Assembly (NCBI RefSeq): GCF_039634785.1
Contig: NZ_JBBIAB010000006.1
Span: 1 to 64,000 of the forward strand
Reading direction: 5' to 3'
Source: Tistrella mobilis
GTDB lineage: Bacteria; Pseudomonadota; Alphaproteobacteria; Tistrellales; Tistrellaceae
Length of the DNA stretch: 64,000 nucleotides
Below are positions 1-64,000 of the stretch, one piece after another. Under the pieces are notes generated by a model. The model was given only the letters and a program-made list of their open reading frames with translations. It made no database searches and was not told where the DNA came from. The translations under genes and the position numbers were made by a program. Position 1 is the first letter of the stretch. Each line of letters begins with the position of its first letter.

Positions 1-30
1 GCGCAGGTCGACGGAAAGAGCTTTCGCCAT
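1..30 (-). CDS. IS630-type transposase, N-terminal fragment cut by window edge
   Basis: Reading leftwards from the ATG at 30, the first ten residues are MAKALSVDLR, the usual opening of IS630-family transposase OrfA proteins (helix-turn-helix part). A strong ribosome-binding site (GGAGAAGGAGG) lies just upstream on the minus strand. Only ten codons are in the window, so whether the element is intact cannot be seen. It marks the left edge as mobile-element DNA and fits the accessory look of the next 1 kb. Confidence 0.6.
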   Translation of the reverse strand, partial: MAKALSVDLR

Positions 31-65
31 ACAGGCTGGCCTCCTTCTCCAGCCTCTATCTTGAA

Positions 66-770
66 TCACAACTGACGGCTGAGGGGAATCCCCTGATTCC
101 TATGCTGGGTAATTTGCTCTAAAGGGAGAGCCACCTTTTGAAGAAACACGTTCGATTCTTTAAGATCAAGCGTATATAAGTCTTGCGTCTTGTAGAAAAA
201 TTGATCGTGCAGGAATTTGCCGATTTTGCTTGAAAGCCCCGATGGAACCGCTCGTCCGGGCACGGGCACGCCTCCCATATAATAGGCAGCATCACCAGCT
301 AATTTTACCAGGGTGGCGAGGTCGTTTGGAATACTCTGATCCTCTCGAAGGGAGGACACGAAGATCGCAACATTTCGGCCTTGGATGCGAAAAGCCTCAA
401 CTAACTGCTCGGAAACGTTGTTAAACATCATATACATTCCGACCAAATGTAGATCGGAGACATTGTCTCTGTCTAGCGCACAGAACGCTAGCTCGGAGTA
501 AAATTCCCAAAAACGATTACCGATAGTCACTAGATTTAGCGAGGAAATGACATCATCAATGTTGTCCGCATCGCCCTCGTTCTCTTCGAGGTAATCCACT
601 ATCTCACCCGCCTTAACCCATGACGGTTCAGTGAGCGCATTCACACTACGAATTACCTCTCGAATCGAACGTGTGAACGGTAAATTCCCCATTGCGCTTC
701 TCCCCCTCAAGTCGCCAATTCGATCGTCGTAGTTCTTAGCCAAGATTCCCCAGATGGACGGCCGACCCAC
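66..770 (-). CDS. Hypothetical protein, unrecognised
   Basis: A 234-residue soluble protein with no signal peptide, no membrane segment and no motif I recognise. It is mixed charged/hydrophobic and looks alpha-helical. The coding sequence is clearly more AT-rich than the rest of the window and uses codons such as AAA, TTA and GAT freely, which points to foreign origin. It lies between an IS630-type transposase start and an IS5-like stub, so it is probably cargo or a passenger of an acquired segment. No function can be offered. The start at 770 is the upstream-most; a methionine at residue 27 is an alternative. Confidence 0.55.
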   Translation of the reverse strand: MGRPSIWGILAKNYDDRIGDLRGRSAMGNLPFTRSIREVIRSVNALTEPSWVKAGEIVDYLEENEGDADNIDDVISSLNLVTIGNRFWEFYSELAFCALDRDNVSDLHLVGMYMMFNNVSEQLVEAFRIQGRNVAIFVSSLREDQSIPNDLATLVKLAGDAAYYMGGVPVPGRAVPSGLSSKIGKFLHDQFFYKTQDLYTLDLKESNVFLQKVALPLEQITQHRNQGIPLSRQL

Positions 771-875
771 GCATCTGGAGACGTATAGTACCCTCGCCTA
801 GGGTCAAAACCAAACCAACCTCTTGATAATGAGATCGCCCTGTGATTCCAGTGGTCTGTAACCAGGAGGAACACG

Positions 876-956
876 ATGTCTCAGCTTTTCTGGTTGTCGG
901 ACGAACAGTGGGCTCAGCTTGAGCTGCACCTGCCCAAGAACCAGCCGGGTGGGTGA
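876..956 (+). pseudogene. IS5-like transposase stub
   Basis: A good ribosome-binding site (AGGAGG) precedes an ATG whose product begins MSQLFWLSDEQWAQLELHLP and stops after 26 residues. This is the typical N-terminus of IS5-family transposases (the W-L-S-D-E-Q-W segment). The rest of the gene is missing. Downstream sequence to about 1220 shows no open transposase frame, so this is a remnant. Confidence 0.7.
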
Positions 957-984
957 CGTCCCGCCGAGTGGTGTAACAGCGTTT

Positions 985-1037
985 GCCTGGGGATGATGGC
1001 GCAGGGCGCGGAGGGCCCGGAGGCATCATCCCCAGGC
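985..1037. other. Strong inverted repeat beside the IS5-like stub
   Basis: GCCTGGGGATGATG (985-998) is exactly complementary to CATCATCCCCAGGC (1024-1037), enclosing a 25-base G-rich loop. There is no T-tract, so it is not a standard terminator. It could be a deletion scar, a mobile-element end or a structured RNA. The rest of 771-1223 shows no further gene. Confidence 0.5.
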
Positions 1038-1223
1038 GCCCCCGAAATCCGAGTGGACATGTTCGGGGTATGGCAGCTTGTTTTAGTGTGTTGCGCGATT
1101 TTTGGCAGAGAATGTGATCTCATAAGTTAATTTTGCCTATGGACATATTTATTACAGGTTAGCGGCAGCGCCGGTGACCGCCCCCGGTGGCGGTGGCATC
1201 GGGGCCGGGTCGGGAGGTCGGTG

Positions 1224-2759
1224 ATGACGATGGTATTGGAGCGGCTGTCAGGGCCGTCATGGTCTGTGATGGTCTGGCCGGGGCGAAGGCTGGTGCTGAC
1301 TGAGGCGGAGGCGGAGGTCATCGCCACGCGGCCGTTCCAGCGTCTCCGACGACTGCGTCAGATCGGCCTGTATGGCCATGCCGCCCCGCTGGCGGATCAC
1401 ACCCGCTATGCGCACACCATCGGCACCGTCTGGTGGACGGCAGAGCTGATGCGGTCGCTCGATGATCCGGCAGCCGACTCCGACGGACCACGGCATCTCG
1501 CTGCCATGCGGCAGATTCTGGCGGATGAAGGGGCCTCTCTGGATCTGGTCGTGCGGCTTTTCGCTCTCATCCACGACATCGCGCTGCTCCCTTTCGGCCA
1601 TACGCTGCGTTTTCAGCTTGGCCTGATCCACGGCGCAGACAGCTTTACGCGCTGTTTCAGGCGGGCCGTCGACAATATCGGCGACGAGATCCGCCCGAAT
1701 ATGGCCGACAGGCCTTCGGCCGAAGCCCTCCTGTGGCATCTGGAGCTCGCCGTTGCGGTGGCTCATGCGCCACGCTTGCTTGCCGGCCATACGCCGGCCA
1801 TCGGCGGGCCCCGGCTGGACACGGAGGTGACGGACAGGCTGATGCCGGTTCTGACCTTCGTCTACGACCTCGTTCACGGGGTTTATGGCGCCGATATCAT
1901 CGATGTCTGCTGGCGGGATCTGTTTGCGGGCGGGCGCGTGTGGGACCTGCCGGCTTCGCTGCCGGTGGCCGGGCAGATCATTGTCTGCCGTCCAGGCGAT
2001 CCGGCCTGGCCGGCCCCGGGGCGGACCATGCCTGCGTCGATCTTCCGTTACGGCATTCAGGCGATGGACGGCGACAGGGTTCTCATGGATCGCCTGACCG
2101 ACCTGTCTGCGACCCTGGACCTGCGCTACGAGGTTGCGGAAAAGGCCTTTTTCCATCCGCGGAAATGTGCGGCGGATACCATGCTCGACAAGGCTCTGCG
2201 CAGTGTCGACGACCATGGCGGCGGAGATCTGTCCGCCGGTCGTCCCCCCTTCACGGATCTCGACCTGCTGGAGATGGGCGATGATGCCTTTCTGGATCTC
2301 GTGGCTCAACGGGAGGCAGCGATCGGGGAGGGCGTCCGTGCGGCACGGGATCTGCAGGCGGGCCGCATCTGGCCGGAGATGGTGCATCTCGACGGCCGCG
2401 GACTGGCGGCATTGGAAGACCAGGTCTGCGACAGTCTGACGGCGCCGGCCGGGCGTTCATCGGCCGAGCGACGACTGGCCGGGGAGCTGGGCATTCCGGC
2501 TGAGCATGTCGCTTTGCGTCTGGCGCCGCGTCGCATGCAGGCGAAGGCGCCTGACACGCCCATCGGCTGGCGGAACGGACAGGCAATCCCCTTTGACCGG
2601 CTGTGTCGCGAGCAGGGGTTGCCCCTGAGTGCCGCCTCATTGCCGATGCGCTATGCCGGGCTGCGGGATCTGTCCCTTTATGTCCGGGAGGGGGCGACCG
2701 TCGCGCCCATCACGGCGGGGCGCCTGATCGAGATCCTCCGTGGAGTGGCCTGCGCATGA
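1224..2759 (+). CDS. HD-domain protein (SAMHD1/dGTPase-like superfamily)
   Basis: A 511-residue soluble protein. The N-terminal third carries a HD-domain pattern: FQRLRRLRQIG, then RYAHTIG (first His), then ALIHDIALLPFGHTL (the His-Asp pair and a further His). This layout matches HD-superfamily phosphohydrolases related to dNTP triphosphohydrolases and SAMHD1. The remaining two thirds are family-specific and I do not recognise them. ATG 1224 is chosen because GGGAGG lies six bases upstream; a GTG at 1221 is less likely. The stop overlaps the start of the transporter gene (ATGA), so the two are translationally coupled. Substrate unknown; a role in nucleotide control or phage defence is possible but only inference. 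Confidence 0.75.
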   Translation: MTMVLERLSGPSWSVMVWPGRRLVLTEAEAEVIATRPFQRLRRLRQIGLYGHAAPLADHTRYAHTIGTVWWTAELMRSLDDPAADSDGPRHLAAMRQILADEGASLDLVVRLFALIHDIALLPFGHTLRFQLGLIHGADSFTRCFRRAVDNIGDEIRPNMADRPSAEALLWHLELAVAVAHAPRLLAGHTPAIGGPRLDTEVTDRLMPVLTFVYDLVHGVYGADIIDVCWRDLFAGGRVWDLPASLPVAGQIIVCRPGDPAWPAPGRTMPASIFRYGIQAMDGDRVLMDRLTDLSATLDLRYEVAEKAFFHPRKCAADTMLDKALRSVDDHGGGDLSAGRPPFTDLDLLEMGDDAFLDLVAQREAAIGEGVRAARDLQAGRIWPEMVHLDGRGLAALEDQVCDSLTAPAGRSSAERRLAGELGIPAEHVALRLAPRRMQAKAPDTPIGWRNGQAIPFDRLCREQGLPLSAASLPMRYAGLRDLSLYVREGATVAPITAGRLIEILRGVACA

Positions 2760-3664
2760 TCCGCCGCCCTGCAGGACCTGTCCTGGCGTTTATCGGCTTC
2801 GGGTGCTTTTCGGCGGCGGACCTTGTCACGAAGCTGTTGATGGGCGCGCATGGGCTCGCGCAGGTTCTGGTTCTGTCGGGGCTGGTGATGCTTGTGGTCA
2901 TGATGGCCGCCGCGCGATGGCTGGGCGGGATGCAGGGCGTGGCGCGCGGCATTCTGGCGCTGGTCGTGCTGAGGGGGCTGCTGTCCGCAGGCATGATCGC
3001 GCTCAGCCTGTATGCTTTGTCACGGATGGCGATTGCAGACGTCTATGCGCTGCGCTTTCTGGCGCCCCTGTTGATCGTCATGCCCGGCGGCCTGTTGATC
3101 GCCGAGCCGCCGCGTACACGGGATCTGGCCGCGGTTCTGGTCGGCCTTGCAGGGGTCTGGGCCGTACTCAAGCCGGGATGGCTGGTTTCCGGAGCGGTGG
3201 TGGCGGATGGCGCTATCCCCTGGGACGGTGCAGCCGCAGCTCTGGGAGCTGCGGCGCTTCAGGCGGCTTCGGTGTTGATGCTCAGGCGTTGGCATGCCGC
3301 ATCGACGCCACTGGTCGATGCGGCGCTGCCGGTCATGGTGACGGTGCTTGTGGCGCTACCGTTCCTTCTGGAGAACGGCATGCCATACGGGCATGGCTGG
3401 ATCATGCCGCGGGCGTTGGAATGGGCAGGTTATGCGGCCGCAGGCCTCTTCCTTGCTGGCGGCCGGTTGTGCCTTGTCTTTGCGCTCAGATCGGCGCCTG
3501 CCGCAGTCGTGGCGCCGGCGCATTACAGCCAGCTGCTCTGGGGTCTGGCCTTCGGCTGGCTGATCTTTGCCGACCGCCCCGACCCGATCTCCACGATGGG
3601 CGCCCTTGTGATCGTGGCCGCGGGCCTGATGACGGCCCGCGGTGTCAGGCTGCGTCAGGCGTAA
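2756..3664 (+). CDS. DMT-superfamily (EamA) transporter
   Basis: A 302-residue membrane protein with about ten hydrophobic segments arranged as two repeated halves, as in drug/metabolite (EamA/RhaT-like) exporters. The motif of the second half (APAAVVAPAHYSQLLWGLAFGW) sits where the EamA repeat expects it, near residue 250. The ATG overlaps the stop of the HD-domain gene; a longer upstream reading in the same frame lacks coding character. The 3' end overlaps the convergent dehydrogenase gene by ten bases. Substrate unknown; such proteins commonly export amino acids or small metabolites. Confidence 0.8.
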   Translation: MIRRPAGPVLAFIGFGCFSAADLVTKLLMGAHGLAQVLVLSGLVMLVVMMAAARWLGGMQGVARGILALVVLRGLLSAGMIALSLYALSRMAIADVYALRFLAPLLIVMPGGLLIAEPPRTRDLAAVLVGLAGVWAVLKPGWLVSGAVVADGAIPWDGAAAALGAAALQAASVLMLRRWHAASTPLVDAALPVMVTVLVALPFLLENGMPYGHGWIMPRALEWAGYAAAGLFLAGGRLCLVFALRSAPAAVVAPAHYSQLLWGLAFGWLIFADRPDPISTMGALVIVAAGLMTARGVRLRQA

Positions 3665-4722
3665 TGCCGCCCATAGCGGTTGGCGAGCAGGGCGTCGGCG
3701 TCGATGTGGTCGTGGCGGACCAGGCCCTTGCGGGGCAGGCGGCCTTCGGCCAGGAGGTCGATGACCGCGGCGACGCCGGCGGCGGTGGTCAGGCGGATGG
3801 CGGACATGTGCATGCCGTCGACCTCGCGGGCGCCGACTTCGCGGCTCCACGAACGGCGGGTCAGGCGGCCGTCGGCGATGCCGTCGACCGAGACCGAGAG
3901 CACCACCACATCCTGGTCCGTGGTCGGCACGGCGGCTTCCAGAACCTGTTCCAGCAGCTCGCGACGGTCGCGCAGCTTCAGGTCTTCGAGCAGAAGCTTC
4001 ATGATCGCGCGATGGCCGGGATAGCGCAGGGTCTTGTAATCGAGCGTGCGGACCTTGCCTTCGAAAGCGTCGGCCAGCATGCCGAGCCCGCCCGAGGTGT
4101 TGAAGGCCTCGTAAGTGGTGCCGTGAAGGATGACGGTTTCTTCGCCTTCCAGCGGCAGGACTTCGCGGCGCTCGCCGTTCCAGATCGCTTCGCAGGGATT
4201 GCAGTATTCATTGACGACGCCGGCGGTCGACCAGGTCATGGCATAACCCAGCGGGCCGGTCGGATGGGCGGGCAGCGCGCCCACGCGGATGCGTGCAGCA
4301 TCGACCGTCTCGAAGCCATGGGCCAGACCATGGGCCATCACGCAGACCACGCCCGGGGCCAGGCCGCACTGGGGGACCAGCGCGGTTTCGGCATCGGCGG
4401 CCAGCGCCGCCACGGCGCGGGTGGAGCGGACATCCTCGGTCAGGTCGAAATAGTGCAGGCGGTTGCGCACCGCCGCCTCGGCGATCTGCGGGCAGAGATG
4501 ATAGGGGCCGGCGGCCAGCACCGCGTCATGGCCCTGCATCACGGCATCCAGGGCGGCGGGATCGGCGGCATCGGCCTCCACCCGCCGGATGCGCGACGAC
4601 AGCTGACCGGCCTCCACGCCGAAGCTGCGGTCGGCGAGGGTGATCTCGTGGGCGCCGCCGGCGGCCATCATATGGGCGACGGCGGTGCCGATGCGGCCGG
4701 CGCCGAGGATCAGGATGCGCAT
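3655..4722 (-). CDS. Saccharopine dehydrogenase-family oxidoreductase
   Basis: A 355-residue protein. The N-terminus (MRILILGAGRIGTAVAHMM) is a Rossmann NAD(P)-binding fold with GxGxxG. The middle contains the saccharopine-dehydrogenase C-terminal type domain (GLAPGVVCVMAHGLA, then TWSTAGVVNEY). Length and pattern resemble lysine dehydrogenase/saccharopine dehydrogenase (lysine-degrading) enzymes, and the divergent Lrp-type regulator supports an amino-acid substrate. The exact reaction (lysine 6-dehydrogenase, saccharopine dehydrogenase or a related imine-forming step) cannot be read from the sequence. Confidence 0.75.
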   Translation of the reverse strand: MRILILGAGRIGTAVAHMMAAGGAHEITLADRSFGVEAGQLSSRIRRVEADAADPAALDAVMQGHDAVLAAGPYHLCPQIAEAAVRNRLHYFDLTEDVRSTRAVAALAADAETALVPQCGLAPGVVCVMAHGLAHGFETVDAARIRVGALPAHPTGPLGYAMTWSTAGVVNEYCNPCEAIWNGERREVLPLEGEETVILHGTTYEAFNTSGGLGMLADAFEGKVRTLDYKTLRYPGHRAIMKLLLEDLKLRDRRELLEQVLEAAVPTTDQDVVVLSVSVDGIADGRLTRRSWSREVGAREVDGMHMSAIRLTTAAGVAAVIDLLAEGRLPRKGLVRHDHIDADALLANRYGRHYA

Positions 4723-4829
4723 GGATCTGGTCTCCCTTGGGGGTCTGTTGGCTGGGTCCCTGGGGTGATCATTGCGGCTGGGAAGAGGCGGGCACCACTT
4801 GACGAAACGGCTATTTTCGGGCCGTTAAT

Positions 4830-4844
4830 AGCCGAATCGGCTAA
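4830..4844. promoter_or_regulatory. Palindrome between saccharopine-DH-like gene and lrp-type gene
   Basis: TAGCCGA-A-TCGGCTA is a perfect seven-base inverted repeat. It sits between the two divergent genes and just upstream of the Lrp-type start at 4870. A related GGCTATT/CGGGCCG stretch lies 15-20 bases to the left. The position suits a binding site for the adjacent Lrp/AsnC regulator. Confidence 0.5.
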
Positions 4845-4869
4845 TACGGGTCAGAAAGGTACGGCTGGG

Positions 4870-5307
4870 ATGGCAGAGCCCGAACTGGATGCGGTGAACC
4901 GGGCGCTGATCGCGGCGCTGAAAGTGGACGCACGTATGCCGATCGCGGCGCTGGCCCGGATCGTCGGCCTGTCGCGCACGGCGCTGCGTCACCGGCTGGC
5001 GGTGCTGGAGACGACGGGGGTGATCCGCGGCTATCGGGTGGAGCTGGGCGAGCGGCTGGTGCCGAAGGTCCGGGCCCATGTGATGATCGAGCTGCGCCCC
5101 AAGCTGGGGCGGCAGGTCATCCAGCAGCTGAAGGCCTGCCCGGAGGTGAATTCACTGCACGCGGTCTCGGGCCCCTTCGACCTGCTGGCCGAAGTGGGTT
5201 GCGAGGATCTGGACCGCTTGAACGCCCTGATCGACCGGATCGCGGCGTTCCACGGGGTGGAACGCACGCGATCGGCGATCGTGTTGGAAGACTGTTTCGA
5301 ACGCTGA
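4870..5307 (+). CDS. Lrp/AsnC-family transcriptional regulator
   Basis: A 145-residue protein, the normal length for the family. Residues 5-60 are the AsnC-type winged helix (DARMPIAALARIVGLSRTAL) and residues 70-145 the RAM ligand-binding domain. It is divergent from the saccharopine-dehydrogenase-like gene with a palindrome between them, so it probably controls that gene in response to an amino acid. The ATG at 4870 directly precedes the canonical N-terminal helix; the same frame is open far upstream, but there it reads antisense to real genes. Confidence 0.9.
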   Translation: MAEPELDAVNRALIAALKVDARMPIAALARIVGLSRTALRHRLAVLETTGVIRGYRVELGERLVPKVRAHVMIELRPKLGRQVIQQLKACPEVNSLHAVSGPFDLLAEVGCEDLDRLNALIDRIAAFHGVERTRSAIVLEDCFER

Positions 5308-5310
5308 GGT

Positions 5311-5886
5311 TCAGGCGACCAGGGCCCTGACCGCGCAATCGGCAAGGGCGTCCAGATGGTCGCGCGGATCCTGTTGGAAACGGCCGGAGAGCCAGGCCCG
5401 GCAGAAGATCTGGGCTGGGCCGAGGATGGTGGCGGCGAAAACCTCCGCGGGCAGGTCATGAAGACTGCCCGCCCGGACCAGCGGTTGGCGCCAGGCGTCG
5501 AGACCAGCCAGAAAATCGTCATTCGAGGCCGCACGGCGGCCGGTGATCTGGCCGGCCCAATCCGGGCGGGCCTGCTCGAACAGAAAATGCGCAGCCGCCC
5601 GGTTCCCGGCCACCCAGTCCAGATGCGCCGCAACCAGGGCGCGCACCCCCGTTGCGGCCGGAGGCGCAGCCGCCACCACAGCCAGCATGGCGGCGTGATA
5701 GGACGAAAGTGCTTCGATCCAGATTTCGGCAGCCAGCGCCGCCTTGTTGGGAAAGGCGTGAAAGAAGCTGCCGTTCGAGACCCCTGCCGCCCGGCAGATT
5801 GCCGCGGTGGTCGTCGCATCGACACCGTCGCGGGCGAAGAGGTCTAGGGCAGCGCCGAGGATGGCATCGCGGGTGGACAGGCTCAT
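5311..5886 (-). CDS. TetR-family transcriptional regulator
   Basis: A 191-residue protein. The TetR helix-turn-helix is at residues 5-50 (RDAILGAALDLFARDG, then AICRAAGVSNGSFFHAFPNK). The C-terminal ligand/dimer domain is all alpha. It is convergent with the Lrp-type gene, three bases apart, and divergent from the amidohydrolase gene at 5971. The intergenic region holds a long dyad, so self-regulation and control of the amidohydrolase are likely. Ligand unknown. Confidence 0.88.
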   Translation of the reverse strand: MSLSTRDAILGAALDLFARDGVDATTTAAICRAAGVSNGSFFHAFPNKAALAAEIWIEALSSYHAAMLAVVAAAPPAATGVRALVAAHLDWVAGNRAAAHFLFEQARPDWAGQITGRRAASNDDFLAGLDAWRQPLVRAGSLHDLPAEVFAATILGPAQIFCRAWLSGRFQQDPRDHLDALADCAVRALVA

Positions 5887-5900
5887 GATGGATGGCAGGT

Positions 5901-5932
5901 CCTGGAGTATTGCTCTAGAGTTATGCTCCAGG
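5901..5932. promoter_or_regulatory. Candidate TetR operator
   Basis: The outer arms CCTGGAG and CTCCAGG form an inverted repeat centred on CTCTAGAG. Inside are two similar 11-base elements, GAGTATTGCTC (5905-5915) and GAGTTATGCTC (5918-5928). It lies 15 bases from the TetR start and 39 bases from the amidohydrolase start, a typical place for a shared operator. Confidence 0.55.
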
Positions 5933-5970
5933 TCCGGCAAAAGCCGGACCGGATCCGGAGGAGACCATAT

Positions 5971-6780
5971 ATGATCATCGATGCCTGGGGGCAGCACCAG
6001 ACCCTGCGCCATGCGACCGATCCGATCTTCGATTCGCTGAGGCGCTGGACGCGCCGGACGGTCCCGACCGCCGAGGCGCCGGTTGCGGACACCCTGGCCG
6101 CCATGGATGCCGGCGGCGTCGATCGCATGCTGATCAGTGCCTGGTACGCGCCGCGCAATGTGATGATCTCCAACGACGAGGTTGCGGGGTTCGTCGCGGC
6201 ATCGGGCGGGCGGCTGATCGGCGTGGCGGGTGCCGATATCGCCCGGCCGATGGACGCCGTGCGCGAAATCCGCCGGGCGGTCACCGGGCTGGGCTTCCGG
6301 GCGGTGCGGGTGCTGCCCTGGCTGTGGGAGGTGCCGCCCACGGATCGGCGCTTCTACCCGATTTACGCCGCGTGCTGTGATCTGGGCGTACCGTTCTGCA
6401 CCCAGATCGGCCATACCGGCCCGCTGATGCCGTCGGAGCCGGGCCGGCCGATCCATCTGGACCAGGTGGCGCTGGACTTCCCCGAGCTGGTCATCGTGGG
6501 GGGCCATATCGGCTGGCCCTGGACCGAGGAGGCGATCGCGGTCGCGACCAAGCATGAGAACGTCTACATCGACACCTCAGCCTATACGATCGCCCGCTAT
6601 CCCCAGGCCCTGGTGGAGTATATGCGCGGCCATGGCCGCCACAAGGTGCTGTTCGGTACCAACTATCCGATGATCATGCCGGCAAAGGCGCTGGACGGCC
6701 TGGACGGGTTGAATCTCGATCCGAAGACGCGGGCGGCATTCCTGGGCGGCAATGCTGCCCGCGTCTTCGGGATCAGCTGA
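5971..6780 (+). CDS. Amidohydrolase_2-family hydrolase/decarboxylase
   Basis: A 269-residue TIM-barrel protein of the amidohydrolase-2 type (relatives include decarboxylases and lactonases). Recognisable pieces are MIIDAWGQH at the N-terminus, a barrel strand ending in GGHIGWPW near residue 175, and LFGTNYPM near residue 230. The N-terminal metal motif is AWGQH rather than HxH, so metal use may differ from the classic members. A strong ribosome-binding site (GGAGGAG) precedes the ATG. Probably controlled by the divergent TetR protein. Substrate unknown. The 3' end overlaps the convergent GNAT gene by eight bases. Confidence 0.8.
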   Translation: MIIDAWGQHQTLRHATDPIFDSLRRWTRRTVPTAEAPVADTLAAMDAGGVDRMLISAWYAPRNVMISNDEVAGFVAASGGRLIGVAGADIARPMDAVREIRRAVTGLGFRAVRVLPWLWEVPPTDRRFYPIYAACCDLGVPFCTQIGHTGPLMPSEPGRPIHLDQVALDFPELVIVGGHIGWPWTEEAIAVATKHENVYIDTSAYTIARYPQALVEYMRGHGRHKVLFGTNYPMIMPAKALDGLDGLNLDPKTRAAFLGGNAARVFGIS

Positions 6781-7342
6781 CGTTCCCGTCCCCGAAGGCC
6801 GGCGGATAGGTAAGGGTGCCCCGGCCGTCGCCCAGGATCTCAGGGGTGAGTTCCAGCGCCATCAGATGGGGCCCGGACATGCTGGGGGAGGGCCAGGGGC
6901 AGCGGAACAGGGCGGCGCGGTCGGCAGAGAAGCCGAAGCGGGTGTAGAAGGCGGGGTCGCCCAGAACGAAGACCGCTTCGGCGCCGCCCGCGCGCAGCCG
7001 CGACAGGCCGAAGCGGATCAGCATGGCGGCGATGCCGAGCCGGCGGTGATCGGGCAGGACCGAGACCGGCGCCAGAAAGCGGCCGCGGATCGGGTCGTCC
7101 CGATCGTCGCGGCCGTCGAGGCGGATGTCGAGCGGGCCGAACAGGATCTGGCCGAGCAACTTCCCCGCCCCATCCTCGGCGACCAGCGACAGGGAAACGT
7201 CGCCTGCGGCGGTGAGTTTGCGAACCAGATCGGCCTCGTCGGGGCGGCCGAAGGCGGTGGTGATCAACTGAGCCAGGGCATCGGCATCGGCCGGTTCCGT
7301 GCGGCGCATCCGGAAACCCTCCGGCAGCCCACCGGCGGTCAT
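6773..7342 (-). CDS. GNAT-family N-acetyltransferase (YhbS-like)
   Basis: A 189-residue protein. The acetyl-CoA signature is seen at LAPVSVLPDHRRLGIAAMLI (V-x-P-x-x-R-x-x-G-I-A), followed by VLGDPAFYTRFGF, which is typical of the YhbS subgroup. It is the second gene of a pair: its start overlaps the stop of the cupin gene by four bases (ATGA). Substrate unknown. Confidence 0.85.
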   Translation of the reverse strand: MTAGGLPEGFRMRRTEPADADALAQLITTAFGRPDEADLVRKLTAAGDVSLSLVAEDGAGKLLGQILFGPLDIRLDGRDDRDDPIRGRFLAPVSVLPDHRRLGIAAMLIRFGLSRLRAGGAEAVFVLGDPAFYTRFGFSADRAALFRCPWPSPSMSGPHLMALELTPEILGDGRGTLTYPPAFGDGNVS

Positions 7343-8022
7343 GCGGCAAAGGCCTGAAGATCGGGCGGCAGATGGCCGGTCTTGACGTAAAGCCGGCAGC
7401 CGCCGTCGGTGCGGCGGGTGGCCACCCGCCCCGGCGGCCGGCGCAGCCAGCTGCCGGTGGGCAGAACCCCGTGGGCACCATCGATCAGCGTGCCGGAAAC
7501 CACCAGGATCTCCTCACCCCCCGGCCGCCTGCCGCCGGGCAGTTCGGCGCCGGGCGCGAGGTCGAGCATGGTGACCCGCTCGGGGCCGAAGCCGTGCAGC
7601 AGGCGTTCCGTCACCCCGACGGTGCCGGCGAGGGCGGTGCCGGCCACCGTGTCGACCGGCAGGGCCAGCTGCAGACGGTCGCCCGGCAAAAACTGGCGGA
7701 GCTTCACGAACAGGATGCACCCTTCGGGCGCCCGCGGCGCATGGGACGTGCCGGGCGGGTTGCGCAGATAGGTCCCGGCGGGATAGTCGCCGTGCTCGTC
7801 GCCGAACACGCCGCTCAACACCAGGATTTCTTCGCCGCCCCCGTGAACATGGGGCGAAAAGCCGGCGCCCGGATCATAGCGCACCAGGCTGGTCGCGCGG
7901 GCGACCTCGTTGCCGACCCTGTCGAGCATCAGGCGGTGCACGCCGGCCGCGGGCGAGGCGATCCAGTCCTGTGGGTCCGGACGGACCAGGGCGGGGGCCG
8001 CAAAGTCGGCGCGGATCAGCAT
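7339..8022 (-). CDS. Double-cupin protein (ChrR-like cupins)
   Basis: A 227-residue protein built of two cupin domains of the ChrR anti-sigma type. The first has SPHVHGGGEEILVLSGVF with metal-ligand His and Glu; the second has PGGRRPGGEEILVVSGTL, where the His ligands are replaced by Gly/Arg, so only the first barrel probably binds metal. Start 8022 is chosen because GGGAGGAA lies upstream; an in-frame start at 8094 would add 24 residues. It forms a coupled pair with the GNAT gene. Role unknown; no ECF sigma factor is adjacent. Confidence 0.75.
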   Translation of the reverse strand: MLIRADFAAPALVRPDPQDWIASPAAGVHRLMLDRVGNEVARATSLVRYDPGAGFSPHVHGGGEEILVLSGVFGDEHGDYPAGTYLRNPPGTSHAPRAPEGCILFVKLRQFLPGDRLQLALPVDTVAGTALAGTVGVTERLLHGFGPERVTMLDLAPGAELPGGRRPGGEEILVVSGTLIDGAHGVLPTGSWLRRPPGRVATRRTDGGCRLYVKTGHLPPDLQAFAA

Positions 8023-8247
8023 CGTTCGGATTTCCTCCCAATGTCGTTGGTCCGGTAGAGACATGTCTTGGTGAAATGGGGATGAAGACTTCATGAATCA
8101 AACGGCTGCGGCCGAATTCCGATGCGGGATTATCGATTCGTTAATCAACCTGATTGTTCCATGCGCGACGATGCGGCCACGGGCGCTCCCCCGCCCTCGG
8201 CCGCCCGTCATTTCCTGTTTTCCTCCCCCCGGGATACGGCCGCTGTC

Positions 8248-9933
8248 ATGTCCAGACTTACCCAATCGATCGGCGCCAGGCTGATCATCGCCTTCGCAAC
8301 CCTGACCGCCGTGGTGATCGTCACCGGCATCGTCGGTCTTCTGCAACTCGGTACGCTCAACCAGGCCTCGATGGATCTGAGCGACAACCGGGTGCCCAGC
8401 CTGCGGATCATCTCCCGCCTGTCGAACAACCTGCTGGAACACCGGCTGGCAGTGGCCGGGGCCGTGCTGGAAGGCAGCCCCGAAAACCGCAAGCCGCTGC
8501 TGGCGCGCGCCCGCCAGGCCGGCGAAGCGGTCACCGAATCTTTCGCCGCCTATGAACGGCTGATTTCCGACGAGGAGGACCGCCGCCTGTTCGGCCGGGC
8601 GACCACCGCCTGGGGCCCGTATGAGCGGGCGAGCAACCAGCTGCTGGCCCTGCTGGCGGAGAACGACCTGTTGGCCGCCCAGCAGATCTATCGCGGTGAG
8701 ACCCGCGATGCCCGGCTGTCCCTCGGCAATGCATTGACGGCGTTGACGGCGCACAACACCGAGGGGGCGGATGCCTCGGCCACGCGTGCCGATCAGGCCT
8801 ATGACACCGCCCATACGGTGCTGATCGCGGCGATGATCATCGGTGCGCTGATCGCAGTGGCGGCAACCCTGCTGATGATCCGCAACGTGTCGGTGCCGGT
8901 GAAGCGGATGACCGCAGCCATGCGCCGGCTGGCCGATCGCGACACCGGTGTCGTGATCCCCGGCGCCGATCGCCGGGACGAGATCGGCGAGATGGCCCAG
9001 GCGGTGGAAACCTTCCGCGACGGCATGATCCGCGCCGACCGGCTGGCGGCGGAACAGGAAGAGGCCCGCGCGGCGCAGGAGACGCAGCGGCAGCGGCGCG
9101 AGGCGCTGACCCAGGGCTTCGTCGACCAGGTGGCCGGCATCGTGACCACGCTGTCGAGCGCGACCGAACAGGTGCGCGGCAGCGCCGACGAGCTGTCGCG
9201 CACGGCCGAGGACCAGAGCGGCCGCAGCACCACCGTGGCGGCGGCGGCCGAACAGGCGACGGCCAATGTCCAGACGGTCGCGACCGCGGCCGAGGAACTG
9301 GCGGCGTCGATCCGCGAGGTGGGCGCACGCACGGCCGAGACCGCCGACGTCACCCGCCGCGCGGTGACCGAGGCGGAAGAGACCGATGCGACGGTGCAGG
9401 AGCTGTCGGGCAGCGCCCAGAAGATCGGCGACGTGATCGAACTGATCCAGCAGATCGCGGCCCAGACCAATCTTCTGGCGCTGAATGCCACGATCGAGGC
9501 GGCCCGCGCCGGCGAGGCCGGCAAGGGCTTCGCCGTGGTGGCATCGGAGGTGAAGAACCTGGCGACCCAGACCGCACGGGCGACGGAAGAGATCCAGGTT
9601 CAGATCAACGCCATGACCGGGGCGACCGGCCGCACGGTCGATGCGATCCGGTCGATTTCGGGCACGATCGGACAGGTGGGCGCGCTGACCACGGCGGTGG
9701 CATCGGCCGTGGAAGAACAGGTGGCGGCAACCGCCGAGATCGCGCGCAACACCCAGCAGGCATCGTCCGGCACCTCGGAAGTGCTGCAGTCGATCACCGG
9801 CATCGCCGATGCCGCCGGCCATACCGGCCAGGCGGCCGAGGAGATGAACGCCGCCTCGGGCGCGCTGGCGGAGCGGACCCGCGAGCTGAAGCGGGTGGTC
9901 GATGCCTATGTCGCGGAGATCGAACGGGTCTGA
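8248..9933 (+). CDS. Methyl-accepting chemotaxis protein 1 of 5
   Basis: A 561-residue receptor. TM1 is at about 11-31, followed by a periplasmic four-helix-bundle-type sensor to about 187, TM2 at about 188-208, HAMP at 209-262, then the signalling coiled coil. The tip hairpin is at about 400-440 ([20 protein letters not shown]). There is no CheR-binding tail. ATG 8248 is preferred over 8122 because it gives exactly the length of receptors 2 and 3. It is the first gene of a head-to-tail array. The sensor is the most divergent part and the signal domain is nearly shared with the next gene. Ligand unknown. Confidence 0.93.
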
Positions 9934-9956
9934 CCCGGCGCCCGTCTCTGAAGAAG

Positions 9957-9994
9957 AACGCCGCCGCGGGGCGATCCGCGGCGGCGTTGTTTTT
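9957..9994 (+). terminator. Rho-independent terminator after receptor 1
   Basis: AACGCCGCCGCGG (9957-9969) pairs perfectly with CCGCGGCGGCGTT (9976-9988), followed by GTTTTT. It separates receptor 1 from receptor 2. Confidence 0.9.
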
Positions 9995-10189
9995 GTCGGA
10001 GGACTGCCTGCCTGTCTCCTGTTTGGTCTGTTGCATTTTTAACATCAATTTTCTTGAATAATTTAAGATGTGTACGATGGTAAACACACTGTTTACGCCA
10101 TTTTACAACAGATTTTAGCAAATTTTTAACTTGTCCGGACATATCTGGAGATTCAAGACGGAACAACAAATGCACCTCGGAGACACATT

Positions 10190-11875
10190 ATGTCCCTTTC
10201 GCGGTTATCGATCGGAACCCGACTTGTCGTCGCCTTCACCCTGCTGACGGCGGTGGTGGTGGCGAGCGGCGTGTTCGGTCTGCTGCAGCTTTCGGCCATG
10301 AACGACCGGACGGCCGAACTCCGCCAGGAACATGTGCCGAGCCTGGTGGTGCTCGGCGAGATCAATGACGGGCTGCTGCGACACCGGATCATGGCGGCCA
10401 ATCTGATTCTGGAAGACGAGCCGACAAAAATCGCCCGGTATCGGGGGGAGCTGGACCGGTTGGCCGAGGCCGCCGGCAAGGCGATCGGCGCCTATGCGCC
10501 GCTGGTGTCGGGAGAGGCGGACAGGAAAGCCTTTGAGGGGCTGAAAACAGCCTGGAGCGCCTATCAGGGGGTCTCCACCCGGCTGGTCGATGCGGCGACG
10601 GCGGGCGACCGCCGGGGCGCCCGCACCCTGTTCGAAGAGGATGCCCGCCAGGCACGCGAGGTGCTGACCCAGCGCATGGCCGAGCTGCGCCAGGCGACGG
10701 TCGACGATGCCGAGGCGGCGGGCGAGGCCAGCATCGCCACCTATGCCGCGGCGCGGGGGATGGTGATTGCGGCGATCGTGATCGGCGCGGTGATCGCGAT
10801 CGCGGCCACGCTGCTGATGATCCGCAGCGTGTCGACGCCGGTGCGCAGGATGACCGCGGCGATGCGCCGGCTGGCGGAGCGCGATACCGGCGTCGTGGTT
10901 CCCGGGGCCGAACGCGGCGACGAGATCGGCGAGATGGCGAAGGCGGTGGAAACCTTCCGCGACGGCATGATCCGTGCCGACCGGCTGGCGGCGGAACAGG
11001 AAGAGGCCCGCGCGGCGGCCGAAGTGCAGCGGCAGCGGCGCGAGGAATTGACGAAAGACTTCGTCGACCAGGTGGCCGGCATCGTGACCACGCTGTCGAG
11101 CGCGACCGAACAGGTGCGCGGCAGCGCCGGTGAGCTGTCGCGCACGGCCGAGGCCCAGACCGGCCGCAGCACCACGGTGGCGGCGGCGGCCGAACAGGCG
11201 ACCGCCAATGTCCAGACGGTGGCGACCGCATCGGAAGAGCTGGCGGCATCGATCCGCGAGGTGGGTGCACGGACGGCCGAGACCGCCGATGTCACCCGCA
11301 GCGCGGTGACCCAGGCGGAGGCGACCGACATGACCGTGCAGGAGCTGTCGACCAACGCCCAGAAGATCGGCGATGTGGTGCTGCTGATCCAGCAGATTGC
11401 GGCGCAGACCAATCTTCTGGCGCTGAATGCCACGATCGAGGCGGCACGCGCCGGCGAGGCGGGCAAGGGCTTCGCCGTGGTGGCATCGGAGGTGAAGAAC
11501 CTGGCGACCCAGACCGCGCGGGCGACCGAAGAAATCCAGGTTCAGATCAACGCCATGACCGGCGCCACCGGCCGCACGGTCGAGGCGATCCGGTCGATTT
11601 CGGGCACGATCGGCAAGGTGGGCGCGCTGACCACGGCGGTGGCATCGGCCGTGGAAGAACAGGTGGCGGCAACCGCCGAGATCGCGCGCAACACCCAGCA
11701 GGCATCGTCCGGCACCTCGGACGTGCTGCAATCGATCACCGGCATCGCCGAGGCCGCCGGCCATACCGGCCAGGCGGCCGAGGAGATGAATGCCGCCTCG
11801 GGTGCGCTGGCGGAGCGGACCCGCGAGCTGCGGCGGGTGGTGGACGGCTATGTGGCGGAGATCGCGCGGGTGTGA
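10190..11875 (+). CDS. Methyl-accepting chemotaxis protein 2 of 5
   Basis: A 561-residue receptor with the same layout as its neighbour: TM1 at about 10-30, four-helix-type sensor, TM2 near 188-208, HAMP, signalling domain. The ATG has GGAG upstream (CTCGGAGACACATT). The signal domain is almost residue-for-residue that of receptor 1 (both contain [20 protein letters not shown] near the C-terminus), while the sensor is clearly different. It has its own AT-rich leader (about 10010-10160) and terminator, so it is probably a separate transcription unit. Confidence 0.93.
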
Positions 11876-11908
11876 TTGCCCGGATGTGATCGGGGTACTG
11901 CAGGATCT

Positions 11909-11944
11909 GCCGCCACGGTGCGCCTTGTGCCGTGGCGGCTTTTT
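11909..11944 (+). terminator. Rho-independent terminator after receptor 2
   Basis: GCCGCCACGG (11909-11918) pairs with CCGTGGCGGC (11930-11939), followed by TTTTT. An AT-rich leader for receptor 3 follows, up to about 12140. Confidence 0.88.
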
Positions 11945-12159
11945 CGCGTCGGTTCATCCTGGGTTGTTCATTATTATTGATGCAAAAAACAATGTTTTAA
12001 ATAAAATGAGCCAATTCCATGGCATAGATAAACAAAAATTCTGGAATGATCGCTATTATATTTGGCAATTGATCTTTGCGTATCTTCACATCTTAAGTAT
12101 TTATCGGCCCGTCAGCCGTATCCGCGGGTCGTCCCTGGTTTTTTTTGAGATCGTCCGCG

Positions 12160-13845
12160 ATGTCCAAATCCGCCCTCTCGATCGGCAAGAAGCTGATCCT
12201 TGCCTTTGCTACCCTGACCGCCGTGATCGTGCTGACCGGCGTGTTCGGCTTTTCGCAGCTGGCGACGCTGGAGCATGCGTCCTTCGAACTGCGCGACAAC
12301 CGTATCCCCAGCCTCAAGGTCATTGCCGAGGCGAGCAATGTGATACAGAACCACCGGATCGCAGTGAGCCGCCTGGTCATTGACGACAATCCGGCGAACC
12401 GTTCCGGTCATCTGGAGCAGATACAGCGCCAGGTCGATGCTTTCGCGGCCGCGGCCAAAGCCTATCAACCGTTGATCGCCGACGACATCGAGGCCCGGAT
12501 GGTGAAGCAGATCGGGGCAGCCCGGGAGCGCTATCTGGAGGCAACCACAAGGCTGATCCGCGCCGTACAGGCGGGTAACGTATCCCAGGTGACGGCGCTG
12601 TATCTGGGCGAGAGCGCGGCCGCGCGGGAAGCCGTTGTGACGGAGCTGGACAGGCTGCGTCAGATGAACGTCGAAAAGTCGGCCGAGGCCGGCGCCCGAT
12701 CCCGCGCCGCCTATGAAAGCGCGCTGACCGTGCTGGCGATCGCCATGGCGGTGGGGCTGGTGATCGCGGTTGCGGCAACCCTGGTGATGACCCGCAGCGT
12801 GTCGGCGCCGGTGCGCAAGATGACAGAGGCGATGCGGCGGCTGGCCGACAAGGATACCGGCGTCGAGATCCCGGGCGCCGATCGCGGCGACGAAATCGGC
12901 GCCATGGCCAAGGCGGTGGAGACCTTCCGCGACGGCATGGTCCGCGCCGACCGGCTGGCGGCCGAGCAGGAGCGGAACCGGGCTGCCGAAGAGGGCAGGC
13001 GCCGGCGGCGCGAGGAACTGGCCGAAGGCTTCGTGTCGCGGATGACCGCGATCGTGACCACGCTGTCGGGCGCATCGGAACAGGTGCGCGGCAGTGCCGA
13101 AGGGCTTGCGCGCACGGCGGATGACCAGTCGGCGCGCAGCACCACCGTCGCCGCGGCGGCGGAAGAGGCCAGCGCCAATGTCCAGACGGTGGCCACGGCA
13201 TCCGAGGAACTGGCGGCATCGATCCGCGAGGTGGGCGCGCGCACGGCCGAGACCGCCGACGTCACCCGCGCCGCGGTGCGCCAGGCCGAGGCGACCGACG
13301 GCACGGTGCAGGAGCTGTCCGCCAGTGCCCGCAAGATCGGCGACGTGATCGAGCTGATCCAGCAGATCGCCGAGCAGACCAATCTTCTGGCATTGAACGC
13401 CACCATCGAGGCGGCGCGCGCCGGCGAGGCCGGCAAGGGCTTCGCCGTGGTGGCATCTGAGGTGAAGAACCTGGCGACCCAGACCGCCCGGGCGACCGAA
13501 GAGATCCAGGCCCAGATCAACGCCATGACCGGTGCGACCGGCCGCACGGTGGATGCGATCCGCGAAATTTCGGGCACCATCACCCGGGTGGGGGCGCTGA
13601 CCACCGCCGTGGCATCGGCCGTGGAGCAGCAGGTGGCGGCCACCGCCGAGATCGCCCGCAACACGCAGCAGGCATCGTCCGGCACGTCGGAAGTGCTGGA
13701 ATCGATTGCCGGCATCGCATCGGCCGCCGGGTTGACCGGGCGGTCGGCGGAGGAAATGAGCGGGGCATCGCGCGCCCTGGCCGGCAAGACCCGCGAGTTG
13801 AAAGATGTGGTTGACCGCTATGTCGACGAGGTGGCCAAGGTCTGA
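12160..13845 (+). CDS. Methyl-accepting chemotaxis protein 3 of 5
   Basis: A 561-residue receptor, again TM1, four-helix-type sensor, TM2, HAMP and signalling domain. The start at 12160 ([13 protein letters not shown]) is chosen over an in-frame ATG at 12145 because it matches the N-terminus and length of the other receptors. The tip contains [21 protein letters not shown], where the others have AQTNLL. The sensor differs from receptors 1 and 2 and from the 4/5 pair. Ligand unknown. Confidence 0.93.
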
Positions 13846-13905
13846 GGCTGCATAATCGACGCAAGTTTGCGTCGGTCGTATAGATAAATACCTTCGATTG
13901 TGGAT

Positions 13906-13943
13906 CCGGCGGGCCTTCCGGCAAGGCCCGCCGGCTTCTTTTT
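13906..13943 (+). terminator. Rho-independent terminator after receptor 3
   Basis: CCGGCGGGCCTT (13906-13917) pairs with AAGGCCCGCCGG (13923-13934) around a five-base loop, followed by CTTCTTTTT. Confidence 0.9.
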
Positions 13944-14090
13944 GGGCCAGATCAGACATCCTGGTAATATTTCGCCCGAAGATTTCCGCGGATTTAAATG
14001 TTGAACCACGCTGTTGAATGAGTCTATTTTTAAGAGTGCCTGCCCGCACACATGCATCGCAGACCTTCCCCTCCAGACAAGCGAGTCTTT

Positions 14091-15767
14091 ATGAAGTCAT
14101 CGAAATGGACGATCGGCGCCAGGCTGATCGTCGCGTTCGTGGCGTTGACCCTGGTCATCGCTGCGACGAGTGTGTCGGGTATTGCCCAGTTGTCGGTTCT
14201 GGACCGGGCGGCGGGCGATCTGCGGGACAATCGCGTGCCGAGCCTGAAGCTGATCGCACGGCTGCAGAACGCGGTCTCGGAACATCGCATCAATATCTCC
14301 GGGGCGATCATCGCCACCGAAGGCACGGAAGTGAAGGATCGGCTTGCGGCTGCTGCCAAAGCCGCCGAGCAGGTCGGCGGGCTTCTGACCGCCTACGAGC
14401 CTCTGGTTACCGACGAGGAGGAGCGTGGTCATTTCGAGGGCGTCAAGGTCGCCTGGGCGGATTATCTTGCCCGCACCGAGCCGCTGCTGGCGGAGCTTCG
14501 CACCGGTGATCAGGATGGCGCGCGGGGATTGTTCGCGGCGGCCAACCGCACGCTGCTGATCCGTGAACTCGACGATCTGATCGAGTTCAACTCGGCCGCC
14601 GCGGCTGGATCGGGCGAACAGACCAGGCGTGCGGCCGAAAACGGCATGACCGTGCTGATCGCGGCGCTGGGGATCGGCCTTGTGGTGGCGATCGCGGCGA
14701 CCCTGCTGATGATGCGCAGCGTGTCCCGGCCGATCCGGCGGATGACCGAGGCGATGAACCGGCTTGCGGCGCGTGAGACCGGCATCACCATCCCGGGTGC
14801 CGATCGTGGCGACGAGATCGGGGCCATGGCCAAATCGGTCGAGACCTTCCGCGCAGGGCTGATCGAGGCCGACCGGCTGGCGAGCGAACAGGCACAGGCC
14901 CAGGCTGCGCAGGAGGCCGAGCGTGCGCGGCGCGAGGAACTGACCCAGGGCTTCGTGACCCGGGTGGCGGGCATCGTCTCGACGCTGTCGGGGGCGGCCG
15001 AACAGGTGCGCGGCAGCGCCGATGCCCTGTCGCGCACGGCAGAGGAGCAGAGCGGCCGCAGCACGGCGGTTGCGGCCGCGGCCGAGCAGGCGACCGCCAA
15101 TGTCCAGACGGTGGCGACGGCGGCGGAAGAGCTGTCGGCATCGGTGCGCGAGGTGGGTGCGCGCACGGCCGAAACCGCGGATGTGAGCCGTGCTGCGGTG
15201 GACGAGGCCGGCACCACCGACAACACGGTGCAGGACCTGGCGACCAACGCCCAGAAGATCGGCGACGTGATCGAGCTGATCCAGCAGATCGCGGCCCAGA
15301 CCAATCTTCTGGCGCTGAACGCCACCATCGAAGCCGCGCGTGCGGGCGAAGCCGGCAAGGGCTTCGCCGTGGTGGCGGCCGAGGTGAAGAATCTGGCCAA
15401 TCAGACCGCGCGGGCGACGGAAGAGATCCAGGTTCAGATCGACGCCGCCACAAATGCCACCGGGCGGACGGTGGATGCCATCCGGTCGATTTCCGGCACG
15501 ATCGGCAAGGTGGGGGCGCTGACCACCGCCGTGGCCTCGGCCGTGGAGGAACAGGTATCGGCGACCGCGGAAATCGCCCGCAACACCCAGCAGGCCTCGG
15601 CCGGTACGTCGGAGGTGCTGCGCGCCATCGCCGGCATCGCCGATGCCGCCGGCCAGACCGGCCATGCGGCGGCGGAAATGAACACCGCCGCCGGCGAGCT
15701 GGCCGGCCAGACCCGGGCGTTGAAGCAGGTGGTGGACGAGTATGTGAGGGACATAGAAAACGTCTGA
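14091..15767 (+). CDS. Methyl-accepting chemotaxis protein 4 of 5
   Basis: A 558-residue receptor. The first 60 residues ([20 protein letters not shown] onward) and everything after about residue 185 are nearly identical to receptor 5, but the sensor between them differs strongly. The signal domain belongs to a different subgroup from receptors 1-3 ([19 protein letters not shown] and [16 protein letters not shown]). The start at 14091 is chosen by alignment with receptor 5. Its leader shares the short element GAGTGCCTGCCCGCAC with that of receptor 5. Confidence 0.93.
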
Positions 15768-15780
15768 GCGATTTTCTCTC

Positions 15781-15816
15781 TCCAGAGGTGTCCGCCAGAT
15801 GGGGGGTACCTCTGGA
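15781..15816 (+). terminator. Weak hairpin after receptor 4
   Basis: TCCAGAGGT (15781-15789) pairs with ACCTCTGGA (15808-15816) around an 18-base loop. No T-tract follows, so termination is uncertain and read-through into the receptor 5 leader is possible. Confidence 0.4.
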
Positions 15817-16240
15817 CTTCGCTGGATGAGTTCCTGTGCAAAGCTGTATTTCCGCGGTCTGTTCTTTTGTGCGTTCTGAGGCCCGGCGGCTTTCGGAACA
15901 TCCATAAAAAATCACATCCGATTCGACGTCTACGATCCCGCTATGCGGATATGAAGAGCAGTGGCGTGCCGATATTCTGATGTAAATTCAAGTGTAGATC
16001 CAAAAATAATGGATGAATTTGATTTCAGTTGAGATTGTTTGTTAATTACGATCGCACATGGCGATACGATTTTGTATCGAAGAATGGTCGAATTTTGATC
16101 ATGTGTGATTTTATCGTGAGGAATATTTAAAAATACAAGTTGTATTTTGTATCTTGAATTTTGATGTCGGATGCTTCTAGCTTGATGAGTGCCTGCCCGC
16201 ACGCGCGTTGTAGAACATTTCCCCACGCATGAGAGTAATC
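15817..16240 (+). promoter_or_regulatory. AT-rich leader of receptor 5 with two palindromes
   Basis: This 424-base stretch has no gene and is far more AT-rich than its surroundings. It contains CGATAC...GTATCG (16062-16079) and a perfect nine-base-arm palindrome AAAATACAA-G-TTGTATTTT (16130-16148), about 92 bases before the start codon. GAGTGCCTGCCCGCAC near 16187 also occurs in the receptor 4 leader near 14034. It is probably the promoter region; no sigma-28 consensus was found. Confidence 0.5.
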
Positions 16241-17917
16241 ATGAAGACATCGAAATGGACGATCGGCGCCAAGCTGGTCGTTGCATTCGTGGCATTGACT
16301 CTGGTCATCGCCACGACGAGCGTATCGGGCATTGTGCAGTTGTCGGTTCTGGACCAGGCGGCGGGCGATCTGCGGGACAATCGCGTGCCGAGCCTGAAGC
16401 TGCTGGCCCAGATTGAGAGTGCCGTGCTGGAGCATCGCCTCAAGGCAGCCGACGCGGTCATTCTCTCCGACGACGCGACGCGGGCCGGCAGGTTGGCCGA
16501 GGTGGCCGAGATGAGATCACGTGTCGACGGGCTTCTGGCGGCATATGAGCCGCTGATCGCGGATCCCGAAGACCGTGGTCATTTCCAGGTGGCCCGTGCA
16601 GCCTGGGCCGACTACATCGCCAAAACCGAACCGCTGTTGGCGGCGATTGCCGACGGGCGGCAAGACGAGGTGCGGTCGAGGTTTGCGGCCTCAAGCCGTC
16701 GGGCTCTGTCGAAAAAGATTGAAGAGCTGGTCGAGTACAACGTCTCGGCCGCTGCGACATCGGGCGCCCGGACCGTGGCGGCGCATGATGCCGGCATGAC
16801 CGTGCTGATCGCGGCGCTGGGGATCGGCCTTGTGCTGGCGATCGCGGCGACCCTGCTGATGATGCGCAGCGTGTCCCGGCCCATCCGGCGGATGACCGAG
16901 GCGATGAACCGGCTGGCGGCGCGTGAGACCGGCATCACCATCCCGGGCGCCGATCGTGGCGACGAGATCGGGGCCATGGCCAAATCGGTCGAGACCTTCC
17001 GCGCAGGGCTGATCGAGGCCGACAGGCTGGCGACCGAACAGGCACAGGCGCAGGCTGCGCAGGAGGCCGAGCGTGCCCGGCGCGAGGAGCTGACCCAGGG
17101 TTTCGTGACCCGGGTGGCGGGCATCGTCTCGACGCTGTCTGGGGCGGCCGAACAGGTGCGCGGCAGCGCCGATGCCCTGTCGCGCACGGCAGAGGAGCAG
17201 AGCGGCCGCAGCACGGCGGTTGCGGCCGCGGCCGAGCAGGCGACCGCCAATGTCCAGACGGTGGCGACGGCGGCGGAAGAGCTGTCGGCATCGGTGCGCG
17301 AGGTGGGTGCGCGCACGGCCGAAACCGCGGATGTGAGCCGCGCTGCGGTGGACGAGGCCGGCACCACCGACAATACGGTCCAGGACCTGGCGACCAACGC
17401 CCAGAAGATCGGCGATGTGATCGAGCTGATCCAGCAGATCGCCGCCCAGACCAATCTTCTGGCACTGAACGCCACCATCGAAGCCGCACGTGCGGGTGAA
17501 GCCGGCAAGGGCTTCGCCGTGGTGGCGGCCGAGGTGAAGAACCTGGCCAATCAGACCGCGCGGGCGACGGAAGAGATCCAGGTCCAGATCGACGCCGCCA
17601 CAAATGCTACCGGGCGGACGGTGGATGCCATCCGGTCGATTTCCGGCACGATCGGCAAGGTGGGGGCGCTGACCACCGCCGTGGCATCAGCTGTGGAGGA
17701 ACAGGTATCGGCGACCGCGGAAATCGCCCGCAACACCCAGCAGGCCTCGGCCGGCACGTCGGAGGTGCTGCGCGCCATCGCCGGCATCGCCGATGCCGCC
17801 GGCCAGACCGGCCATGCGGCGGCGGAAATGAACACCGCCGCCGGCGAGCTGGCCGGCCAGACCCGGGCGCTGAAGCAGGTGGTGGACGAGTATGTCGCGG
17901 CGATCGCCCGCGTCTGA
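16241..17917 (+). CDS. Methyl-accepting chemotaxis protein 5 of 5
   Basis: A 558-residue receptor and near-twin of receptor 4 outside the sensor. The sensor (about residues 65-180) differs, for example [20 protein letters not shown] versus the [11 protein letters not shown] form in receptor 4. The C-terminus diverges again only in the last few residues (EYVAAIARV versus EYVRDIENV). The stop is six bases from the convergent gene at 17923. The sensor-only divergence suggests duplication followed by sensor change, or gene conversion of the shared parts. Confidence 0.93.
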
Positions 17918-17922
17918 GCCGG

Positions 17923-18570
17923 TCAATCCGGCGCGTTGCCCTGGTCCCAGCGCTGGAAGTTGTAGCCGTCGGTGATCAGGATATGGGCGAAGCGCCGGCA
18001 GACCAGGGTGAAATCCTGGTCCAGCGGCCGGGTTTCGTAGACATAGCCCGGCGGGGGCGGCGGCGGATTGCTGCTGTCGGCGCCGGGGAAAGAGGCGACC
18101 AGGGCGTAGCGATCGCCCTGTTCGCCGACCAGTTCGGTGAGCGGGTTGCCGGCCAGCAGCGTGGTTTCGGTGTGCCGCTCGATCAGCCCCGACGACCAGG
18201 CGCTGGCCGTGCCGTCGGGGTTCAAAACCGGCTGCACGAACAGGATGCGGGCGATGAGCAGAAAATCGATCGCAGCCCGCCCCGCCATCAGGGTGAAGGC
18301 CCAGGGCGTGCCGGCCGACGGGGTGCCCGGATAGGGGTAGAGCACCGCCGTCTGCGGCACGCCATTGGTGCCGGGTTCATCCTTCACCAGGGCTGCGGGC
18401 GCATCGGGATCGCCGAAGGCGACCCGATCGGGCAGCAGCGGATAGACCGCATTCATCCAGGCATCGTAATCGCCGCCGGCATGGCTGTATATGTAGCCGC
18501 CGGGGAATTTGGGATGCTGACGATATTCCTGGTTGTAGCCGCCTTGCGGCACCTTCATCGGATCGAGCAT
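17923..18570 (-). CDS. Hypothetical protein
   Basis: A 215-residue protein that I do not recognise. It has no signal peptide. It is rich in Pro, Gly and Tyr, with a PPPPPPGY tract near residue 170. ATG 18570 is preferred because GGGGGAAGG lies just upstream; a longer reading from 18618 is possible. It is convergent with receptor 5 and downstream of the dehydrogenase-like gene at 18640, but 69 bases separate them, so an operon is uncertain. Confidence 0.6.
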   Translation of the reverse strand: MLDPMKVPQGGYNQEYRQHPKFPGGYIYSHAGGDYDAWMNAVYPLLPDRVAFGDPDAPAALVKDEPGTNGVPQTAVLYPYPGTPSAGTPWAFTLMAGRAAIDFLLIARILFVQPVLNPDGTASAWSSGLIERHTETTLLAGNPLTELVGEQGDRYALVASFPGADSSNPPPPPPGYVYETRPLDQDFTLVCRRFAHILITDGYNFQRWDQGNAPD

Positions 18571-18639
18571 GGGCCTTCCCCCGTCTGGTCGATGGTGACC
18601 AGAATGGCACTGTCCCAAAATGCCATCAATGGGTGATGA

Positions 18640-19722
18640 TCAGGCCTGCATCATAATGTTTTGGTTGTGGTTCGGGCTGACCGCCGCCGGGCGGAGCATT
18701 CGCGGGGCCTGACCCAGGCGGGTGATCACCGCATCGGCGAAGCCGCGGGTGCCCGGGCTGAGGCGGGTGGTGCCCGGGGTGACCATGTCGGCGGTGTGGA
18801 TGCCGTCTTCGATGGTGGCGAGCCAGGCATCGTGGACGCGATCGGCCACCCGATGCTGGCCGATATGGTGCAGCATCATCACGCCCGCGAGCAGCATGGC
18901 CGACGGGTTGGCCCGGTCGCGCCCGGCCAGCTGCGGCGCCGTGCCGTGGACGGTTGAGAACATGGCGCAATCGGTGCCGAGCGCGGCCGAGGGGGCAAGC
19001 CCGACGCCGCCGGCAAGGCGGGCGGCGAGCGTCGCCACCAGATCGCCATGGCGGCCCGGCACGACCACGACGCCGAAGCCGTTCGGACGATCGGCCAGCC
19101 GGGCCAGACCGGTTTCAAGGCGCCGGCGGCCGGCGGCGATGTCGGGATAATGGCCGGCGACGGCATCGAACAGTTCTGCCGTCAGGGCATCCGGATGGTC
19201 GACGAAGGCATCGAGCCGGCGAAGCCCCTGCCGGCGCGCCACCGCAAAGGCATGGTGCAGAAGCCGTTCGGCCCGCATCAGCCGGGCATCGCCCTGTGCC
19301 GCCCCGGGCAGGTCGTGAACGATGATCAGATCCATCGCCGGGTGGCGGGTGGCGATGGCCGGCGCCATGGCCCGGCAGGGGCGGGTGGTGGCGAAGAGAT
19401 CGGCATCGCGGCTGAGCACCTGCACCGGGCTGGCCACCCCGGCCGGCGGCGTGGTGACCGGAGCGCGGTAGAGCACGCCGGTGCGGCGCAGACTCTGTCG
19501 GGCGGCCGAGAGCAGCCGGGCATGATCTTCCTCCGCATCCCCGGGGCGGCTGCTCAGATCCACCGGTTCCACCGCGATGCGTGCGCCGGCCGCAAGCAGG
19601 ATCCTGAGGCTCGCCTGCATCACCTCGGGGCCGATGCCGTCGCCGAAAACGATGCTGATCGGCTGGTTGGCCCGGCCATGCCGGGGGCCGGGCCGGGGCC
19701 GATGGGGGGTCTGGTCGGTCAT
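18640..19722 (-). CDS. Isocitrate/isopropylmalate dehydrogenase-like protein, altered active site
   Basis: A 360-residue protein with the overall fold signature of beta-decarboxylating dehydrogenases: ISIVFGDGIGPEVM at the N-terminus and, near residue 270, a degenerate GRHGDLVATLAARLAGG in place of the usual N-x-F-G-D-I-L-S-D, followed by GLAPSAALG and HGTAPQLAGRD. The usual E-N-T-E-G-x-Y segment reads HDLPGAAQGD, and the catalytic V-x-K-A-N lysine region reads RRLDAFVDHPD, with no lysine. It may have lost or changed activity. It is divergent from a LysR gene at 19859. A GGAGGC site precedes ATG 19722. Confidence 0.75.
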   Translation of the reverse strand: MTDQTPHRPRPGPRHGRANQPISIVFGDGIGPEVMQASLRILLAAGARIAVEPVDLSSRPGDAEEDHARLLSAARQSLRRTGVLYRAPVTTPPAGVASPVQVLSRDADLFATTRPCRAMAPAIATRHPAMDLIIVHDLPGAAQGDARLMRAERLLHHAFAVARRQGLRRLDAFVDHPDALTAELFDAVAGHYPDIAAGRRRLETGLARLADRPNGFGVVVVPGRHGDLVATLAARLAGGVGLAPSAALGTDCAMFSTVHGTAPQLAGRDRANPSAMLLAGVMMLHHIGQHRVADRVHDAWLATIEDGIHTADMVTPGTTRLSPGTRGFADAVITRLGQAPRMLRPAAVSPNHNQNIMMQA

Positions 19723-19821
19723 GGGCGCGCCTCCGCTCCGCTCAGGCGTCACCGGCCCGGATGATGCCGGCTTGACCCCATGCTGCCCCGCACCATGTCT
19801 TTTGAGAAATTGATAGTGAGA

Positions 19822-19842
19822 TACCTCTCCATTGAGATGGTA
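19822..19842. promoter_or_regulatory. Candidate LysR binding site
   Basis: An imperfect dyad, TACCTCTC...GAGATGGTA, lies in the AT-rich divergent interval between the dehydrogenase-like gene and the LysR gene, ending 17 bases before the LysR start. LysR proteins usually bind such T-N11-A dyads near their own promoter. Confidence 0.4.
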
Positions 19843-19858
19843 AATATTGAGGATGGCA

Positions 19859-20743
19859 ATGGCTGCACCCGTGAACCTGGATGTCGACCTGCTGCGCACG
19901 CTGGTGACCGTGGCCGATGCGGGCGGGTTTTCCCGCGCCGCCGACCGGCTGCTGCGCAACCAGTCCACCATTTCGCTGCAGATCAAGCGGCTGGAGGATC
20001 GGGTGGGGGCGGTGCTGCTGGAACGCGGCCCCCGCCATGTGCGGCTGACCGGCGAAGGCCAGGTGATCGTCGACTATGCCCGCCGGATTCTGGCGCTGAA
20101 CGACGAACTGATGGACCGGGTGCGCCAGCCCGAGATTGCGGGCCTGGTGCGGCTGGGGGCGCCCGAGGATTTCGCCACCAGCCATCTGCCCGGGGTGCTG
20201 GCACGGTTTGCCCAGGAACATCCGGCGGTGGGGCTGGAGGTGACCTGCGATCTGACGCTGAACCTGTTCGACCGCTTCGCGGCCGGCGATCTGGACCTGG
20301 CGCTGGTGAAGCGCGAGCCGAGCGCGCCGCTGCTCGGCACCCGGGTCTGGCGCGAGCCGCTGGTCTGGGTGGCGGCCGAACGCGGGGTGGCGATGCGCCA
20401 GGGGCCCCTGCCGCTGGCGGTATCGCCGGCGCCCTGCGTCTATCGCAAGCGTGCCACCGATGCGCTGGATGCGGCGGGCCGGCCCTGGCGGATCGCCTAT
20501 ACCTGCGGGGCGCTGACCGGCACCCATGCCGCGGTGCGCGCCGGGCTGGGGGTGACGGTGCTGCCCAAGGACATGGTGCCGGCGGATCTGGTGATGCTGG
20601 ATGAAGAGACCGGGCTGCCGGGCCTGGCCGATACCGAGATGGCGCTGCTGGTGGCCGCCGATATCGGCCCCCCGGCCCAGCGGCTGCGCGAATACGTGAT
20701 CCGCGAGCTGGAGCGGGGCCGGGGGGAAGGGACGACGGGGTGA
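19859..20743 (+). CDS. LysR-family transcriptional regulator
   Basis: A 294-residue protein. The LysR helix-turn-helix is at residues 5-64 (FSRAADRLLRNQSTISLQIK) and is followed by the effector domain. ATG 19859 has GAGG with good spacing; the ATG at 19853 overlaps that site. It is divergent from the dehydrogenase-like gene, which it probably regulates, and convergent with the M20 hydrolase gene. Effector unknown. Confidence 0.88.
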   Translation: MAAPVNLDVDLLRTLVTVADAGGFSRAADRLLRNQSTISLQIKRLEDRVGAVLLERGPRHVRLTGEGQVIVDYARRILALNDELMDRVRQPEIAGLVRLGAPEDFATSHLPGVLARFAQEHPAVGLEVTCDLTLNLFDRFAAGDLDLALVKREPSAPLLGTRVWREPLVWVAAERGVAMRQGPLPLAVSPAPCVYRKRATDALDAAGRPWRIAYTCGALTGTHAAVRAGLGVTVLPKDMVPADLVMLDEETGLPGLADTEMALLVAADIGPPAQRLREYVIRELERGRGEGTTG

Positions 20744-20764
20744 TCCCGGCGGCCGTGCGCCCGA

Positions 20765-21964
20765 TCAGCCGGCGAGCACGGTGCGGACCAGCTGCACCCA
20801 CCAGCTGGCGCCGATGGGGGCGGCATCGTCGTTGAAGTCGTAGGCCGGGTTGTGGAGCAGGCAGCCCCCCTCGGTCGGGCCGTTGCCGAGCCAGACATAG
20901 CAGCCGGGCTTTTCGCCCAGCATGAAGGCGAAATCTTCCGACGCCATCGAGGGCGTGGGGGCGTGGTCGATGGCGGCCTCGCCCACCACCTTCGCCGCGG
21001 CCGTCGCGGCCAGGGCCGTTTCGGACGGGGTGTTGATGGTGGCGGGATAGCGGCGTTCGTAGCGCAGATCGCCCGTGCAGTCATGGGCGGCGGCGGAATG
21101 TTCCACCAGGGTGGCGAGGCGGCGTTCGATCACCGCCTGCACCTCGGGCCGGAAGCTGCGCGCGGTGCCGCGGATCACGATCGTCTCGGGGATCACGTTC
21201 CAGGTGTCGCCGCCATGGATCTGGGTGACCGAGACCACCGCGCCGTCGAGCGGGTTGATCGACCGGCCCGGAATGGTCTGCAGCTGGGTGACCAGATGGG
21301 CCGCCGCCGTCACCGCATCGCGGCCCAGATCGGGCATGGCCGCATGGCAGCCGCGGCCGCGGATGGTGATTTCGAAAATGTCGAACCCGGCCATCATCGG
21401 CCCCGGCGCCATCGCCATCCGGCCGAGCGCCAGGCCCGGCCAGTTGTGCATGCCGAAGACCATCTCGGCCGGGAAGCGGGTGAAGAGCCCGTCTTCGACC
21501 ATCGCCCGGCCGCCGCCCTCGTTCTCTTCGGCCGGCTGGAAGACCAGATGGACCGTGCCGGTGAAATCCGGATCCGCCGCCAGCACTTTGGCAGCCCCCA
21601 GCAGCATGGCGGTGTGGCCGTCATGGCCGCAGGCATGCATGCGGCCGGGATTGCGCGAGCGGTGGGCGAAGTCGTTGACCTCGGTCACGTGCAGCGCATC
21701 CATATCGGCCCGCAGCGCGATCGCCTTGCCCGCACCGCGCCGGCCGCGGATCGTGCCGACCACCCCGGTACGGCCGATGCCGGTCGTGACCTCGATGCCG
21801 AACTCGGCAAGCCTGCCCGCCACGAAGGCCGCGGTCTCGTGCTCTTCGAAGGCGGTTTCGGGATGGGCGTGGAGATGGTGGCGCCAGCCGCGCATTTCGT
21901 CGGCAATGGCCGCAACGGCGGGATCGATGGCGACGTCGTTGCGGGGAACATTGTTGTCCGGCAT
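20765..21964 (-). CDS. M20-family metal-dependent amidohydrolase (hippurate hydrolase/HipO-like)
   Basis: A 399-residue enzyme, full length for the family. Metal-ligand motifs are all present: ALRADMDAL, MHACGHDGHTAML, QPAEENEGGGRAM, and SEDFAFML near the C-terminus. The lid/dimer domain lies between them. Known relatives remove acyl groups from N-acyl amino acids, such as hippurate or indole-3-acetyl-amino acids. It is followed upstream on the same strand by L-serine dehydratase and a two-gene membrane system, suggesting a joint pathway that takes up and hydrolyses an N-acyl amino acid. Substrate not determinable. Confidence 0.88.
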   Translation of the reverse strand: MPDNNVPRNDVAIDPAVAAIADEMRGWRHHLHAHPETAFEEHETAAFVAGRLAEFGIEVTTGIGRTGVVGTIRGRRGAGKAIALRADMDALHVTEVNDFAHRSRNPGRMHACGHDGHTAMLLGAAKVLAADPDFTGTVHLVFQPAEENEGGGRAMVEDGLFTRFPAEMVFGMHNWPGLALGRMAMAPGPMMAGFDIFEITIRGRGCHAAMPDLGRDAVTAAAHLVTQLQTIPGRSINPLDGAVVSVTQIHGGDTWNVIPETIVIRGTARSFRPEVQAVIERRLATLVEHSAAAHDCTGDLRYERRYPATINTPSETALAATAAAKVVGEAAIDHAPTPSMASEDFAFMLGEKPGCYVWLGNGPTEGGCLLHNPAYDFNDDAAPIGASWWVQLVRTVLAG

Positions 21965-22021
21965 CTGGATCGGCGTCCTCTGGTTTTTGTGGCCCGCGTC
22001 GGGGAGGCATCCGCCCGCTGG

Positions 22022-23410
22022 TCAGCAGACCGGCACGTTGACGGCCAGGCCGCCCAGGCTGGTTTCCTTGTATTTGCTCTGCATGTCGTGGCCGGTCTCT
22101 TTCATGGTCCGGATGACCGTGTCGAGCGAGACCACATGGCGGCCGTCGCCGGCGAGTGCCAGAAGGGCGGCGTTGACCGCCTTGACGGCCCCCATGGCGT
22201 TGCGTTCGATGCAGGGGATCTGGACCAGGCCGGCGACCGGATCGCAGGTCATGCCCAGATGGTGTTCCATGGCGATCTCGGCGGCATTCTCGACCTGTGC
22301 GGGCGTGCCGCCGAGGGCTGCGGCAAGGCCGCCCGCGGCCATGGAACTGGCGACGCCGACCTCTCCCTGGCAGCCGACCTCGGCGCCCGAGATGGAGGCG
22401 TTGAGCTTGTAGAGCATGCCGATCGCCGCGGCGGTGAAGAGCAGGGTATCGGCCGCGGCCTCGCTGCCGGTGCCGGAATGGCGGAGCAGCCAGGCCAGCA
22501 CCGCCGGCACGATGCCGGCGGCACCATTGGTGGGCGCGGTGACGATGCGGCCGCCGGCGGCGTTCTCTTCATTGACCGCGATCGCATAGGCCGACAGCCG
22601 CTCGAACCCGTCGAGGGCGGGGAGTGTGTTGGCGCCGGCGCGCTCGGCGAGCCTGCGGGCGAGATCGGCGGCGCGGCGGCGGGTCAGCCGGCCGGGCAGC
22701 GCACCGTCGGTGGCAAGGCCGCGGTCGACCGCCCCCAGCATCGCGGCCTTGATCGCCTCAAGCCGGCGGGTGGTCTCGGCCTGTCCCCAGAGGGCGTGCT
22801 CGTTCTGCCGGACGATCTCGGCGATGGAGAGGCCGGTCGCTTCGGTGAGCGCGATCAGATCGGCGCCGGTCGTGAAGGGATGGGGCAGGGGGCCGCGGTC
22901 GCCATGGACGGGCGCATCGCCGGCCCGGGCCTCGGTCTCGGCGCCCGAGACCACGAAACCGCCGCCGATCGAATAGAAGCTTTCGGCCGCAAGCACGGCA
23001 CCCGCGCCGTCGCGGGCGGTGAAGTGCAGGCCGTTGGTGTGGTGGGGCAGGGTATCGCCCATGCGCCAGACCAGATCGGTCTCGGGATCGAAGGCGATCA
23101 GCCGGCGGCCGAGTGCCGCGAGCCGCTTCGACAGGCGCACGCCGTCGACGATGCCGGTGATGGCATCGGGCTCCACACCATCGGGCGTTTCGCCGGCAAG
23201 CCCCAGGATGATCGCGGTGTCGGTGGCATGGCCGCGGCCGGTGAGGGCGAGCGAGCCGTAGATCTCGACCGTCACCGCGGCCAGCGCATCGAAGCGGCCG
23301 GCGGCATCGAGCCCGGAAAGGAAGCGGCGGGCGGCGACCATCGGCCCGACGGTGTGCGAGCTGGAGGGGCCGATACCGATCTTGAACAGGTCGAAAAGGC
23401 TGAGCGACAT
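22022..23410 (-). CDS. sdaA: L-serine ammonia-lyase (L-serine dehydratase)
   Basis: A 462-residue single-chain iron-sulfur serine dehydratase that converts L-serine to pyruvate and ammonia. The N-terminal beta domain contains [13 protein letters not shown]. The C-terminal alpha domain carries the cluster cysteines in [18 protein letters not shown] and [17 protein letters not shown]. It lies between the M20 hydrolase and the membrane pair on the same strand, spaced 57 and 100 bases, so it is probably co-expressed. If the hydrolase releases serine from a conjugate, this enzyme would drain it to pyruvate; that link is inference. Confidence 0.93.
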
Positions 23411-23510
23411 GGGGGCGCTGGTCCATCCGGACGGCGCGGCGCCGGGGAGAGGATGCCCCAGGCGCCGCGCACGGGTTTGGCGTGTCGTTCAGGTGGATAT
23501 GGGAGGCCGG

Positions 23511-24014
23511 TCAGGTCCAGGCGAGCATCAGTTCGGCAACCAGCACCGAGCCCAGATAGGTGCCGAAGAAGACCAGCACCGCGACCAGGGCCAGTTTCCA
23601 GCCGGATTTCTTCGCGGTCAGGATCTCTTCGCGCGCGATGGCGAAGCCGGCATAGGCGAGGGTGGGGGTGGTCAGCGCCAGGAAGTCGATCGCCTTCACC
23701 TGTTCCAGAACCCAGGCGGAGCCCGGGGTGAAGGGCAGGGTGACGGCCATGCCGACCAGCGAGATCCAGGCGACGCTGGGCAGGTAGAAGGGCATGATCT
23801 TGGTCAGCACCAGACCCGCCAGGCAGATCGCATAAAGCACCGCGATGCCGGTGAGGTTGTGCAGGAAGCCCACCTCGTGATTGACCGCGTTGACCACCAG
23901 GTCGATGGCGCAGACCACGATCAGGACCAGGGCATGGTCCAGGAGGTTGAGCTTGCGCTCGTCCGGCTCGGCCGGGACGTTGAGGGTGCCGTCGGTGTAG
24001 ACGGTGTTCGACAT
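23511..24014 (-). CDS. Small membrane protein, partner of the DUF3100-type protein
   Basis: A 167-residue protein with a soluble N-terminus of about 25 residues and then about four hydrophobic segments. It has no known motif. A GTG at 24023 overlapping the stop of the upstream gene would add three residues; ATG 24014 with GAGG nearby is preferred. It always reads as the downstream half of a pair with the protein at 24020, so the two probably form one carrier. Confidence 0.7.
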   Translation of the reverse strand: MSNTVYTDGTLNVPAEPDERKLNLLDHALVLIVVCAIDLVVNAVNHEVGFLHNLTGIAVLYAICLAGLVLTKIMPFYLPSVAWISLVGMAVTLPFTPGSAWVLEQVKAIDFLALTTPTLAYAGFAIAREEILTAKKSGWKLALVAVLVFFGTYLGSVLVAELMLAWT

Positions 24015-24019
24015 GGACC

Positions 24020-24850
24020 TCACTCCCCGGCAGCGGCGCGGGCCGCGGTTTCGTGCCGGCCGCGGGTCGCGTTGTAGAGCTTTTCGACCAGCGGCAGGGC
24101 GATGAACAGGCCGGCATAAAGGCCGGTCGCATAGGTGAGCAGGTTGGAGGCGCCGGCCAAGGCCAGCAGCTCGTCCTTCATCTCGGGCAGGGCGGTTGCA
24201 AGCGCGCCCGAGCAGGCGGCCATCATCGAGCCCGAACCGACGCCGCAGGCCATGGCGAGCGAACGCGGATCAAAAATGTCGGCGGTGGCGAAGATCGAGG
24301 CCAGCACCGCGAAGACGAAGGTGCCGAACAGCGTGCCGATGACATAGACGCCCATCACGCCGGTGCCTTCGGGGGATTTCAGCGTGTAGCGGTCGGCGAT
24401 GATCGCGATGTTGGGCTCACGCGCGATCGAGAAGGTGGCGCCGATCGCCTCGCGGCCGAGACCCAGCACCCAGACCGCGATCGGGAAGGCGATCAGCACG
24501 GTGCCCAGATTGCCCAGTTCCTGCAGCAGCAGGGCGGGGCCCGCCGCGATGATCTTGTCGATCGCCGGGCCGATGGTGGTGCCGAACTTGGCGATGAACG
24601 GCATGATCGCGATCACGATCAGCGGCGAGGCGGCCTTGACCTCGCGCGAGCGGATCAGCTTGCCCGCCGGCTTCACGATGTTCGGGTTCATGAGCGCCGC
24701 CATGAGGAAGGCGTAGAGCAGCGGCAGCAGCAGGATCGCGCCGATCCCGATCGGGATGCGCTGGATGCCGATCAGCTCGGCGATGATCGCCAGCACGAGC
24801 ACGGCAAGATGCAGCCGCCAGAGCTGCATCGTTTCTTTGATGACGGACAT
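24020..24850 (-). CDS. DUF3100-type membrane protein
   Basis: A 276-residue protein with about eight hydrophobic segments. Notable conserved-looking loops are IMPFIAKFGTTIGPAIDKI (residues about 79-97) and CGVGSGSMMAACSGALA (about 208-224), which look like carrier re-entrant segments. I recognise it as the DUF3100 family, commonly found beside M20 amidohydrolases; function is unproven. ATG 24850 is chosen because an upstream extension in frame lacks coding character. It is the first gene of a same-strand set with the small membrane protein, sdaA and the M20 gene, consistent with import of the M20 substrate. Confidence 0.7.
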   Translation of the reverse strand: MSVIKETMQLWRLHLAVLVLAIIAELIGIQRIPIGIGAILLLPLLYAFLMAALMNPNIVKPAGKLIRSREVKAASPLIVIAIMPFIAKFGTTIGPAIDKIIAAGPALLLQELGNLGTVLIAFPIAVWVLGLGREAIGATFSIAREPNIAIIADRYTLKSPEGTGVMGVYVIGTLFGTFVFAVLASIFATADIFDPRSLAMACGVGSGSMMAACSGALATALPEMKDELLALAGASNLLTYATGLYAGLFIALPLVEKLYNATRGRHETAARAAAGE

Positions 24851-25034
24851 GAAGCGTCCCCCCGATTGGCTGGAGGTGAGACGTGAACCTTCCCAAGGTC
24901 GACACGTTATTTGACGGAGGGGCGCCACTCCCCGGACACAGACCCCCGTTCATCCCGCCAGAATCAAAACTGTGGCCGGTGGCGGCAAGCGCTTTAAAGA
25001 GACGCAGCCGTTGCCGGGGCGGCAACAGCGGGTG

Positions 25035-25946
25035 TCACACGCGATGGGCCTCGATCAGGTGCTGGCGGAAGACCCGGGCGATTTCGGACAGCGCCGGCAC
25101 CGGAAAATGGGCGGCGCAGAGTGCGACGCCGAAACTGACCAGATCGGGGCGCAGCGCCCGCATGCGGCCGGTGTCCACCCATTGCGCGGCATAATGGCGG
25201 GGCAGGAAGCTGACGAACCGGCCGCTCAACACCAGATGCGCCAGCCCTTCCATGGAATAGGCGGTGGCGGCCGGCGGGTCGGCGAAGAGCGTGCCATAGC
25301 CGGTGGCGATGGCATAGCCGCGCCGGGCATGGGCCTGGGCGCCCAGCCGGTCGAGGGTGAGCTGCTTCGCCTCGGCCCCGAAAAGGGGATGGCGGGCGCC
25401 GCAATAGAGGTTCTGTTCCTCGTGGAAAAGCTGCTGCAGTTGCACCGCAGCATTCATCGGCTGGTTCGGCACGATGGCGATTTCCATCTGCCGGTTGAGC
25501 AGCGCGCTTTCGATCTGGTTGGGCGAAACCACGGTCAGGGTGACATGGACGTCGGGCACCGCCTGGTTGAAGGCGGCGATGGCGGCATCGAGCGCGCAGC
25601 GCGGGTTTTCGACCACCGCATCGACCGTGCCGATGCGGAGTTCGCCCACCAGCCGGCCGCGCATCACCCCCACCTCGCTGCGGAAATTGTCGAGGGCTGC
25701 AAAGCATTTGATCGTTTCGGCATAGACCTTCTGGCCGTGGTCGGTGAGCGCGAAGCCCGACCGGCCGCGCCGGCAGAGGGTGAGACCGAGCCGGGTTTCC
25801 AGCGCCGCCATCTGAGCGCTGATCGTGGAGCGGGAAATGCCGAGTTCGGCCTGCGCCGGCGTGAAGCCGCCATTTTCGACCACCGACCGGAAGATGCGCA
25901 GCTGGCGCAGATCGACATCGCTGAGCGGCGGTACGTGCAGGGACAT
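25035..25946 (-). CDS. LysR-family transcriptional regulator
   Basis: A 303-residue protein. The helix-turn-helix is at residues 10-70 (FTPAQAELGISRSTISAQMA) and the effector domain follows. ATG 25946 is chosen; a TTG further upstream is possible. It is divergent from the ureohydrolase gene, 104 bases apart, and so is its likely regulator. The intergenic region contains GGACGTGAAGTTTTGTACTTC, with a GAAGT/ACTTC dyad that could be its operator. Confidence 0.87.
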   Translation of the reverse strand: MSLHVPPLSDVDLRQLRIFRSVVENGGFTPAQAELGISRSTISAQMAALETRLGLTLCRRGRSGFALTDHGQKVYAETIKCFAALDNFRSEVGVMRGRLVGELRIGTVDAVVENPRCALDAAIAAFNQAVPDVHVTLTVVSPNQIESALLNRQMEIAIVPNQPMNAAVQLQQLFHEEQNLYCGARHPLFGAEAKQLTLDRLGAQAHARRGYAIATGYGTLFADPPAATAYSMEGLAHLVLSGRFVSFLPRHYAAQWVDTGRMRALRPDLVSFGVALCAAHFPVPALSEIARVFRQHLIEAHRV

Positions 25947-26050
25947 GATGCGTCGCAAAATCCGGACGTGAAGTTTTGTACTTCGATCTTATTGGACGTG
26001 TCTCCCCATGACAACCTGACCGGAGCAGCCCCTCTCCGGAGCCCCGTTCC

Positions 26051-27049
26051 ATGCCCGATACCAGTCCCGCCGCCCCCGCTCCCGTCTTCCGGCCCGTCTC
26101 CGCCTTCGACGTGCCGCGCTATGCCGGCCCCGCCAGCTTCATGCGCCTGCCGCTGGTCGATATCGACGCGGCCGCGGCGGCGGCGGTGGAGATCGGCATT
26201 CTGGGGGTGCCCTGGGACGGCGGCACCACCAACCGGCCGGGCGCCCGCCACGGCCCCCGCCAGCTGCGCGACCTGTCGTGCATGCTGCGCCCCCTGCATC
26301 CGGCCACCGGCGACGACCCCTATGCCCGGGCGGCGGTGGCCGATCTGGGCGATGTGCCGGTCAACCCGGCCGATCTGATGGACACGCTGCAGCGCATCAC
26401 CGGCTATTACCAGGGGGTGAAGCGGCGGGGCATCCTGCCGCTGTCGGCCGGCGGCGACCATCTGATGTCCTATCCGATCCTGAAGGCGCTGGCCGCCGAC
26501 GGCCCGGTGGGGCTGATCCATTTCGATGCCCATACCGACCTGTTCCACGACTATTTCGGCGGCTTCCGCTACACCCACGGCACGCCCTTCCGCCGCGCGA
26601 TCGAAGAGGGGCTGGTGGATCCGAAACGGGTGGTGCAGATCGGCATCCGCGGCACGATGTACGACGGATCCGACGTCGCCTGGGGGCTGGCGCAGGGCGT
26701 GCGGATCATCCGCATCGAGGAATGCGAGGCCCGCGGCGTCGAGGATGTGATGGCCGAGGCCCGGGCGATCGCCGGCACGGCGCCCACTTACCTGACCTTC
26801 GACATCGACTGCCTGGACCCCGCCTTCGCGCCCGGCACCGGCACGCCCGAGATCGGCGGCCTGACCACGCGAGAGGCGCAGCGCATGCTGCGCGCGCTGG
26901 CCGGGCTCAACCTGATCGGCGCGGATCTGGTGGAGGTCTCGCCGCCCTTCGACCCGGCCGGCGGCACCGCCTGGGTCGGCGCCTCGCTGATGTTCGAACT
27001 GCTCTGCCTGCTCGCCGTGTCGCCCGCGCTCCGCGGCCGCGCCGGCTGA
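26051..27049 (+). CDS. Ureohydrolase (agmatinase/guanidinobutyrase/guanidine hydrolase family)
   Basis: A 332-residue manganese- or nickel-type ureohydrolase. The metal ligands are all present: SAGGDHLMSYP (His), LIHFDAHTDLFHDYFGG (Asp, His, Asp) and TFDIDCLDPAFAPGTGTPE (two Asp). The family releases urea from a guanidino compound. The gene is followed directly by a complete NitT/TauT-type ABC transporter and faces a LysR gene, an arrangement seen for guanidine, guanidinobutyrate or guanidinopropionate use. The exact substrate cannot be read from the sequence. Confidence 0.85.
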   Translation: MPDTSPAAPAPVFRPVSAFDVPRYAGPASFMRLPLVDIDAAAAAAVEIGILGVPWDGGTTNRPGARHGPRQLRDLSCMLRPLHPATGDDPYARAAVADLGDVPVNPADLMDTLQRITGYYQGVKRRGILPLSAGGDHLMSYPILKALAADGPVGLIHFDAHTDLFHDYFGGFRYTHGTPFRRAIEEGLVDPKRVVQIGIRGTMYDGSDVAWGLAQGVRIIRIEECEARGVEDVMAEARAIAGTAPTYLTFDIDCLDPAFAPGTGTPEIGGLTTREAQRMLRALAGLNLIGADLVEVSPPFDPAGGTAWVGASLMFELLCLLAVSPALRGRAG

Positions 27050-27092
27050 TCGTCTGCGCCCCGTCACATCACCCTGATCCGGAGGATCGCCC

Positions 27093-28076
27093 ATGCCCAT
27101 GCGGATCCGTTCCCGCCTCGGCGCCGCCGCCCTTGGCCTCGCGCTCGTCTTCGGTGCCGGCGCGCCGGCCGGCGCGGCTGAAAAGCTCAAACTCGCGCTG
27201 TCCACCTGGGTCGGCTATGGCCCGCTGTTCATCGCCCGCGACCAGGGCTTCTTCGCGAAGGAAGGGCTGGAGGTCGATCTGGTGATGATGGAGGACGTGA
27301 AGACCCGCATGCCGGCGCTGGCCGCCGGCCGGGTCGATGCCGCGGTCACCACCATCGATACGGTGCTGGGTTTTTCGACGGCCGAACGGCCGCTGACCTA
27401 TCTGTTCGCGATCGACGACAGCCGCGGCGGCGACGGCATCGTCGCCCGGCGCGAGATCATCTCGGTCGCCGGGCTGAAGGGGCGCACGGTCGCCTATACC
27501 GAAGGCTCGGTGTCGCAGTTCTTCCTGAGCGTGCTGCTGAAGGATGCCGGGCTGACGCTGGCCGATATCGACAGCCGCAACATGACCGCCGGCGATGCCG
27601 GGGCGGCCTTCGTGGCCGGGCGGGTGGATGCGGCGGTGACCTGGGAACCGTGGCTGAGCCGCGGCAAGGCGACACCCCATGGTGCGGTGCTGGTGGACAG
27701 CGCCAGCCGGCCGGGGCTGATCACCGATGTCATGGTCACCACGGTGCCGACGCTGGAGGCGCGCCGGCCGGCGTTGCAGGCGCTCTATCGGGCGTGGAGT
27801 GCCGCGGTCGACTGGCAGAAGACCCACGAGGCCGAGGCCGACCGGATCATGGCCAGGGGGGTGGGCGGCTGGCTGGAAGACCCGGCGGTCTTTGCCGAAA
27901 CCCGCGCCGGCATCGCCTTCTACGATGCCGGGATGAACCGCCGCTTCATGGACCCGGCCAATCCGGACGGCATTCTTGCCACCATCACCATGGCGAAGAG
28001 CCTGGGCGAGGCGGCGGGGCTGTTCAAGGCGGCGGCCGAACCGGCCCGGATGATCGCGACCGGCGTGGTTGACTGA
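27093..28076 (+). CDS. ABC transporter substrate-binding protein, NitT/TauT (NMT1-like) type
   Basis: A 327-residue periplasmic protein. Residues 1-29 form a signal peptide ending near GAPAGAAEK. The mature part begins LALSTWVGYGPLFIARDQGF, the typical start of SsuA/NMT1-type binding proteins, and contains DLVMMEDVKTRMPALAAGRV. GGAGGA precedes the ATG. It follows the ureohydrolase by 43 bases and precedes the permease, so it probably delivers the hydrolase substrate. Confidence 0.88.
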   Translation: MPMRIRSRLGAAALGLALVFGAGAPAGAAEKLKLALSTWVGYGPLFIARDQGFFAKEGLEVDLVMMEDVKTRMPALAAGRVDAAVTTIDTVLGFSTAERPLTYLFAIDDSRGGDGIVARREIISVAGLKGRTVAYTEGSVSQFFLSVLLKDAGLTLADIDSRNMTAGDAGAAFVAGRVDAAVTWEPWLSRGKATPHGAVLVDSASRPGLITDVMVTTVPTLEARRPALQALYRAWSAAVDWQKTHEAEADRIMARGVGGWLEDPAVFAETRAGIAFYDAGMNRRFMDPANPDGILATITMAKSLGEAAGLFKAAAEPARMIATGVVD

Positions 28077-28099
28077 GCGTGAGCGGAGGGCCGGTACCC

Positions 28100-28894
28100 A
28101 TGTGGACCAGAACGCTGTTTTCGCCCAAGATTTCGCTGCCGCGCAGCACCTCTCTGGGCCTCGGCACCGCATCGGTGCTGGCCATCGCCGGGCTGTGGTG
28201 CGGGCTCACCTATGGCGGGTTGACCCCGCCCGACTTTCTGGCCACCCCCGGCCAGGTGCTGGGGGCGGGGCTGGAGCGGATCCTGAACCTGTCGCTGTTC
28301 GGCCATATCGCCGCCAGCCTGCAGGTGATCCTGGCGGGCTTCCTTCTGGCCTCGGTGCTGGCGGTGCCGATCGGCATTCTGATGGGCAGTTTCCCGGCGG
28401 TGCAGGCGCTGGTGGAGCCGGTGACCGGCTTCATGCGCTACATCCCGATCTCGGCCCTGATCCCGCTGCTGATCCTGTGGATCGGCATCGGGGTGGAGCA
28501 GAAGATCATGGTGATCTTCCTCGGCACCTTCTTTCAGCAGCTGATCCTGATCTCGGACGTCTCGGCGCGGGTGAGCCGGGATCTGGTCGACTGCGCCTAT
28601 ACGCTGGGCGCCAGCCGCGGCCAGGTGGTGCGCCAGGTGCTGGTGCCCGCCTGCCTGCCCGGGGTGATGGACAATCTGCGCGTCACCATGGGCTGGGCCT
28701 GGACCTATCTGGTGGTGGCCGAGCTGGTCGCGGCCGATAGCGGGCTGGGCTACATGATCCTGAACGCCATGCGCGGCCTGTTCACCGATGTGATCCTGCT
28801 GGGCGTGCTGACCATCGGGCTGTTGGGGCTGATCACCGACGCCCTGTTCAAATGGCTGCGCCGGCGCCTGCTGCCCTGGGCCGCCGGGCTCTGA
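28100..28894 (+). CDS. ABC transporter permease, SsuC/TauC type
   Basis: A 264-residue inner-membrane protein with about six segments. The BPD-transport coupling loop near residue 175 reads CAYTLGASRGQVVRQVLVPA (the E-A-A loop in this class). ATG 28100 has GGAGGG upstream; a GTG at 28079 would add seven residues. It is the second gene of the ABC set. Confidence 0.88.
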   Translation: MWTRTLFSPKISLPRSTSLGLGTASVLAIAGLWCGLTYGGLTPPDFLATPGQVLGAGLERILNLSLFGHIAASLQVILAGFLLASVLAVPIGILMGSFPAVQALVEPVTGFMRYIPISALIPLLILWIGIGVEQKIMVIFLGTFFQQLILISDVSARVSRDLVDCAYTLGASRGQVVRQVLVPACLPGVMDNLRVTMGWAWTYLVVAELVAADSGLGYMILNAMRGLFTDVILLGVLTIGLLGLITDALFKWLRRRLLPWAAGL

Positions 28895-28988
28895 GCCGGC
28901 CCTTTCCTCCGAGACGGCCCCTTTCTCCGAGACGGCCCCCTTCCGCCGACCTGGCCCTTCCTGCGCTTCCGATCGGGTGGTGACCCCC

Positions 28989-29765
28989 ATGAGCCTGCTT
29001 GACATCGCGGATGTGTCCGTCCGCTTCCAGACCCGCGGCAAGCCCCCGGTGGTGGCGCTGGACGATGTGTCGCTGACCGTGCGCCCGGACACCTTCTCGG
29101 TGATCGTCGGCCCCTCGGGCTGCGGCAAATCCACCCTGCTGAGACTGGTGGCCGGGCTGGAACGCCCGGATGACGGCCGGATCACCCTGGACGGACGCCC
29201 GATCGACGGCCCCTCGCGGGAGCGGGGGATGGTGTTCCAGAGCTACACCCTGTTCCCCTGGCTGACGGTGCGCGAGAACGTGATGTTCGGGCCGAAGCTG
29301 GACGGCATGGCCAGGGCCGCGCGCGCCGCCATCGCCGACGAGCTGATCGAAGCGGTGCACCTGACCGGCTTCGGCGACGCCTATCCGACGGAACTGTCGG
29401 GCGGCATGCGCCAGCGCGTGGCCCTGGCCCGGGCGCTGGCCAACGACCCGCGCATTCTGCTGATGGACGAACCCTTCGGCGCGCTGGACAGCCAGACCCG
29501 CCAGGTGATGCAGGAACTGCTGCTGGAGATCTGGCAGCAGCGCCGCAAGACCGTGCTGTTCATCACCCACGACATCGACGAAGCGATCCTGCTGGGCGAC
29601 GATGTCCATGTGATGAGCGCGCGCCCCGGGCGCATCCGGTCGTCCATGGTGATCGACCTGCCCCGCCCGCGCGGCATCGACGCCCTGACCACGGGGGATT
29701 TCATGGGCTGGAAGAAGCGGATCCTGGGGCTGATGCATGCCGAGGCGGTGCGGGTGGCGGGGTGA
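28989..29765 (+). CDS. ABC transporter ATP-binding protein, SsuB/TauB type
   Basis: A 258-residue ATPase. Walker A is GPSGCGKST, the signature is LSGGMRQRVALARAL, Walker B is ILLMDEPFGALD, followed by the switch His in FITHDIDEA. ATG 28989 is preferred to the in-frame GTGs just upstream. The 94-base gap before it holds a short imperfect repeat (TCCGAGACGGCCCC twice, 28907-28940). It completes the transporter. Confidence 0.9.
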   Translation: MSLLDIADVSVRFQTRGKPPVVALDDVSLTVRPDTFSVIVGPSGCGKSTLLRLVAGLERPDDGRITLDGRPIDGPSRERGMVFQSYTLFPWLTVRENVMFGPKLDGMARAARAAIADELIEAVHLTGFGDAYPTELSGGMRQRVALARALANDPRILLMDEPFGALDSQTRQVMQELLLEIWQQRRKTVLFITHDIDEAILLGDDVHVMSARPGRIRSSMVIDLPRPRGIDALTTGDFMGWKKRILGLMHAEAVRVAG

Positions 29766-29857
29766 GGGTTGGGGGCCAGACCGTTTCGACAGCGATCCGG
29801 CGCGGACGACGAGCTATAGCCGGCTGCGCCGGACATATCCCTTGAAGTGTACTCCAT

Positions 29858-29869
29858 TTGTAATCACAA
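29858..29869. promoter_or_regulatory. Candidate toxin-antitoxin operator
   Basis: TTGT-AATC-ACAA is an inverted repeat 32 bases before the antitoxin start, within a TTGAAG-N17-CACAAT promoter-like stretch (29842-29870). DUF1778 antitoxins bind such dyads to repress their own operon. Confidence 0.4.
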
Positions 29870-29900
29870 TACAGGGAGCGTTCGGATAAGGAGAATGGCC

Positions 29901-30182
29901 ATGCCCCAGGCGGCGGACACCAAGGATGACCGGCTGCAGGTACGCCTCGACGCGGAGTCGAAGAGCCTGCTCCAGCGCGCGGCCCGCTACCGGCACAAGA
30001 CGGTCAGCCAGTTTGTCCTTGCGACGGCGCTGGAGGAAGCCGGGAAAGTCATCCGGGAGAACGAGATCGTCACCCTGTCCGGCCCGGATTGGACAGTGTT
30101 CTACGACGCGCTGACCAACCCGCCGGCGCCCAATGCGGCCTTGCGCGAGGCCTTCGCCAGGTACAAGAAGGCGACCGGATGA
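29901..30182 (+). CDS. DUF1778-type antitoxin
   Basis: A 93-residue protein with the ribbon-helix-helix N-terminus typical of DUF1778/TacA antitoxins (RLQVRLDAESKSLLQRAARY). The C-terminal tail, rich in Ala and Asn, would wrap the toxin. ATG 29901 is chosen because AAGGAG is seven bases upstream; ATG 29895 touches that site. The stop overlaps the start of the acetyltransferase gene (ATGA). Confidence 0.88.
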   Translation: MPQAADTKDDRLQVRLDAESKSLLQRAARYRHKTVSQFVLATALEEAGKVIRENEIVTLSGPDWTVFYDALTNPPAPNAALREAFARYKKATG

Positions 30183-30700
30183 GGCAGGCTCATGCGCCAT
30201 GGCAGATTGCGCCGCTCGATAGCAGGGTCCACGATCGGTCGGCCTTCTCGTGTGGTGCTCCTGAACTCGACCGTTACATTCGCGAACATGCTTCGCAGGA
30301 CGTGAAGCGGGATGTCGCCCGCGTTTTTGTGGCCATGCCTGCCGAGACGCTGACGGTCTGCGGCTACTACAGCCTGAGCGCCACCAGCTTTCGACGGGAT
30401 AACCTCCCGGCCGGGCAGGCGAAGCGCCTGCCAGGTTACCCCGTACCGGCTGCCCTGCTCGGCCGACTGGCCGTCGATGACGGCATGAAGGGCAGGGGGC
30501 TGGGCGCCTTCCTGCTCATGGACGCCCTGAACCGTATCCTGCTCGCGACGCAGACCCTCGCAGTCCACGCGGTGGTCGTCGATGCGAAAGACGACGCTGC
30601 CGCCGCGTTTTATCGTAAGTATGGGTTTATCTCGTTCATGGGCGAGAGCCGGCGGCTGTTCCTGCCGATGGCGACGATACGGACGTTGATTGACGCATAA
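30179..30700 (+). CDS. GNAT toxin (TacT/AtaT-like)
   Basis: A 173-residue GNAT acetyltransferase. The acetyl-CoA loop is seen in LLGRLAVDDGMKGRGLGAFL (R-x-x-G-x-G), followed by VVVDAKDDAAAAFYRKYGFI. Toxins of this class acetylate the amino group on aminoacyl-tRNA and stop translation; with a DUF1778 partner directly upstream, the assignment as a TacAT-type pair is firm. The pair lies directly before the mobile-element/CRISPR patch. Confidence 0.88.
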   Translation: MRQAHAPWQIAPLDSRVHDRSAFSCGAPELDRYIREHASQDVKRDVARVFVAMPAETLTVCGYYSLSATSFRRDNLPAGQAKRLPGYPVPAALLGRLAVDDGMKGRGLGAFLLMDALNRILLATQTLAVHAVVVDAKDDAAAAFYRKYGFISFMGESRRLFLPMATIRTLIDA

Positions 30701-30768
30701 GAGGCTTTGGGGGCCCGTCCGGAAAGTTGTCGGATTCGTTGTGAGTCTGCGCCGCGCCAGAGGAAAAG

Positions 30769-30965
30769 GTGAGCGGGCAGAATGTGGATGAAACCCGCCG
30801 GGTTCAGGGGCGGTCTGGTCTGAGATATCCAGGCGAGCTGACGGATGAAGACTGGTCGCTTGTCGCGCCGCTGATCCCGCCTGCGAAGCGGGGGCCGACA
30901 GCGCATGGTGGATGTCCGCGACGTCTTTACGTGTTTACGAGCGCGTCTGCCTGCTGGCACGCGAC
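30769..30965 (+). pseudogene. IS5-like transposase remnant, frameshifted, fused to the CRISPR array
   Basis: The stretch around 30820-30893 encodes RYPGELTDEDWSLVAPLIPP, the classic N-terminus of another IS5-type transposase group. After PPAKRG the match continues in a different frame as MVDVRDVF (from 30905), so there is a frameshift, and the sequence then runs into the decayed first CRISPR repeat at 30966. The catalytic DDE part is missing. Confidence 0.75.
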
Positions 30966-31955
30966 GTTTTAATCGGCGCACCGGCGAGGGTGCGACCGAG
31001 TGCGGCCGCGACCTGGGCGGCCGTCAACCTGTTTCGATCCACGCACCCGCAAGGGTGCGACCCGTGTGGCGGAATTTGGTAGACGCCGGGGACTTGTTTC
31101 AATCCACGCACCCGCAAGGGTGCGACGTAGCGCTCCCCGCTTACGCCGGGGAGACCTCGGGTTTCAATCCACGCACCCGCAAGGGTGCGACCTGCGGTCG
31201 CAGGTTGCCACCCAAATGACAGGTGTTTCAATCCACGCACCCGCAAGGGTGCGACGGTCCTTGCCGCGGCAAAGCGATGATCCGGAGCGGTTTCAATCCA
31301 CGCACCCGCAAGGGTGCGACGCGGACCGCATCGGGCGAGGTGCGGCCGCGGGTGGTTTCAATCCACGCACCCGCAAGGGTGCGACAGTAATCGTGGGGGG
31401 CGCGCCCGAGTTTCAATCCACGCACCCGCAAGGGTGCGACGAGCCGGGATACCCGGCTGCGTGGCCAGCCCTAGGTTTCAATCCACGCACCCGCAAGGGT
31501 GCGACTCGACGGGTCTGGATCGGGTGGCAGGACATCCAGTTTCAATCCACGCACCCGCAAGGGTGCGACCGCCGGCCGTGGTCCCGGTGGCCACGGAGGC
31601 GGCCGTTTCAATCCACGCACCCGCAAGGGTGCGACGGCACGCCGCAGGTGCTGGTCTCAGGGCTGGGCGTTTCAATCCACGCACCCGCAAGGGTGCGACT
31701 ACCGATCAGTGCCAAGATCCTGGACCTTGCCGTGTTTCAATCCACGCACCCGCAAGGGTGCGACGTCATTTATTCAACTGGCTGCAATCAATCCCCTGTT
31801 TCAATCCACGCACCCGCAAGGGTGCGACTCCGGGCAGTACGCTCAATTCGCCTCGTCAGCGTTTCAATCCACGCACCCGCAAGGGTGCGACGACATCATG
31901 ACCGACACCGCCACGCCCGCCGCTGTTTCAATCCACGCACCCGCAAGGGTGCGAC
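30966..31955 (-). CRISPR. CRISPR array, type I-C-like repeat, 16 repeats (one decayed), no cas genes in window
   Basis: The repeat is 31 bases and on the + strand begins GTTTCAATCCACGCACC and ends AAGGGTGCGAC. Repeat starts: 31031 (one mismatch, A6G), 31096, 31161, 31225, 31290, 31355, 31410, 31475, 31539, 31605, 31669, 31734, 31798, 31861, 31925. The copy at 30966-30996 has five mismatches. There are fifteen spacers of 32-35 bases, except one of 24 (31386-31409). Read on the minus strand the repeat ends in ATTGAAAC, the usual type I-C/I-B-like 3' tag, so transcription should run leftward with the leader to the right; the decayed repeat at the left is then the oldest end. Confidence 0.97.
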
Positions 31956-32229
31956 TCACCCCTTCTTAATACCCTGAATCCGGGGCCGGAAAAAGGCGAT
32001 CAGCGCGAACCTTCTCAGGATGTCATTCCTTGGTATGAACATGATGATTTTGTGAAATTTAAGTGATTGAAAATTGGTGAGAATTTTTTCCGCGAACCTC
32101 CCGGGGTTTTTACGGGAGCTTGGGGTTCGCGGGCGAGGCGGGGTGGGTCCGGGGGGGGGCGGCGGCTTGGGGCGGCTGTCGGGGCAGGCGGCAGGTGGTT
32201 CGACGGTCTTCGTGCGGAGACGAACCTGG
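31956..32229 (-). promoter_or_regulatory. Probable CRISPR leader (AT-rich part near 31956-32100)
   Basis: Immediately right of the last repeat the sequence becomes AT-rich (for example 32025-32092), as leaders are. This is the expected leader side from the repeat orientation. From 32120 on it becomes an unusual G-rich run (a stretch of nine G at 32151-32159). No gene is seen here. Confidence 0.5.
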
Positions 32230-32249
32230 ATCCCGGCCTTCGCCGGGAT
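32230..32249. repeat. REP-like hairpin, 'VIPAKAGIQ' class
   Basis: ATCCCGGC-CTTC-GCCGGGAT is a perfect hairpin followed by GACGG. This is the widely dispersed extragenic element whose chance translation reads VIPAKAGIQ. Reading frames through 31956-32461 owe their apparent protein sequence to it and are not genes. The rest, to 32513, holds nothing recognisable. Confidence 0.65.
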
Positions 32250-32513
32250 GACGGTATAAATATTGGGAGAGAACTGGCAGGCGTTGAGCCCGACAGGGCT
32301 GTCAGAATAATGAGGGGAAAGTAAGTATCTGACGGGCACACGGGGATCATGCTGAGTGGCCGGGCCTCGTGCATATTTGTATGCGAGAGATATAATAAAG
32401 TTTCCATGACCGGCGCAAATGGTCGTGCCTTCAAACTCCCCCTCTTCCAACCTTTTGTCAAGGGCGGCCTGTGGCGGCGCTGTCCGGGGGGAGGGCGGGA
32501 AAGGCCCGCGGCG

Positions 32514-33431
32514 TCACCCCGCTTCCGCGCCGAAGGCTTCCATATGGCGGGCCATGAGGTCGGCGACGGCGCGGACGGCGCCGGTGCGGGGGCGGCCGGA
32601 GCGGACGACGATGCGGGAGGGGACGTGGGCCAGCGGGGTGTCGGTCAGCGGGATGGCGTGGACCTCGCCGCGGCGGAGCTGGCGGGAGACGGCGAAGGCC
32701 GGCAGATAGGTGATGCCGGCGCCGCCGAGCACGAAATGCATGGCGACGTTGATCGAGTCGGTCACGAGTTTGGGCCGGATGCGCAGGCCCGAGGCGGCCT
32801 CTGCCCCTGCGATCAGCTTGCGGACGCCGAAGGTTTCGGCGAGCAGTGCCGCCGGCTGGTCGAGGGTTTCGGCCAGCTGGCAGCTGTCGCGGCCGGCAAG
32901 CGCGTGGCCGGGCGGCACCAGAACGCAGAGCGGCTTGTCCGCCTCTGCCAGCACGTCGAGTTCGGGCAGGCGCGGCGGGTTGAAGACCAGGCCGATATCA
33001 TAGGCATCCTTCAGGATGCCCTGCATCATCCGGTCGGTGCCGCCGACATCGATCGAGAGCTGCACCTCGGGATAGGTGCGGGCCAGCGCCGAGACCGCGT
33101 GATGCATAAGGTCGACCACGAAGCCCTCGCCGGTGATGACATGCACCCGGCCGGCGATGCCGCCCTTGGCGGCGGCGAGTTCGGCGGCGAAACCGTCGTC
33201 GAGTTCCAGCCGGCGGCGGGCATGGCCGGCGACCAGGCGGCCGGCTTCGGTGAAGCGGATGCCCTGTTTGGTGCGCTCCATCAGCAGCACGCCCAGATCG
33301 GCTTCGAGCCCGGCCACCTGACGGCTGATCGCCGAGGGCGCGATGTGCAGCCCGTCGGCGGCCGCCCGGATCGAGCCCGCTTCGAACACCGCCAGGAAAT
33401 AGCGCAGCGGCTTGTCGTCGATCCGCAGCAT
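32514..33431 (-). CDS. LysR-family transcriptional regulator
   Basis: A 305-residue protein. The LysR helix-turn-helix occupies residues 5-65 (SIRAAADGLHIAPSAISRQV), followed by the two-lobed effector domain. ATG 33431 is chosen because the family N-terminus (LRIDDKPLRYFLAVFEAGS) begins there; longer starts add atypical sequence. It is divergent from the hydroxyacid dehydrogenase gene at 33706 and is its likely regulator. Confidence 0.87.
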   Translation of the reverse strand: MLRIDDKPLRYFLAVFEAGSIRAAADGLHIAPSAISRQVAGLEADLGVLLMERTKQGIRFTEAGRLVAGHARRRLELDDGFAAELAAAKGGIAGRVHVITGEGFVVDLMHHAVSALARTYPEVQLSIDVGGTDRMMQGILKDAYDIGLVFNPPRLPELDVLAEADKPLCVLVPPGHALAGRDSCQLAETLDQPAALLAETFGVRKLIAGAEAASGLRIRPKLVTDSINVAMHFVLGGAGITYLPAFAVSRQLRRGEVHAIPLTDTPLAHVPSRIVVRSGRPRTGAVRAVADLMARHMEAFGAEAG

Positions 33432-33705
33432 GATCCCCGTTCTCCTGATCCTGTCGCGACCGGCATGCATGGTTGCCGGCCGGGTGACGAAACCCGTCGC
33501 CGTCCGTTGCCATAACGGCAACGCGCCGTTCCGGCAATAGCGCTTGAGCGGGGGGCGGGCGCGCGCTCATTTTCGGGGGGCGGACAGCCGGAAAACATCC
33601 CCCGCCCGGAGGTCCGCGCAAGATCATGAGGCAGGCGGCCCAAGTGATGGCCGGCCCGGCCGATGCTACCTCTCCCCCCGCCATCGAGATTTCAGGAGTG
33701 ACGAC

Positions 33706-34572
33706 ATGACCGACCGACGGGTCGCCGTCATCGGCCTCGGCAATATGGGCGCCGCCATGGCGGCCACGCTGGCGAAGGCCGGCTTCGCGGTCACCGGCTA
33801 TGATCCGGCGCCCGATGCCGAAGCCCGCGCCGGGGCGGCCGGCATCGCGCTGGCGGCAAGCCCCGCCGCGGCCTTTGCCGCCGCAGAGATCGCCGTTCTG
33901 TCGCTGCCGATGGCCGCGCATGTCGAGGCGGTGCTGGCGGGGGAGGGCGGTCTTCTGGCCGCCAGCCTTACCGGACGGCTGGTGATCGACACCACGACGT
34001 CGGAGCCCGCGGTGACCCGGCGGCTGGCGGCGGCGCTGGCGGCGGCCGGCCATGCCCTGGTCGATGCCCCGGTCTCGGGCGGGCCGGCGGGGGCGGCGGC
34101 CGGCACGCTGACCATGATGGTCGGCGGTGCGGCGGCCGATATCGACCGCGCCCGGCCGGTGCTGGAGGCGCTGTCGGCGAAGATCTCGCTGTGCGGCGCG
34201 GTGGGGGCCGGCCATGTGGTCAAGCTGGTCAACAACCTGCTCTGTGCCGCGCATCTGCTGACCGTGTCGGAAGCGGTGCGGATGGGCGTCGCCGCCGGGG
34301 TCGAGGCCGACACTTTGATCGGGGCGCTGAACGCCGGATCAGGCCGGGCCGGCGTGTCGGAGGTGAACTTCCCGCGCTGGATCCTGTCGGGCAGTTTCGA
34401 CAGCGGCTTCACCATGGGGCTGATGCGCAAGGATGTGCGCCTGGCCGAGGCGCTGGCGGCAGAGACCGGCCAGGCCATGCCGCTGCTGGAGGTGGCGGGG
34501 CGGCTCTGGCGCGAGAGTGCCGCCGGCCTGGCCGATGGCGAGGATTTCAACCGCATTGCCGCGCTCGACTGA
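33706..34572 (+). CDS. NAD(P)-dependent beta-hydroxyacid dehydrogenase (3-hydroxyisobutyrate dehydrogenase family)
   Basis: A 288-residue enzyme. Motifs in order: VAVIGLGNMGAAMAATLAKA (Rossmann), DAPVSGGPAGAAAGTLTMMV (substrate loop), GAGHVVKLVNNLL (catalytic Lys), and a C-terminal helical domain. Members oxidise 3-hydroxyisobutyrate, tartronate semialdehyde and relatives. AGGAG precedes ATG 33706. It is followed after 16 bases by an aldehyde dehydrogenase, a natural partner for taking a hydroxyacid/semialdehyde to an acid. Confidence 0.88.
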   Translation: MTDRRVAVIGLGNMGAAMAATLAKAGFAVTGYDPAPDAEARAGAAGIALAASPAAAFAAAEIAVLSLPMAAHVEAVLAGEGGLLAASLTGRLVIDTTTSEPAVTRRLAAALAAAGHALVDAPVSGGPAGAAAGTLTMMVGGAAADIDRARPVLEALSAKISLCGAVGAGHVVKLVNNLLCAAHLLTVSEAVRMGVAAGVEADTLIGALNAGSGRAGVSEVNFPRWILSGSFDSGFTMGLMRKDVRLAEALAAETGQAMPLLEVAGRLWRESAAGLADGEDFNRIAALD

Positions 34573-34588
34573 CCCGGGAGCCCGAGAG

Positions 34589-36148
34589 ATGACCGAGATG
34601 ACAGCCCATCGCCCGGCCGACAGCACGGCCGAGATCCGCGCCATCTTTGCCCGCCTGACCGGTTCCGACCGGATCGGCAGCTTCGTCGACGGCCGGGTGG
34701 TCGATGGCGAAGGCGAGGCGCTGCCCCTGATCGACCCCGCCACCGGCCGCCTGGTGCTGAGCCTGGCCGATGGCGGCGCGGCGCTGGTGGACGAGGCGGC
34801 GGCCGCGGCCCTGGCCGGCCAGACCGCCTGGGCGGGGCTGACCCATGCCGCGCGCGGCCGGGTGCTGTGGGCGGCGGCCCAGGCGGTGCGGGCGCGGATC
34901 GAGGATTTCGCCCGGCTGGAAAGCCTGACCGCCGGCAAGCCGCTGCGCGACACCCGCGCCGAGGCGACCAAGGTCGCCGAGATGTTCGAATATTATGCCG
35001 GCTGGGCCGACAAGCTGCACGGCGCGGTGATCCCCGTGCCGACCAGCCATCTGAACTATACCCGCTACGAGCCGTATGGCGTGGTGGTGCAGATCACGCC
35101 CTGGAATGCGCCGATCTTCACCGCCGGCTGGCAGCTGGCCCCGGCGCTGGCGACCGGCAATGCCGTGCTGCTGAAGCCGTCGGAGCTGACGCCGCTGACC
35201 TCGGTGGCGCTGGGCGCGGTGATCACGGAAGCCGGCGTGCCGGCGGGGGCCGTGAACGTGCTGATCGGTGCCGGCCACACCGTCGGGGCGGCGGCGATCG
35301 CGCATCCGGCCTGTGCGAAGGTGGTGTTCGTGGGCTCGCCCCAGACCGGTGCCCGCATCGCGGCGCAGGCGGCGGCACGGGTGGTGCCCTGCGTTCTGGA
35401 GCTGGGCGGCAAATCGGCCAATATCGTCTTCGCCGATGCCGATCTGGACCGGGCGGTTCTGGGCGCCCAGGCGGCGATCTTCTCGGGCGCCGGCCAGTCC
35501 TGCGTGGCCGGATCGCGGCTGCTGGTCGACCGGCGGGTGCATGACCGGGTGGTGGCGCGGCTGGCCGAGGCGGCCGGCCGGATCCCGATCGGCGACCCGC
35601 TGGACCCCGCCACCCAGATCGGCCCGATCGTGAGCGGCGCCCAGCATGCCCGGATCGGCGAGCTGGTCGGCCGCGGACTGGCGCAGGGTGCCCGCGCGGC
35701 CGCAGGCGCCGGGCGGCCGGCAGGGCTGGCCGGCGGCGGGCTGGAAGACGGTTTCTTCTATGCCCCGACCGTGCTGGCCGGGGTTGCCAACAGCATGGAG
35801 GTGGCGCGCGAAGAGATCTTCGGGCCGGTGGTCTCGGTGATCCCCTTCGACGACGAGGCCGAGGCGGTGGCGATCGCCAATGACAGCCGTTTCGGCCTGG
35901 CCGGCGCGGTCTGGACGCAGGATGTCGGCCGGGCGCACCGGGTGGCGGCGGCGGTGAAGGCCGGCACCTTCTGGATCAACGGCTACAAGACCATCGGCGT
36001 GATGTCGCCCTTCGGCGGCTTCGGCGAGAGCGGCTATGGCCGCTCCAGCGGCTATGAAGGCCTGCTGGAATATGTGCGGGTGAAGAGCGTGTGGGTCGAG
36101 ACCGCGGCCAGCGCCGTGCCCGCCTTCGGCTACGCCCCGCCGGCCTGA
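34589..36148 (+). CDS. NAD(P)-dependent aldehyde dehydrogenase
   Basis: A 519-residue enzyme of the ALDH superfamily. Visible: VQITPWNAPIFTAGWQLAPA, the catalytic Glu in LELGGKSANIVFADADLDRA, the catalytic Cys in GAGQSCVAG, and EEIFGPVVSV. The closing FGGFGESGYGRSSGYEGLLE is typical of the family. It is cotranscribed with the hydroxyacid dehydrogenase and followed by a strong terminator. Substrate unknown. Confidence 0.92.
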   Translation: MTEMTAHRPADSTAEIRAIFARLTGSDRIGSFVDGRVVDGEGEALPLIDPATGRLVLSLADGGAALVDEAAAAALAGQTAWAGLTHAARGRVLWAAAQAVRARIEDFARLESLTAGKPLRDTRAEATKVAEMFEYYAGWADKLHGAVIPVPTSHLNYTRYEPYGVVVQITPWNAPIFTAGWQLAPALATGNAVLLKPSELTPLTSVALGAVITEAGVPAGAVNVLIGAGHTVGAAAIAHPACAKVVFVGSPQTGARIAAQAAARVVPCVLELGGKSANIVFADADLDRAVLGAQAAIFSGAGQSCVAGSRLLVDRRVHDRVVARLAEAAGRIPIGDPLDPATQIGPIVSGAQHARIGELVGRGLAQGARAAAGAGRPAGLAGGGLEDGFFYAPTVLAGVANSMEVAREEIFGPVVSVIPFDDEAEAVAIANDSRFGLAGAVWTQDVGRAHRVAAAVKAGTFWINGYKTIGVMSPFGGFGESGYGRSSGYEGLLEYVRVKSVWVETAASAVPAFGYAPPA

Positions 36149-36157
36149 CCACAGGCG

Positions 36158-36187
36158 ACCGCCCGCCCCGGAAGGGGCGGGCGGTTT
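36158..36187 (+). terminator. Terminator after the dehydrogenase pair
   Basis: ACCGCCCGCCCC (36158-36169) pairs perfectly with GGGGCGGGCGGT (36174-36185) around a GGAA loop, followed by TTTCCC. It lies between convergent genes and may serve both strands. Confidence 0.85.
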
Positions 36188-36206
36188 CCCGGTTAACAGG
36201 CCGTTC

Positions 36207-37952
36207 TTACAGGCTCTTCGCCAGTTCTTCCTTCTTCACCTTGCCGGTGGCCGTCATCGGCAGGGCGTCGACGATGCGGATTTCGGGCACCTTGTAGACC
36301 GCCATGGCCTTGCGGCACCAGGCGTCGAGCACGTCGGCGGTGATGCCTTCGGCGCGGTCGGGGTCCAGCCGGATGAAGGCGACCGGCACTTCGCCCTTGT
36401 CGGCATCGGGGCGGCCGATCACGGCGCTGCCGGCGATGGCCGGGTGCTGGCCCAGCAGCGTTTCGATTTCCGAGGGGAAGACGCTCATCCCCTTGACCTT
36501 CAGCATCTCCTTGCGCCGGCCCAGATAGCGGAACGATCCGTCCTCTTCTATCACGCCGATATCGCCGGTGCGCAGCCAGCCGTCGACCAGCGCCTGTTCG
36601 GTGGCCTCGGGCTTGTTGAGATAGCCCTTGAGCAGAGAGGGCGTGCGGATCAGCACCTCGCCCTCGGCGCCGAGCGGCTTCAGCTCTCCGGTGGCGAAAT
36701 CGCAGATCTTGACCTCGGTGCCGGGGACCGGGAAGCCCACGAAGACCGGGGCGGATTTCAGGTCGTAATCATCCGTCTGCATGCCGGTGGTGAAGGTGTC
36801 CGAGGTGTGGGTCTCGGTCATGCCGTATGAGGTTTCGCGGAGCGTGAGGCCGGTCAACTCGTGCCAGCGGCGGCGGAATTCGGGGTTCAGCTTCTTCACG
36901 AACGAGATCGTGGTCATGGACCGCAGCGACGAGAGATCGCGGGCGGTGATGTCGGGCCGGTCCATCAGCTCGACAATGTTGTCCATGATCATCGAACCGC
37001 GGCTGACCCTGTAGCGCTCGATCGCGGCCAGCACCGCATCGCCGTCCCAGCGCGCCAGCAGCACCATGGTCGAGCCGCTGAAGACCGGCAGCAGCACGCC
37101 CAGATTCTCGCCCGCGATCCAGAACACCGGCAGGAAGTTCAGCAGCACGTCGGTCTCGTCGCCCGGCGACACGAAGCTGGCCGAGGCGGCCGAGGTATAG
37201 ACCATGTCGCGCTGGGTGTGGATGCAGCCCTTGGGCATGCCGGTGGTGCCGCCGGTGTAGTTGATGGCGGCCCAGGCATCCAGATCGGCGGCGTGGTCGG
37301 GGCGCGGGCTGGTTTCCGCCGCCAGCACCTCCATGAAGCGGCCATCGGCGCCGGCGCAGTCGCGCGGGGCGGCGAACAGCCCCGCCGGCACCGGCAGGGT
37401 GGGCTCACCCTCGGGCGCCATGTCGGCGAAGGCGGTGGTGTAGACCGTCTTCAGCGCCGTTTTGGCCCGCACCGCCTGGACCAGCGGATAAAGCTGGTCC
37501 AGCACCACGATCACCCTGGCTTCGGTGTCGTTCAGTTCGTAGGCGAGTTCCAGTTCCTTGAACATCGGGTTGACCGGCACATGGATGCAGCCGGCCTTGA
37601 GGATGCCGTAAAAGGCGATCAGGAATTGCGGGCAGTTGGGCAGGAACACGGCGACCCGGTCGCCCGGCACCAGGCCGAGCGCGGCCAGATGGGCGGCGAA
37701 GCGGTCCGACAGCCGGTCCAGATCTCCGAAGCTGATCTCGCGGCCATAGAAGATGATCGCGGTCTTGTCGGGGTTGGCGGCCGCGCGCCGGCTCAGATAG
37801 TCGGTGATCGCGATCTCGCCCAGCGGGTAATGCGCCTGGCGCGGCAGCCCGGCCGGCCAGCGATCCTCGCGGAGCTTCGCGACATGGGCGAGATAGGCGG
37901 CTTCATCGGCGAAGCCCGACGCGGTGGCGGGTGCAGCGGCGGCGGTGGTCAT
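36207..37952 (-). CDS. AMP-dependent acyl-CoA synthetase/ligase
   Basis: A 581-residue member of the ANL superfamily. Core motifs: INYTGGTTGMPKGCIHTQRD (P-loop), SYGMTETHT, DGWLRTGDIGVIEEDGSF, GRRKEMLKVKGMSVFPSEIE (hinge) and PMTATGKVKKEEL (catalytic Lys). It activates a carboxylic acid to its CoA thioester. GGAGAGGAG precedes ATG 37952. It is divergent from the carboxyltransferase gene, with a dyad between them, so both probably act in one acid-degradation route. Confidence 0.9.
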   Translation of the reverse strand: MTTAAAAPATASGFADEAAYLAHVAKLREDRWPAGLPRQAHYPLGEIAITDYLSRRAAANPDKTAIIFYGREISFGDLDRLSDRFAAHLAALGLVPGDRVAVFLPNCPQFLIAFYGILKAGCIHVPVNPMFKELELAYELNDTEARVIVVLDQLYPLVQAVRAKTALKTVYTTAFADMAPEGEPTLPVPAGLFAAPRDCAGADGRFMEVLAAETSPRPDHAADLDAWAAINYTGGTTGMPKGCIHTQRDMVYTSAASASFVSPGDETDVLLNFLPVFWIAGENLGVLLPVFSGSTMVLLARWDGDAVLAAIERYRVSRGSMIMDNIVELMDRPDITARDLSSLRSMTTISFVKKLNPEFRRRWHELTGLTLRETSYGMTETHTSDTFTTGMQTDDYDLKSAPVFVGFPVPGTEVKICDFATGELKPLGAEGEVLIRTPSLLKGYLNKPEATEQALVDGWLRTGDIGVIEEDGSFRYLGRRKEMLKVKGMSVFPSEIETLLGQHPAIAGSAVIGRPDADKGEVPVAFIRLDPDRAEGITADVLDAWCRKAMAVYKVPEIRIVDALPMTATGKVKKEELAKSL

Positions 37953-38079
37953 GATCCAGGCATCTCCTCTCCCGCGCGGGCGGTCCGCCGTCTCCTGCGG
38001 GGCCGGCATGCCCCGGTCTTCGGCAGCGGATCCCTGATCCCGCGCATGGGCCCAAGTGAAGCACCGGCCTCAGGGTAAT

Positions 38080-38095
38080 TCAAACGTTTATTTGA
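38080..38095. promoter_or_regulatory. Candidate operator between ligase and carboxyltransferase genes
   Basis: TCAAA-CGTTTA-TTTGA is an inverted repeat in the only AT-rich part of the divergent interval, 58 bases before the carboxyltransferase start. No regulator gene is adjacent, so the factor is unknown (TetR- and MerR-type acyl-CoA regulators bind similar sites). Confidence 0.4.
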
Positions 38096-38152
38096 TCACC
38101 ATTGACGCATCGCCCATACTTTGCCGACAACAAGAACGAGGAAACGTTCCAC

Positions 38153-39700
38153 ATGAGCTGGGAAGCCGATATCGAGGAACTGCGCCGTCGTCAGGCGATG
38201 ACCGCGCGGATGGGTGGTGAGGAAAAGGTCGCGCGCCAGCATGCCAACGGCAAGCTGACGGTGCGGGAGCGCATCGACGCCCTGCTGGACCAGGGCAGCT
38301 TTCGCGAGATCGGCTCGGTGGCCGGCCGCGGCAGCTATGATGCCGACGGCCAGCTGGTCGATCTGTCGCCGGCCAATTTCGTCTTCGGCCGCGGCCGGAT
38401 CGACGGCCGGCCGGTGGTGGTGGGCGGCGACGATTTCACCGTCCGCGGCGGTGCGGCCGATGCCTCGATCCACGAAAAGCAGGTGCAGTGCGAAAAGCTG
38501 GCCGGGGAATACCGCCAGCCGCTGATCCGCCTGGTCGACGGCACCGGCGGCGGCGGCTCGGTCAAATCCTACGAGACCATCGGCCATACCTATGTCCCCG
38601 CCAATCCCGGCTGGGAGGTGGTGGTGCAGAACCTGGAAACCATCCCGGTCGTGGCGCTGGCGCTGGGATCCGTCGCGGGGCTGGGCGCCGCCAAGACGGT
38701 GGCGAGCCATTATTCGCTGATGGTGAAGGACATCTCGCAGATGTTCATCGCCGGCCCCGCGGTGGTGGCGCGTGCCGGCGAAAGCCTGACCAAGGAAGAG
38801 CTGGGCGGCGCGATGATCCACGCCAAAGCCGGCGCGGTCGACGATGTGGTCGAAAGCGAGGCCGAGGCGTTCGAGCGCGCCCGCCGTTTCCTCTCTTACC
38901 TGCCGTCCTCGGTGGACGAACTGCCGCCCCGGATTGCGCCGACCGACGATCCGGAGCGCCGCGACGACTGGCTGATCAAGGCGGTGCCCCGGGAACGCCG
39001 CCGGGTCTATGACATGCGCCGGATCGTGAAATCGGTGGTCGACCAGGGCAGTTTCTTCGAGATGGGCAAGTGGTTCGGCCGCTCGGCCATCACCGGCCTC
39101 GCCCGGATCGACGGCTGGCCGGTGGCGGTGCTGGCCAGCGACCCGCATTTTTACGGCGGCGGCTGGACGGCCGACACGGCGCAGAAGGTGGTGCGCTTCG
39201 TGGACCTTGCCGACACCTTCCACCTGCCGGTGGTGCATCTGGTCGACATCCCGGGCTTCCTGATCGGGCTGGATGCCGAGAAGACCGCCACCATCCGCCA
39301 CGGCGCCCGGGCGCTGTCGGCGGTGTATCAGGCGCGGGTGCCCTGGTGCACGGTGGTCATCCGCCGCGCCTTCGGCGTGGCCGGCGCGGCAATGATGAAC
39401 CATACCCGCGCGCGCTATCGCTTTGCCTGGCCCTCGGGCGACTGGGGCTCTCTGCCGATGGAAGGCGGCATCGAGGTGGCCTATCGCGCCGAACTGGACA
39501 AGGCCCCCGACCGCGAGGCGGCGATGGCCGAAATCACCGACCGCCTGGAAAAGGTCCGCTCCCCCTTCCGCAGCGCCGAGGCCTTCTCGATCGAGGAAAT
39601 CATCGACCCCCGCGACACCCGCCCGCTGCTCTGCGAATTCGCCAACCTGGCCGCCCCGCTGCGCAAGCCGGGCTTCAGGGCGGCGGGGTTCAGGCCCTGA
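38153..39700 (+). CDS. Biotin-dependent acyl-CoA carboxylase, carboxyltransferase subunit
   Basis: A 515-residue carboxyltransferase beta-type protein (relatives: propionyl-CoA, methylcrotonyl-CoA and geranyl-CoA carboxylases). Motifs: NGKLTVRERIDALLDQGSF, LVDGTGGGGSVKSYETIGH, GPAVVARAGESLTKEELGG (acyl-CoA site) and LVDIPGFLIGLDAEKTATIR. GAGGAAA lies before ATG 38153. No biotin carboxylase/carrier gene is in the window, so the partner subunit must be elsewhere. The acyl chain is unknown. Confidence 0.88.
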   Translation: MSWEADIEELRRRQAMTARMGGEEKVARQHANGKLTVRERIDALLDQGSFREIGSVAGRGSYDADGQLVDLSPANFVFGRGRIDGRPVVVGGDDFTVRGGAADASIHEKQVQCEKLAGEYRQPLIRLVDGTGGGGSVKSYETIGHTYVPANPGWEVVVQNLETIPVVALALGSVAGLGAAKTVASHYSLMVKDISQMFIAGPAVVARAGESLTKEELGGAMIHAKAGAVDDVVESEAEAFERARRFLSYLPSSVDELPPRIAPTDDPERRDDWLIKAVPRERRRVYDMRRIVKSVVDQGSFFEMGKWFGRSAITGLARIDGWPVAVLASDPHFYGGGWTADTAQKVVRFVDLADTFHLPVVHLVDIPGFLIGLDAEKTATIRHGARALSAVYQARVPWCTVVIRRAFGVAGAAMMNHTRARYRFAWPSGDWGSLPMEGGIEVAYRAELDKAPDREAAMAEITDRLEKVRSPFRSAEAFSIEEIIDPRDTRPLLCEFANLAAPLRKPGFRAAGFRP

Positions 39701-39723
39701 GGGCATCCATGCCACCTGCTTCC

Positions 39724-39753
39724 GCGAAGCCCTGCCATCAGGCGGGGCTTCGC
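39724..39753 (+). terminator. Hairpin after carboxyltransferase gene
   Basis: GCGAAGCCCTGCC (39724-39736) pairs, with one G-U, with GGCGGGGCTTCGC (39741-39753). It has no T-run. From 39754 to 40032 I see no gene or clear motif; it contains the leader of the desaturase gene. Confidence 0.6.
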
Positions 39754-40032
39754 TCCCGGATGTCCGGCCATCGAATATTCTGAAAGTATTGCGGCCTGTT
39801 GTTTGTGGCAGGTCGGGACACCATATGTTGAAGACGGGACAGAACGTATCGACGCCTGGATAATTGTCGCAGGTCCGGGCGATATCAGGTGTATGGGGTG
39901 CCATCACTTTGCAGAAGGCGGTCGTCAGAAAGACGGGCACGCCGAAGACAGCCGCACACGCGGAACCAAAGTCATCCCGAACCGTTTCCTTCCAGGCCCT
40001 CTGGTGATTTCAGCCCGGCAAGAGTACACAGC

Positions 40033-41037
40033 ATGAATACATCAGCGGATCTGCGGCGGGATGTGCGGCAATTCCAGGCGCCGATCTTATACAAAAGCCT
40101 CCTCCAGGTGGCGACGTCGTTCGGTGGCTTCTGGGCCAGCTGTGCCGCCATGTATCTCTTAAGCGATATATCCTACTGGCTTTCGCTGGCACTTGCTCCG
40201 CTGGCCGCCGGGTTTCTGGTACGCATCTTCATCATTCAGCATGATTGCGGGCACTGGTCGTTTTTTCGCGGGCGCCGTGCAAACGATCTTCTGGGCTTTG
40301 CCTGCAGCCTCTTCACGCTGGCACCTTACGCATCCTGGCGCCGTCAGCATGCGGGCCATCACGGCGTGTGGAACAACCTCGACCGCCGGCAGAGCGGCGC
40401 CGACATCTATTCGTCCTGCCTCACCGTGGCCGAATACAACGACCTCAGCCGGCAGCGGCGCTGGTGGTACCGGATCACCCGGCATCCGCTGGTCGCCAAT
40501 CTTCTCCTGCCGCCTTTGGTCTTTCTGGGGCTGTACCGGGTGCCGTTCGATGCACCGCCGACCTGGCGACGCGAGCGTCGGGCGGTCTATGTGACCGATG
40601 CGGCGCTGGTCGCGATATTCGGTGGCCTGGGTCTGCTGCTCGGCTTCGGTGAGGTGGCGAGCATACAACTTCCGATCATGATATTGGCGTCGATCATCGG
40701 CGTGTGGCTGTTTTCCGTCCAGCATCGGGCCGAGACGACGCGGTGGGCGCGCGAGCGCGACTGGGATCCGGTCTCAGCATCCCTGCAAGGATCGACCTGT
40801 CTGCGCCTGCCGGCCGTTCTGCAATGGTTTACCGGGAATATCGGCTTTCATCATGTGCATCATCTGAATGCACGCATCCCCAACTATCGGCTCCAGGAAT
40901 GTCATGAGTCGATCCGCGAGCTGCATGATGTTCCGACCCTGTCCCTCAAGGCGGGGCTCGGCGCGGTGCGCTATGCCCTGTGGGACGAGCAGCGCGGACG
41001 CATGGTCACGTTCCGCGAGGCAGCCCCCCGGTCGTGA
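40033..41037 (+). CDS. Membrane fatty-acid desaturase
   Basis: A 334-residue membrane protein with the three histidine boxes of the desaturase superfamily: HDCGH (about residue 74), HAGHH (about 110) and HHVHH (about 275). The hydrophobic pairs lie before the first box and between the second and third. It resembles acyl-lipid desaturases, which place a double bond in membrane lipid chains; the position cannot be told. It appears to be a lone gene with a 332-base upstream gap. Confidence 0.85.
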   Translation: MNTSADLRRDVRQFQAPILYKSLLQVATSFGGFWASCAAMYLLSDISYWLSLALAPLAAGFLVRIFIIQHDCGHWSFFRGRRANDLLGFACSLFTLAPYASWRRQHAGHHGVWNNLDRRQSGADIYSSCLTVAEYNDLSRQRRWWYRITRHPLVANLLLPPLVFLGLYRVPFDAPPTWRRERRAVYVTDAALVAIFGGLGLLLGFGEVASIQLPIMILASIIGVWLFSVQHRAETTRWARERDWDPVSASLQGSTCLRLPAVLQWFTGNIGFHHVHHLNARIPNYRLQECHESIRELHDVPTLSLKAGLGAVRYALWDEQRGRMVTFREAAPRS

Positions 41038-41186
41038 AAGGCGATGACTGATCGAGGGATCGTCTGGGATTTCAGGCGGTTGTCAGAACCTGTCTGGTGA
41101 CCCGCATGTGGAGCCGGGCCACAGACCCGCTGCTCTGCGCATTCGCCGGCCTGGCGACCTGAACGGACACGGCCGGAGACAGGGTC

Positions 41187-41355
41187 ATGACCAGCATCAC
41201 CATCCACGATCTGGACGACGCGCTGACACGCCGCCTCGGTCGCCGCGCCGGAAAACCTGGGCCGGACCATCCATGCTCGCTTTGCCGCCATTGGTGGGGT
41301 GGATCTGGAGGTTCCGGGGCGGGGGACAATGCGCGAACCGCCGTCATTTTCCTGA
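41187..41355 (+). pseudogene. Decayed FitA/VapB-like antitoxin
   Basis: It begins MTSITIHDLDDALTRRLGRR, a ribbon-helix-helix antitoxin N-terminus. The C-terminal half (ENLGRTIHARFAAIGGVDLE, ending at the TGA at 41353) is in another frame from 41251. The central part typical of FitA is missing, so there was an internal deletion with frameshift at about 41248-41251. Confidence 0.75.
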
Positions 41356-41373
41356 GGGCTGCGGATCGCACGC

Positions 41374-41535
41374 ATGATTCTGGTCGACACCAATGTCATC
41401 TCGGACGTGATGCGCGCCGTCCCCGCGGCTGTGGTCCTGGACTGGTTCGCGCGGCACGAGCCGACGGAGCTTTTCCTCAGCGCCATCAGCAAGGCCGAAT
41501 TGCGACGGGGGGCTGCTGCCTCTCCGGTTGATTGA
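41374..41535 (+). pseudogene. Truncated FitB/VapC (PIN-domain) toxin
   Basis: It begins MILVDTNVISDVMRAVPAAV and continues through FLSAISKAELRRG, the first half of a PIN-domain ribonuclease, then stops after 53 residues. The first acidic residue (DTN) and second (the Glu in KAELRRG) are present, but the C-terminal acidic pair is missing, so it is not functional. It follows the decayed antitoxin by 18 bases. Confidence 0.78.
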
Positions 41536-41622
41536 CTTCCGGCCGCCGCTGATCGACAGTCCCGACATCGGCTTTGAGAATGCGGGCGAACGCCTCCCCT
41601 CATCGTCAACGGTTTACGATCC

Positions 41623-41648
41623 AAAACCCGCCTGATACGGCGGGTTTT
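41623..41648. terminator. Terminator hairpin
   Basis: AAAACCCGCC (41623-41632) pairs with GGCGGGTTTT (41639-41648). It has A-rich and T-rich sides, so it can act in both directions; the minus-strand reading would end the XRE gene transcript. Confidence 0.85.
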
Positions 41649-41700
41649 GTGATTTCAGCCAGAAAGAAAGGCGGGTATCTCCCGTCTTCGGACACGCTTT

Positions 41701-42042
41701 TCAGCGCCGCCGCCGCTCCATCACCCCCACAATCCCCGCCAGCAGTTCCACATCTTCTTCCGGCAACAGCTTCACCCCGTTGAGGACTTTCAGGGCGCTG
41801 TCGGACATGGTCTGCAGTTCGCCGGGGGCGGGCAGGGTGTCGAGGAAGAAGTCGGCGATCCGCACGTTCAGGATGCGGGCGAGCTGGTCGAGCGTGCGGA
41901 TGCTGGTGATCACCCGGCCGCGTTCGAAATTGGAGATGGTTTCGACGTTCTTGCGCATCAATTGGGCAAGCTGCGCCTGCGTCAGACCGCGGGCTTCGCG
42001 GAACGCTCTGATGCGTGTGCCGATGTGAATGCCGATGTCCAT
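41701..42042 (-). CDS. XRE-family helix-turn-helix regulator
   Basis: A 113-residue protein. Residues 8-62 are the Cro/CI-type helix-turn-helix (TRIRAFREARGLTQAQLAQL, then ETISNFERGR). The C-terminal 50 residues form a short helical tail. It has a dyad in its promoter and is divergent from a secreted-protein gene. Target unknown; self-regulation is likely. Confidence 0.85.
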   Translation of the reverse strand: MDIGIHIGTRIRAFREARGLTQAQLAQLMRKNVETISNFERGRVITSIRTLDQLARILNVRIADFFLDTLPAPGELQTMSDSALKVLNGVKLLPEEDVELLAGIVGVMERRRR

Positions 42043-42085
42043 GGGCCCGATCCTGCGGACAAAGCCATCGGCTGACCATCTGCGT

Positions 42086-42115
42086 AATTCACGGGGTCTT
42101 TTACCCCACGTAATT
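42086..42115. promoter_or_regulatory. Candidate XRE operator
   Basis: GGGGT-CTTTT-ACCCC (42093-42107) is a perfect dyad flanked on both sides by TAATT. It lies between the divergent XRE gene and the secreted-protein gene at 42186, so it could control both. Confidence 0.45.
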
Positions 42116-42185
42116 TTAGGGTATGGGTGGCGTTCGGCGCATGGGGGGCGTGCGGATCAACCGCGGATGGGGCAGGTGCAGGGGC

Positions 42186-42785
42186 ATGGCGACGGGAAAC
42201 CGGCGGGGTGGGCGCAGATCGGGCGGGGGTAGATCGGGCCGGCGGGTGGCGGCCATGGTGGCGGTCGCGCTCTCCGTCACCCTCCCACCCCCCGCCCATG
42301 CCGCCTGGCAACGCCTGCCGCCTGAACTTGTCCCTTTCGACCCGTCCCCGCCGGATGGGGGCGCGCGGCCGGTCTGGTATCTGGCGGCCGAGGGGCGGGA
42401 GAGTGTGCTGGTCGCCAGCTGCCGCGCCGGTGGCGGGCCGGTGCTGTACTGGGTGGCACTGGCCGGGGCGGCCCGCGCCGGCGGGCGGGTGCCGCCGGGG
42501 GTGGCGGCGCTGGAGGTGGTGTGGCGGGTGGGGGACGGGCCGGCAGAGGCCGGTGTCTGGTGGGCCGGGCCCACGCCCGACATGCTGCGGCCGGAAGGCG
42601 ATCTGGCGCTGCTGGAGCGGCTGGCCGGCGAAACGCGGTTCGAGATGCACGGCGCCCGGCTGCCCCTGCAGCGCTTCGACGTGACCGGCACCGCAACCGT
42701 GGTCACCGATGTGGTGACGGCCTGTCTGTCCGGTGGCGCCGCTCCGCCCCCGTCCGCTTCCCCGGCCGCCTCCCCATCCAACTGA
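42186..42785 (+). CDS. Secreted hypothetical protein
   Basis: A 199-residue protein with an Arg-rich start, a hydrophobic stretch (VAAMVAVALSVTLPPPAHA) and a likely signal-peptidase site after AHA. The mature part has two Cys (VASCRAGGG and VVTACLSGG). The order of features (a buried basic/Cys strand, then VVWRVGDGP, a Trp pair, and a late FDVTGT strand) resembles the VasI/TagO type of periplasmic protein, but this is a weak likeness only. ATG 42186 is chosen because it directly precedes the signal region; longer starts are possible. Confidence 0.6.
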   Translation: MATGNRRGGRRSGGGRSGRRVAAMVAVALSVTLPPPAHAAWQRLPPELVPFDPSPPDGGARPVWYLAAEGRESVLVASCRAGGGPVLYWVALAGAARAGGRVPPGVAALEVVWRVGDGPAEAGVWWAGPTPDMLRPEGDLALLERLAGETRFEMHGARLPLQRFDVTGTATVVTDVVTACLSGGAAPPPSASPAASPSN

Positions 42786-42803
42786 GAAGGGGCGTGGCCG
42801 GGG

Positions 42804-43997
42804 TCAGCCCTGGCCCGCCCGGCCCGTCCAGAATTCCGCCCCCGGAAACCGCCCCGCGGCCTGGGCGTAATAGGCGGCCAGGCGGCCGCGATAGATGGCG
42901 CGCAGGCGCGCCTGCGCCGCCACCACCTGAGGGATGGCGCTGCTGTCGCCGCCGAGTGCCGCATCCACCGCGCGGGCCGCCTGGCGGCCGGCATGCATGG
43001 CCGAGAGCAGGCCCTGCGCCGAGAGCGGGTCATAAGCCTGGGCGGCATCGCCGGCCGCAATCCAGCCGGCCCCCGCCAGAAGATCGAGCGCCGTGCCGCC
43101 GGCATCGCAGGCGGCAACCGGATCCAGCGCCGCCCCGGCATCGGCATGGCCGGTCAGCCGGGCCAGATGACGGGTGGCGAGCCGGGCCGCATGCCAGCGT
43201 GGCCGGTCGGCCAGGATCCGCGCCGCCGTGGCCGGGCTGGTGTGCAGCGCCGCCATCACGGCGCCCGACGGCAGCCGTGCCGCATACCACCAGCCTTCGG
43301 GCACCGCCTCGATCACCGTGCGGTCGAACCCCGGATCGGCCATCGGCCCGTCGGTGACCGAAATCCGCGCGAAGATGGCGATCAGCCGGTCGTCGCGCAG
43401 CCGGCCAGCGCCCAGCTGGCGGGCAAGCGCCGCCCGCCGCCCGGTGGCGTCGATGAGCCAGCGCGCCCACACCGGCGGCCCGCCATCGGAGACATCGACC
43501 CGCCAGAGGGGGGCCGTATCCGGCGCCGTATCGCCGCTCTCCCGCCGGACCGCCACGACCCGCGCCCGGCGCCGGCCGGCGCCGGCATCGATCGCCGCCC
43601 GGCGCAGCGCGGCATCGAAAGCCGGGCGGTCCAGCCGCCAGCCGGGGCCGTCGGGGCTGCGCAGGAAATCGGTCGCTTCCAGCTCGTCGGAGGCCCAGGC
43701 GGAGAGGGTGCCGCGGACGCGGCCATGACGGGCAGGATCGGGCGGCGGCAGGCCGGCCGCCCGGAAGAAGCCGGCGGCGGCCCCGGGCAGGGCCTCGCCG
43801 ATCTTCATGTCCCGCCCATCCGGATGCAGCCGCCCCGGATCGGCGATCATCGCCCGGCGCCCGGCCATGGCCAGCGCATGGGCCGCCACCGCACCCGCCG
43901 GGCCGCCGCCGGCGATCAGGACATCGACCACACGGCCGGCGGGTGCGGCCGGCCGTGCGGGATGGCCGTCAGCGGCGTCTGTCGGTGTGGCGGACAC
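42804..43997 (-). CDS. LodB-like flavoprotein (CTQ-forming monooxygenase)
   Basis: A 397-residue FAD-dependent protein. The N-terminus has VLIAGGGPAGAVAAHALAMA (dinucleotide site), then the ATG near DGRDMKIGEALPG typical of halogenase/geranylgeranyl-reductase-like flavoproteins, and a C-terminal GAGWIAAGDAAQAYDPLSAQ. In the known LodAB and GoxAB pairs, the flavoprotein LodB is needed to build the cysteine tryptophylquinone cofactor of its partner. Here it directly follows a LodA-like gene and overlaps it by 29 bases, which strongly supports this role. Confidence 0.82.
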   Translation of the reverse strand: MSATPTDAADGHPARPAAPAGRVVDVLIAGGGPAGAVAAHALAMAGRRAMIADPGRLHPDGRDMKIGEALPGAAAGFFRAAGLPPPDPARHGRVRGTLSAWASDELEATDFLRSPDGPGWRLDRPAFDAALRRAAIDAGAGRRRARVVAVRRESGDTAPDTAPLWRVDVSDGGPPVWARWLIDATGRRAALARQLGAGRLRDDRLIAIFARISVTDGPMADPGFDRTVIEAVPEGWWYAARLPSGAVMAALHTSPATAARILADRPRWHAARLATRHLARLTGHADAGAALDPVAACDAGGTALDLLAGAGWIAAGDAAQAYDPLSAQGLLSAMHAGRQAARAVDAALGGDSSAIPQVVAAQARLRAIYRGRLAAYYAQAAGRFPGAEFWTGRAGQG

Positions 43998-45888
43998 GGA
44001 TCGACCGGAACTCCTCCATCTGGGCTTCGCTTTCCCAGCCGGCGCGGCGGGCGTCGCTGTCGGGCCCCATGGCCGGGGCGGCCGCGGCGAACGCGGCCTT
44101 CATCAGGGCGGCCCCGCGGCTTTCCACGAAGATCACCGGTGGCAGATCGGGATCATCCTGCACGCCCGGGCGCGCCTCGACAATGCCCTGGGCGCCGAAG
44201 CGGGCGATCATCTGATCCATCACATCGGCAACGCTGCCGGTGAAACCGCGCATCCAGCTGGCCCGGCGCTGGAAGGCCGCCACCCGCTGGCCATGCGGCA
44301 GGTCTTCGTTCATCACGGTCTGATAGTCTTCCGCCGTCAGCACCTGGTTCGGCACCCGCGCCGGCCAGAAGGACGGCAGATAGGGGTCGTAAGCCGCGTC
44401 ATAACCCGACCGGCAGAAGGCGGTGTCGCCCTGCCAGGGCAGCGCCATCCAGCGCGTCACATCCCCCGGCGCCTGGGCATAGACCGGCCCGCCGGGGCTG
44501 AGCGCCACCGCCTGGGTCAGTTCCTTGCCGTAATCCTGCTCCGGCTGGCCGGCCGGGCGATGGCGCAGGCGATAGGGCGCCTGATACATGCTGCCATGGC
44601 GCATCGGCCAGGTGACCTCGCAGCCCGGATGGAAGGCATCGGCGATGCAGAAATGCAGGGCCGCCTTGTCGAGCATCGCCGGCTGATCTTCCAGCGGCAC
44701 CTGATCGATGCTGTGCGGGGCCGGCCCCGAGGGCCGGTCGTCGATGAAACGCCCCTCGACCCACATTTCCATCAGCGCCGCCCGGGTCGGCGACATCGGC
44801 AGGTAGTTGTTCGGATCATCGGACTGGAACGAGCCATAGGCGTCGCCATAGAGCCAGGGCCAGACGCTGGGCTCGCAGGCGATGGTGTGGGGCGCGCGGA
44901 AGGCGTTGCAGATGTTCCGCCGCAGCTCCATCCACGGGTCGTCGCCGCCCGCGGGCGGGGTCGCCAGCTTGTCGATCAGGGCGGGATCGGTGAAATCCAT
45001 CGGCCCGCCGGCGCCGAACAGCCCGGCAAAGCCCTTGTTCACCCATTGCAGACCGGTCAGCCGTTGCAGCACCGGCTGGATGTCGCGGGCGAAGGAGGCG
45101 ATATCCGGCATCGGCAGCCGGCCGCTTTCAATATAGGTGTCGGTCAACAGGTCGTGGAGCGTGCGCCAGGAAATCACGTCCGGCGCATAATTCGGCGGCG
45201 CCACCACCACCCAGGCCGGTTCCACCGGCAGCGGCCGGCCATCCAGCACCACCGCCGCCGTCACCGGCCCGTCGGAGGTGTCGTCGTACCAGTCGTCGGC
45301 ATTGTTGAAGCTGTTCGGATCCTCGGGCCGGTAGACCGGCGCCCCCGAGGGCGAGGCCGAGGCCCCGCGCCCGCCCAGGAACAGCAGCCGCCCGGCATCG
45401 TCGGTCCGGATCTCGCCCAGCGGCACCACCGTGTCCTTGAACTTTCCGGTGTCGAAGGCATGTTCGGCGCCGCCCGAGACATCGGGTCCCGAGATGCTGC
45501 GCGGGCCGGGATCGATCACCAGAATGCCCCGCTCGGCAAAGGGGATGTCGGGGTTGCGGCGCGGCACCGCCATGGTCGCCGCCTCGGGAATGTCCAGCGC
45601 TGCCTGGAACTGGTACCAGGCCGCCTTGCGGTTCACCGGATGCACCGTCCAGGTGATGTCGGCATCCGCCGCCGTCAGCTCGCGCACCACCCGGCCCTCG
45701 GCGTCGAGGCCATAAATGCGGAACCGCGCCGCCTGCCGCTTCAGCGCGCCGGCCTCGTCGCGATAGAAACCGGGCTCTTCAGGCTGCGGTGTGGTCACTT
45801 CAGGGCCGATGTAATACGCCGTGGCGGCATCGCCGATGCGTGCCACCCCGATTGCCGGGTGGATCGCCGCCCGCACGATCTCTGCCAT
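43969..45888 (-). CDS. LodA-like quinoprotein oxidase (CTQ-dependent, lysine/glycine oxidase family)
   Basis: A 639-residue protein. The N-terminus (AEIVRAAIHPAIGVARIGDA) is the family hallmark (H-P-x-x-G-V-A-R-x-G). The region DAFHPGCEVTWPMRH (about residue 420) carries a conserved Cys, and LPWQGDTAFC (about 490) a conserved Trp; these are the likely cofactor-forming pair. Known relatives are lysine-epsilon oxidase (LodA) and glycine oxidase (GoxA), both making hydrogen peroxide. The amino-acid substrate cannot be told here. ATG 45888 has AGGA upstream. It has no signal peptide. Confidence 0.85.
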   Translation of the reverse strand: MAEIVRAAIHPAIGVARIGDAATAYYIGPEVTTPQPEEPGFYRDEAGALKRQAARFRIYGLDAEGRVVRELTAADADITWTVHPVNRKAAWYQFQAALDIPEAATMAVPRRNPDIPFAERGILVIDPGPRSISGPDVSGGAEHAFDTGKFKDTVVPLGEIRTDDAGRLLFLGGRGASASPSGAPVYRPEDPNSFNNADDWYDDTSDGPVTAAVVLDGRPLPVEPAWVVVAPPNYAPDVISWRTLHDLLTDTYIESGRLPMPDIASFARDIQPVLQRLTGLQWVNKGFAGLFGAGGPMDFTDPALIDKLATPPAGGDDPWMELRRNICNAFRAPHTIACEPSVWPWLYGDAYGSFQSDDPNNYLPMSPTRAALMEMWVEGRFIDDRPSGPAPHSIDQVPLEDQPAMLDKAALHFCIADAFHPGCEVTWPMRHGSMYQAPYRLRHRPAGQPEQDYGKELTQAVALSPGGPVYAQAPGDVTRWMALPWQGDTAFCRSGYDAAYDPYLPSFWPARVPNQVLTAEDYQTVMNEDLPHGQRVAAFQRRASWMRGFTGSVADVMDQMIARFGAQGIVEARPGVQDDPDLPPVIFVESRGAALMKAAFAAAAPAMGPDSDARRAGWESEAQMEEFRSIRVRHTDRRR

Positions 45889-46239
45889 TCGTCCTGCCTC
45901 CCCTTGTCCATCGGCCCCGATCCCGGGATGGCCTTCGGTCATCCTGCTGCCGGCGCCGCGCCGGCGCCGGTTATCGAGACTTGTTGGGCACATGATGCCA
46001 GCAGACATCCCGGAATGCATCGGATCTTTTCTAGGGGCGCGCTTTGTTTGCAAGGCGCGCATCTTTCAGGCGATAAGTCCTGAACGAGCGCAGCCGGACG
46101 GCCGGCGGCATCCGCTTGCATCCCATGCATTCCGCGGCGGTCCGCGATTGAGCGGACCCGCCTTCGCCGTCTATGCTGTCGGGGCCGCGCGGGTGCGGCC
46201 GGGACGGGGCGAACGACAGGCACGGAGATCACGCGACGC
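45889..46239. other. Intergenic interval between oxidase and methyltransferase genes
   Basis: Both flanking genes read outward, so their promoters should lie here. A GC-rich palindrome (GCCGGCGCCGCGCCGGCGCC, about 45951-45970) is seen. I find no gene, no clear promoter and no known regulatory element. Confidence 0.5.
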
Positions 46240-47211
46240 ATGGCGCGACAATCAGCGCGGCGGAAGCCCACGCGGCCGGGATTGCGGCAGCGGTTCCTGG
46301 CGTGGTGGCGCGGGCGCAATCGGCCGGTGCTCGCCCTGCCGGCGCCGACGCCGGCCCTGCCGATCCTGGATCTGATCAACCGGGTGGACCCCGATCCGCC
46401 GTCGGACGACCAGGTGATCGGCAAAAAGGGCAAGGGGCCGCTGTGGACGGTGGACCGGATCACGGTCGCCGAACATCTGTGGGGGGAAGGCTTCATCCAG
46501 CCCGGCGGCCCGGAACTGGTCGACGAGCTGATCCGGCCGCTGAGCCTGGACAATTCCATGCAGGTGCTGGATATCGGCGCCGGGCTGGGCGGGGTGGCCC
46601 GCGCGATCACGAAGCAGACCGATGCCTGGGTGACCGCCTTCGAGCCCGACCCGCTGCTGGCCGAACGCGGCAACGAGTATTCGACCAAGGCCGGGCTTGG
46701 CCGCAAGGCGCCGGTGCAGCGCTTCGATGCCGGGGAAAGCAAGCTCAAACCGAACATCTATGACGCGGTGATCAGCCGGGAAGCGCTGTTCACCATGCCC
46801 GACAAGCCGCAGCTGATCCGCAACCTGGCCGGTGCGCTGAAGCCGCAGACCGGCCAGATGCTGTTCACCGACTATATGCTGCCGTCCCGGGGCTATGTGA
46901 TCCCCGATCTTCGGACCTGGGCGGCGGTGGAACCGGTGATGCCCGACCCCTGGAGCCTGGACGAGGCGCTGGCGACCATGGAGGCCCTGCGCCTGGATGT
47001 GCGCATCCGCGACGACATCAGCGAACTGGTCCACCGGATGATCCGCCGCGGCTGGGCGGATTTCGCCAAACGGCTGGAGGGCGGCAACATGACCCGCGGC
47101 TTCCGCCGGGCGCTGCTGAAAGAGATCGAGATGTGGGCGGCGCGCGCCACGCTGATCGAACGCGGCCATCTGAAGGTGTACCGGGTGTATGCCCGACGGG
47201 TGGGGCGCTAG
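46240..47211 (+). CDS. SAM-dependent methyltransferase
   Basis: A 323-residue class I methyltransferase. The SAM-binding motif I is MQVLDIGAGLGGVARAI (about residue 107), then the acidic FEPDPLLAERG. Residues 1-60 are a basic, Arg/Pro-rich extension without a signal peptide. Similar proteins methylate small molecules or lipids. It stands alone between the oxidase pair and an unknown gene; the stop overlaps the convergent gene at 47208 by four bases. Confidence 0.82.
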   Translation: MARQSARRKPTRPGLRQRFLAWWRGRNRPVLALPAPTPALPILDLINRVDPDPPSDDQVIGKKGKGPLWTVDRITVAEHLWGEGFIQPGGPELVDELIRPLSLDNSMQVLDIGAGLGGVARAITKQTDAWVTAFEPDPLLAERGNEYSTKAGLGRKAPVQRFDAGESKLKPNIYDAVISREALFTMPDKPQLIRNLAGALKPQTGQMLFTDYMLPSRGYVIPDLRTWAAVEPVMPDPWSLDEALATMEALRLDVRIRDDISELVHRMIRRGWADFAKRLEGGNMTRGFRRALLKEIEMWAARATLIERGHLKVYRVYARRVGR

Positions 47212-47804
47212 GTCTCCGTGCCGGGTTTTCGCCGACGCGGCCGCCCCGGGCGGCGGCGGGGATCGGGACGGGGGGCCCAGGGATCCGGGAAGGGAAATTC
47301 GGGCGGGTCCGGCGGCGTGTCGACAAAGGGGGAGGCCCGCCACCAGTCGACCCAGGCGCCGGCGTTCTGCACCCACCAGGGGGTGTCGTAATCGATGGCG
47401 ATCATGCCCGGATGGTCCAGCGGGCTGAAGATGCGGTACCGCCAGCGCGGGCAGATATAGCCGTCGAACAGCGTCATGCGCCGGAACACCACCGCCTCGG
47501 TCGGGTTGGTCGCCCAGTCCAGCGGCGGCGGCATGTCCGCATCGACCGGGCCGGCCGGCACCCACAGCTGCACGTACCAGACCGGCAGTCCGGTTTCCGG
47601 GTCGCGCGGGGGCATGTCGGCGGCGGGCCCGGACCCGTCGTCCAGCTGCCGGACCAGGCTGTCGGCGGCCACCATGGCACGCCGCGCCTTGCGGATCAGG
47701 CGGTGCCGTGCCGCCACGGTGCCGCGCGACCTGCCGGTTCTTTCGATCGCCAGGCGGGCGGCCGTATACGCAAGCGATGCAAGATCGAAGGCGGTGATCG
47801 TCAT
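47208..47804 (-). CDS. Hypothetical protein
   Basis: A 198-residue protein that I do not recognise. It has a helical basic N-terminal 50 residues, then a Trp/Pro/Asp-rich middle ([14 protein letters not shown] and [14 protein letters not shown]), and a strongly basic Arg/Pro C-terminus ([13 protein letters not shown]). It is convergent with the methyltransferase gene. Confidence 0.55.
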
Positions 47805-47932
47805 TGGTCGGGCAGAGCCTGATTGCGGTGGGCCGGTCCCTGTCAGAGTGGGCGAAACCGGCCGCGGCGATCAGCCCCGACGATGCGGCCGCATGCGGCC
47901 GCGGGGCATGATCAAAACCCCGCGCTTCCGCG

Positions 47933-47961
47933 TTGACAGCCGCAGGGGGCATCGATATCCT
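47933..47961 (+). promoter_or_regulatory. Sigma-70-type promoter of rpmJ
   Basis: TTGACA (47933-47938), then a spacer of exactly 17 bases, then TATCCT (47956-47961), about 70 bases before the rpmJ start. This is one of the clearest promoters in the window. Confidence 0.65.
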
Positions 47962-48033
47962 CCGCGCACTTTTCGCCTGAGGAGGAGCCCGGGGCAGTGC
48001 CCGAGGGCGCGTGAACCCGCGAGGACCAGACCG

Positions 48034-48159
48034 ATGAAGGTGATCAACTCCCTGAAGAGCGCCAAGAAGCGCGACAAGAACTGCCGCGTCGTGCGCCGCA
48101 AGGGCCGCGTTTACATCATCAACAAGTCCAACCCGCGCATGAAGTGCCGCCAGGGCTGA
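48034..48159 (+). CDS. rpmJ: 50S ribosomal protein L36
   Basis: A 41-residue basic protein beginning [20 protein letters not shown] and ending [10 protein letters not shown], the longer L36 form seen in alphaproteobacteria and in YkgO-type copies. It lacks the four-ligand zinc pattern of the short zinc-binding L36. It has its own promoter and a perfect terminator stem, so it is a single-gene unit. Confidence 0.95.
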
Positions 48160-48233
48160 TCCATCGGATCGGCCGGCAGCCTTCGGCGCCGGACTTGCGA
48201 TGATCCCGGGACGTCGTGCCCGGGGGACGCTTT

Positions 48234-48271
48234 CGAAACGGCCGCCGTCCTTCGGGACGGCGGCCGTTTCG
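48234..48271 (+). terminator. Very strong UUCG hairpin after rpmJ
   Basis: The 17-base arms CGAAACGGCCGCCGTCC and GGACGGCGGCCGTTTCG are perfectly complementary, closed by a TTCG tetraloop. Only a short T-run precedes it and none follows, so it may protect the transcript end as well as stop transcription. Confidence 0.8.
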
Positions 48272-48366
48272 CGTCTGAAGCGTTTCGCGTTTCCGGATCG
48301 GTCGGGCGGTATATGATGTCTGCTCTGCGTTCAACCTCGCGCCGCGCGACCCGAGGAGACGACCCG

Positions 48367-49854
48367 ATGCGCATGCCCGCCCCCGAAGCCGCAGCCCTTG
48401 CCCAGAGAGACGAGCTGATCGCCGAATTCCGCGCCCTGCTGGGGCGCGATGCGGTGATCGCCGACCAGACCGGGCTGGAGGTCTACGAGAATGACGGGCT
48501 GACCGCCTATGCCCAGAAGCCGTTGGTCGCGGTGCTGCCGGCCACGACCGACGAGGTGGCGGGGGTGCTGAAGATCTGCGCCCGGCGCGGCATAAGGGTG
48601 GTGCCGCGCGGGGCCGGGACCTCTTTGTCGGGCGGTGCGCTGCCGCTGGCCGACGGGGTGCTGCTCGGCCTGGGGCGGTTCAACCGTATTCTGGATGTGG
48701 ACGTTGCCAATCGCTGTGCGGTTGTGCAACCGGGGGTGCCGAACCTGGCGATCACCACCGCGGTCGCGGCACATGGGCTGTATTACGCGCCCGACCCGTC
48801 CAGCCAGATCGCCTGTTCGATCGGCGGCAATGTCGCCGAGAATGCCGGCGGGGTGCATTGCCTGAAATACGGCGTCACCACCAACAACATCCTGGGGCTG
48901 GAAATCGTGCTGATCGACGGCACGGTGGTCCGGCTGGGCGGCCGGCATATGGATGCCGGCGGCTATGATCTGATGGGCGTGCTGACCGGATCGGAAGGCC
49001 TGCTGGGCGTGGTGACCGAGGTGACGGTGCGGCTGCTGCCGCGGCCCGAAACCGTGCGCGCCCTGCTGATGGGCTTTCCGCAGGTGGCCGATGCCGGCGC
49101 CTGCGTGGCCGAAATCATCGGGGCCGGGATCGTGCCCGCGGGGCTGGAGATGATGGACCGCGATGCGATCCATGCGGCGGAGGCCTTTTGCGATGCCGGC
49201 TATCCGCTGGATGTGGAGGCCCTGCTGATCGCCGAACTGGACGGGCCGGGGCCCGAGGTGGAGGCGCTGATCGCCCGGGTCGCCGCCATCGCGCGCGCGG
49301 CCGGGGCCACCAGCCTGCGCGAAAGCCGCGACGAGGCCGAACGCCAGCGCTTCTGGGCCGGACGCAAGGCGGCCTTCCCTGCCGTGGGGCGGATCTCGCC
49401 CGACTATTACTGCATGGACGGCACCATCCCGCGCGGCCGGCTGCCCGAGATGCTGGGGATCATTTCCGGGCTGACGCGCGAATACGGGCTGCGCTGCGCC
49501 AATGTCTTCCATGCCGGCGACGGCAATCTGCATCCGCTGATCCTGTATGATGCCAATGCCCCGGGAGAGCTGGAGCGGGCCGAGGCCTTCGGTGCCGAGA
49601 TCCTGAAGGCCTGCGTGCGGCTGGGCGGCGTGCTGACCGGCGAACACGGCGTCGGCATCGAAAAGCGCGATCTGATGGGCGAGATGTTCACCGAAACCGA
49701 TCTGGCCCATCAGCAGCGGCTGAAATGCGCCTTCGACCCCGACGGGCTGCTGAACCCGGGCAAGGTGTTCCCCACCCTGCATCGCTGTGCCGAGCTGGGC
49801 CGGATGCATGTCCATCACGGGCAGCTGCCCCACGCCCATCTGCCGAGGTTCTGA
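48367..49854 (+). CDS. glcD: Glycolate oxidase FAD-binding subunit GlcD
   Basis: A 495-residue flavoprotein. The FAD-binding type-4 domain shows VVPRGAGTSLSGGALPLADG and SIGGNVAENAGGVHCLKYG. The C-terminal cap has NVFHAGDGNLHPLILYD and LTGEHGVGIEKRDLMGEMF. It oxidises glycolate (or D-lactate) to glyoxylate with GlcE and GlcF. GAGGAG precedes ATG 48367. It is the first gene of a tight glcDEF operon; the next start is four bases after its stop. Confidence 0.93.
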   Translation: MRMPAPEAAALAQRDELIAEFRALLGRDAVIADQTGLEVYENDGLTAYAQKPLVAVLPATTDEVAGVLKICARRGIRVVPRGAGTSLSGGALPLADGVLLGLGRFNRILDVDVANRCAVVQPGVPNLAITTAVAAHGLYYAPDPSSQIACSIGGNVAENAGGVHCLKYGVTTNNILGLEIVLIDGTVVRLGGRHMDAGGYDLMGVLTGSEGLLGVVTEVTVRLLPRPETVRALLMGFPQVADAGACVAEIIGAGIVPAGLEMMDRDAIHAAEAFCDAGYPLDVEALLIAELDGPGPEVEALIARVAAIARAAGATSLRESRDEAERQRFWAGRKAAFPAVGRISPDYYCMDGTIPRGRLPEMLGIISGLTREYGLRCANVFHAGDGNLHPLILYDANAPGELERAEAFGAEILKACVRLGGVLTGEHGVGIEKRDLMGEMFTETDLAHQQRLKCAFDPDGLLNPGKVFPTLHRCAELGRMHVHHGQLPHAHLPRF

Positions 49855-49858
49855 GCCG

Positions 49859-51091
49859 ATGACCACGGAAAGCTTCAGGCCCGCCGATGCGGCGGAGCTG
49901 GTGGAGATCGTGGCCGCATCGGCCGCGGCCGGCCGAAGCCTGGCGGTGGCGGCCGGCGGCAGCAAGGCGGGGCTGGGCCGGCCGGTCGAGGCGGCGGCGC
50001 GGCTGGATCTGGGGGCGCTGACCGGCATCGTGGACTATCAGCCGGAAGAGCTGATGCTGACCGCGCGGCCGGCGACGCCGCTGGCCGAGGTGGCGGCCCT
50101 GCTGGCCGGGCGCGGCCAGATGCTGGCCTTCGAGCCGCCGGGCCTTGCCGCCCTTTGCGGCGCGCCCGATGCGGTGCCCACCCTGGGCGGCACGGTTGCG
50201 GCGGGGCTGGCGGGGCCGCGACGGATCCGCGCCGGCAGCGCCCGCGACCATCTTCTGGGGCTGGAGGCGGTGAGCGGCCGCGGCGAGCGCTTCAAGGCCG
50301 GGGCGAAGGTGGTGAAGAACGTCACCGGCTATGACCTGCCCAAGCTGATCGCCGGCAGTTTCGGCACGCTGGCGCTGATGACCGAGATGACGCTGAAGGT
50401 GCTGCCGGCGCCCGAAGATGCCGTCACCCTGGTGCTGCCGATGGCGGCGGCACCGGCGGTGGCCGCCATGGCCCGGCTGCAGGCCGGGCCGCTGGAGCCG
50501 ACGGCGCTGGCCTGGCTGCCGGCGGCGCTGGCGCGGGCCGCCGATCTGCCGGATGCGCGGGACGGTGCGCTGCTGGTGCGTTTCGAAGGCCCCGACGGTG
50601 CGCTGGGCGACCGGGTGGGCCGGGCGGAAGACAGCGGGCTTGGCGGCTGCGCGGCGGTGCTGGATCTGGCCCGCAGCCAAAACTTGTGGTCCGGGCTTGC
50701 CGAGGTTGTGCCGATCCTGGCGCCCGAGGCGGAAGAGGTGGTCTGGCGGCTGTCGGTGCCGCCGGCTGCGGGCGCGGCGCTGCTGTATGATGCGGTGGCA
50801 GGGGTGGGGGCCCGCGGCTTCATCGACTGGGGCGGCGGCCTGGTCTGGCTGGCGGTGCCGGCGGGGACCGGGGATGACGGCGGCGCCGCGGCGCTGCGGG
50901 CCCTGATTGCCCGCCATGGCGGCGGCCATGCCACGCTGATGCGCGCAGCCCCGGCCCTGCGCCGCCGGGTGCCGGTGTTCGAGCCCGAGCCGCCGGGGCT
51001 GGCCGCCCTGTCGGAACGGGTGCGCCAGGGCTTCGATCCGCTTCGTCTGCTGAATCCGGGCCGCATGCGCGCTGTGGAGATGGAACCATGA
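49859..51091 (+). CDS. glcE: Glycolate oxidase subunit GlcE
   Basis: A 410-residue protein with a second, shorter FAD-binding type-4 domain (VAAGGSKAGLGRPVE; AVPTLGGTVAAGLAGPRRI; VKNVTGYDLPKLIAGSFGTL, a hallmark of GlcE). It is located between glcD and glcF. The stop overlaps the glcF start by four bases. ATG 49859 is chosen because the upstream reading lies inside glcD. Confidence 0.93.
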   Translation: MTTESFRPADAAELVEIVAASAAAGRSLAVAAGGSKAGLGRPVEAAARLDLGALTGIVDYQPEELMLTARPATPLAEVAALLAGRGQMLAFEPPGLAALCGAPDAVPTLGGTVAAGLAGPRRIRAGSARDHLLGLEAVSGRGERFKAGAKVVKNVTGYDLPKLIAGSFGTLALMTEMTLKVLPAPEDAVTLVLPMAAAPAVAAMARLQAGPLEPTALAWLPAALARAADLPDARDGALLVRFEGPDGALGDRVGRAEDSGLGGCAAVLDLARSQNLWSGLAEVVPILAPEAEEVVWRLSVPPAAGAALLYDAVAGVGARGFIDWGGGLVWLAVPAGTGDDGGAAALRALIARHGGGHATLMRAAPALRRRVPVFEPEPPGLAALSERVRQGFDPLRLLNPGRMRAVEMEP

Positions 51092-52419
51092 AGACCAGTT
51101 TCGCCCCCGAGCGCCTGGCCGACCCCGCGATCGCCGAGGCCGAGCAGATCCTGCGGCGCTGCGTGCATTGCGGCTTCTGCACCGCCACCTGCCCGACCTT
51201 TCTGGAACTGGGCGACGAGCGCGACAGCCCGCGCGGGCGGATCTATATGATGAAGGGCATGCTGGAACGCGACGAGCCGGCGACGGCCGATGTCGTGCGC
51301 CATATCGACCGCTGCCTGGGCTGTTTCGCCTGCATGACCACCTGCCCGTCGGGCGTGGATTACATGCATCTGTCCGACATGGCGCGGGCGCGGGTGGCGG
51401 AGACCTATACCCGGCCGCTGCCCGAACGGCTGCTGCGCGGGCTGCTGGCCCGGCTGCTGCCCTATCCGGGCCGGTTCCGGGCGGCGCTGATCGGCGGGCG
51501 GATCGCGAAACGGCTGGGCATCGGCCGCTGGCTGGGCGCCCTCCGGCCCGAACTCAAGGCCATGATGGCGCTGATGCCCGACGAGCTGCCGGCACCGGCG
51601 GCGACCGACCGGCCGCAGCTCTGGCCGGCCGAAGGTACCCGCCGGGGGCGGGTGGCGCTGCTGGCCGGCTGCGCCCAGCAGGTGCTGGCGCCGGGGATCA
51701 ACGCCGCGACCATCCGGGTGCTGACCCGCCACGGCTTCGATGTGGTGGTGGCGCGCGAGGCCGGGTGCTGCGGTGCGCTGGTCCAGCATATGGGGTTGAT
51801 GGAGCAGGCGCGGGATCAGGCCCGGCGCAATGTCGCCGCCTGGGCGGCGCTGGCGGACCAGCCGGGCGGGCTGGATGCGATCGTGGTCACGACGTCGGGC
51901 TGCGGCACGCCGATCAAGGATTACGGCCATCTTCTGGCCGGCGATGCCTATTATGCCGATCGGGCCCGGCTGGTGGCGGGGCTGGCCCGCGACGTGACCG
52001 AGGTGCTGGCGGATCTGGATCTGACACCGGTGCGCAGCCTGCCGGCCGGGCTGCCGGTCGCCTATCACGCCGCCTGTTCGCTGCAGCACGGCCAGAAGAT
52101 CCGCGATGTGCCGAAAGAGGTGCTGAAACGGCTGGGCATCAAGCCGCTGGAACCGGCGGAGCCCCATATCTGCTGCGGCTCTGCCGGCACCTACAACATG
52201 CTGCAGCCCGAACTGGCCGGGCGGCTGGGTGCCCGCAAGGCGCAGAACCTGCGCCGCACCGGGGCAGCGGTGGTGGCGGCGGGCAATCTGGGCTGTCTGA
52301 CCCAGATTGCCGCACATCTGCCCGAGGCCTGCTTCATTCATACCGTCGAACTGGCCGACTGGCTGACCGGCGGCCCGGTGCCCGAGGCGCTGGCCGGGGC
52401 GGTCGACGGGGTGGTGTGA
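51088..52419 (+). CDS. glcF: Glycolate oxidase iron-sulfur subunit GlcF
   Basis: A 443-residue protein. Two 4Fe-4S motifs are clear: CVHCGFCTATCP (about residue 27) and CLGCFACMTTCP (about 76). Two CCG domains follow (GCCGALVQHMG and ICCGSAGTYNM), which bind a further cofactor. It passes electrons from GlcDE to the membrane chain. It is the last gene of the operon, followed by 1.4 kb without a gene. Confidence 0.94.
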   Translation: MKTSFAPERLADPAIAEAEQILRRCVHCGFCTATCPTFLELGDERDSPRGRIYMMKGMLERDEPATADVVRHIDRCLGCFACMTTCPSGVDYMHLSDMARARVAETYTRPLPERLLRGLLARLLPYPGRFRAALIGGRIAKRLGIGRWLGALRPELKAMMALMPDELPAPAATDRPQLWPAEGTRRGRVALLAGCAQQVLAPGINAATIRVLTRHGFDVVVAREAGCCGALVQHMGLMEQARDQARRNVAAWAALADQPGGLDAIVVTTSGCGTPIKDYGHLLAGDAYYADRARLVAGLARDVTEVLADLDLTPVRSLPAGLPVAYHAACSLQHGQKIRDVPKEVLKRLGIKPLEPAEPHICCGSAGTYNMLQPELAGRLGARKAQNLRRTGAAVVAAGNLGCLTQIAAHLPEACFIHTVELADWLTGGPVPEALAGAVDGVV

Positions 52420-52429
52420 GCCTGGTCAG

Positions 52430-53844
52430 GAGACGTTGTCGTCGCTGTCGAGGTTGGTCATGCCACCGATAGCGGTTTCCGACATCGGCAATTCGGCGAG
52501 CCGGGCTGTCTGGCCCGGATCACCACGCCGGTATCCGAGGCCCCGGCGGCTATGACGCTGGACGGGTGATTGGGGGAAAACTGAAAGGGATCAGGATGTG
52601 CCCGCATTGCCGTCCCAGTTTGGTCCGGTGGCCAACGCCGTTTCTGATGCCGGGCTCAGGCTCAGCTGGGGCTTACGCCAGGCTTGGCGTGAGGGGAGGG
52701 CCTTCCGGTTGTCGACCTTTTTAGCCATGTGGTGGCAGCTTTCATTTCTGGATAGAGGGATCACCCTGTCGGCTTAAAGCCTGCAATATGATATAATATT
52801 CACACCAGAGATGTATATCTGCCGAATCGACGGTCGATCGTCATTTCTGAATGGGGCGCGGATCGGTCGATAGCCGCCGGACAGGGCCGTCCTCGTGCCA
52901 TGGGCGGCCGCGAGTCGGGCGAAGCGGGCCGGGGGCAGCGCGCATCTGCCAGAGGCCTGTTTCAGACACAGCATGAACCGTTGGTGATCACCAGATCGGC
53001 AAGGGGGCGGCGCGGCGCCCCGGGCTGTTTGGCCCGGATCATCACGCAGGTATCCTGGACGCCGGCGGGTGCGGTAGCAGGCGCAGCGAGAACCGGATCA
53101 AGACATGCTGGCTTTGCCGTCAGCCCTACCGCCGCCGGCAAACGCCGTCGTTGACATCGGGGTCTGGCTCAGCTGGGGCTTGTGCCAGGCTTTACGCAAG
53201 GTGGAGGTCTTCTGGTTGCAGATCTTTTTCGTCATATTGCGTCAGCTTTCATTTTGAGCAGAGGACATATTCCCTGCGGCTTGCAGCTTCAAATGATTGT
53301 ATTCAAGTCGGGAGGTCTATGCGATGCCTGATCGACGGCCGGTCTTCATCGTCAAAGGAGCGCGGATCGGTCAGCGATAGCCGAACCGGGCCATCACCGT
53401 GCCATGGGCGGCCGCGAGCCGGGCGAAGCGGGCCGGGGCCGCGCGCATCTGCCAGAGGCCTGTTTCAGACACGGCATGAACCGTTGGTGATTACCAGATC
53501 TGCAAGGGGGCGGCGCGGCGTCGGCGGGGATGACGCCGCCGGGTGCGGTTGCCGGCGCGGCAAGAACCGGATCAGGAGTTTGTGAATTTGCCGTCAGCCC
53601 TGCCGCCGCCACCAAACGCCGTCGTTGACGTCGGGGTTTGGCTCAGCTGGGGCTTTTGCCAGGCTTTGCGCGAGGTGGAGATCTTCTGGTTGCAGATCTT
53701 TTTCATCATATCGCGTCAGCTTTCATTTTGAGGAGAGGACATATTCTCTCGGCTTGGCGCTTCAAAATGATTGTATTCAAGTCGGGAGGTCTCTGCGATG
53801 CCTGATTGACAGCCGATCTTCATCGTCAAAGGGGCGCGGATCGG
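52430..53844. repeat. Decaying tandem repeat made of sulfotransferase 3' ends
   Basis: This 1.4-kb interval has no intact gene. It holds three units of about 470-505 bases, each with the same landmarks: GCGCGGATCGG (52856, 53360, 53834), then a diverged copy of the last codons of the sulfotransferase gene, then a shared tail with CAGCTTTCAT (52736, 53243, 53717). The unit at 53360 is closest to the real gene end and the leftmost is most diverged. Minus-strand frames there still spell pieces such as AAHGT, the gene's own terminal motif. Confidence 0.75.
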
Positions 53845-54711
53845 TCAGCGATAGCCGAACCGGGCCATCACCGTGCCATGGGCGGCTTCGATCCGGGCTG
53901 CCTGGGCGGGGGTGAGCGCGCCCGGCCAGCCGGCGGCGCGGCCCTGGCGGAAGAAGCGCCGGCCGGGGGCGGCGGCGTTGGTGAAGCCGGTTTCGGCTTC
54001 GCGGCGTTGCAGGCGGCTGAATGTGGTGCCGGCGACCGCACCGGCGACGGTTGCCGGATCATCGGGCCAGCCGAGGAAACCGGCGATGCGCGCGAAGGCC
54101 TGGTGCGGATCGGCGACCATGTCCTCGTAGCGGATGATCAGCCGTGGAAACCCCAAAGCGGCGGCGGTCCAGCTGTCGACATGGGCCGACCAGCTGCCGA
54201 GCGGCTGGCGAAGCTGGCCGTAAAGCCCCTCGCCGCCGGTATCGAGCGCGGCATCGGGCCTGGCCAGGAAATCGATCGCGGCATCGATCGACAGCCCCCA
54301 GTGATGGGCATTGGAGACCGCAAGATCGCGCGGATCCCGGATCAGATAAAGGCCGCCGCGGGTGAGCGCCGGGGGGAAGACCGGCCGACCGTCGGGTGTG
54401 GCGGTGAAGGCCTCGTGCGTGCGGTGGAGATGCAGGCCGGGTTCCGCCGTCAGCCGCCGCGCGAAGGCCGCCGGGCGGAGGTTCGACGCCTCGTCATCGG
54501 TGAGCCAGGCACTGTCGAGGCCGAGGCAGCGATCGAAAAGCGCCCGGTTGCTGGCCATGGTGAGCCAGCCCTGATCGAGCACGTCGAAATCCGGCGCCGC
54601 GCCGCCGTGCTTCAGGCTCCAGAGCGCCAGCCGGAGCCAGGTGCTGCCGGATTTGGGATAGGCGGTCACCCAGACGAAGCCGTCCCCCGGCGTGATGCGG
54701 GGCGCGGTCAT
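53845..54711 (-). CDS. PAPS-dependent sulfotransferase
   Basis: A 288-residue sulfotransferase. The 5' phosphosulfate-binding loop is TAYPKSGSTWLRLALW (residues about 15-30) and the 3' phosphate motif region is LIIRYEDMVADP (about 195). It ends in the usual RIEAAHGTVMARFGYR. It moves a sulfo group from PAPS to an alcohol or amine. It overlaps the HprK-like gene by four bases and so is co-translated with it. The acceptor is unknown; a peptide or sugar is possible. Confidence 0.88.
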   Translation of the reverse strand: MTAPRITPGDGFVWVTAYPKSGSTWLRLALWSLKHGGAAPDFDVLDQGWLTMASNRALFDRCLGLDSAWLTDDEASNLRPAAFARRLTAEPGLHLHRTHEAFTATPDGRPVFPPALTRGGLYLIRDPRDLAVSNAHHWGLSIDAAIDFLARPDAALDTGGEGLYGQLRQPLGSWSAHVDSWTAAALGFPRLIIRYEDMVADPHQAFARIAGFLGWPDDPATVAGAVAGTTFSRLQRREAETGFTNAAAPGRRFFRQGRAAGWPGALTPAQAARIEAAHGTVMARFGYR

Positions 54712-55556
54712 GACATGGCCTCGATATGATCGGCGAGCCGGGCCGGGGCCTGCCAGTCGCGGCGATGACGCAGACGAATGAGCGGCACATGGCCGAGCAG
54801 GGCCGCGACCCCGGCGAAGATCGGACGGGGCCCGCGCAGGATGCGGCCTTCATGAAGCTGGCGGACGTTGCCCTCCATGGTCTGGAAGCCTTCGAGGCCG
54901 CGGGCCGGCAAGACCTCCAGATCGCTGCCGCCGATGGTCTGCCAGAGGTGGAAGACCGCCGTCACGGGCAGGGGGGTCGTGTGCTGCGCCGTCGGCAGAT
55001 GACGCAGCCGCGGCACCCCCGCCCGGCGCCGCTGTGGCGGCGGGCCATCGAGGCGATCGGCGGAACGGGCACTGGCATCGGCATGCAGGGTGAGCCCGGC
55101 CGGGCCGGGCAGGATGAGCGCCGGCCCCGGCAGGCCCGAGAGCACGACGATGCCGTCGGCCAGCAGATGATGACCGCGGGCGAGGAGTTCGGCCGCAAGC
55201 AGGGATTTGCCGCTGCCGGAGACACCGGTGATCAGCACGGCCCGCCCGCCGACCACCACCGCCGTGCCCGAAACCGGCAGCAGGCCGTGGATATGGCAGG
55301 CAAGGCCGGGGAGCATGTCTTCGGCAAGCAGCAGCCGGGCGGCCGCGGGATCGGCGGCGCCGGTGGTGTCGATCACCGCATGCCGGGCGGCGGCATCCAG
55401 ATGGCAGGCGCCGCCGATGGGACCGGTAAGGCGGATGCTGCGGTCGGCCTCGATCCGGATCAGCGGGCCGGCATCCAGCGGCGGCGCGTCGGGCAAGGGC
55501 GGCAGCGGCCCTTCGGTGACGGTGATCTCGGGGACGGCAGCGGGTGCGCTTGCCAT
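54708..55556 (-). CDS. HprK-like (HPr serine kinase C-terminal domain) kinase
   Basis: A 282-residue protein that contains the P-loop of HPr kinase/phosphorylase (LITGVSGSGKSLLAAELLAR, about residue 130-150) without the N-terminal HprK domain. This stand-alone form is widespread in proteobacteria near peptide-modification and HprK-related systems, where it may phosphorylate a serine. The acidic phosphate-binding details cannot be checked by eye. The start overlaps the Rrf2 stop by one base, and the stop overlaps the sulfotransferase start, so the three genes are one unit. Confidence 0.8.
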   Translation of the reverse strand: MASAPAAVPEITVTEGPLPPLPDAPPLDAGPLIRIEADRSIRLTGPIGGACHLDAAARHAVIDTTGAADPAAARLLLAEDMLPGLACHIHGLLPVSGTAVVVGGRAVLITGVSGSGKSLLAAELLARGHHLLADGIVVLSGLPGPALILPGPAGLTLHADASARSADRLDGPPPQRRRAGVPRLRHLPTAQHTTPLPVTAVFHLWQTIGGSDLEVLPARGLEGFQTMEGNVRQLHEGRILRGPRPIFAGVAALLGHVPLIRLRHRRDWQAPARLADHIEAMS

Positions 55557-56005
55557 CAGATGTGGTACATCAGGGTCTGGCGGTCGGCATCCGACAGGTT
55601 GCGCATTTCGGCAAGCGTGCGGTTGTCGAGGATGCCGGCGATGGCATTGCGGACATCCATCATCATCAGCCGCACCGCACATTGTTCCTCGTTGATGCAG
55701 TCCTCGCAGCGGCGATAGGAACGGCGGCTGGCACAGGCGATCGGGGCGAGCGGGCCGTCGAGCACCCGGATTACATGACCGATCCGGATGTCGGAGGCCG
55801 GGCGGGCGAGGGTATAGCCGCCGCCCTTGCCCTTCTTGCTGTGCACGAAGCCGGCATTGCGCAGCTCGCCCAGGATCGCGTCGAGGAACTTCTTGGGGAT
55901 CTCGTTTTCAGCAGCGATATCGGAGACCAGGGACAGCTCACCCGGCTCTTTGCCCGCCAGATGCACCAGGGCCTTGAGCCCGTACTTGCCCTTGTTGGTC
56001 AGCAT
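55556..56005 (-). CDS. Rrf2-family transcriptional regulator
   Basis: A 149-residue protein with the Rrf2 winged helix (MLTNKGKYGLKALVHLAGKE, then IPKKFLDAILGELRNAGFV). Four cysteines occur in the span from CASRRSYRRCEDC to the later NEEQC; in relatives such residues hold an iron-sulfur cluster or sense redox/sulfur state. It overlaps the end of the MFS gene by 68 bases and precedes the HprK-like gene directly. It likely controls this gene group in response to sulfur or redox conditions. Confidence 0.88.
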   Translation of the reverse strand: MLTNKGKYGLKALVHLAGKEPGELSLVSDIAAENEIPKKFLDAILGELRNAGFVHSKKGKGGGYTLARPASDIRIGHVIRVLDGPLAPIACASRRSYRRCEDCINEEQCAVRLMMMDVRNAIAGILDNRTLAEMRNLSDADRQTLMYHI

Positions 56006-57227
56006 TTTGGTCGGGGGTCTCCGCAGGCCGCGTCAGAAAGTCTTTGTGGCCGGTAGAGATAGTGGAATGACGCCACAGGATCAACGCTGCAAGGCCGAGC
56101 ACGGCGCCGAAACCCGTCAGGGCCGTCTTCTGCCCCCATTGGTCGGCGACGACGCCGGTCAGGATCACCGGCAGGCTGAAGCCTGTATAGGCGAGCAGGA
56201 AGAAGCCGGCAGTCGCCCGGGTGGCGGCCTCGCCGGCCCGCATCAGCACGCCGGCGAGGCCGCCCGCATGGATCAACCCGTAGCAGGCGGTGGCAGCCAT
56301 CGCCGTGCCGGCGAAGACCGCCGCGATGCTGCCCGACAGGGCGCCCCAGGCGATGAGCGGATAGCTGGCTACCAGCACCAGCAGGCCGCGGCGGATCGCC
56401 CGTTCCGGGGCCATGCGCCGGGCCGCCGGCACAGCCAGGATGCCGGGCACGATCACCAGGAAGGTGGCGAAACCGGCATGGGCGCCAAGCCCGGCGCGGG
56501 CGAGGGTGGCGGGCAGCACCGCGATCACCAGCCCGACCACGGCCCAGGCGATGCAGATCGCGCCGCCGAAGACCAGCGTGCCGGGGGGGAAGGCCGGGCG
56601 CCGGAAGACGGTGCCGTTTGTCGCCAGACGCGGCGCATCGGGCAGGCCGTGCAGCGCGGCCTGGGCCAGACAGGCGAGGCCGATCCAGGCCGGGCCGCTC
56701 AACGGGCGCATCCAGGCCAGCGGATCGATCAGCAGGCAGAGCGCGGTTGCGGCGGCACCGAACCCGAAGCCGAAAGTGGTGGCGACCGAAACCTGTGCCG
56801 CGATCCGCCGCGGATCGGTGCCGGGCGGAAACTGCGCGGTCATCAGCGCCGGTGCCAGGGTCGAGGTGGTGGCGACCGCGATGCCGAGCAGGGCCCGCGA
56901 CAGGCCGAGGGTGACGATGCCCGGCCAGAGGATCATGACCAGATCGGCCAGGATGGCGAGGCCGAGGGCGAGCCTGGCCGTGCGCGCCGCCCCCAGCCGG
57001 TCGGGCAGGCCGCTGCCGGCCAGCAGCACCGGCAGGGCGCCGCCGACATAGGCCGCGAAGGCGAGGCCGGCCATGGCGGTGCCGTGACCATCGGCCGCCG
57101 CCAGCCGGGCCGCCAGCGGCGTGTGCAGATTGGCCGCCGTCGTGACGGTCAGCAGGGCCAGCGCCAGCCGGGCCGGCGATCCGCTGCGGCGGGGGCGCGT
57201 GTGGGCGGCGTTGAGATCGAGCGTCAT
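55938..57227 (-). CDS. MFS transporter
   Basis: A 429-residue membrane protein with about twelve hydrophobic segments and a polar C-terminal tail of about 35 residues. Its last 68 bases overlap the Rrf2 gene. It is probably an exporter of a small molecule or of the product of the adjacent genes. Regulation may involve the palindromes at 57327-57361 just upstream and the divergent MocR-type regulator. Confidence 0.82.
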   Translation of the reverse strand: MTLDLNAAHTRPRRSGSPARLALALLTVTTAANLHTPLAARLAAADGHGTAMAGLAFAAYVGGALPVLLAGSGLPDRLGAARTARLALGLAILADLVMILWPGIVTLGLSRALLGIAVATTSTLAPALMTAQFPPGTDPRRIAAQVSVATTFGFGFGAAATALCLLIDPLAWMRPLSGPAWIGLACLAQAALHGLPDAPRLATNGTVFRRPAFPPGTLVFGGAICIAWAVVGLVIAVLPATLARAGLGAHAGFATFLVIVPGILAVPAARRMAPERAIRRGLLVLVASYPLIAWGALSGSIAAVFAGTAMAATACYGLIHAGGLAGVLMRAGEAATRATAGFFLLAYTGFSLPVILTGVVADQWGQKTALTGFGAVLGLAALILWRHSTISTGHKDFLTRPAETPDQNADQQGQVRAQGPGASGGQRAG

Positions 57228-57326
57228 CGGGCAGCCTTTCAGGCGCGGCGAAGATGCCGCACCGGTCAGGCTGCCGCCGGATCCCGCGCCCCGCCAGGGA
57301 CGGGCCGCGCCTGAGGCGACCGGACT

Positions 57327-57361
57327 GTACCTGCCGTTGACAGGTACGGTTCAGCTGAACC
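57327..57361. promoter_or_regulatory. Two adjacent perfect palindromes, likely MocR operator
   Basis: GTACCTG-CCGTTGA-CAGGTAC (57327-57347) and GGTTCAGCTGAACC (57348-57361) lie back to back about 100 bases upstream of the MFS start. They include TTGACA (57337-57342) on the plus strand. MocR/PdxR-type regulators bind paired sites of the TACCT/AGGTA kind, so the MocR gene at 57688 is the best candidate. The second palindrome includes the stop codon of the small gene described at 57351. Confidence 0.55.
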
Positions 57362-57497
57362 TGGGCCTGGGGGCGATGCCGCCCGAGACCTGGTCGAGCT
57401 GGTCGTCGCCGAGTTCGTCTGCCGCCGCCGGTGGGCCGGCCTTGGGCGGCTCCGCCTTCGGAGATGTCGGGGGCGTGGTTTCCGGCTTGTCGGTCAT
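57351..57497 (-). CDS. Small peptide with double-glycine leader motif (candidate RiPP/bacteriocin precursor)
   Basis: A 48-residue reading frame not in any other annotation. It starts MTDKPETTPPTSPKAEPPK, a Pro/Lys/Ala-rich stretch, then carries ELGDDQLDQVSGG (residues 28-40), the classic double-glycine leader motif (E-L-x-x-x-x-L-x-x-V-x-G-G), then a core of eight residues, IAPRPRFS, ending in Ser. GGAG lies eight bases before the ATG at 57497. It is upstream, on the same strand, of the MFS, Rrf2, HprK-like and sulfotransferase genes. A terminal Ser as target for HprK-like phosphorylation or for sulfation is an inference. It could also be a stand-alone GG-motif peptide. Confidence 0.6.
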   Translation of the reverse strand: MTDKPETTPPTSPKAEPPKAGPPAAADELGDDQLDQVSGGIAPRPRFS

Positions 57498-57687
57498 CCG
57501 TCCGGCTCCGTTGCAGCTGGGGCTCGATCAACAGCATGACGGCTGCGCGATCCTGTCGCCAGGGCGGTGCGTGGCGGCGGTAAACGATGATTGTGTCCGG
57601 CAACGGAGGATCACGCGCGGGGCTCGACCGTCCCCCTGGTCGGGCGGTACGGTTGGCGGATCCGATCCAGCCTGGTGAGCCGACCCG

Positions 57688-59088
57688 ATGATCCCGCCGC
57701 TCGACCGCAGCCGCCCTGAACCGCTGGCCGATCAGCTGGCCGCCGCCATGATCGCCTGGATCGATGCGCACGGGCCCGAGACGGCCGCGGGCGCGGCCCT
57801 GCCGTCGATCCGCCGGCTGGCGGCAGAGACGGGGGTCAGCCGCAACACGGTGGTCGAGGCCTATGACCGGCTGGTGGCCGAGGGGCGCATCCTGTCGCGG
57901 CCGGGGGTGGGGTTCCGGGTGGCGCCGCCTGCGGCGCCGCTGCCGCCGGCCGCCCCCGATCCGGGCGGGGTGGCGGCGGTGGCGGACCGGGTGTGGCGGC
58001 TTTATGACGACCGGCCGGCGCTGCTCAGGCTGGGCGGCGGGCGGCTGCCCGACGACTGGCACGACACCACCGATCTGGCGCGCGCCATCCGCCGGGTCAC
58101 GCGTGAGGGCGGGCGGGCGCTGATCGATTACGGCACGCCTTTGGGCGAGCCGCGGCTGCGCCGGCTGGTGGCGCAGCGCCTGGCCCGGCTGTCGGTGCCG
58201 GTGGCGGAAGACCGGGTGATGCTGACCACCGGCGCCAGCCAGGCGCTGGATGTGGTGATCCGCGCATTGACCCGGCCGGGGGATGCGGTGCTGGTGGAAG
58301 ATCCGGGCTATCACAACCTTTTCGGCCTGCTGCGCCTGCAGGGCGTGCGCATGGTGGCGGTGCCGCGCCGGGCGGACGGGCCGGATCTTCAGGCGCTGGA
58401 CGCGGCGGCGGCCGCAAGCGGTGCCCGGCTGTTCGTGACCAACGGTGTGCTCCACAACCCGACCGGATCGACCACCACGCCGCAGATCGCCCATGGCCTG
58501 CTGACGGTTGCGGCGCGCCACGACCTGACCATCATCGAGGACGACATCTATGCCGATTTCGAAGAAGGCAGCCCGGCCGTCAGGCTGGCGGCGCTGGACG
58601 GGCTCGACCGGGTGGTGATGGTGGGCAGTTTCTCGAAACCGCTCTCATCCGCGCTCAGGGTGGGCTATGTGGCGGCGGCGCCATCGCGGATGCGCGGGCT
58701 GGTGGATGTAAAGATGCTGTCCTCGGTCGCCTCGTCGCGCTTCGCCGAACAGGTGATGGCGGTGCTGATCGAGACCGGCGGCCTGCGGCGCACGGCCGAG
58801 GCGCTGACCCGGCGCCTGGCCCGCCAGCGCGCCGCCCTGCTGCCGGCGCTGCGCCGGGCCGGCTGGCGGCTTTTCGCCGACCCCCGCGGCGGCATGTTCG
58901 TCTGGGCGGCCCATGACGACGCAGCCGATGCCCGCCTGCTGGTCGACGCGGCGGCAGCCCGCGGCATCGGCCTGGTCTCCGGCGCGGTCTTCCGGCCGGG
59001 ACTGGACGAGGGGCCGTGGCTCAGGATCAACATCGCCGCCGCGGCGGATCCGCGGGCGCGGGCGTTTCTGAAGGATCCGCTGGGCTGA
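57688..59088 (+). CDS. MocR/PdxR-type regulator (GntR HTH fused to aminotransferase)
   Basis: A 466-residue fusion. Residues 10-75 are the GntR winged helix (PSIRRLAAETGVSRNTVVEA), and residues 110-466 a class I aminotransferase-like PLP fold (TTGASQALDVVIRALTRPGD; TNGVLHNPTGSTT; the PLP Lys in MVGSFSKPLSSALRVGY). Such proteins sense PLP or amino compounds. It is divergent from the small peptide gene and the MFS gene and probably regulates them through the palindromes at 57327-57361. Confidence 0.9.
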   Translation: MIPPLDRSRPEPLADQLAAAMIAWIDAHGPETAAGAALPSIRRLAAETGVSRNTVVEAYDRLVAEGRILSRPGVGFRVAPPAAPLPPAAPDPGGVAAVADRVWRLYDDRPALLRLGGGRLPDDWHDTTDLARAIRRVTREGGRALIDYGTPLGEPRLRRLVAQRLARLSVPVAEDRVMLTTGASQALDVVIRALTRPGDAVLVEDPGYHNLFGLLRLQGVRMVAVPRRADGPDLQALDAAAAASGARLFVTNGVLHNPTGSTTTPQIAHGLLTVAARHDLTIIEDDIYADFEEGSPAVRLAALDGLDRVVMVGSFSKPLSSALRVGYVAAAPSRMRGLVDVKMLSSVASSRFAEQVMAVLIETGGLRRTAEALTRRLARQRAALLPALRRAGWRLFADPRGGMFVWAAHDDAADARLLVDAAAARGIGLVSGAVFRPGLDEGPWLRINIAAAADPRARAFLKDPLG

Positions 59089-59092
59089 ACGG

Positions 59093-59632
59093 TCAGACTT
59101 CGTGCGGCAGCAGCAGCGGGCCGGTGCCGGGGGCGAAGACGTGTTCGTTGAGGTTGCAGCCGGGGCCCTTGCGGTCGACGACCAGAAGATGGGCCATGTC
59201 CAGCACCGTGAGCGGCAGATGCCAGGTGCCGCGGCGATAGCTGACGCCCTGGCGGCCGTCGGTGACGAAGGCCTGCATGTTTGCCGGATCGGGCTGGCGG
59301 CTGGCGGCCGGCGCCACCACGATCACGAAGCGGCAGCGGGTGAGCGGCATGAAGGCCTGGCTGCCGAGGGGGTGACGTTCCATCACCTCGATCACCAGCG
59401 GCAGCGAGACCGCTTCATGGGCCTGGAACAGGCTGATCGCACCATAGCCCTCGTCATCCGTCTCCACCCGCGCGAGCTGATCATAGCGCAGCGTCGTGCC
59501 GCCATTGATCGCGATCGGCGCGCGGCCGGGATCGGCGGCGTCGAGAACCTCGCCGAAGGGGGCGAAGGCCGCGCGGGTCAGGCGCCGCGGCCTTAAGATG
59601 GTGCGGGGATAAGCCTGCATCTGGACGCTCAC
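59093..59632 (-). CDS. allA: Ureidoglycolate lyase
   Basis: A 179-residue cupin-type enzyme that cleaves ureidoglycolate to glyoxylate and urea. Seen: FGEVLDA near residue 28, VMERHPLGSQAFMPL (metal-site His) and GVSYRRGTWHLPLTVLD, all typical of AllA. The start overlaps the stop of the allantoicase gene by four bases. The glyoxylate formed links logically to glcDEF, also in this window. Confidence 0.92.
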   Translation of the reverse strand: MSVQMQAYPRTILRPRRLTRAAFAPFGEVLDAADPGRAPIAINGGTTLRYDQLARVETDDEGYGAISLFQAHEAVSLPLVIEVMERHPLGSQAFMPLTRCRFVIVVAPAASRQPDPANMQAFVTDGRQGVSYRRGTWHLPLTVLDMAHLLVVDRKGPGCNLNEHVFAPGTGPLLLPHEV

Positions 59633-60642
59633 TCCACGGCGCCGGGCACACCGAAGATGCGCAACCGGTTGACGCCGCCGTCGGGGAAGATGTTGAAGCG
59701 GATGTGGGACACCACGCGATCCGCATCGGGCGTAAAGCCGTGCGGCGCATCTGGTCCAAGCTTGCGGGAGGTCAGGATTTCTGCCCAGAACAGGCTCTGC
59801 GGCACGGTGGCCGCATCTGCGGCATCGGGCGCCATCACGCCCTGAACCGAGCAGGTGTCGGGATAATTACCCTTGAACTCACGCGTGTCGATTTCGATAA
59901 ATGCAACCCTGCCCGGCGTCGCCAGACGAATGATGCACCAGTCGTGGCCGGGTTCGCGCCGCCGCCGGGTTTCCCAGCCATCCTCCATGCGCGGCGCAAG
60001 GCCGGGCAGCAGCAGGTTGCGCGGGTCGCCGTAATGGGCATCGTTCCAGGCGATCACCCGGGCGCCGCCCAGGGCCGAGGACAGCTCCACCAGCCCGTCG
60101 GCGCGCGGTGCCGGCAGGCCGGCCGGGCGGCCCAGAATGCGCAGCCGCGCAACGCCGCCATCGGGGAAGATGTCGAGCTTCAGATGCGTCCAGGGCCGGC
60201 CATCGGCCGCGCGCACTGCCGGATCGGGCAGGAAGGCGTTGGGGGCATCGCCCTGAAGGGGCGCGGGGGCCAGGATCGGCTGCCAGCGCGGATCATCGGC
60301 GGCGGGGGTGTCGGCCGGGTCGGTCGCGGCAATCGCCCACAGACCGGCGGCGGCCGGGTAGTTGCCGGTGAAATGGCGGGTGTCGATCTCGATTGCGTCG
60401 ATCCAGCCGGGGGCGGCCAGCGCCAGCACGCACCAGTCATGCCCGTCATCGCGCCGGCGGCGGGTTTCCCAGCCATCCATCCACTTGCCGGCCTCGTCGT
60501 ATTTGCCGGGGATGAACACCGGTGCGGCATCGTCGATCAGCCGCTCCAGCGCGCCGAAGAACTGGTCGGAACAGCTGAGCGTGCGCGCACCCAGCGCGCG
60601 GGAGGCGAGGTTGACGGCGGCGGTGGGGGCGAAGCTCGGCAT
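59629..60642 (-). CDS. alc: Allantoicase
   Basis: A 337-residue enzyme that hydrolyses allantoate to ureidoglycolate and urea. It consists of two jelly-roll repeats, each with a matching pair of segments: DGWETRRRRDDGHDWCVLAL with IEIDTRHFTGNYPAA, then DGWETRRRREPGHDWCIIRL with IEIDTREFKGNYPDT. This repeat structure is diagnostic. ATG 60642 starts the family N-terminus (AAVNLASRALGA). It forms a unit with allA; no allantoinase is seen in the window. Confidence 0.94.
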   Translation of the reverse strand: MPSFAPTAAVNLASRALGARTLSCSDQFFGALERLIDDAAPVFIPGKYDEAGKWMDGWETRRRRDDGHDWCVLALAAPGWIDAIEIDTRHFTGNYPAAAGLWAIAATDPADTPAADDPRWQPILAPAPLQGDAPNAFLPDPAVRAADGRPWTHLKLDIFPDGGVARLRILGRPAGLPAPRADGLVELSSALGGARVIAWNDAHYGDPRNLLLPGLAPRMEDGWETRRRREPGHDWCIIRLATPGRVAFIEIDTREFKGNYPDTCSVQGVMAPDAADAATVPQSLFWAEILTSRKLGPDAPHGFTPDADRVVSHIRFNIFPDGGVNRLRIFGVPGAVE

Positions 60643-60709
60643 GGATCTGATGTCCGTTCCGTGATGGGGGCCCGCGGCGGGGCACGCGGTGGGAGCCTGA
60701 AAACCGTGG

Positions 60710-61393
60710 TCAGGGCCGCAGCACGCCGACGCCGGCGCGGCTGGCGGCGGACAGGATGTGGCGGTGCATGGCATCGCGCGCACCCTGCGGGCTGCGGGCG
60801 CGGATCTGCGCCAGAATGCGTTCATGTTCATCCAGCGGCGCGCGCACGCTTTCGCGATTGGCGAAGGGGATGCGCCGGGTTTCGGCCAGCATCGGCCCGG
60901 CCGGGCGCATCGCCGCCGGAAAGAGCGGGTTGCCGGCCGCAACCAGAAGCCGCTGGTGGAAATCGCCATCGGCCTGGGCGGCGCGCACCAGATCGCCCTC
61001 GGCGAGGGCGGCCCGCATCTCGGCCACCGTCTCGGCCAGCCGGTCGATTTCGGCATCGGCGGCGGTGATCGCAACCAGCCCCGAGACGAAGGGCTCGATC
61101 GCCAGCCGCAGCTGATAGACCCGGGCGGCATGGGTGTAGCGGTCGCCGCGCGGCCCCGGGGCGGTGTCGTCGGCAGACGGGTCGGAGACGAAGACACCCT
61201 TGCCGGCCCGCACCCGCACCAGACCCAGGGTTTCGAGCACGGTCAGCGCTTCCCTGAGCGATGTGCGACTGACGCCCAGACGTTCGGCAAGCGTGCGCTG
61301 GGCCGGCAGCGCCTCGCCGGGGGCAAGCTCTCCCGCCAGGATCATGCGCTGCAGGCGCTCGGCAACGTATTCGGGAACGCTGTCTCGGGCCAA
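60710..61393 (-). CDS. FadR-subfamily GntR regulator
   Basis: A 227-residue protein. Residues 3-70 are the GntR winged helix (LAERLGVSRTSLREALTVLE), followed by the FCD ligand domain with metal-ligand His/Asp (QADGDFHQRLLVAAGNPLF and RHILSAA). It is upstream of alc on the same strand, 67 bases apart, and probably controls allantoin-derived catabolism. Tandem half-sites lie just upstream of its start. Confidence 0.88.
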   Translation of the reverse strand: MARDSVPEYVAERLQRMILAGELAPGEALPAQRTLAERLGVSRTSLREALTVLETLGLVRVRAGKGVFVSDPSADDTAPGPRGDRYTHAARVYQLRLAIEPFVSGLVAITAADAEIDRLAETVAEMRAALAEGDLVRAAQADGDFHQRLLVAAGNPLFPAAMRPAGPMLAETRRIPFANRESVRAPLDEHERILAQIRARSPQGARDAMHRHILSAASRAGVGVLRP

Positions 61394-61410
61394 ATCCGGC
61401 TCCTTCGGCT

Positions 61411-61440
61411 AGACCGGTCTGACCAGTTGGACCGGTTGGC
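61411..61440. promoter_or_regulatory. Three tandem GntR half-sites
   Basis: On the minus strand the sequence reads AACCGGTCC, AACTGGTCA, GACCGGTCT: three copies of a nine-base unit in register. Any two neighbours form a GGT-N3-ACC type dyad, the FadR-family pattern. It is directly upstream of the GntR start at 61393 and between it and the ABC transporter genes. Confidence 0.6.
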
Positions 61441-61675
61441 TTTCCGGAAGCATGGCCGGATTTCTATGGGTTTGCAAGCGGATGCCAGGGGTGGCATGCT
61501 GGGGTAAGGCAAAAAACGGCGTTGACTCATGCTTAAACAATGGGCACGCTTAAAACATGAGCAGCGGCAACAGGGGGCCGCGGGATGCTCGAGATCCGGG
61601 CAGGGCGATGTGAATGCCGCCCAGGGACGGACCCGGATCTTCGGGGCAGGCGTCAACAAGCGGGGAGTGCGGGGA

Positions 61676-62500
61676 ATGGCGATGATCAGGCGGATCGGAA
61701 CCGGGCTGCGGCGGCGCAGCGTGCTGGGGGCGATGGCGGCTGCCGTGCTGGTGGCGGCCACCGGCGGCTTCGGCATCACGGCCGAGGCGGCGGGGCTGGA
61801 TGCCGTTCAGAAGGCGGGGGTGCTGCGCGTGGCGGTCCCGCAGGATTTCCCGCCCTTCGGCTCCGTCGGCCCCGACATGGCGCCGCGCGGCTATGACGTC
61901 GACATGGCCCGGCTGATCGGCGATGCGCTGGGGGTGAAGACCGAACTGGTGCCGGTGACCAGTGCCAACCGCATCCCGTATCTGACCACCGACAAGGTCG
62001 ATCTGGTGATCTCCAGCCTGGGCAAGAACCCGGAGCGCGAGGCGGTGATCGACTTCACCAATGCCTATGCGCCGTTCTACAACGGCGTTTTCGGCCCGGC
62101 CGATCTGAAGATCGCGGGCGCCGCCGATCTGGCCGGCCATACGGTGGGCGTCACCCGCGGTGCGATCGAGGATCTGGAGCTGTCCAAGATCGCCCCCGCC
62201 GAGGCCACCATCCGCCGCTACGAGGACAATAACGGCACCATCCAGGCCTTCCTGTCGGGACAGGTGGAACTGGTGGCGACCGGCAATGTGGTTGCGGCCG
62301 CCATCCTTGAGCGCAATCCCCGCACCCGGCCCGAGCCCAAATTCCTGATCAAGAACTCGCCCTGCTATATCGGCGTCGCGAAGGGGGAGACGGCGCTGGT
62401 CGCGAAGGTGAACGAGATCATCGCCGCCGCCAGGGCCGACGGCCGGCTGTCGAAGATTTCGGAAACCTGGCTGGGGGCGCCGCTGCCGGCGGATCTCTGA
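61676..62500 (+). CDS. ABC transporter substrate-binding protein, polar amino-acid type
   Basis: A 274-residue periplasmic protein. Residues 1-37 are a signal with RRRSVLGAMAAAVLVAATGG, possibly a twin-arginine type. The mature part is a bacterial extracellular solute-binding family 3 protein (GVLRVAVPQDFPPFG; RGYDVDMARLIGDALGV; LTTDKVDLVISSLGKNPERE). ATG 61676 is chosen for its GGGGA site; ATG 61682 is close. It begins an ABC operon that continues to the window edge. Its place beside allA/alc suggests a ureide or related compound, but it could be an amino acid. Confidence 0.85.
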   Translation: MAMIRRIGTGLRRRSVLGAMAAAVLVAATGGFGITAEAAGLDAVQKAGVLRVAVPQDFPPFGSVGPDMAPRGYDVDMARLIGDALGVKTELVPVTSANRIPYLTTDKVDLVISSLGKNPEREAVIDFTNAYAPFYNGVFGPADLKIAGAADLAGHTVGVTRGAIEDLELSKIAPAEATIRRYEDNNGTIQAFLSGQVELVATGNVVAAAILERNPRTRPEPKFLIKNSPCYIGVAKGETALVAKVNEIIAAARADGRLSKISETWLGAPLPADL

Positions 62501-62587
62501 GGCGGCCGGCGGGGCAAGGGGCCGCCCCCTTGCCCCCAAGCCATGCGGTCTTCCCCATCGGCCCACCCTTCCCGCAAGGGGTAGTCC

Positions 62588-63313
62588 ATGGCCTATCAGT
62601 TTGATTTCACGCCGATCCTGACCTATTCCGACGTGCTGCTCCGCGGGGTGGTGCTGACGGTGGAGCTGATCCTGGTCGGCGGCATTTTCGGCGTGCTGCT
62701 GGGCATTCTGTGTGCCTGGGCGCGATCGGAGCGCATACCGGTGGCGGCGGGGATCGTGGCCGCCTATGTCGAGCTGATCCGCAACACGCCGTTCATCGTG
62801 CAGCTGTTCTTCATCTTCTTCGGCCTGCCCGCGGCGGGTGTGCGGCTGGGCGAGGTGGAGGCGGCGATGATCGCCATGGTGGTCAATCTGGGCGCCTATT
62901 CGGCCGAGATCATCCGCGCCGGCATTCAGGCCGTGCCCAGGGGGCAGTGGGAGGCGGCGGCGAGCCTGGGCATGACCCGGGCGGAATGCTTCCGCCATGT
63001 CGTGCTGGTGCCGGCGCTGCGCAAGATCTGGCCGGCGCTGTCCAGCCAGATCGTCATCGTGATGCTGGGCTCGTCGGTCTGCTCGCAGATCGCGGCCGAA
63101 GAGTTGAGCTTCGCCGCCAATTTCATCCAGTCGCGCAGCTTCCGCGCCTTCGAGGCCTATCTGGCTGCGACCGCGATCTATCTGGGCCTCGCCATCCTGA
63201 CCCGGATGATCCTGCGCCGGCTGGGCGACCGGCTGCTCTACCGCGCCGCGCGCCATGCGGCCCTGAGCGCCGGCCGGGCGGCGGCCGCCACCGGAGGTGC
63301 GGTCCATGGTTGA
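62588..63313 (+). CDS. ABC transporter permease, polar amino-acid (HisM/GlnP) type
   Basis: A 241-residue inner-membrane protein. The family motif ELIRNTPFIVQLFFIFFGLP and the coupling loop GQWEAAASLGMTRAECFRHV (E-A-A-x-x-x-G) are clear. AAGGGGTAG is before the ATG. The 3' end overlaps the next permease by eight bases. Confidence 0.9.
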   Translation: MAYQFDFTPILTYSDVLLRGVVLTVELILVGGIFGVLLGILCAWARSERIPVAAGIVAAYVELIRNTPFIVQLFFIFFGLPAAGVRLGEVEAAMIAMVVNLGAYSAEIIRAGIQAVPRGQWEAAASLGMTRAECFRHVVLVPALRKIWPALSSQIVIVMLGSSVCSQIAAEELSFAANFIQSRSFRAFEAYLAATAIYLGLAILTRMILRRLGDRLLYRAARHAALSAGRAAAATGGAVHG

Positions 63314-63956
63314 GTTCGGCACGCTCGACATCCTGCGCAACCTGATCGATGCCGCGCTCTGGACCGTGGTGCTGTCGGTGATCGCCTTTGCCGGCGGCGC
63401 CCTGGTCGGGCTGGTGGCGCTGTTCGCCCTGGTCTCGGGCCGGCGCCTGCCGGCCATGCTGGCGCGCGGCTATGTCGAGGCCTTCCAGGGCACGCCGCTG
63501 CTGATGCAGCTGTTCCTGATCTTCTTCGGCCTGCCGCTGGCGGGGATCGAGGTGTCGGCCTGGACGGCGGCGATCGTGTCGCTGGTGCTGTTCACCGGCG
63601 CCTTCCTGGCCGAGATCTGGCGCGGCTGCGTGGAGGCGGTGCCCAAGGGCCAGTCCGAGGCCGCCCAGGCGCTGGCCATGTCTTATGTGGAGCGCATGCG
63701 CTGGGTGATCCTGCCCCAGGCGATGCGGATCGCGGTGCCGCCCACGGTCGGCTTCTCGGTCCAGGTGGTCAAGGGCACGGCGCTGACCTCGATCATCGGT
63801 TTCGTGGAACTGGCCAAGGCCGGGACCATGATCGCCAATGCCACCTTCGAGCCCTTCACCGTTTACGGCTTCGTGGCGCTGATCTATTTCGCGCTCTGCT
63901 ACCCGCTGTCATTCGCCGCCCGCCGGCTGGAAAGGAGGCTTCATGTCGCCCGCTGA
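63306..63956 (+). CDS. ABC transporter permease, polar amino-acid type
   Basis: A 216-residue inner-membrane protein, paralogue of its neighbour (AFQGTPLLMQLFLIFFGLPL; GQSEAAQALAMSYVERM). The pair should form a heterodimer. ATG 63306 follows GGAGG closely. It overlaps both flanking genes, a tightly coupled operon. Confidence 0.9.
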   Translation: MVEFGTLDILRNLIDAALWTVVLSVIAFAGGALVGLVALFALVSGRRLPAMLARGYVEAFQGTPLLMQLFLIFFGLPLAGIEVSAWTAAIVSLVLFTGAFLAEIWRGCVEAVPKGQSEAAQALAMSYVERMRWVILPQAMRIAVPPTVGFSVQVVKGTALTSIIGFVELAKAGTMIANATFEPFTVYGFVALIYFALCYPLSFAARRLERRLHVAR

Positions 63957-64000
63957 TCAGACGCGGCCGCTGGTCGAACTGGCCGGCATCCGCAAGAGTT
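63943..64000 (+). CDS. ABC transporter ATP-binding protein, N-terminal part (cut by window edge)
   Basis: It begins MSPADQTRPLVELAGIRKS after AAAGGAGG. Only 19 codons are present; ELAGIRKS is the normal opening of an amino-acid ABC ATPase, and position (after two permeases) supports this. It overlaps the permease stop by 14 bases. Confidence 0.75.
   Translation, partial: MSPADQTRPLVELAGIRKS

Follow-up and report, generated by a model that had tools for sequence, protein, structure and literature searches.

Does the 460-base interval that separates an MFS transporter gene on the minus strand from a divergent MocR/PdxR-like regulator gene on the plus strand in Tistrella mobilis encode a genuine small precursor peptide, and if so, what would process it? 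An initial annotation of the window (the whole 64,000-nucleotide stretch analysed here, part of the genome designated G000) had described, from the letters alone, a minus-strand frame of 48 residues with GGAG eight bases upstream and a double-glycine motif followed by IAPRPRFS, and each of these elements was confirmed in the sequence (Table 1). The small ORF opens with an ATG at 57497 and encodes MTDKPETTPPTSPKAEPPKAGPPAAADELGDDQLDQVSGG/IAPRPRFS, in which residues 28–40 are the recognition stretch and residues 41–48 the predicted core. This core is basic and without Cys, and across the two intact orthologs described below it reads I-[AV]-P-R-[PT]-R-F-S. Neither a sigma-70 consensus promoter nor a terminator was found around the small ORF.

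Table 1 Features of the small ORF and its surroundings in the window.
Feature	Position	Strand	Evidence or remarks
Three tandem small ORFs (W-x-K-P-x-L, terminal Ser)	52591-53709	-	Behind the sulfotransferase and HprK-like genes
Sulfotransferase gene	53845-54711	-	Domain scan
HprK-like gene	54708-55682	-	Domain scan; likeness to HPr kinases around the P-loop only
MFS transporter gene, downstream of the small ORF	55938..57227	-	PF07690, E 5e-6, below its cut-off
Inverted repeat 2, ACTGTACC-N11-GGTACGGT	57324..57350	.	Adjoins the stop codon and precedes the MFS gene; candidate operator of MocR
48-codon ORF plus stop, putative double-glycine leader mini-precursor	57351..57497	-	Frame, G001 ortholog, dN/dS
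Predicted core octapeptide IAPRPRFS (G001: IVPRTRFS)	57354..57377	-	Ortholog alignment
Predicted recognition stretch ELGDDQLDQVSGG	57378..57416	-	L-12, L-7, V-4, G-2, G-1; weight matrix, C39 rules in the available part of PMC6363468
Proline-rich N-terminal part, residues 1-27	57417..57497	-	Most divergent part; in-frame length difference from G001
GGAG ribosome-binding site	57506..57509	-	Eight bases before the ATG; also ahead of the G001 start (CGGAGCCGGACCGATG)
Inverted repeat 1, ACCGTCCC-N11-GGTACGGT	57627..57653	.	Between the MocR gene and the small ORF; candidate MocR operator
MocR/PdxR-like GntR-aminotransferase regulator gene, divergent	57688..59088	+	Domain scan

The initial annotation had staked the gene on its conservation in close relatives, and the outcome was divided, with an intact ortholog at the same place in one congener (G001) and only a remnant in a plasmid of T. 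mobilis. The syntenic G001 ortholog is 64% identical, ends in LSDDQLDGVSGG/IVPRTRFS and is 53 residues long when counted from the matching ATG and 62 when counted from the first one. In the DNA alignment, the ribosome-binding site, start and stop are all kept, as are 10 of the 12 motif residues and six of the eight core residues; the two frames differ in length by 15 bases, in frame, and the proline-rich N-terminus is the part that differs most. In plasmid pTM3 of T. mobilis KA081020-065, the same interval holds a decayed remnant with two in-frame upstream stops, no ATG, GTG or TTG from these stops to the motif, S replaced by W ahead of the two glycines, and an altered core whose frame continues past the missing stop (matches at C4:519411-519753 of genome G162 agree with the pTM3 coordinates of locus L059, 513730-527016, and were taken as one record with it). 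The small ORF is therefore intact in two of three Tistrella loci, and within this analysis it was found only in Tistrella.

Such a pattern could also be left by a functionless double-glycine precursor that is disappearing from the genus, its two intact frames surviving without a product, and this is the alternative that survives best, although we regard it as unlikely. Besides the pTM3 remnant, two observations fit it: no machinery adjoins the small ORF, and its dS between the window and G001 (0.88) greatly exceeds the values of four neighbouring genes (0.08–0.30). Against loss of function, dN/dS over the whole ORF is 0.32, and the 14 nucleotide differences within the final 21 codons cause only 5 amino-acid changes, where random placement gives a mean of 9.3 (P 0.003); two core arginine codons have been altered between the orthologs with arginine retained. 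Ribosome-binding site, most of the motif and most of the core have been kept while the N-terminus drifts. With only two intact sequences to compare, these conservation statistics are thin. Overall, we consider the small ORF very likely a real gene.

The surrounding gene pair appears to be older than the peptide. A divergent upstream MocR relative was present in 28 of 30 loci encoding a relative of the MFS transporter (27 of 29 when the T. mobilis locus is set aside), and none of the 29 non-Tistrella loci encoded a peptide with the strict cleavage motif, L-x4-L-[DE]-x-[VI]-[SAT]-G-G (0 of 4401 ORFs of 25–250 aa; a far looser motif occurred in 14 ORFs among the MFS-relative loci). The MocR–MFS pair therefore does not need the peptide, and in pTM3 the repeats, the MFS gene and the MocR gene are retained though the peptide is dead. 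These comparisons make the peptide look like a later guest of the regulator–transporter pair.

An inverted repeat, ACCGTACC-N11-GGTACGGT (0–1 mismatch), is present twice in all three Tistrella loci, with one copy between the MocR gene and the ORF or its remnant and the other ahead of the MFS gene, and no further copies at up to 2 mismatches were found in 633 kb of loci (overlaps included). A similar repeat was present in 2 of 30 MocR–MFS loci compared with 1 of 580 control pieces; one of the two is the T. mobilis locus L059 and the other comes from Pseudooceanicola nanhaiensis (L055; CGGTACA-N12-TGTACCG), a single distant locus that lends weak support to an operator reading. No similar repeat was found in 27 other loci, nor in L053, where MocR is equally close. 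Because the small ORF lies between the two copies inside a widespread divergent MocR–MFS pair, control by MocR is suggested, with the two flanking repeats as its candidate operators.

The copy that abuts the stop codon could instead act as RNA. In that case the small ORF, which lies directly upstream of the MFS gene, would be a regulatory leader ORF in which stalling near the C-terminus (R-x-R-F-S, stop) toggles the hairpin and tunes the MFS gene, the peptide itself being useless. R-x-R motifs can stall ribosomes in the presence of macrolides, the R-x-R of the core is retained in G001, and the hairpin of repeat 2 is more stable than all 200 shuffles (z -2.6), without a T-run. We nevertheless find this explanation quite unlikely, as it treats only one of two copies of the same repeat: repeat 1 folds as RNA no better than shuffles (z 0.56), and since only one copy outfolds its shuffles, a DNA operator accounts for both. 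Moreover, repeat 2 ends about 97 bases ahead of the MFS start (57227), both repeats persist in pTM3 where the ORF is dead, and a recognition motif resembling the precursor consensus of the genus would be left unexplained. An intrinsic terminator after the small ORF was also considered, and none was found.

The neighbourhood further raises the idea that the C-terminal Ser of the octapeptide is tailored by the HprK-like or sulfotransferase protein (+80 Da, as phosphate or sulfate). Because their genes share the strand of the small ORF and start 1.7 and 2.6 kb downstream of it, we retain this as a very slim chance, and the final RFS is identical in G001. However, MFS and Rrf2 genes intervene, the kinase resembles HPr kinases around the P-loop only, and both genes persist in pTM3, where the peptide is dead. 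Both also adjoin the array of other Ser-ending small ORFs, relatives of which occur in G001 (L031 12127-13055) and pTM3 (L059 9519-10105). On our reading of their sequences, these W-x-K-P-x-L ORFs resemble lasso-type precursors, and they are likelier substrates than the octapeptide. An HprK-like gene and a sulfotransferase gene, such as might accompany a modified RiPP, are thus near the small ORF, but with other candidate substrates present, and among the nine proteins scanned between 52.6 and 59.1 kb no modification enzyme could be tied to the small ORF itself. Among nine HprK-like loci of other genera (L123–L131), a similar Ser-ending W..P ORF was found in L123 and L129; a control search for Ser-ending W..P.L gave 4 occurrences in 30 control loci.

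A terminal Ser near an HprK-like gene is shared with paeninodin-type lasso peptides that have a C-terminal Ser kinase, a kinase which, in the available part of PMC8498205, recognises the C-terminal Ser with little regard to the remainder of the peptide. The small ORF differs in carrying a double-glycine instead of a lasso leader and a core without an acidic ring residue, and the latter led us to reject it as a lasso precursor. Two separate observations concern these families. The HprK-like gene has a dN/dS of 0.64 between the window and G001, above three compared neighbours (0.16–0.31). PF13471 (lasso B2-like) has a single match per genome in the three Tistrella genomes, that of G000 being L118 7953-8477 (G000:C29), around which visual inspection of the ORFs revealed no lasso cluster.

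That the frame is a chance ORF in GC-rich intergenic DNA is scarcely credible because an ortholog exists with frame, ribosome-binding site, motif and core, even though spurious frames abound in such DNA (148 ORFs of at least 30 aa overlap 48–64 kb) and a looser motif occurred at least once in 145 of 400 dinucleotide shuffles. The strict motif, by comparison, was carried by 1 of 311 window ORFs of 30–80 aa and was absent from all 400 shuffles, though these hold more such ORFs (mean 508), which bears out the claim of the initial annotation that a chance match is unlikely.

The motif was further compared with those of the genus itself, using a weight matrix built from 13 distinct cleavage motifs of its other double-glycine precursors. 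The small ORF scored 28.0 bits, its G001 ortholog 29.8 and the pTM3 remnant 3.8, while the best other 12-mer among 699,058 in 460 kb reached 16.4 bits. Both intact sequences fall under all 13 training motifs (31.9–39.9 bits), the small ORF because none of these has Gln at -8. Precursors with a GG motif numbered 11 in G000 and 23 distinct ones across the three genomes, and all 23 have D-10, D/E-6, V-4 and A/S-3 plus L-12, L-7 and GG, of which the collecting expression itself demanded L-12, L-7, V/I/L/M at -4, S/T/A/G at -3 and GG (a precursor with F at -12, L087, was excluded by it). The final twelve residues of the leader, up to and including GG, look like cleavage sites of the NHLP-type precursors of the genus, and the small ORF has the residues by which double-glycine leaders are recognised (L-12, L-7, V/I/L-4, G-2 and G-1). 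According to the available part of PMC6363468, 13 leader residues were enough for a C39 protease to cleave a synthetic substrate, and cleavage was blocked or impaired when L-12, L-7 or V-4 was replaced by a charged residue; the small ORF possesses all three residues. We consider cleavage of the predicted precursor by a C39 peptidase likely.

Candidate peptidases are encoded elsewhere in the genome. C39 peptidase (PF03412) matches number two in G000 (contigs C21 and C30) and two in G001, and both G000 genes are on contigs other than that of the small ORF, so a C39 peptidase-ABC exporter is available in the genome, and the usual, though not required, arrangement of exporter beside precursor was not found. 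The C21 locus is a complete NHLM exporter, in which TIGR03796 (peptidase-ABC, 1042.6 bits), TIGR03797 (ABC2) and TIGR03794 (HlyD) are each above their own cut-off, with an NHLP precursor nearby. NHLP-leader matches at E up to 0.01 number 21 in G000, 18 in G001 and 16 in G162 (some are two stretches of one protein), with 8, 6 and 5 above the cut-off, respectively, and the NHLP precursors of G000 are likewise on contigs other than that of the small ORF. Such precursors can be distant from their export and modification genes according to the available part of PMC2887384, a trait that the small ORF would share. We consider NHLM plausible as the candidate processor. The second C39 protein (G000:C30) could serve instead; PF03412 is its only annotation, and near it lies a candidate 214-residue GG-leader ORF (L084 7506-8150) with an early motif, VADEDLAKVTGG, possibly a larger exported protein.

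Other NHLP precursors of the genus illustrate the range of cores. One locus (L119, G000:C42:12467-15905) holds an array of at least six NHLP precursors above the model cut-off, with variable cores. Another NHLP precursor on G000:C5 (L085 6418-6690) has an 11-residue core, TVDWNNLNFPM, that is identical in G162 and reads NVDWNNLHFPM in G001, and is another short core in the genus.

Compared with known systems, the small ORF shares with NHLP precursors (TIGR03793/NHLM; Haft et al. 2010, PMC2887384, in the part available) the motif type L-x-D-x-x-L-[DE]-x-V-[SA]-G-G and a place in the same genome. Unlike them, it has no nitrile-hydratase-like domain, a leader of 40 residues compared with the average of 83 given in that part of the paper, and a core of 8 residues compared with 11–46 in the 11 collected G000 precursors. 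TIGR03793 gave no match to the small ORF at E up to 1 (cut-off 50.9 bits), none of the G000 NHLP-leader matches coincides with it, and a scan for an NHLP or Nif11 domain returned no NCBIfam match above cut-off and no Pfam match. The best NCBIfam match was TIGR03949 (lactobin A/cerein 7B class IIb), at 14.4 bits and E 0.025, below the 21.5-bit cut-off. The short double-glycine leaders of class II bacteriocin type (TIGR03949, TIGR01847) are, like that of the small ORF, short, with a V-S-G-G end and L-12, L-7 and V-4; the small ORF differs from class II bacteriocins in its proline-rich N-terminus and in having no adjacent C39-type transporter, and its core is, we take it, shorter than those of TIGR03949/TIGR01847 peptides. 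Since both the NHLP and the cerein-7B model tests fail, we class the small ORF only as a double-glycine leader peptide, an added member of a known group. Short double-glycine peptides of Gram-negative bacteria have been catalogued previously. A pearlin carrier peptide, as in the T. mobilis tmo system, was rejected, since tmo is described in the available part of PMC9303977 as a cluster dedicated to that system and provided with a carrier of its own, TmoA.

Searches for further relatives were made at several levels. A peptide search of named genomes, in which near relatives may be excluded, returned 591 pattern-matching stretches, none of which was confirmed, and tblastn of the peptide against plasmids gave no match. 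A two-row profile run over 385 genomes of the class (at most 17 candidates scored per genome) matched at least 99 genomes at E up to 0.5. Among the matches listed, only G001 and G000 fell below 1e-4, and the next (3.5e-4 and 1.3e-3) were a 99-residue double-glycine ORF on G000:C5 and the corresponding ORF in G162; a match in G148 (positions 2–54, E 0.088) is nearly full-length but has a stop inside, and the remaining listed matches are partial. With a single sequence as query, 19 of 58 genomes gave a match at E up to 10. The G053 match (E 0.0014) falls within a frame of 291 residues, and no ORF of its locus, L003, carries the motif. Among the open-licence papers listed, judged from titles, abstract starts and passages, none was found to deal with this Tistrella peptide, which also goes unmentioned in the available parts of two papers on Tistrella products.

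Taken together, our preferred reading, to which we give a probability of roughly 0.6, is that the small ORF encodes an orphan mini-precursor from which the NHLM system, acting in trans, is predicted to cut and export an octapeptide (our odds for the gene, the cleavage, the NHLM processor and this overall reading are judgements and were not computed). The proline-rich N-terminus would bear a C39 recognition element of 13 residues; cleavage after Gly40 would fall to the C39 peptidase of an ABC exporter whose gene lies elsewhere, with NHLM at G000:C21 the likeliest candidate; and the same exporter would release I-A-P-R-P-R-F-S from the cell. The divergent MocR probably governs transcription of the small ORF and the downstream MFS gene via the two flanking inverted repeats. 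We infer cleavage, export, MocR binding and any signal or antimicrobial role of the peptide from the comparisons above. From the initial annotation, the small gene, its C39-type double-glycine site and its short core were upheld, being kept in one congener, while the bacteriocin or modified-peptide (RiPP) part gained no support. A more elaborate version, a MocR-controlled, NHLM-exported octapeptide signal, perhaps Ser-phosphorylated or sulfated by the neighbouring enzymes and sensed or transported by MocR or the MFS protein, seems to us quite improbable.

The small ORF is a precursor of a kind that domain searches miss, a cleavage signal followed by eight residues, without an NHLP or Nif11 domain. 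If the predicted cleavage is true, a recognition element alone would be enough for the NHLM exporter of this natural-product genus to handle a substrate, and the cleavage-site matrix of the genus could serve to look for further mini-precursors. For this MocR, the pair of inverted repeats in turn provides a concrete operator hypothesis.
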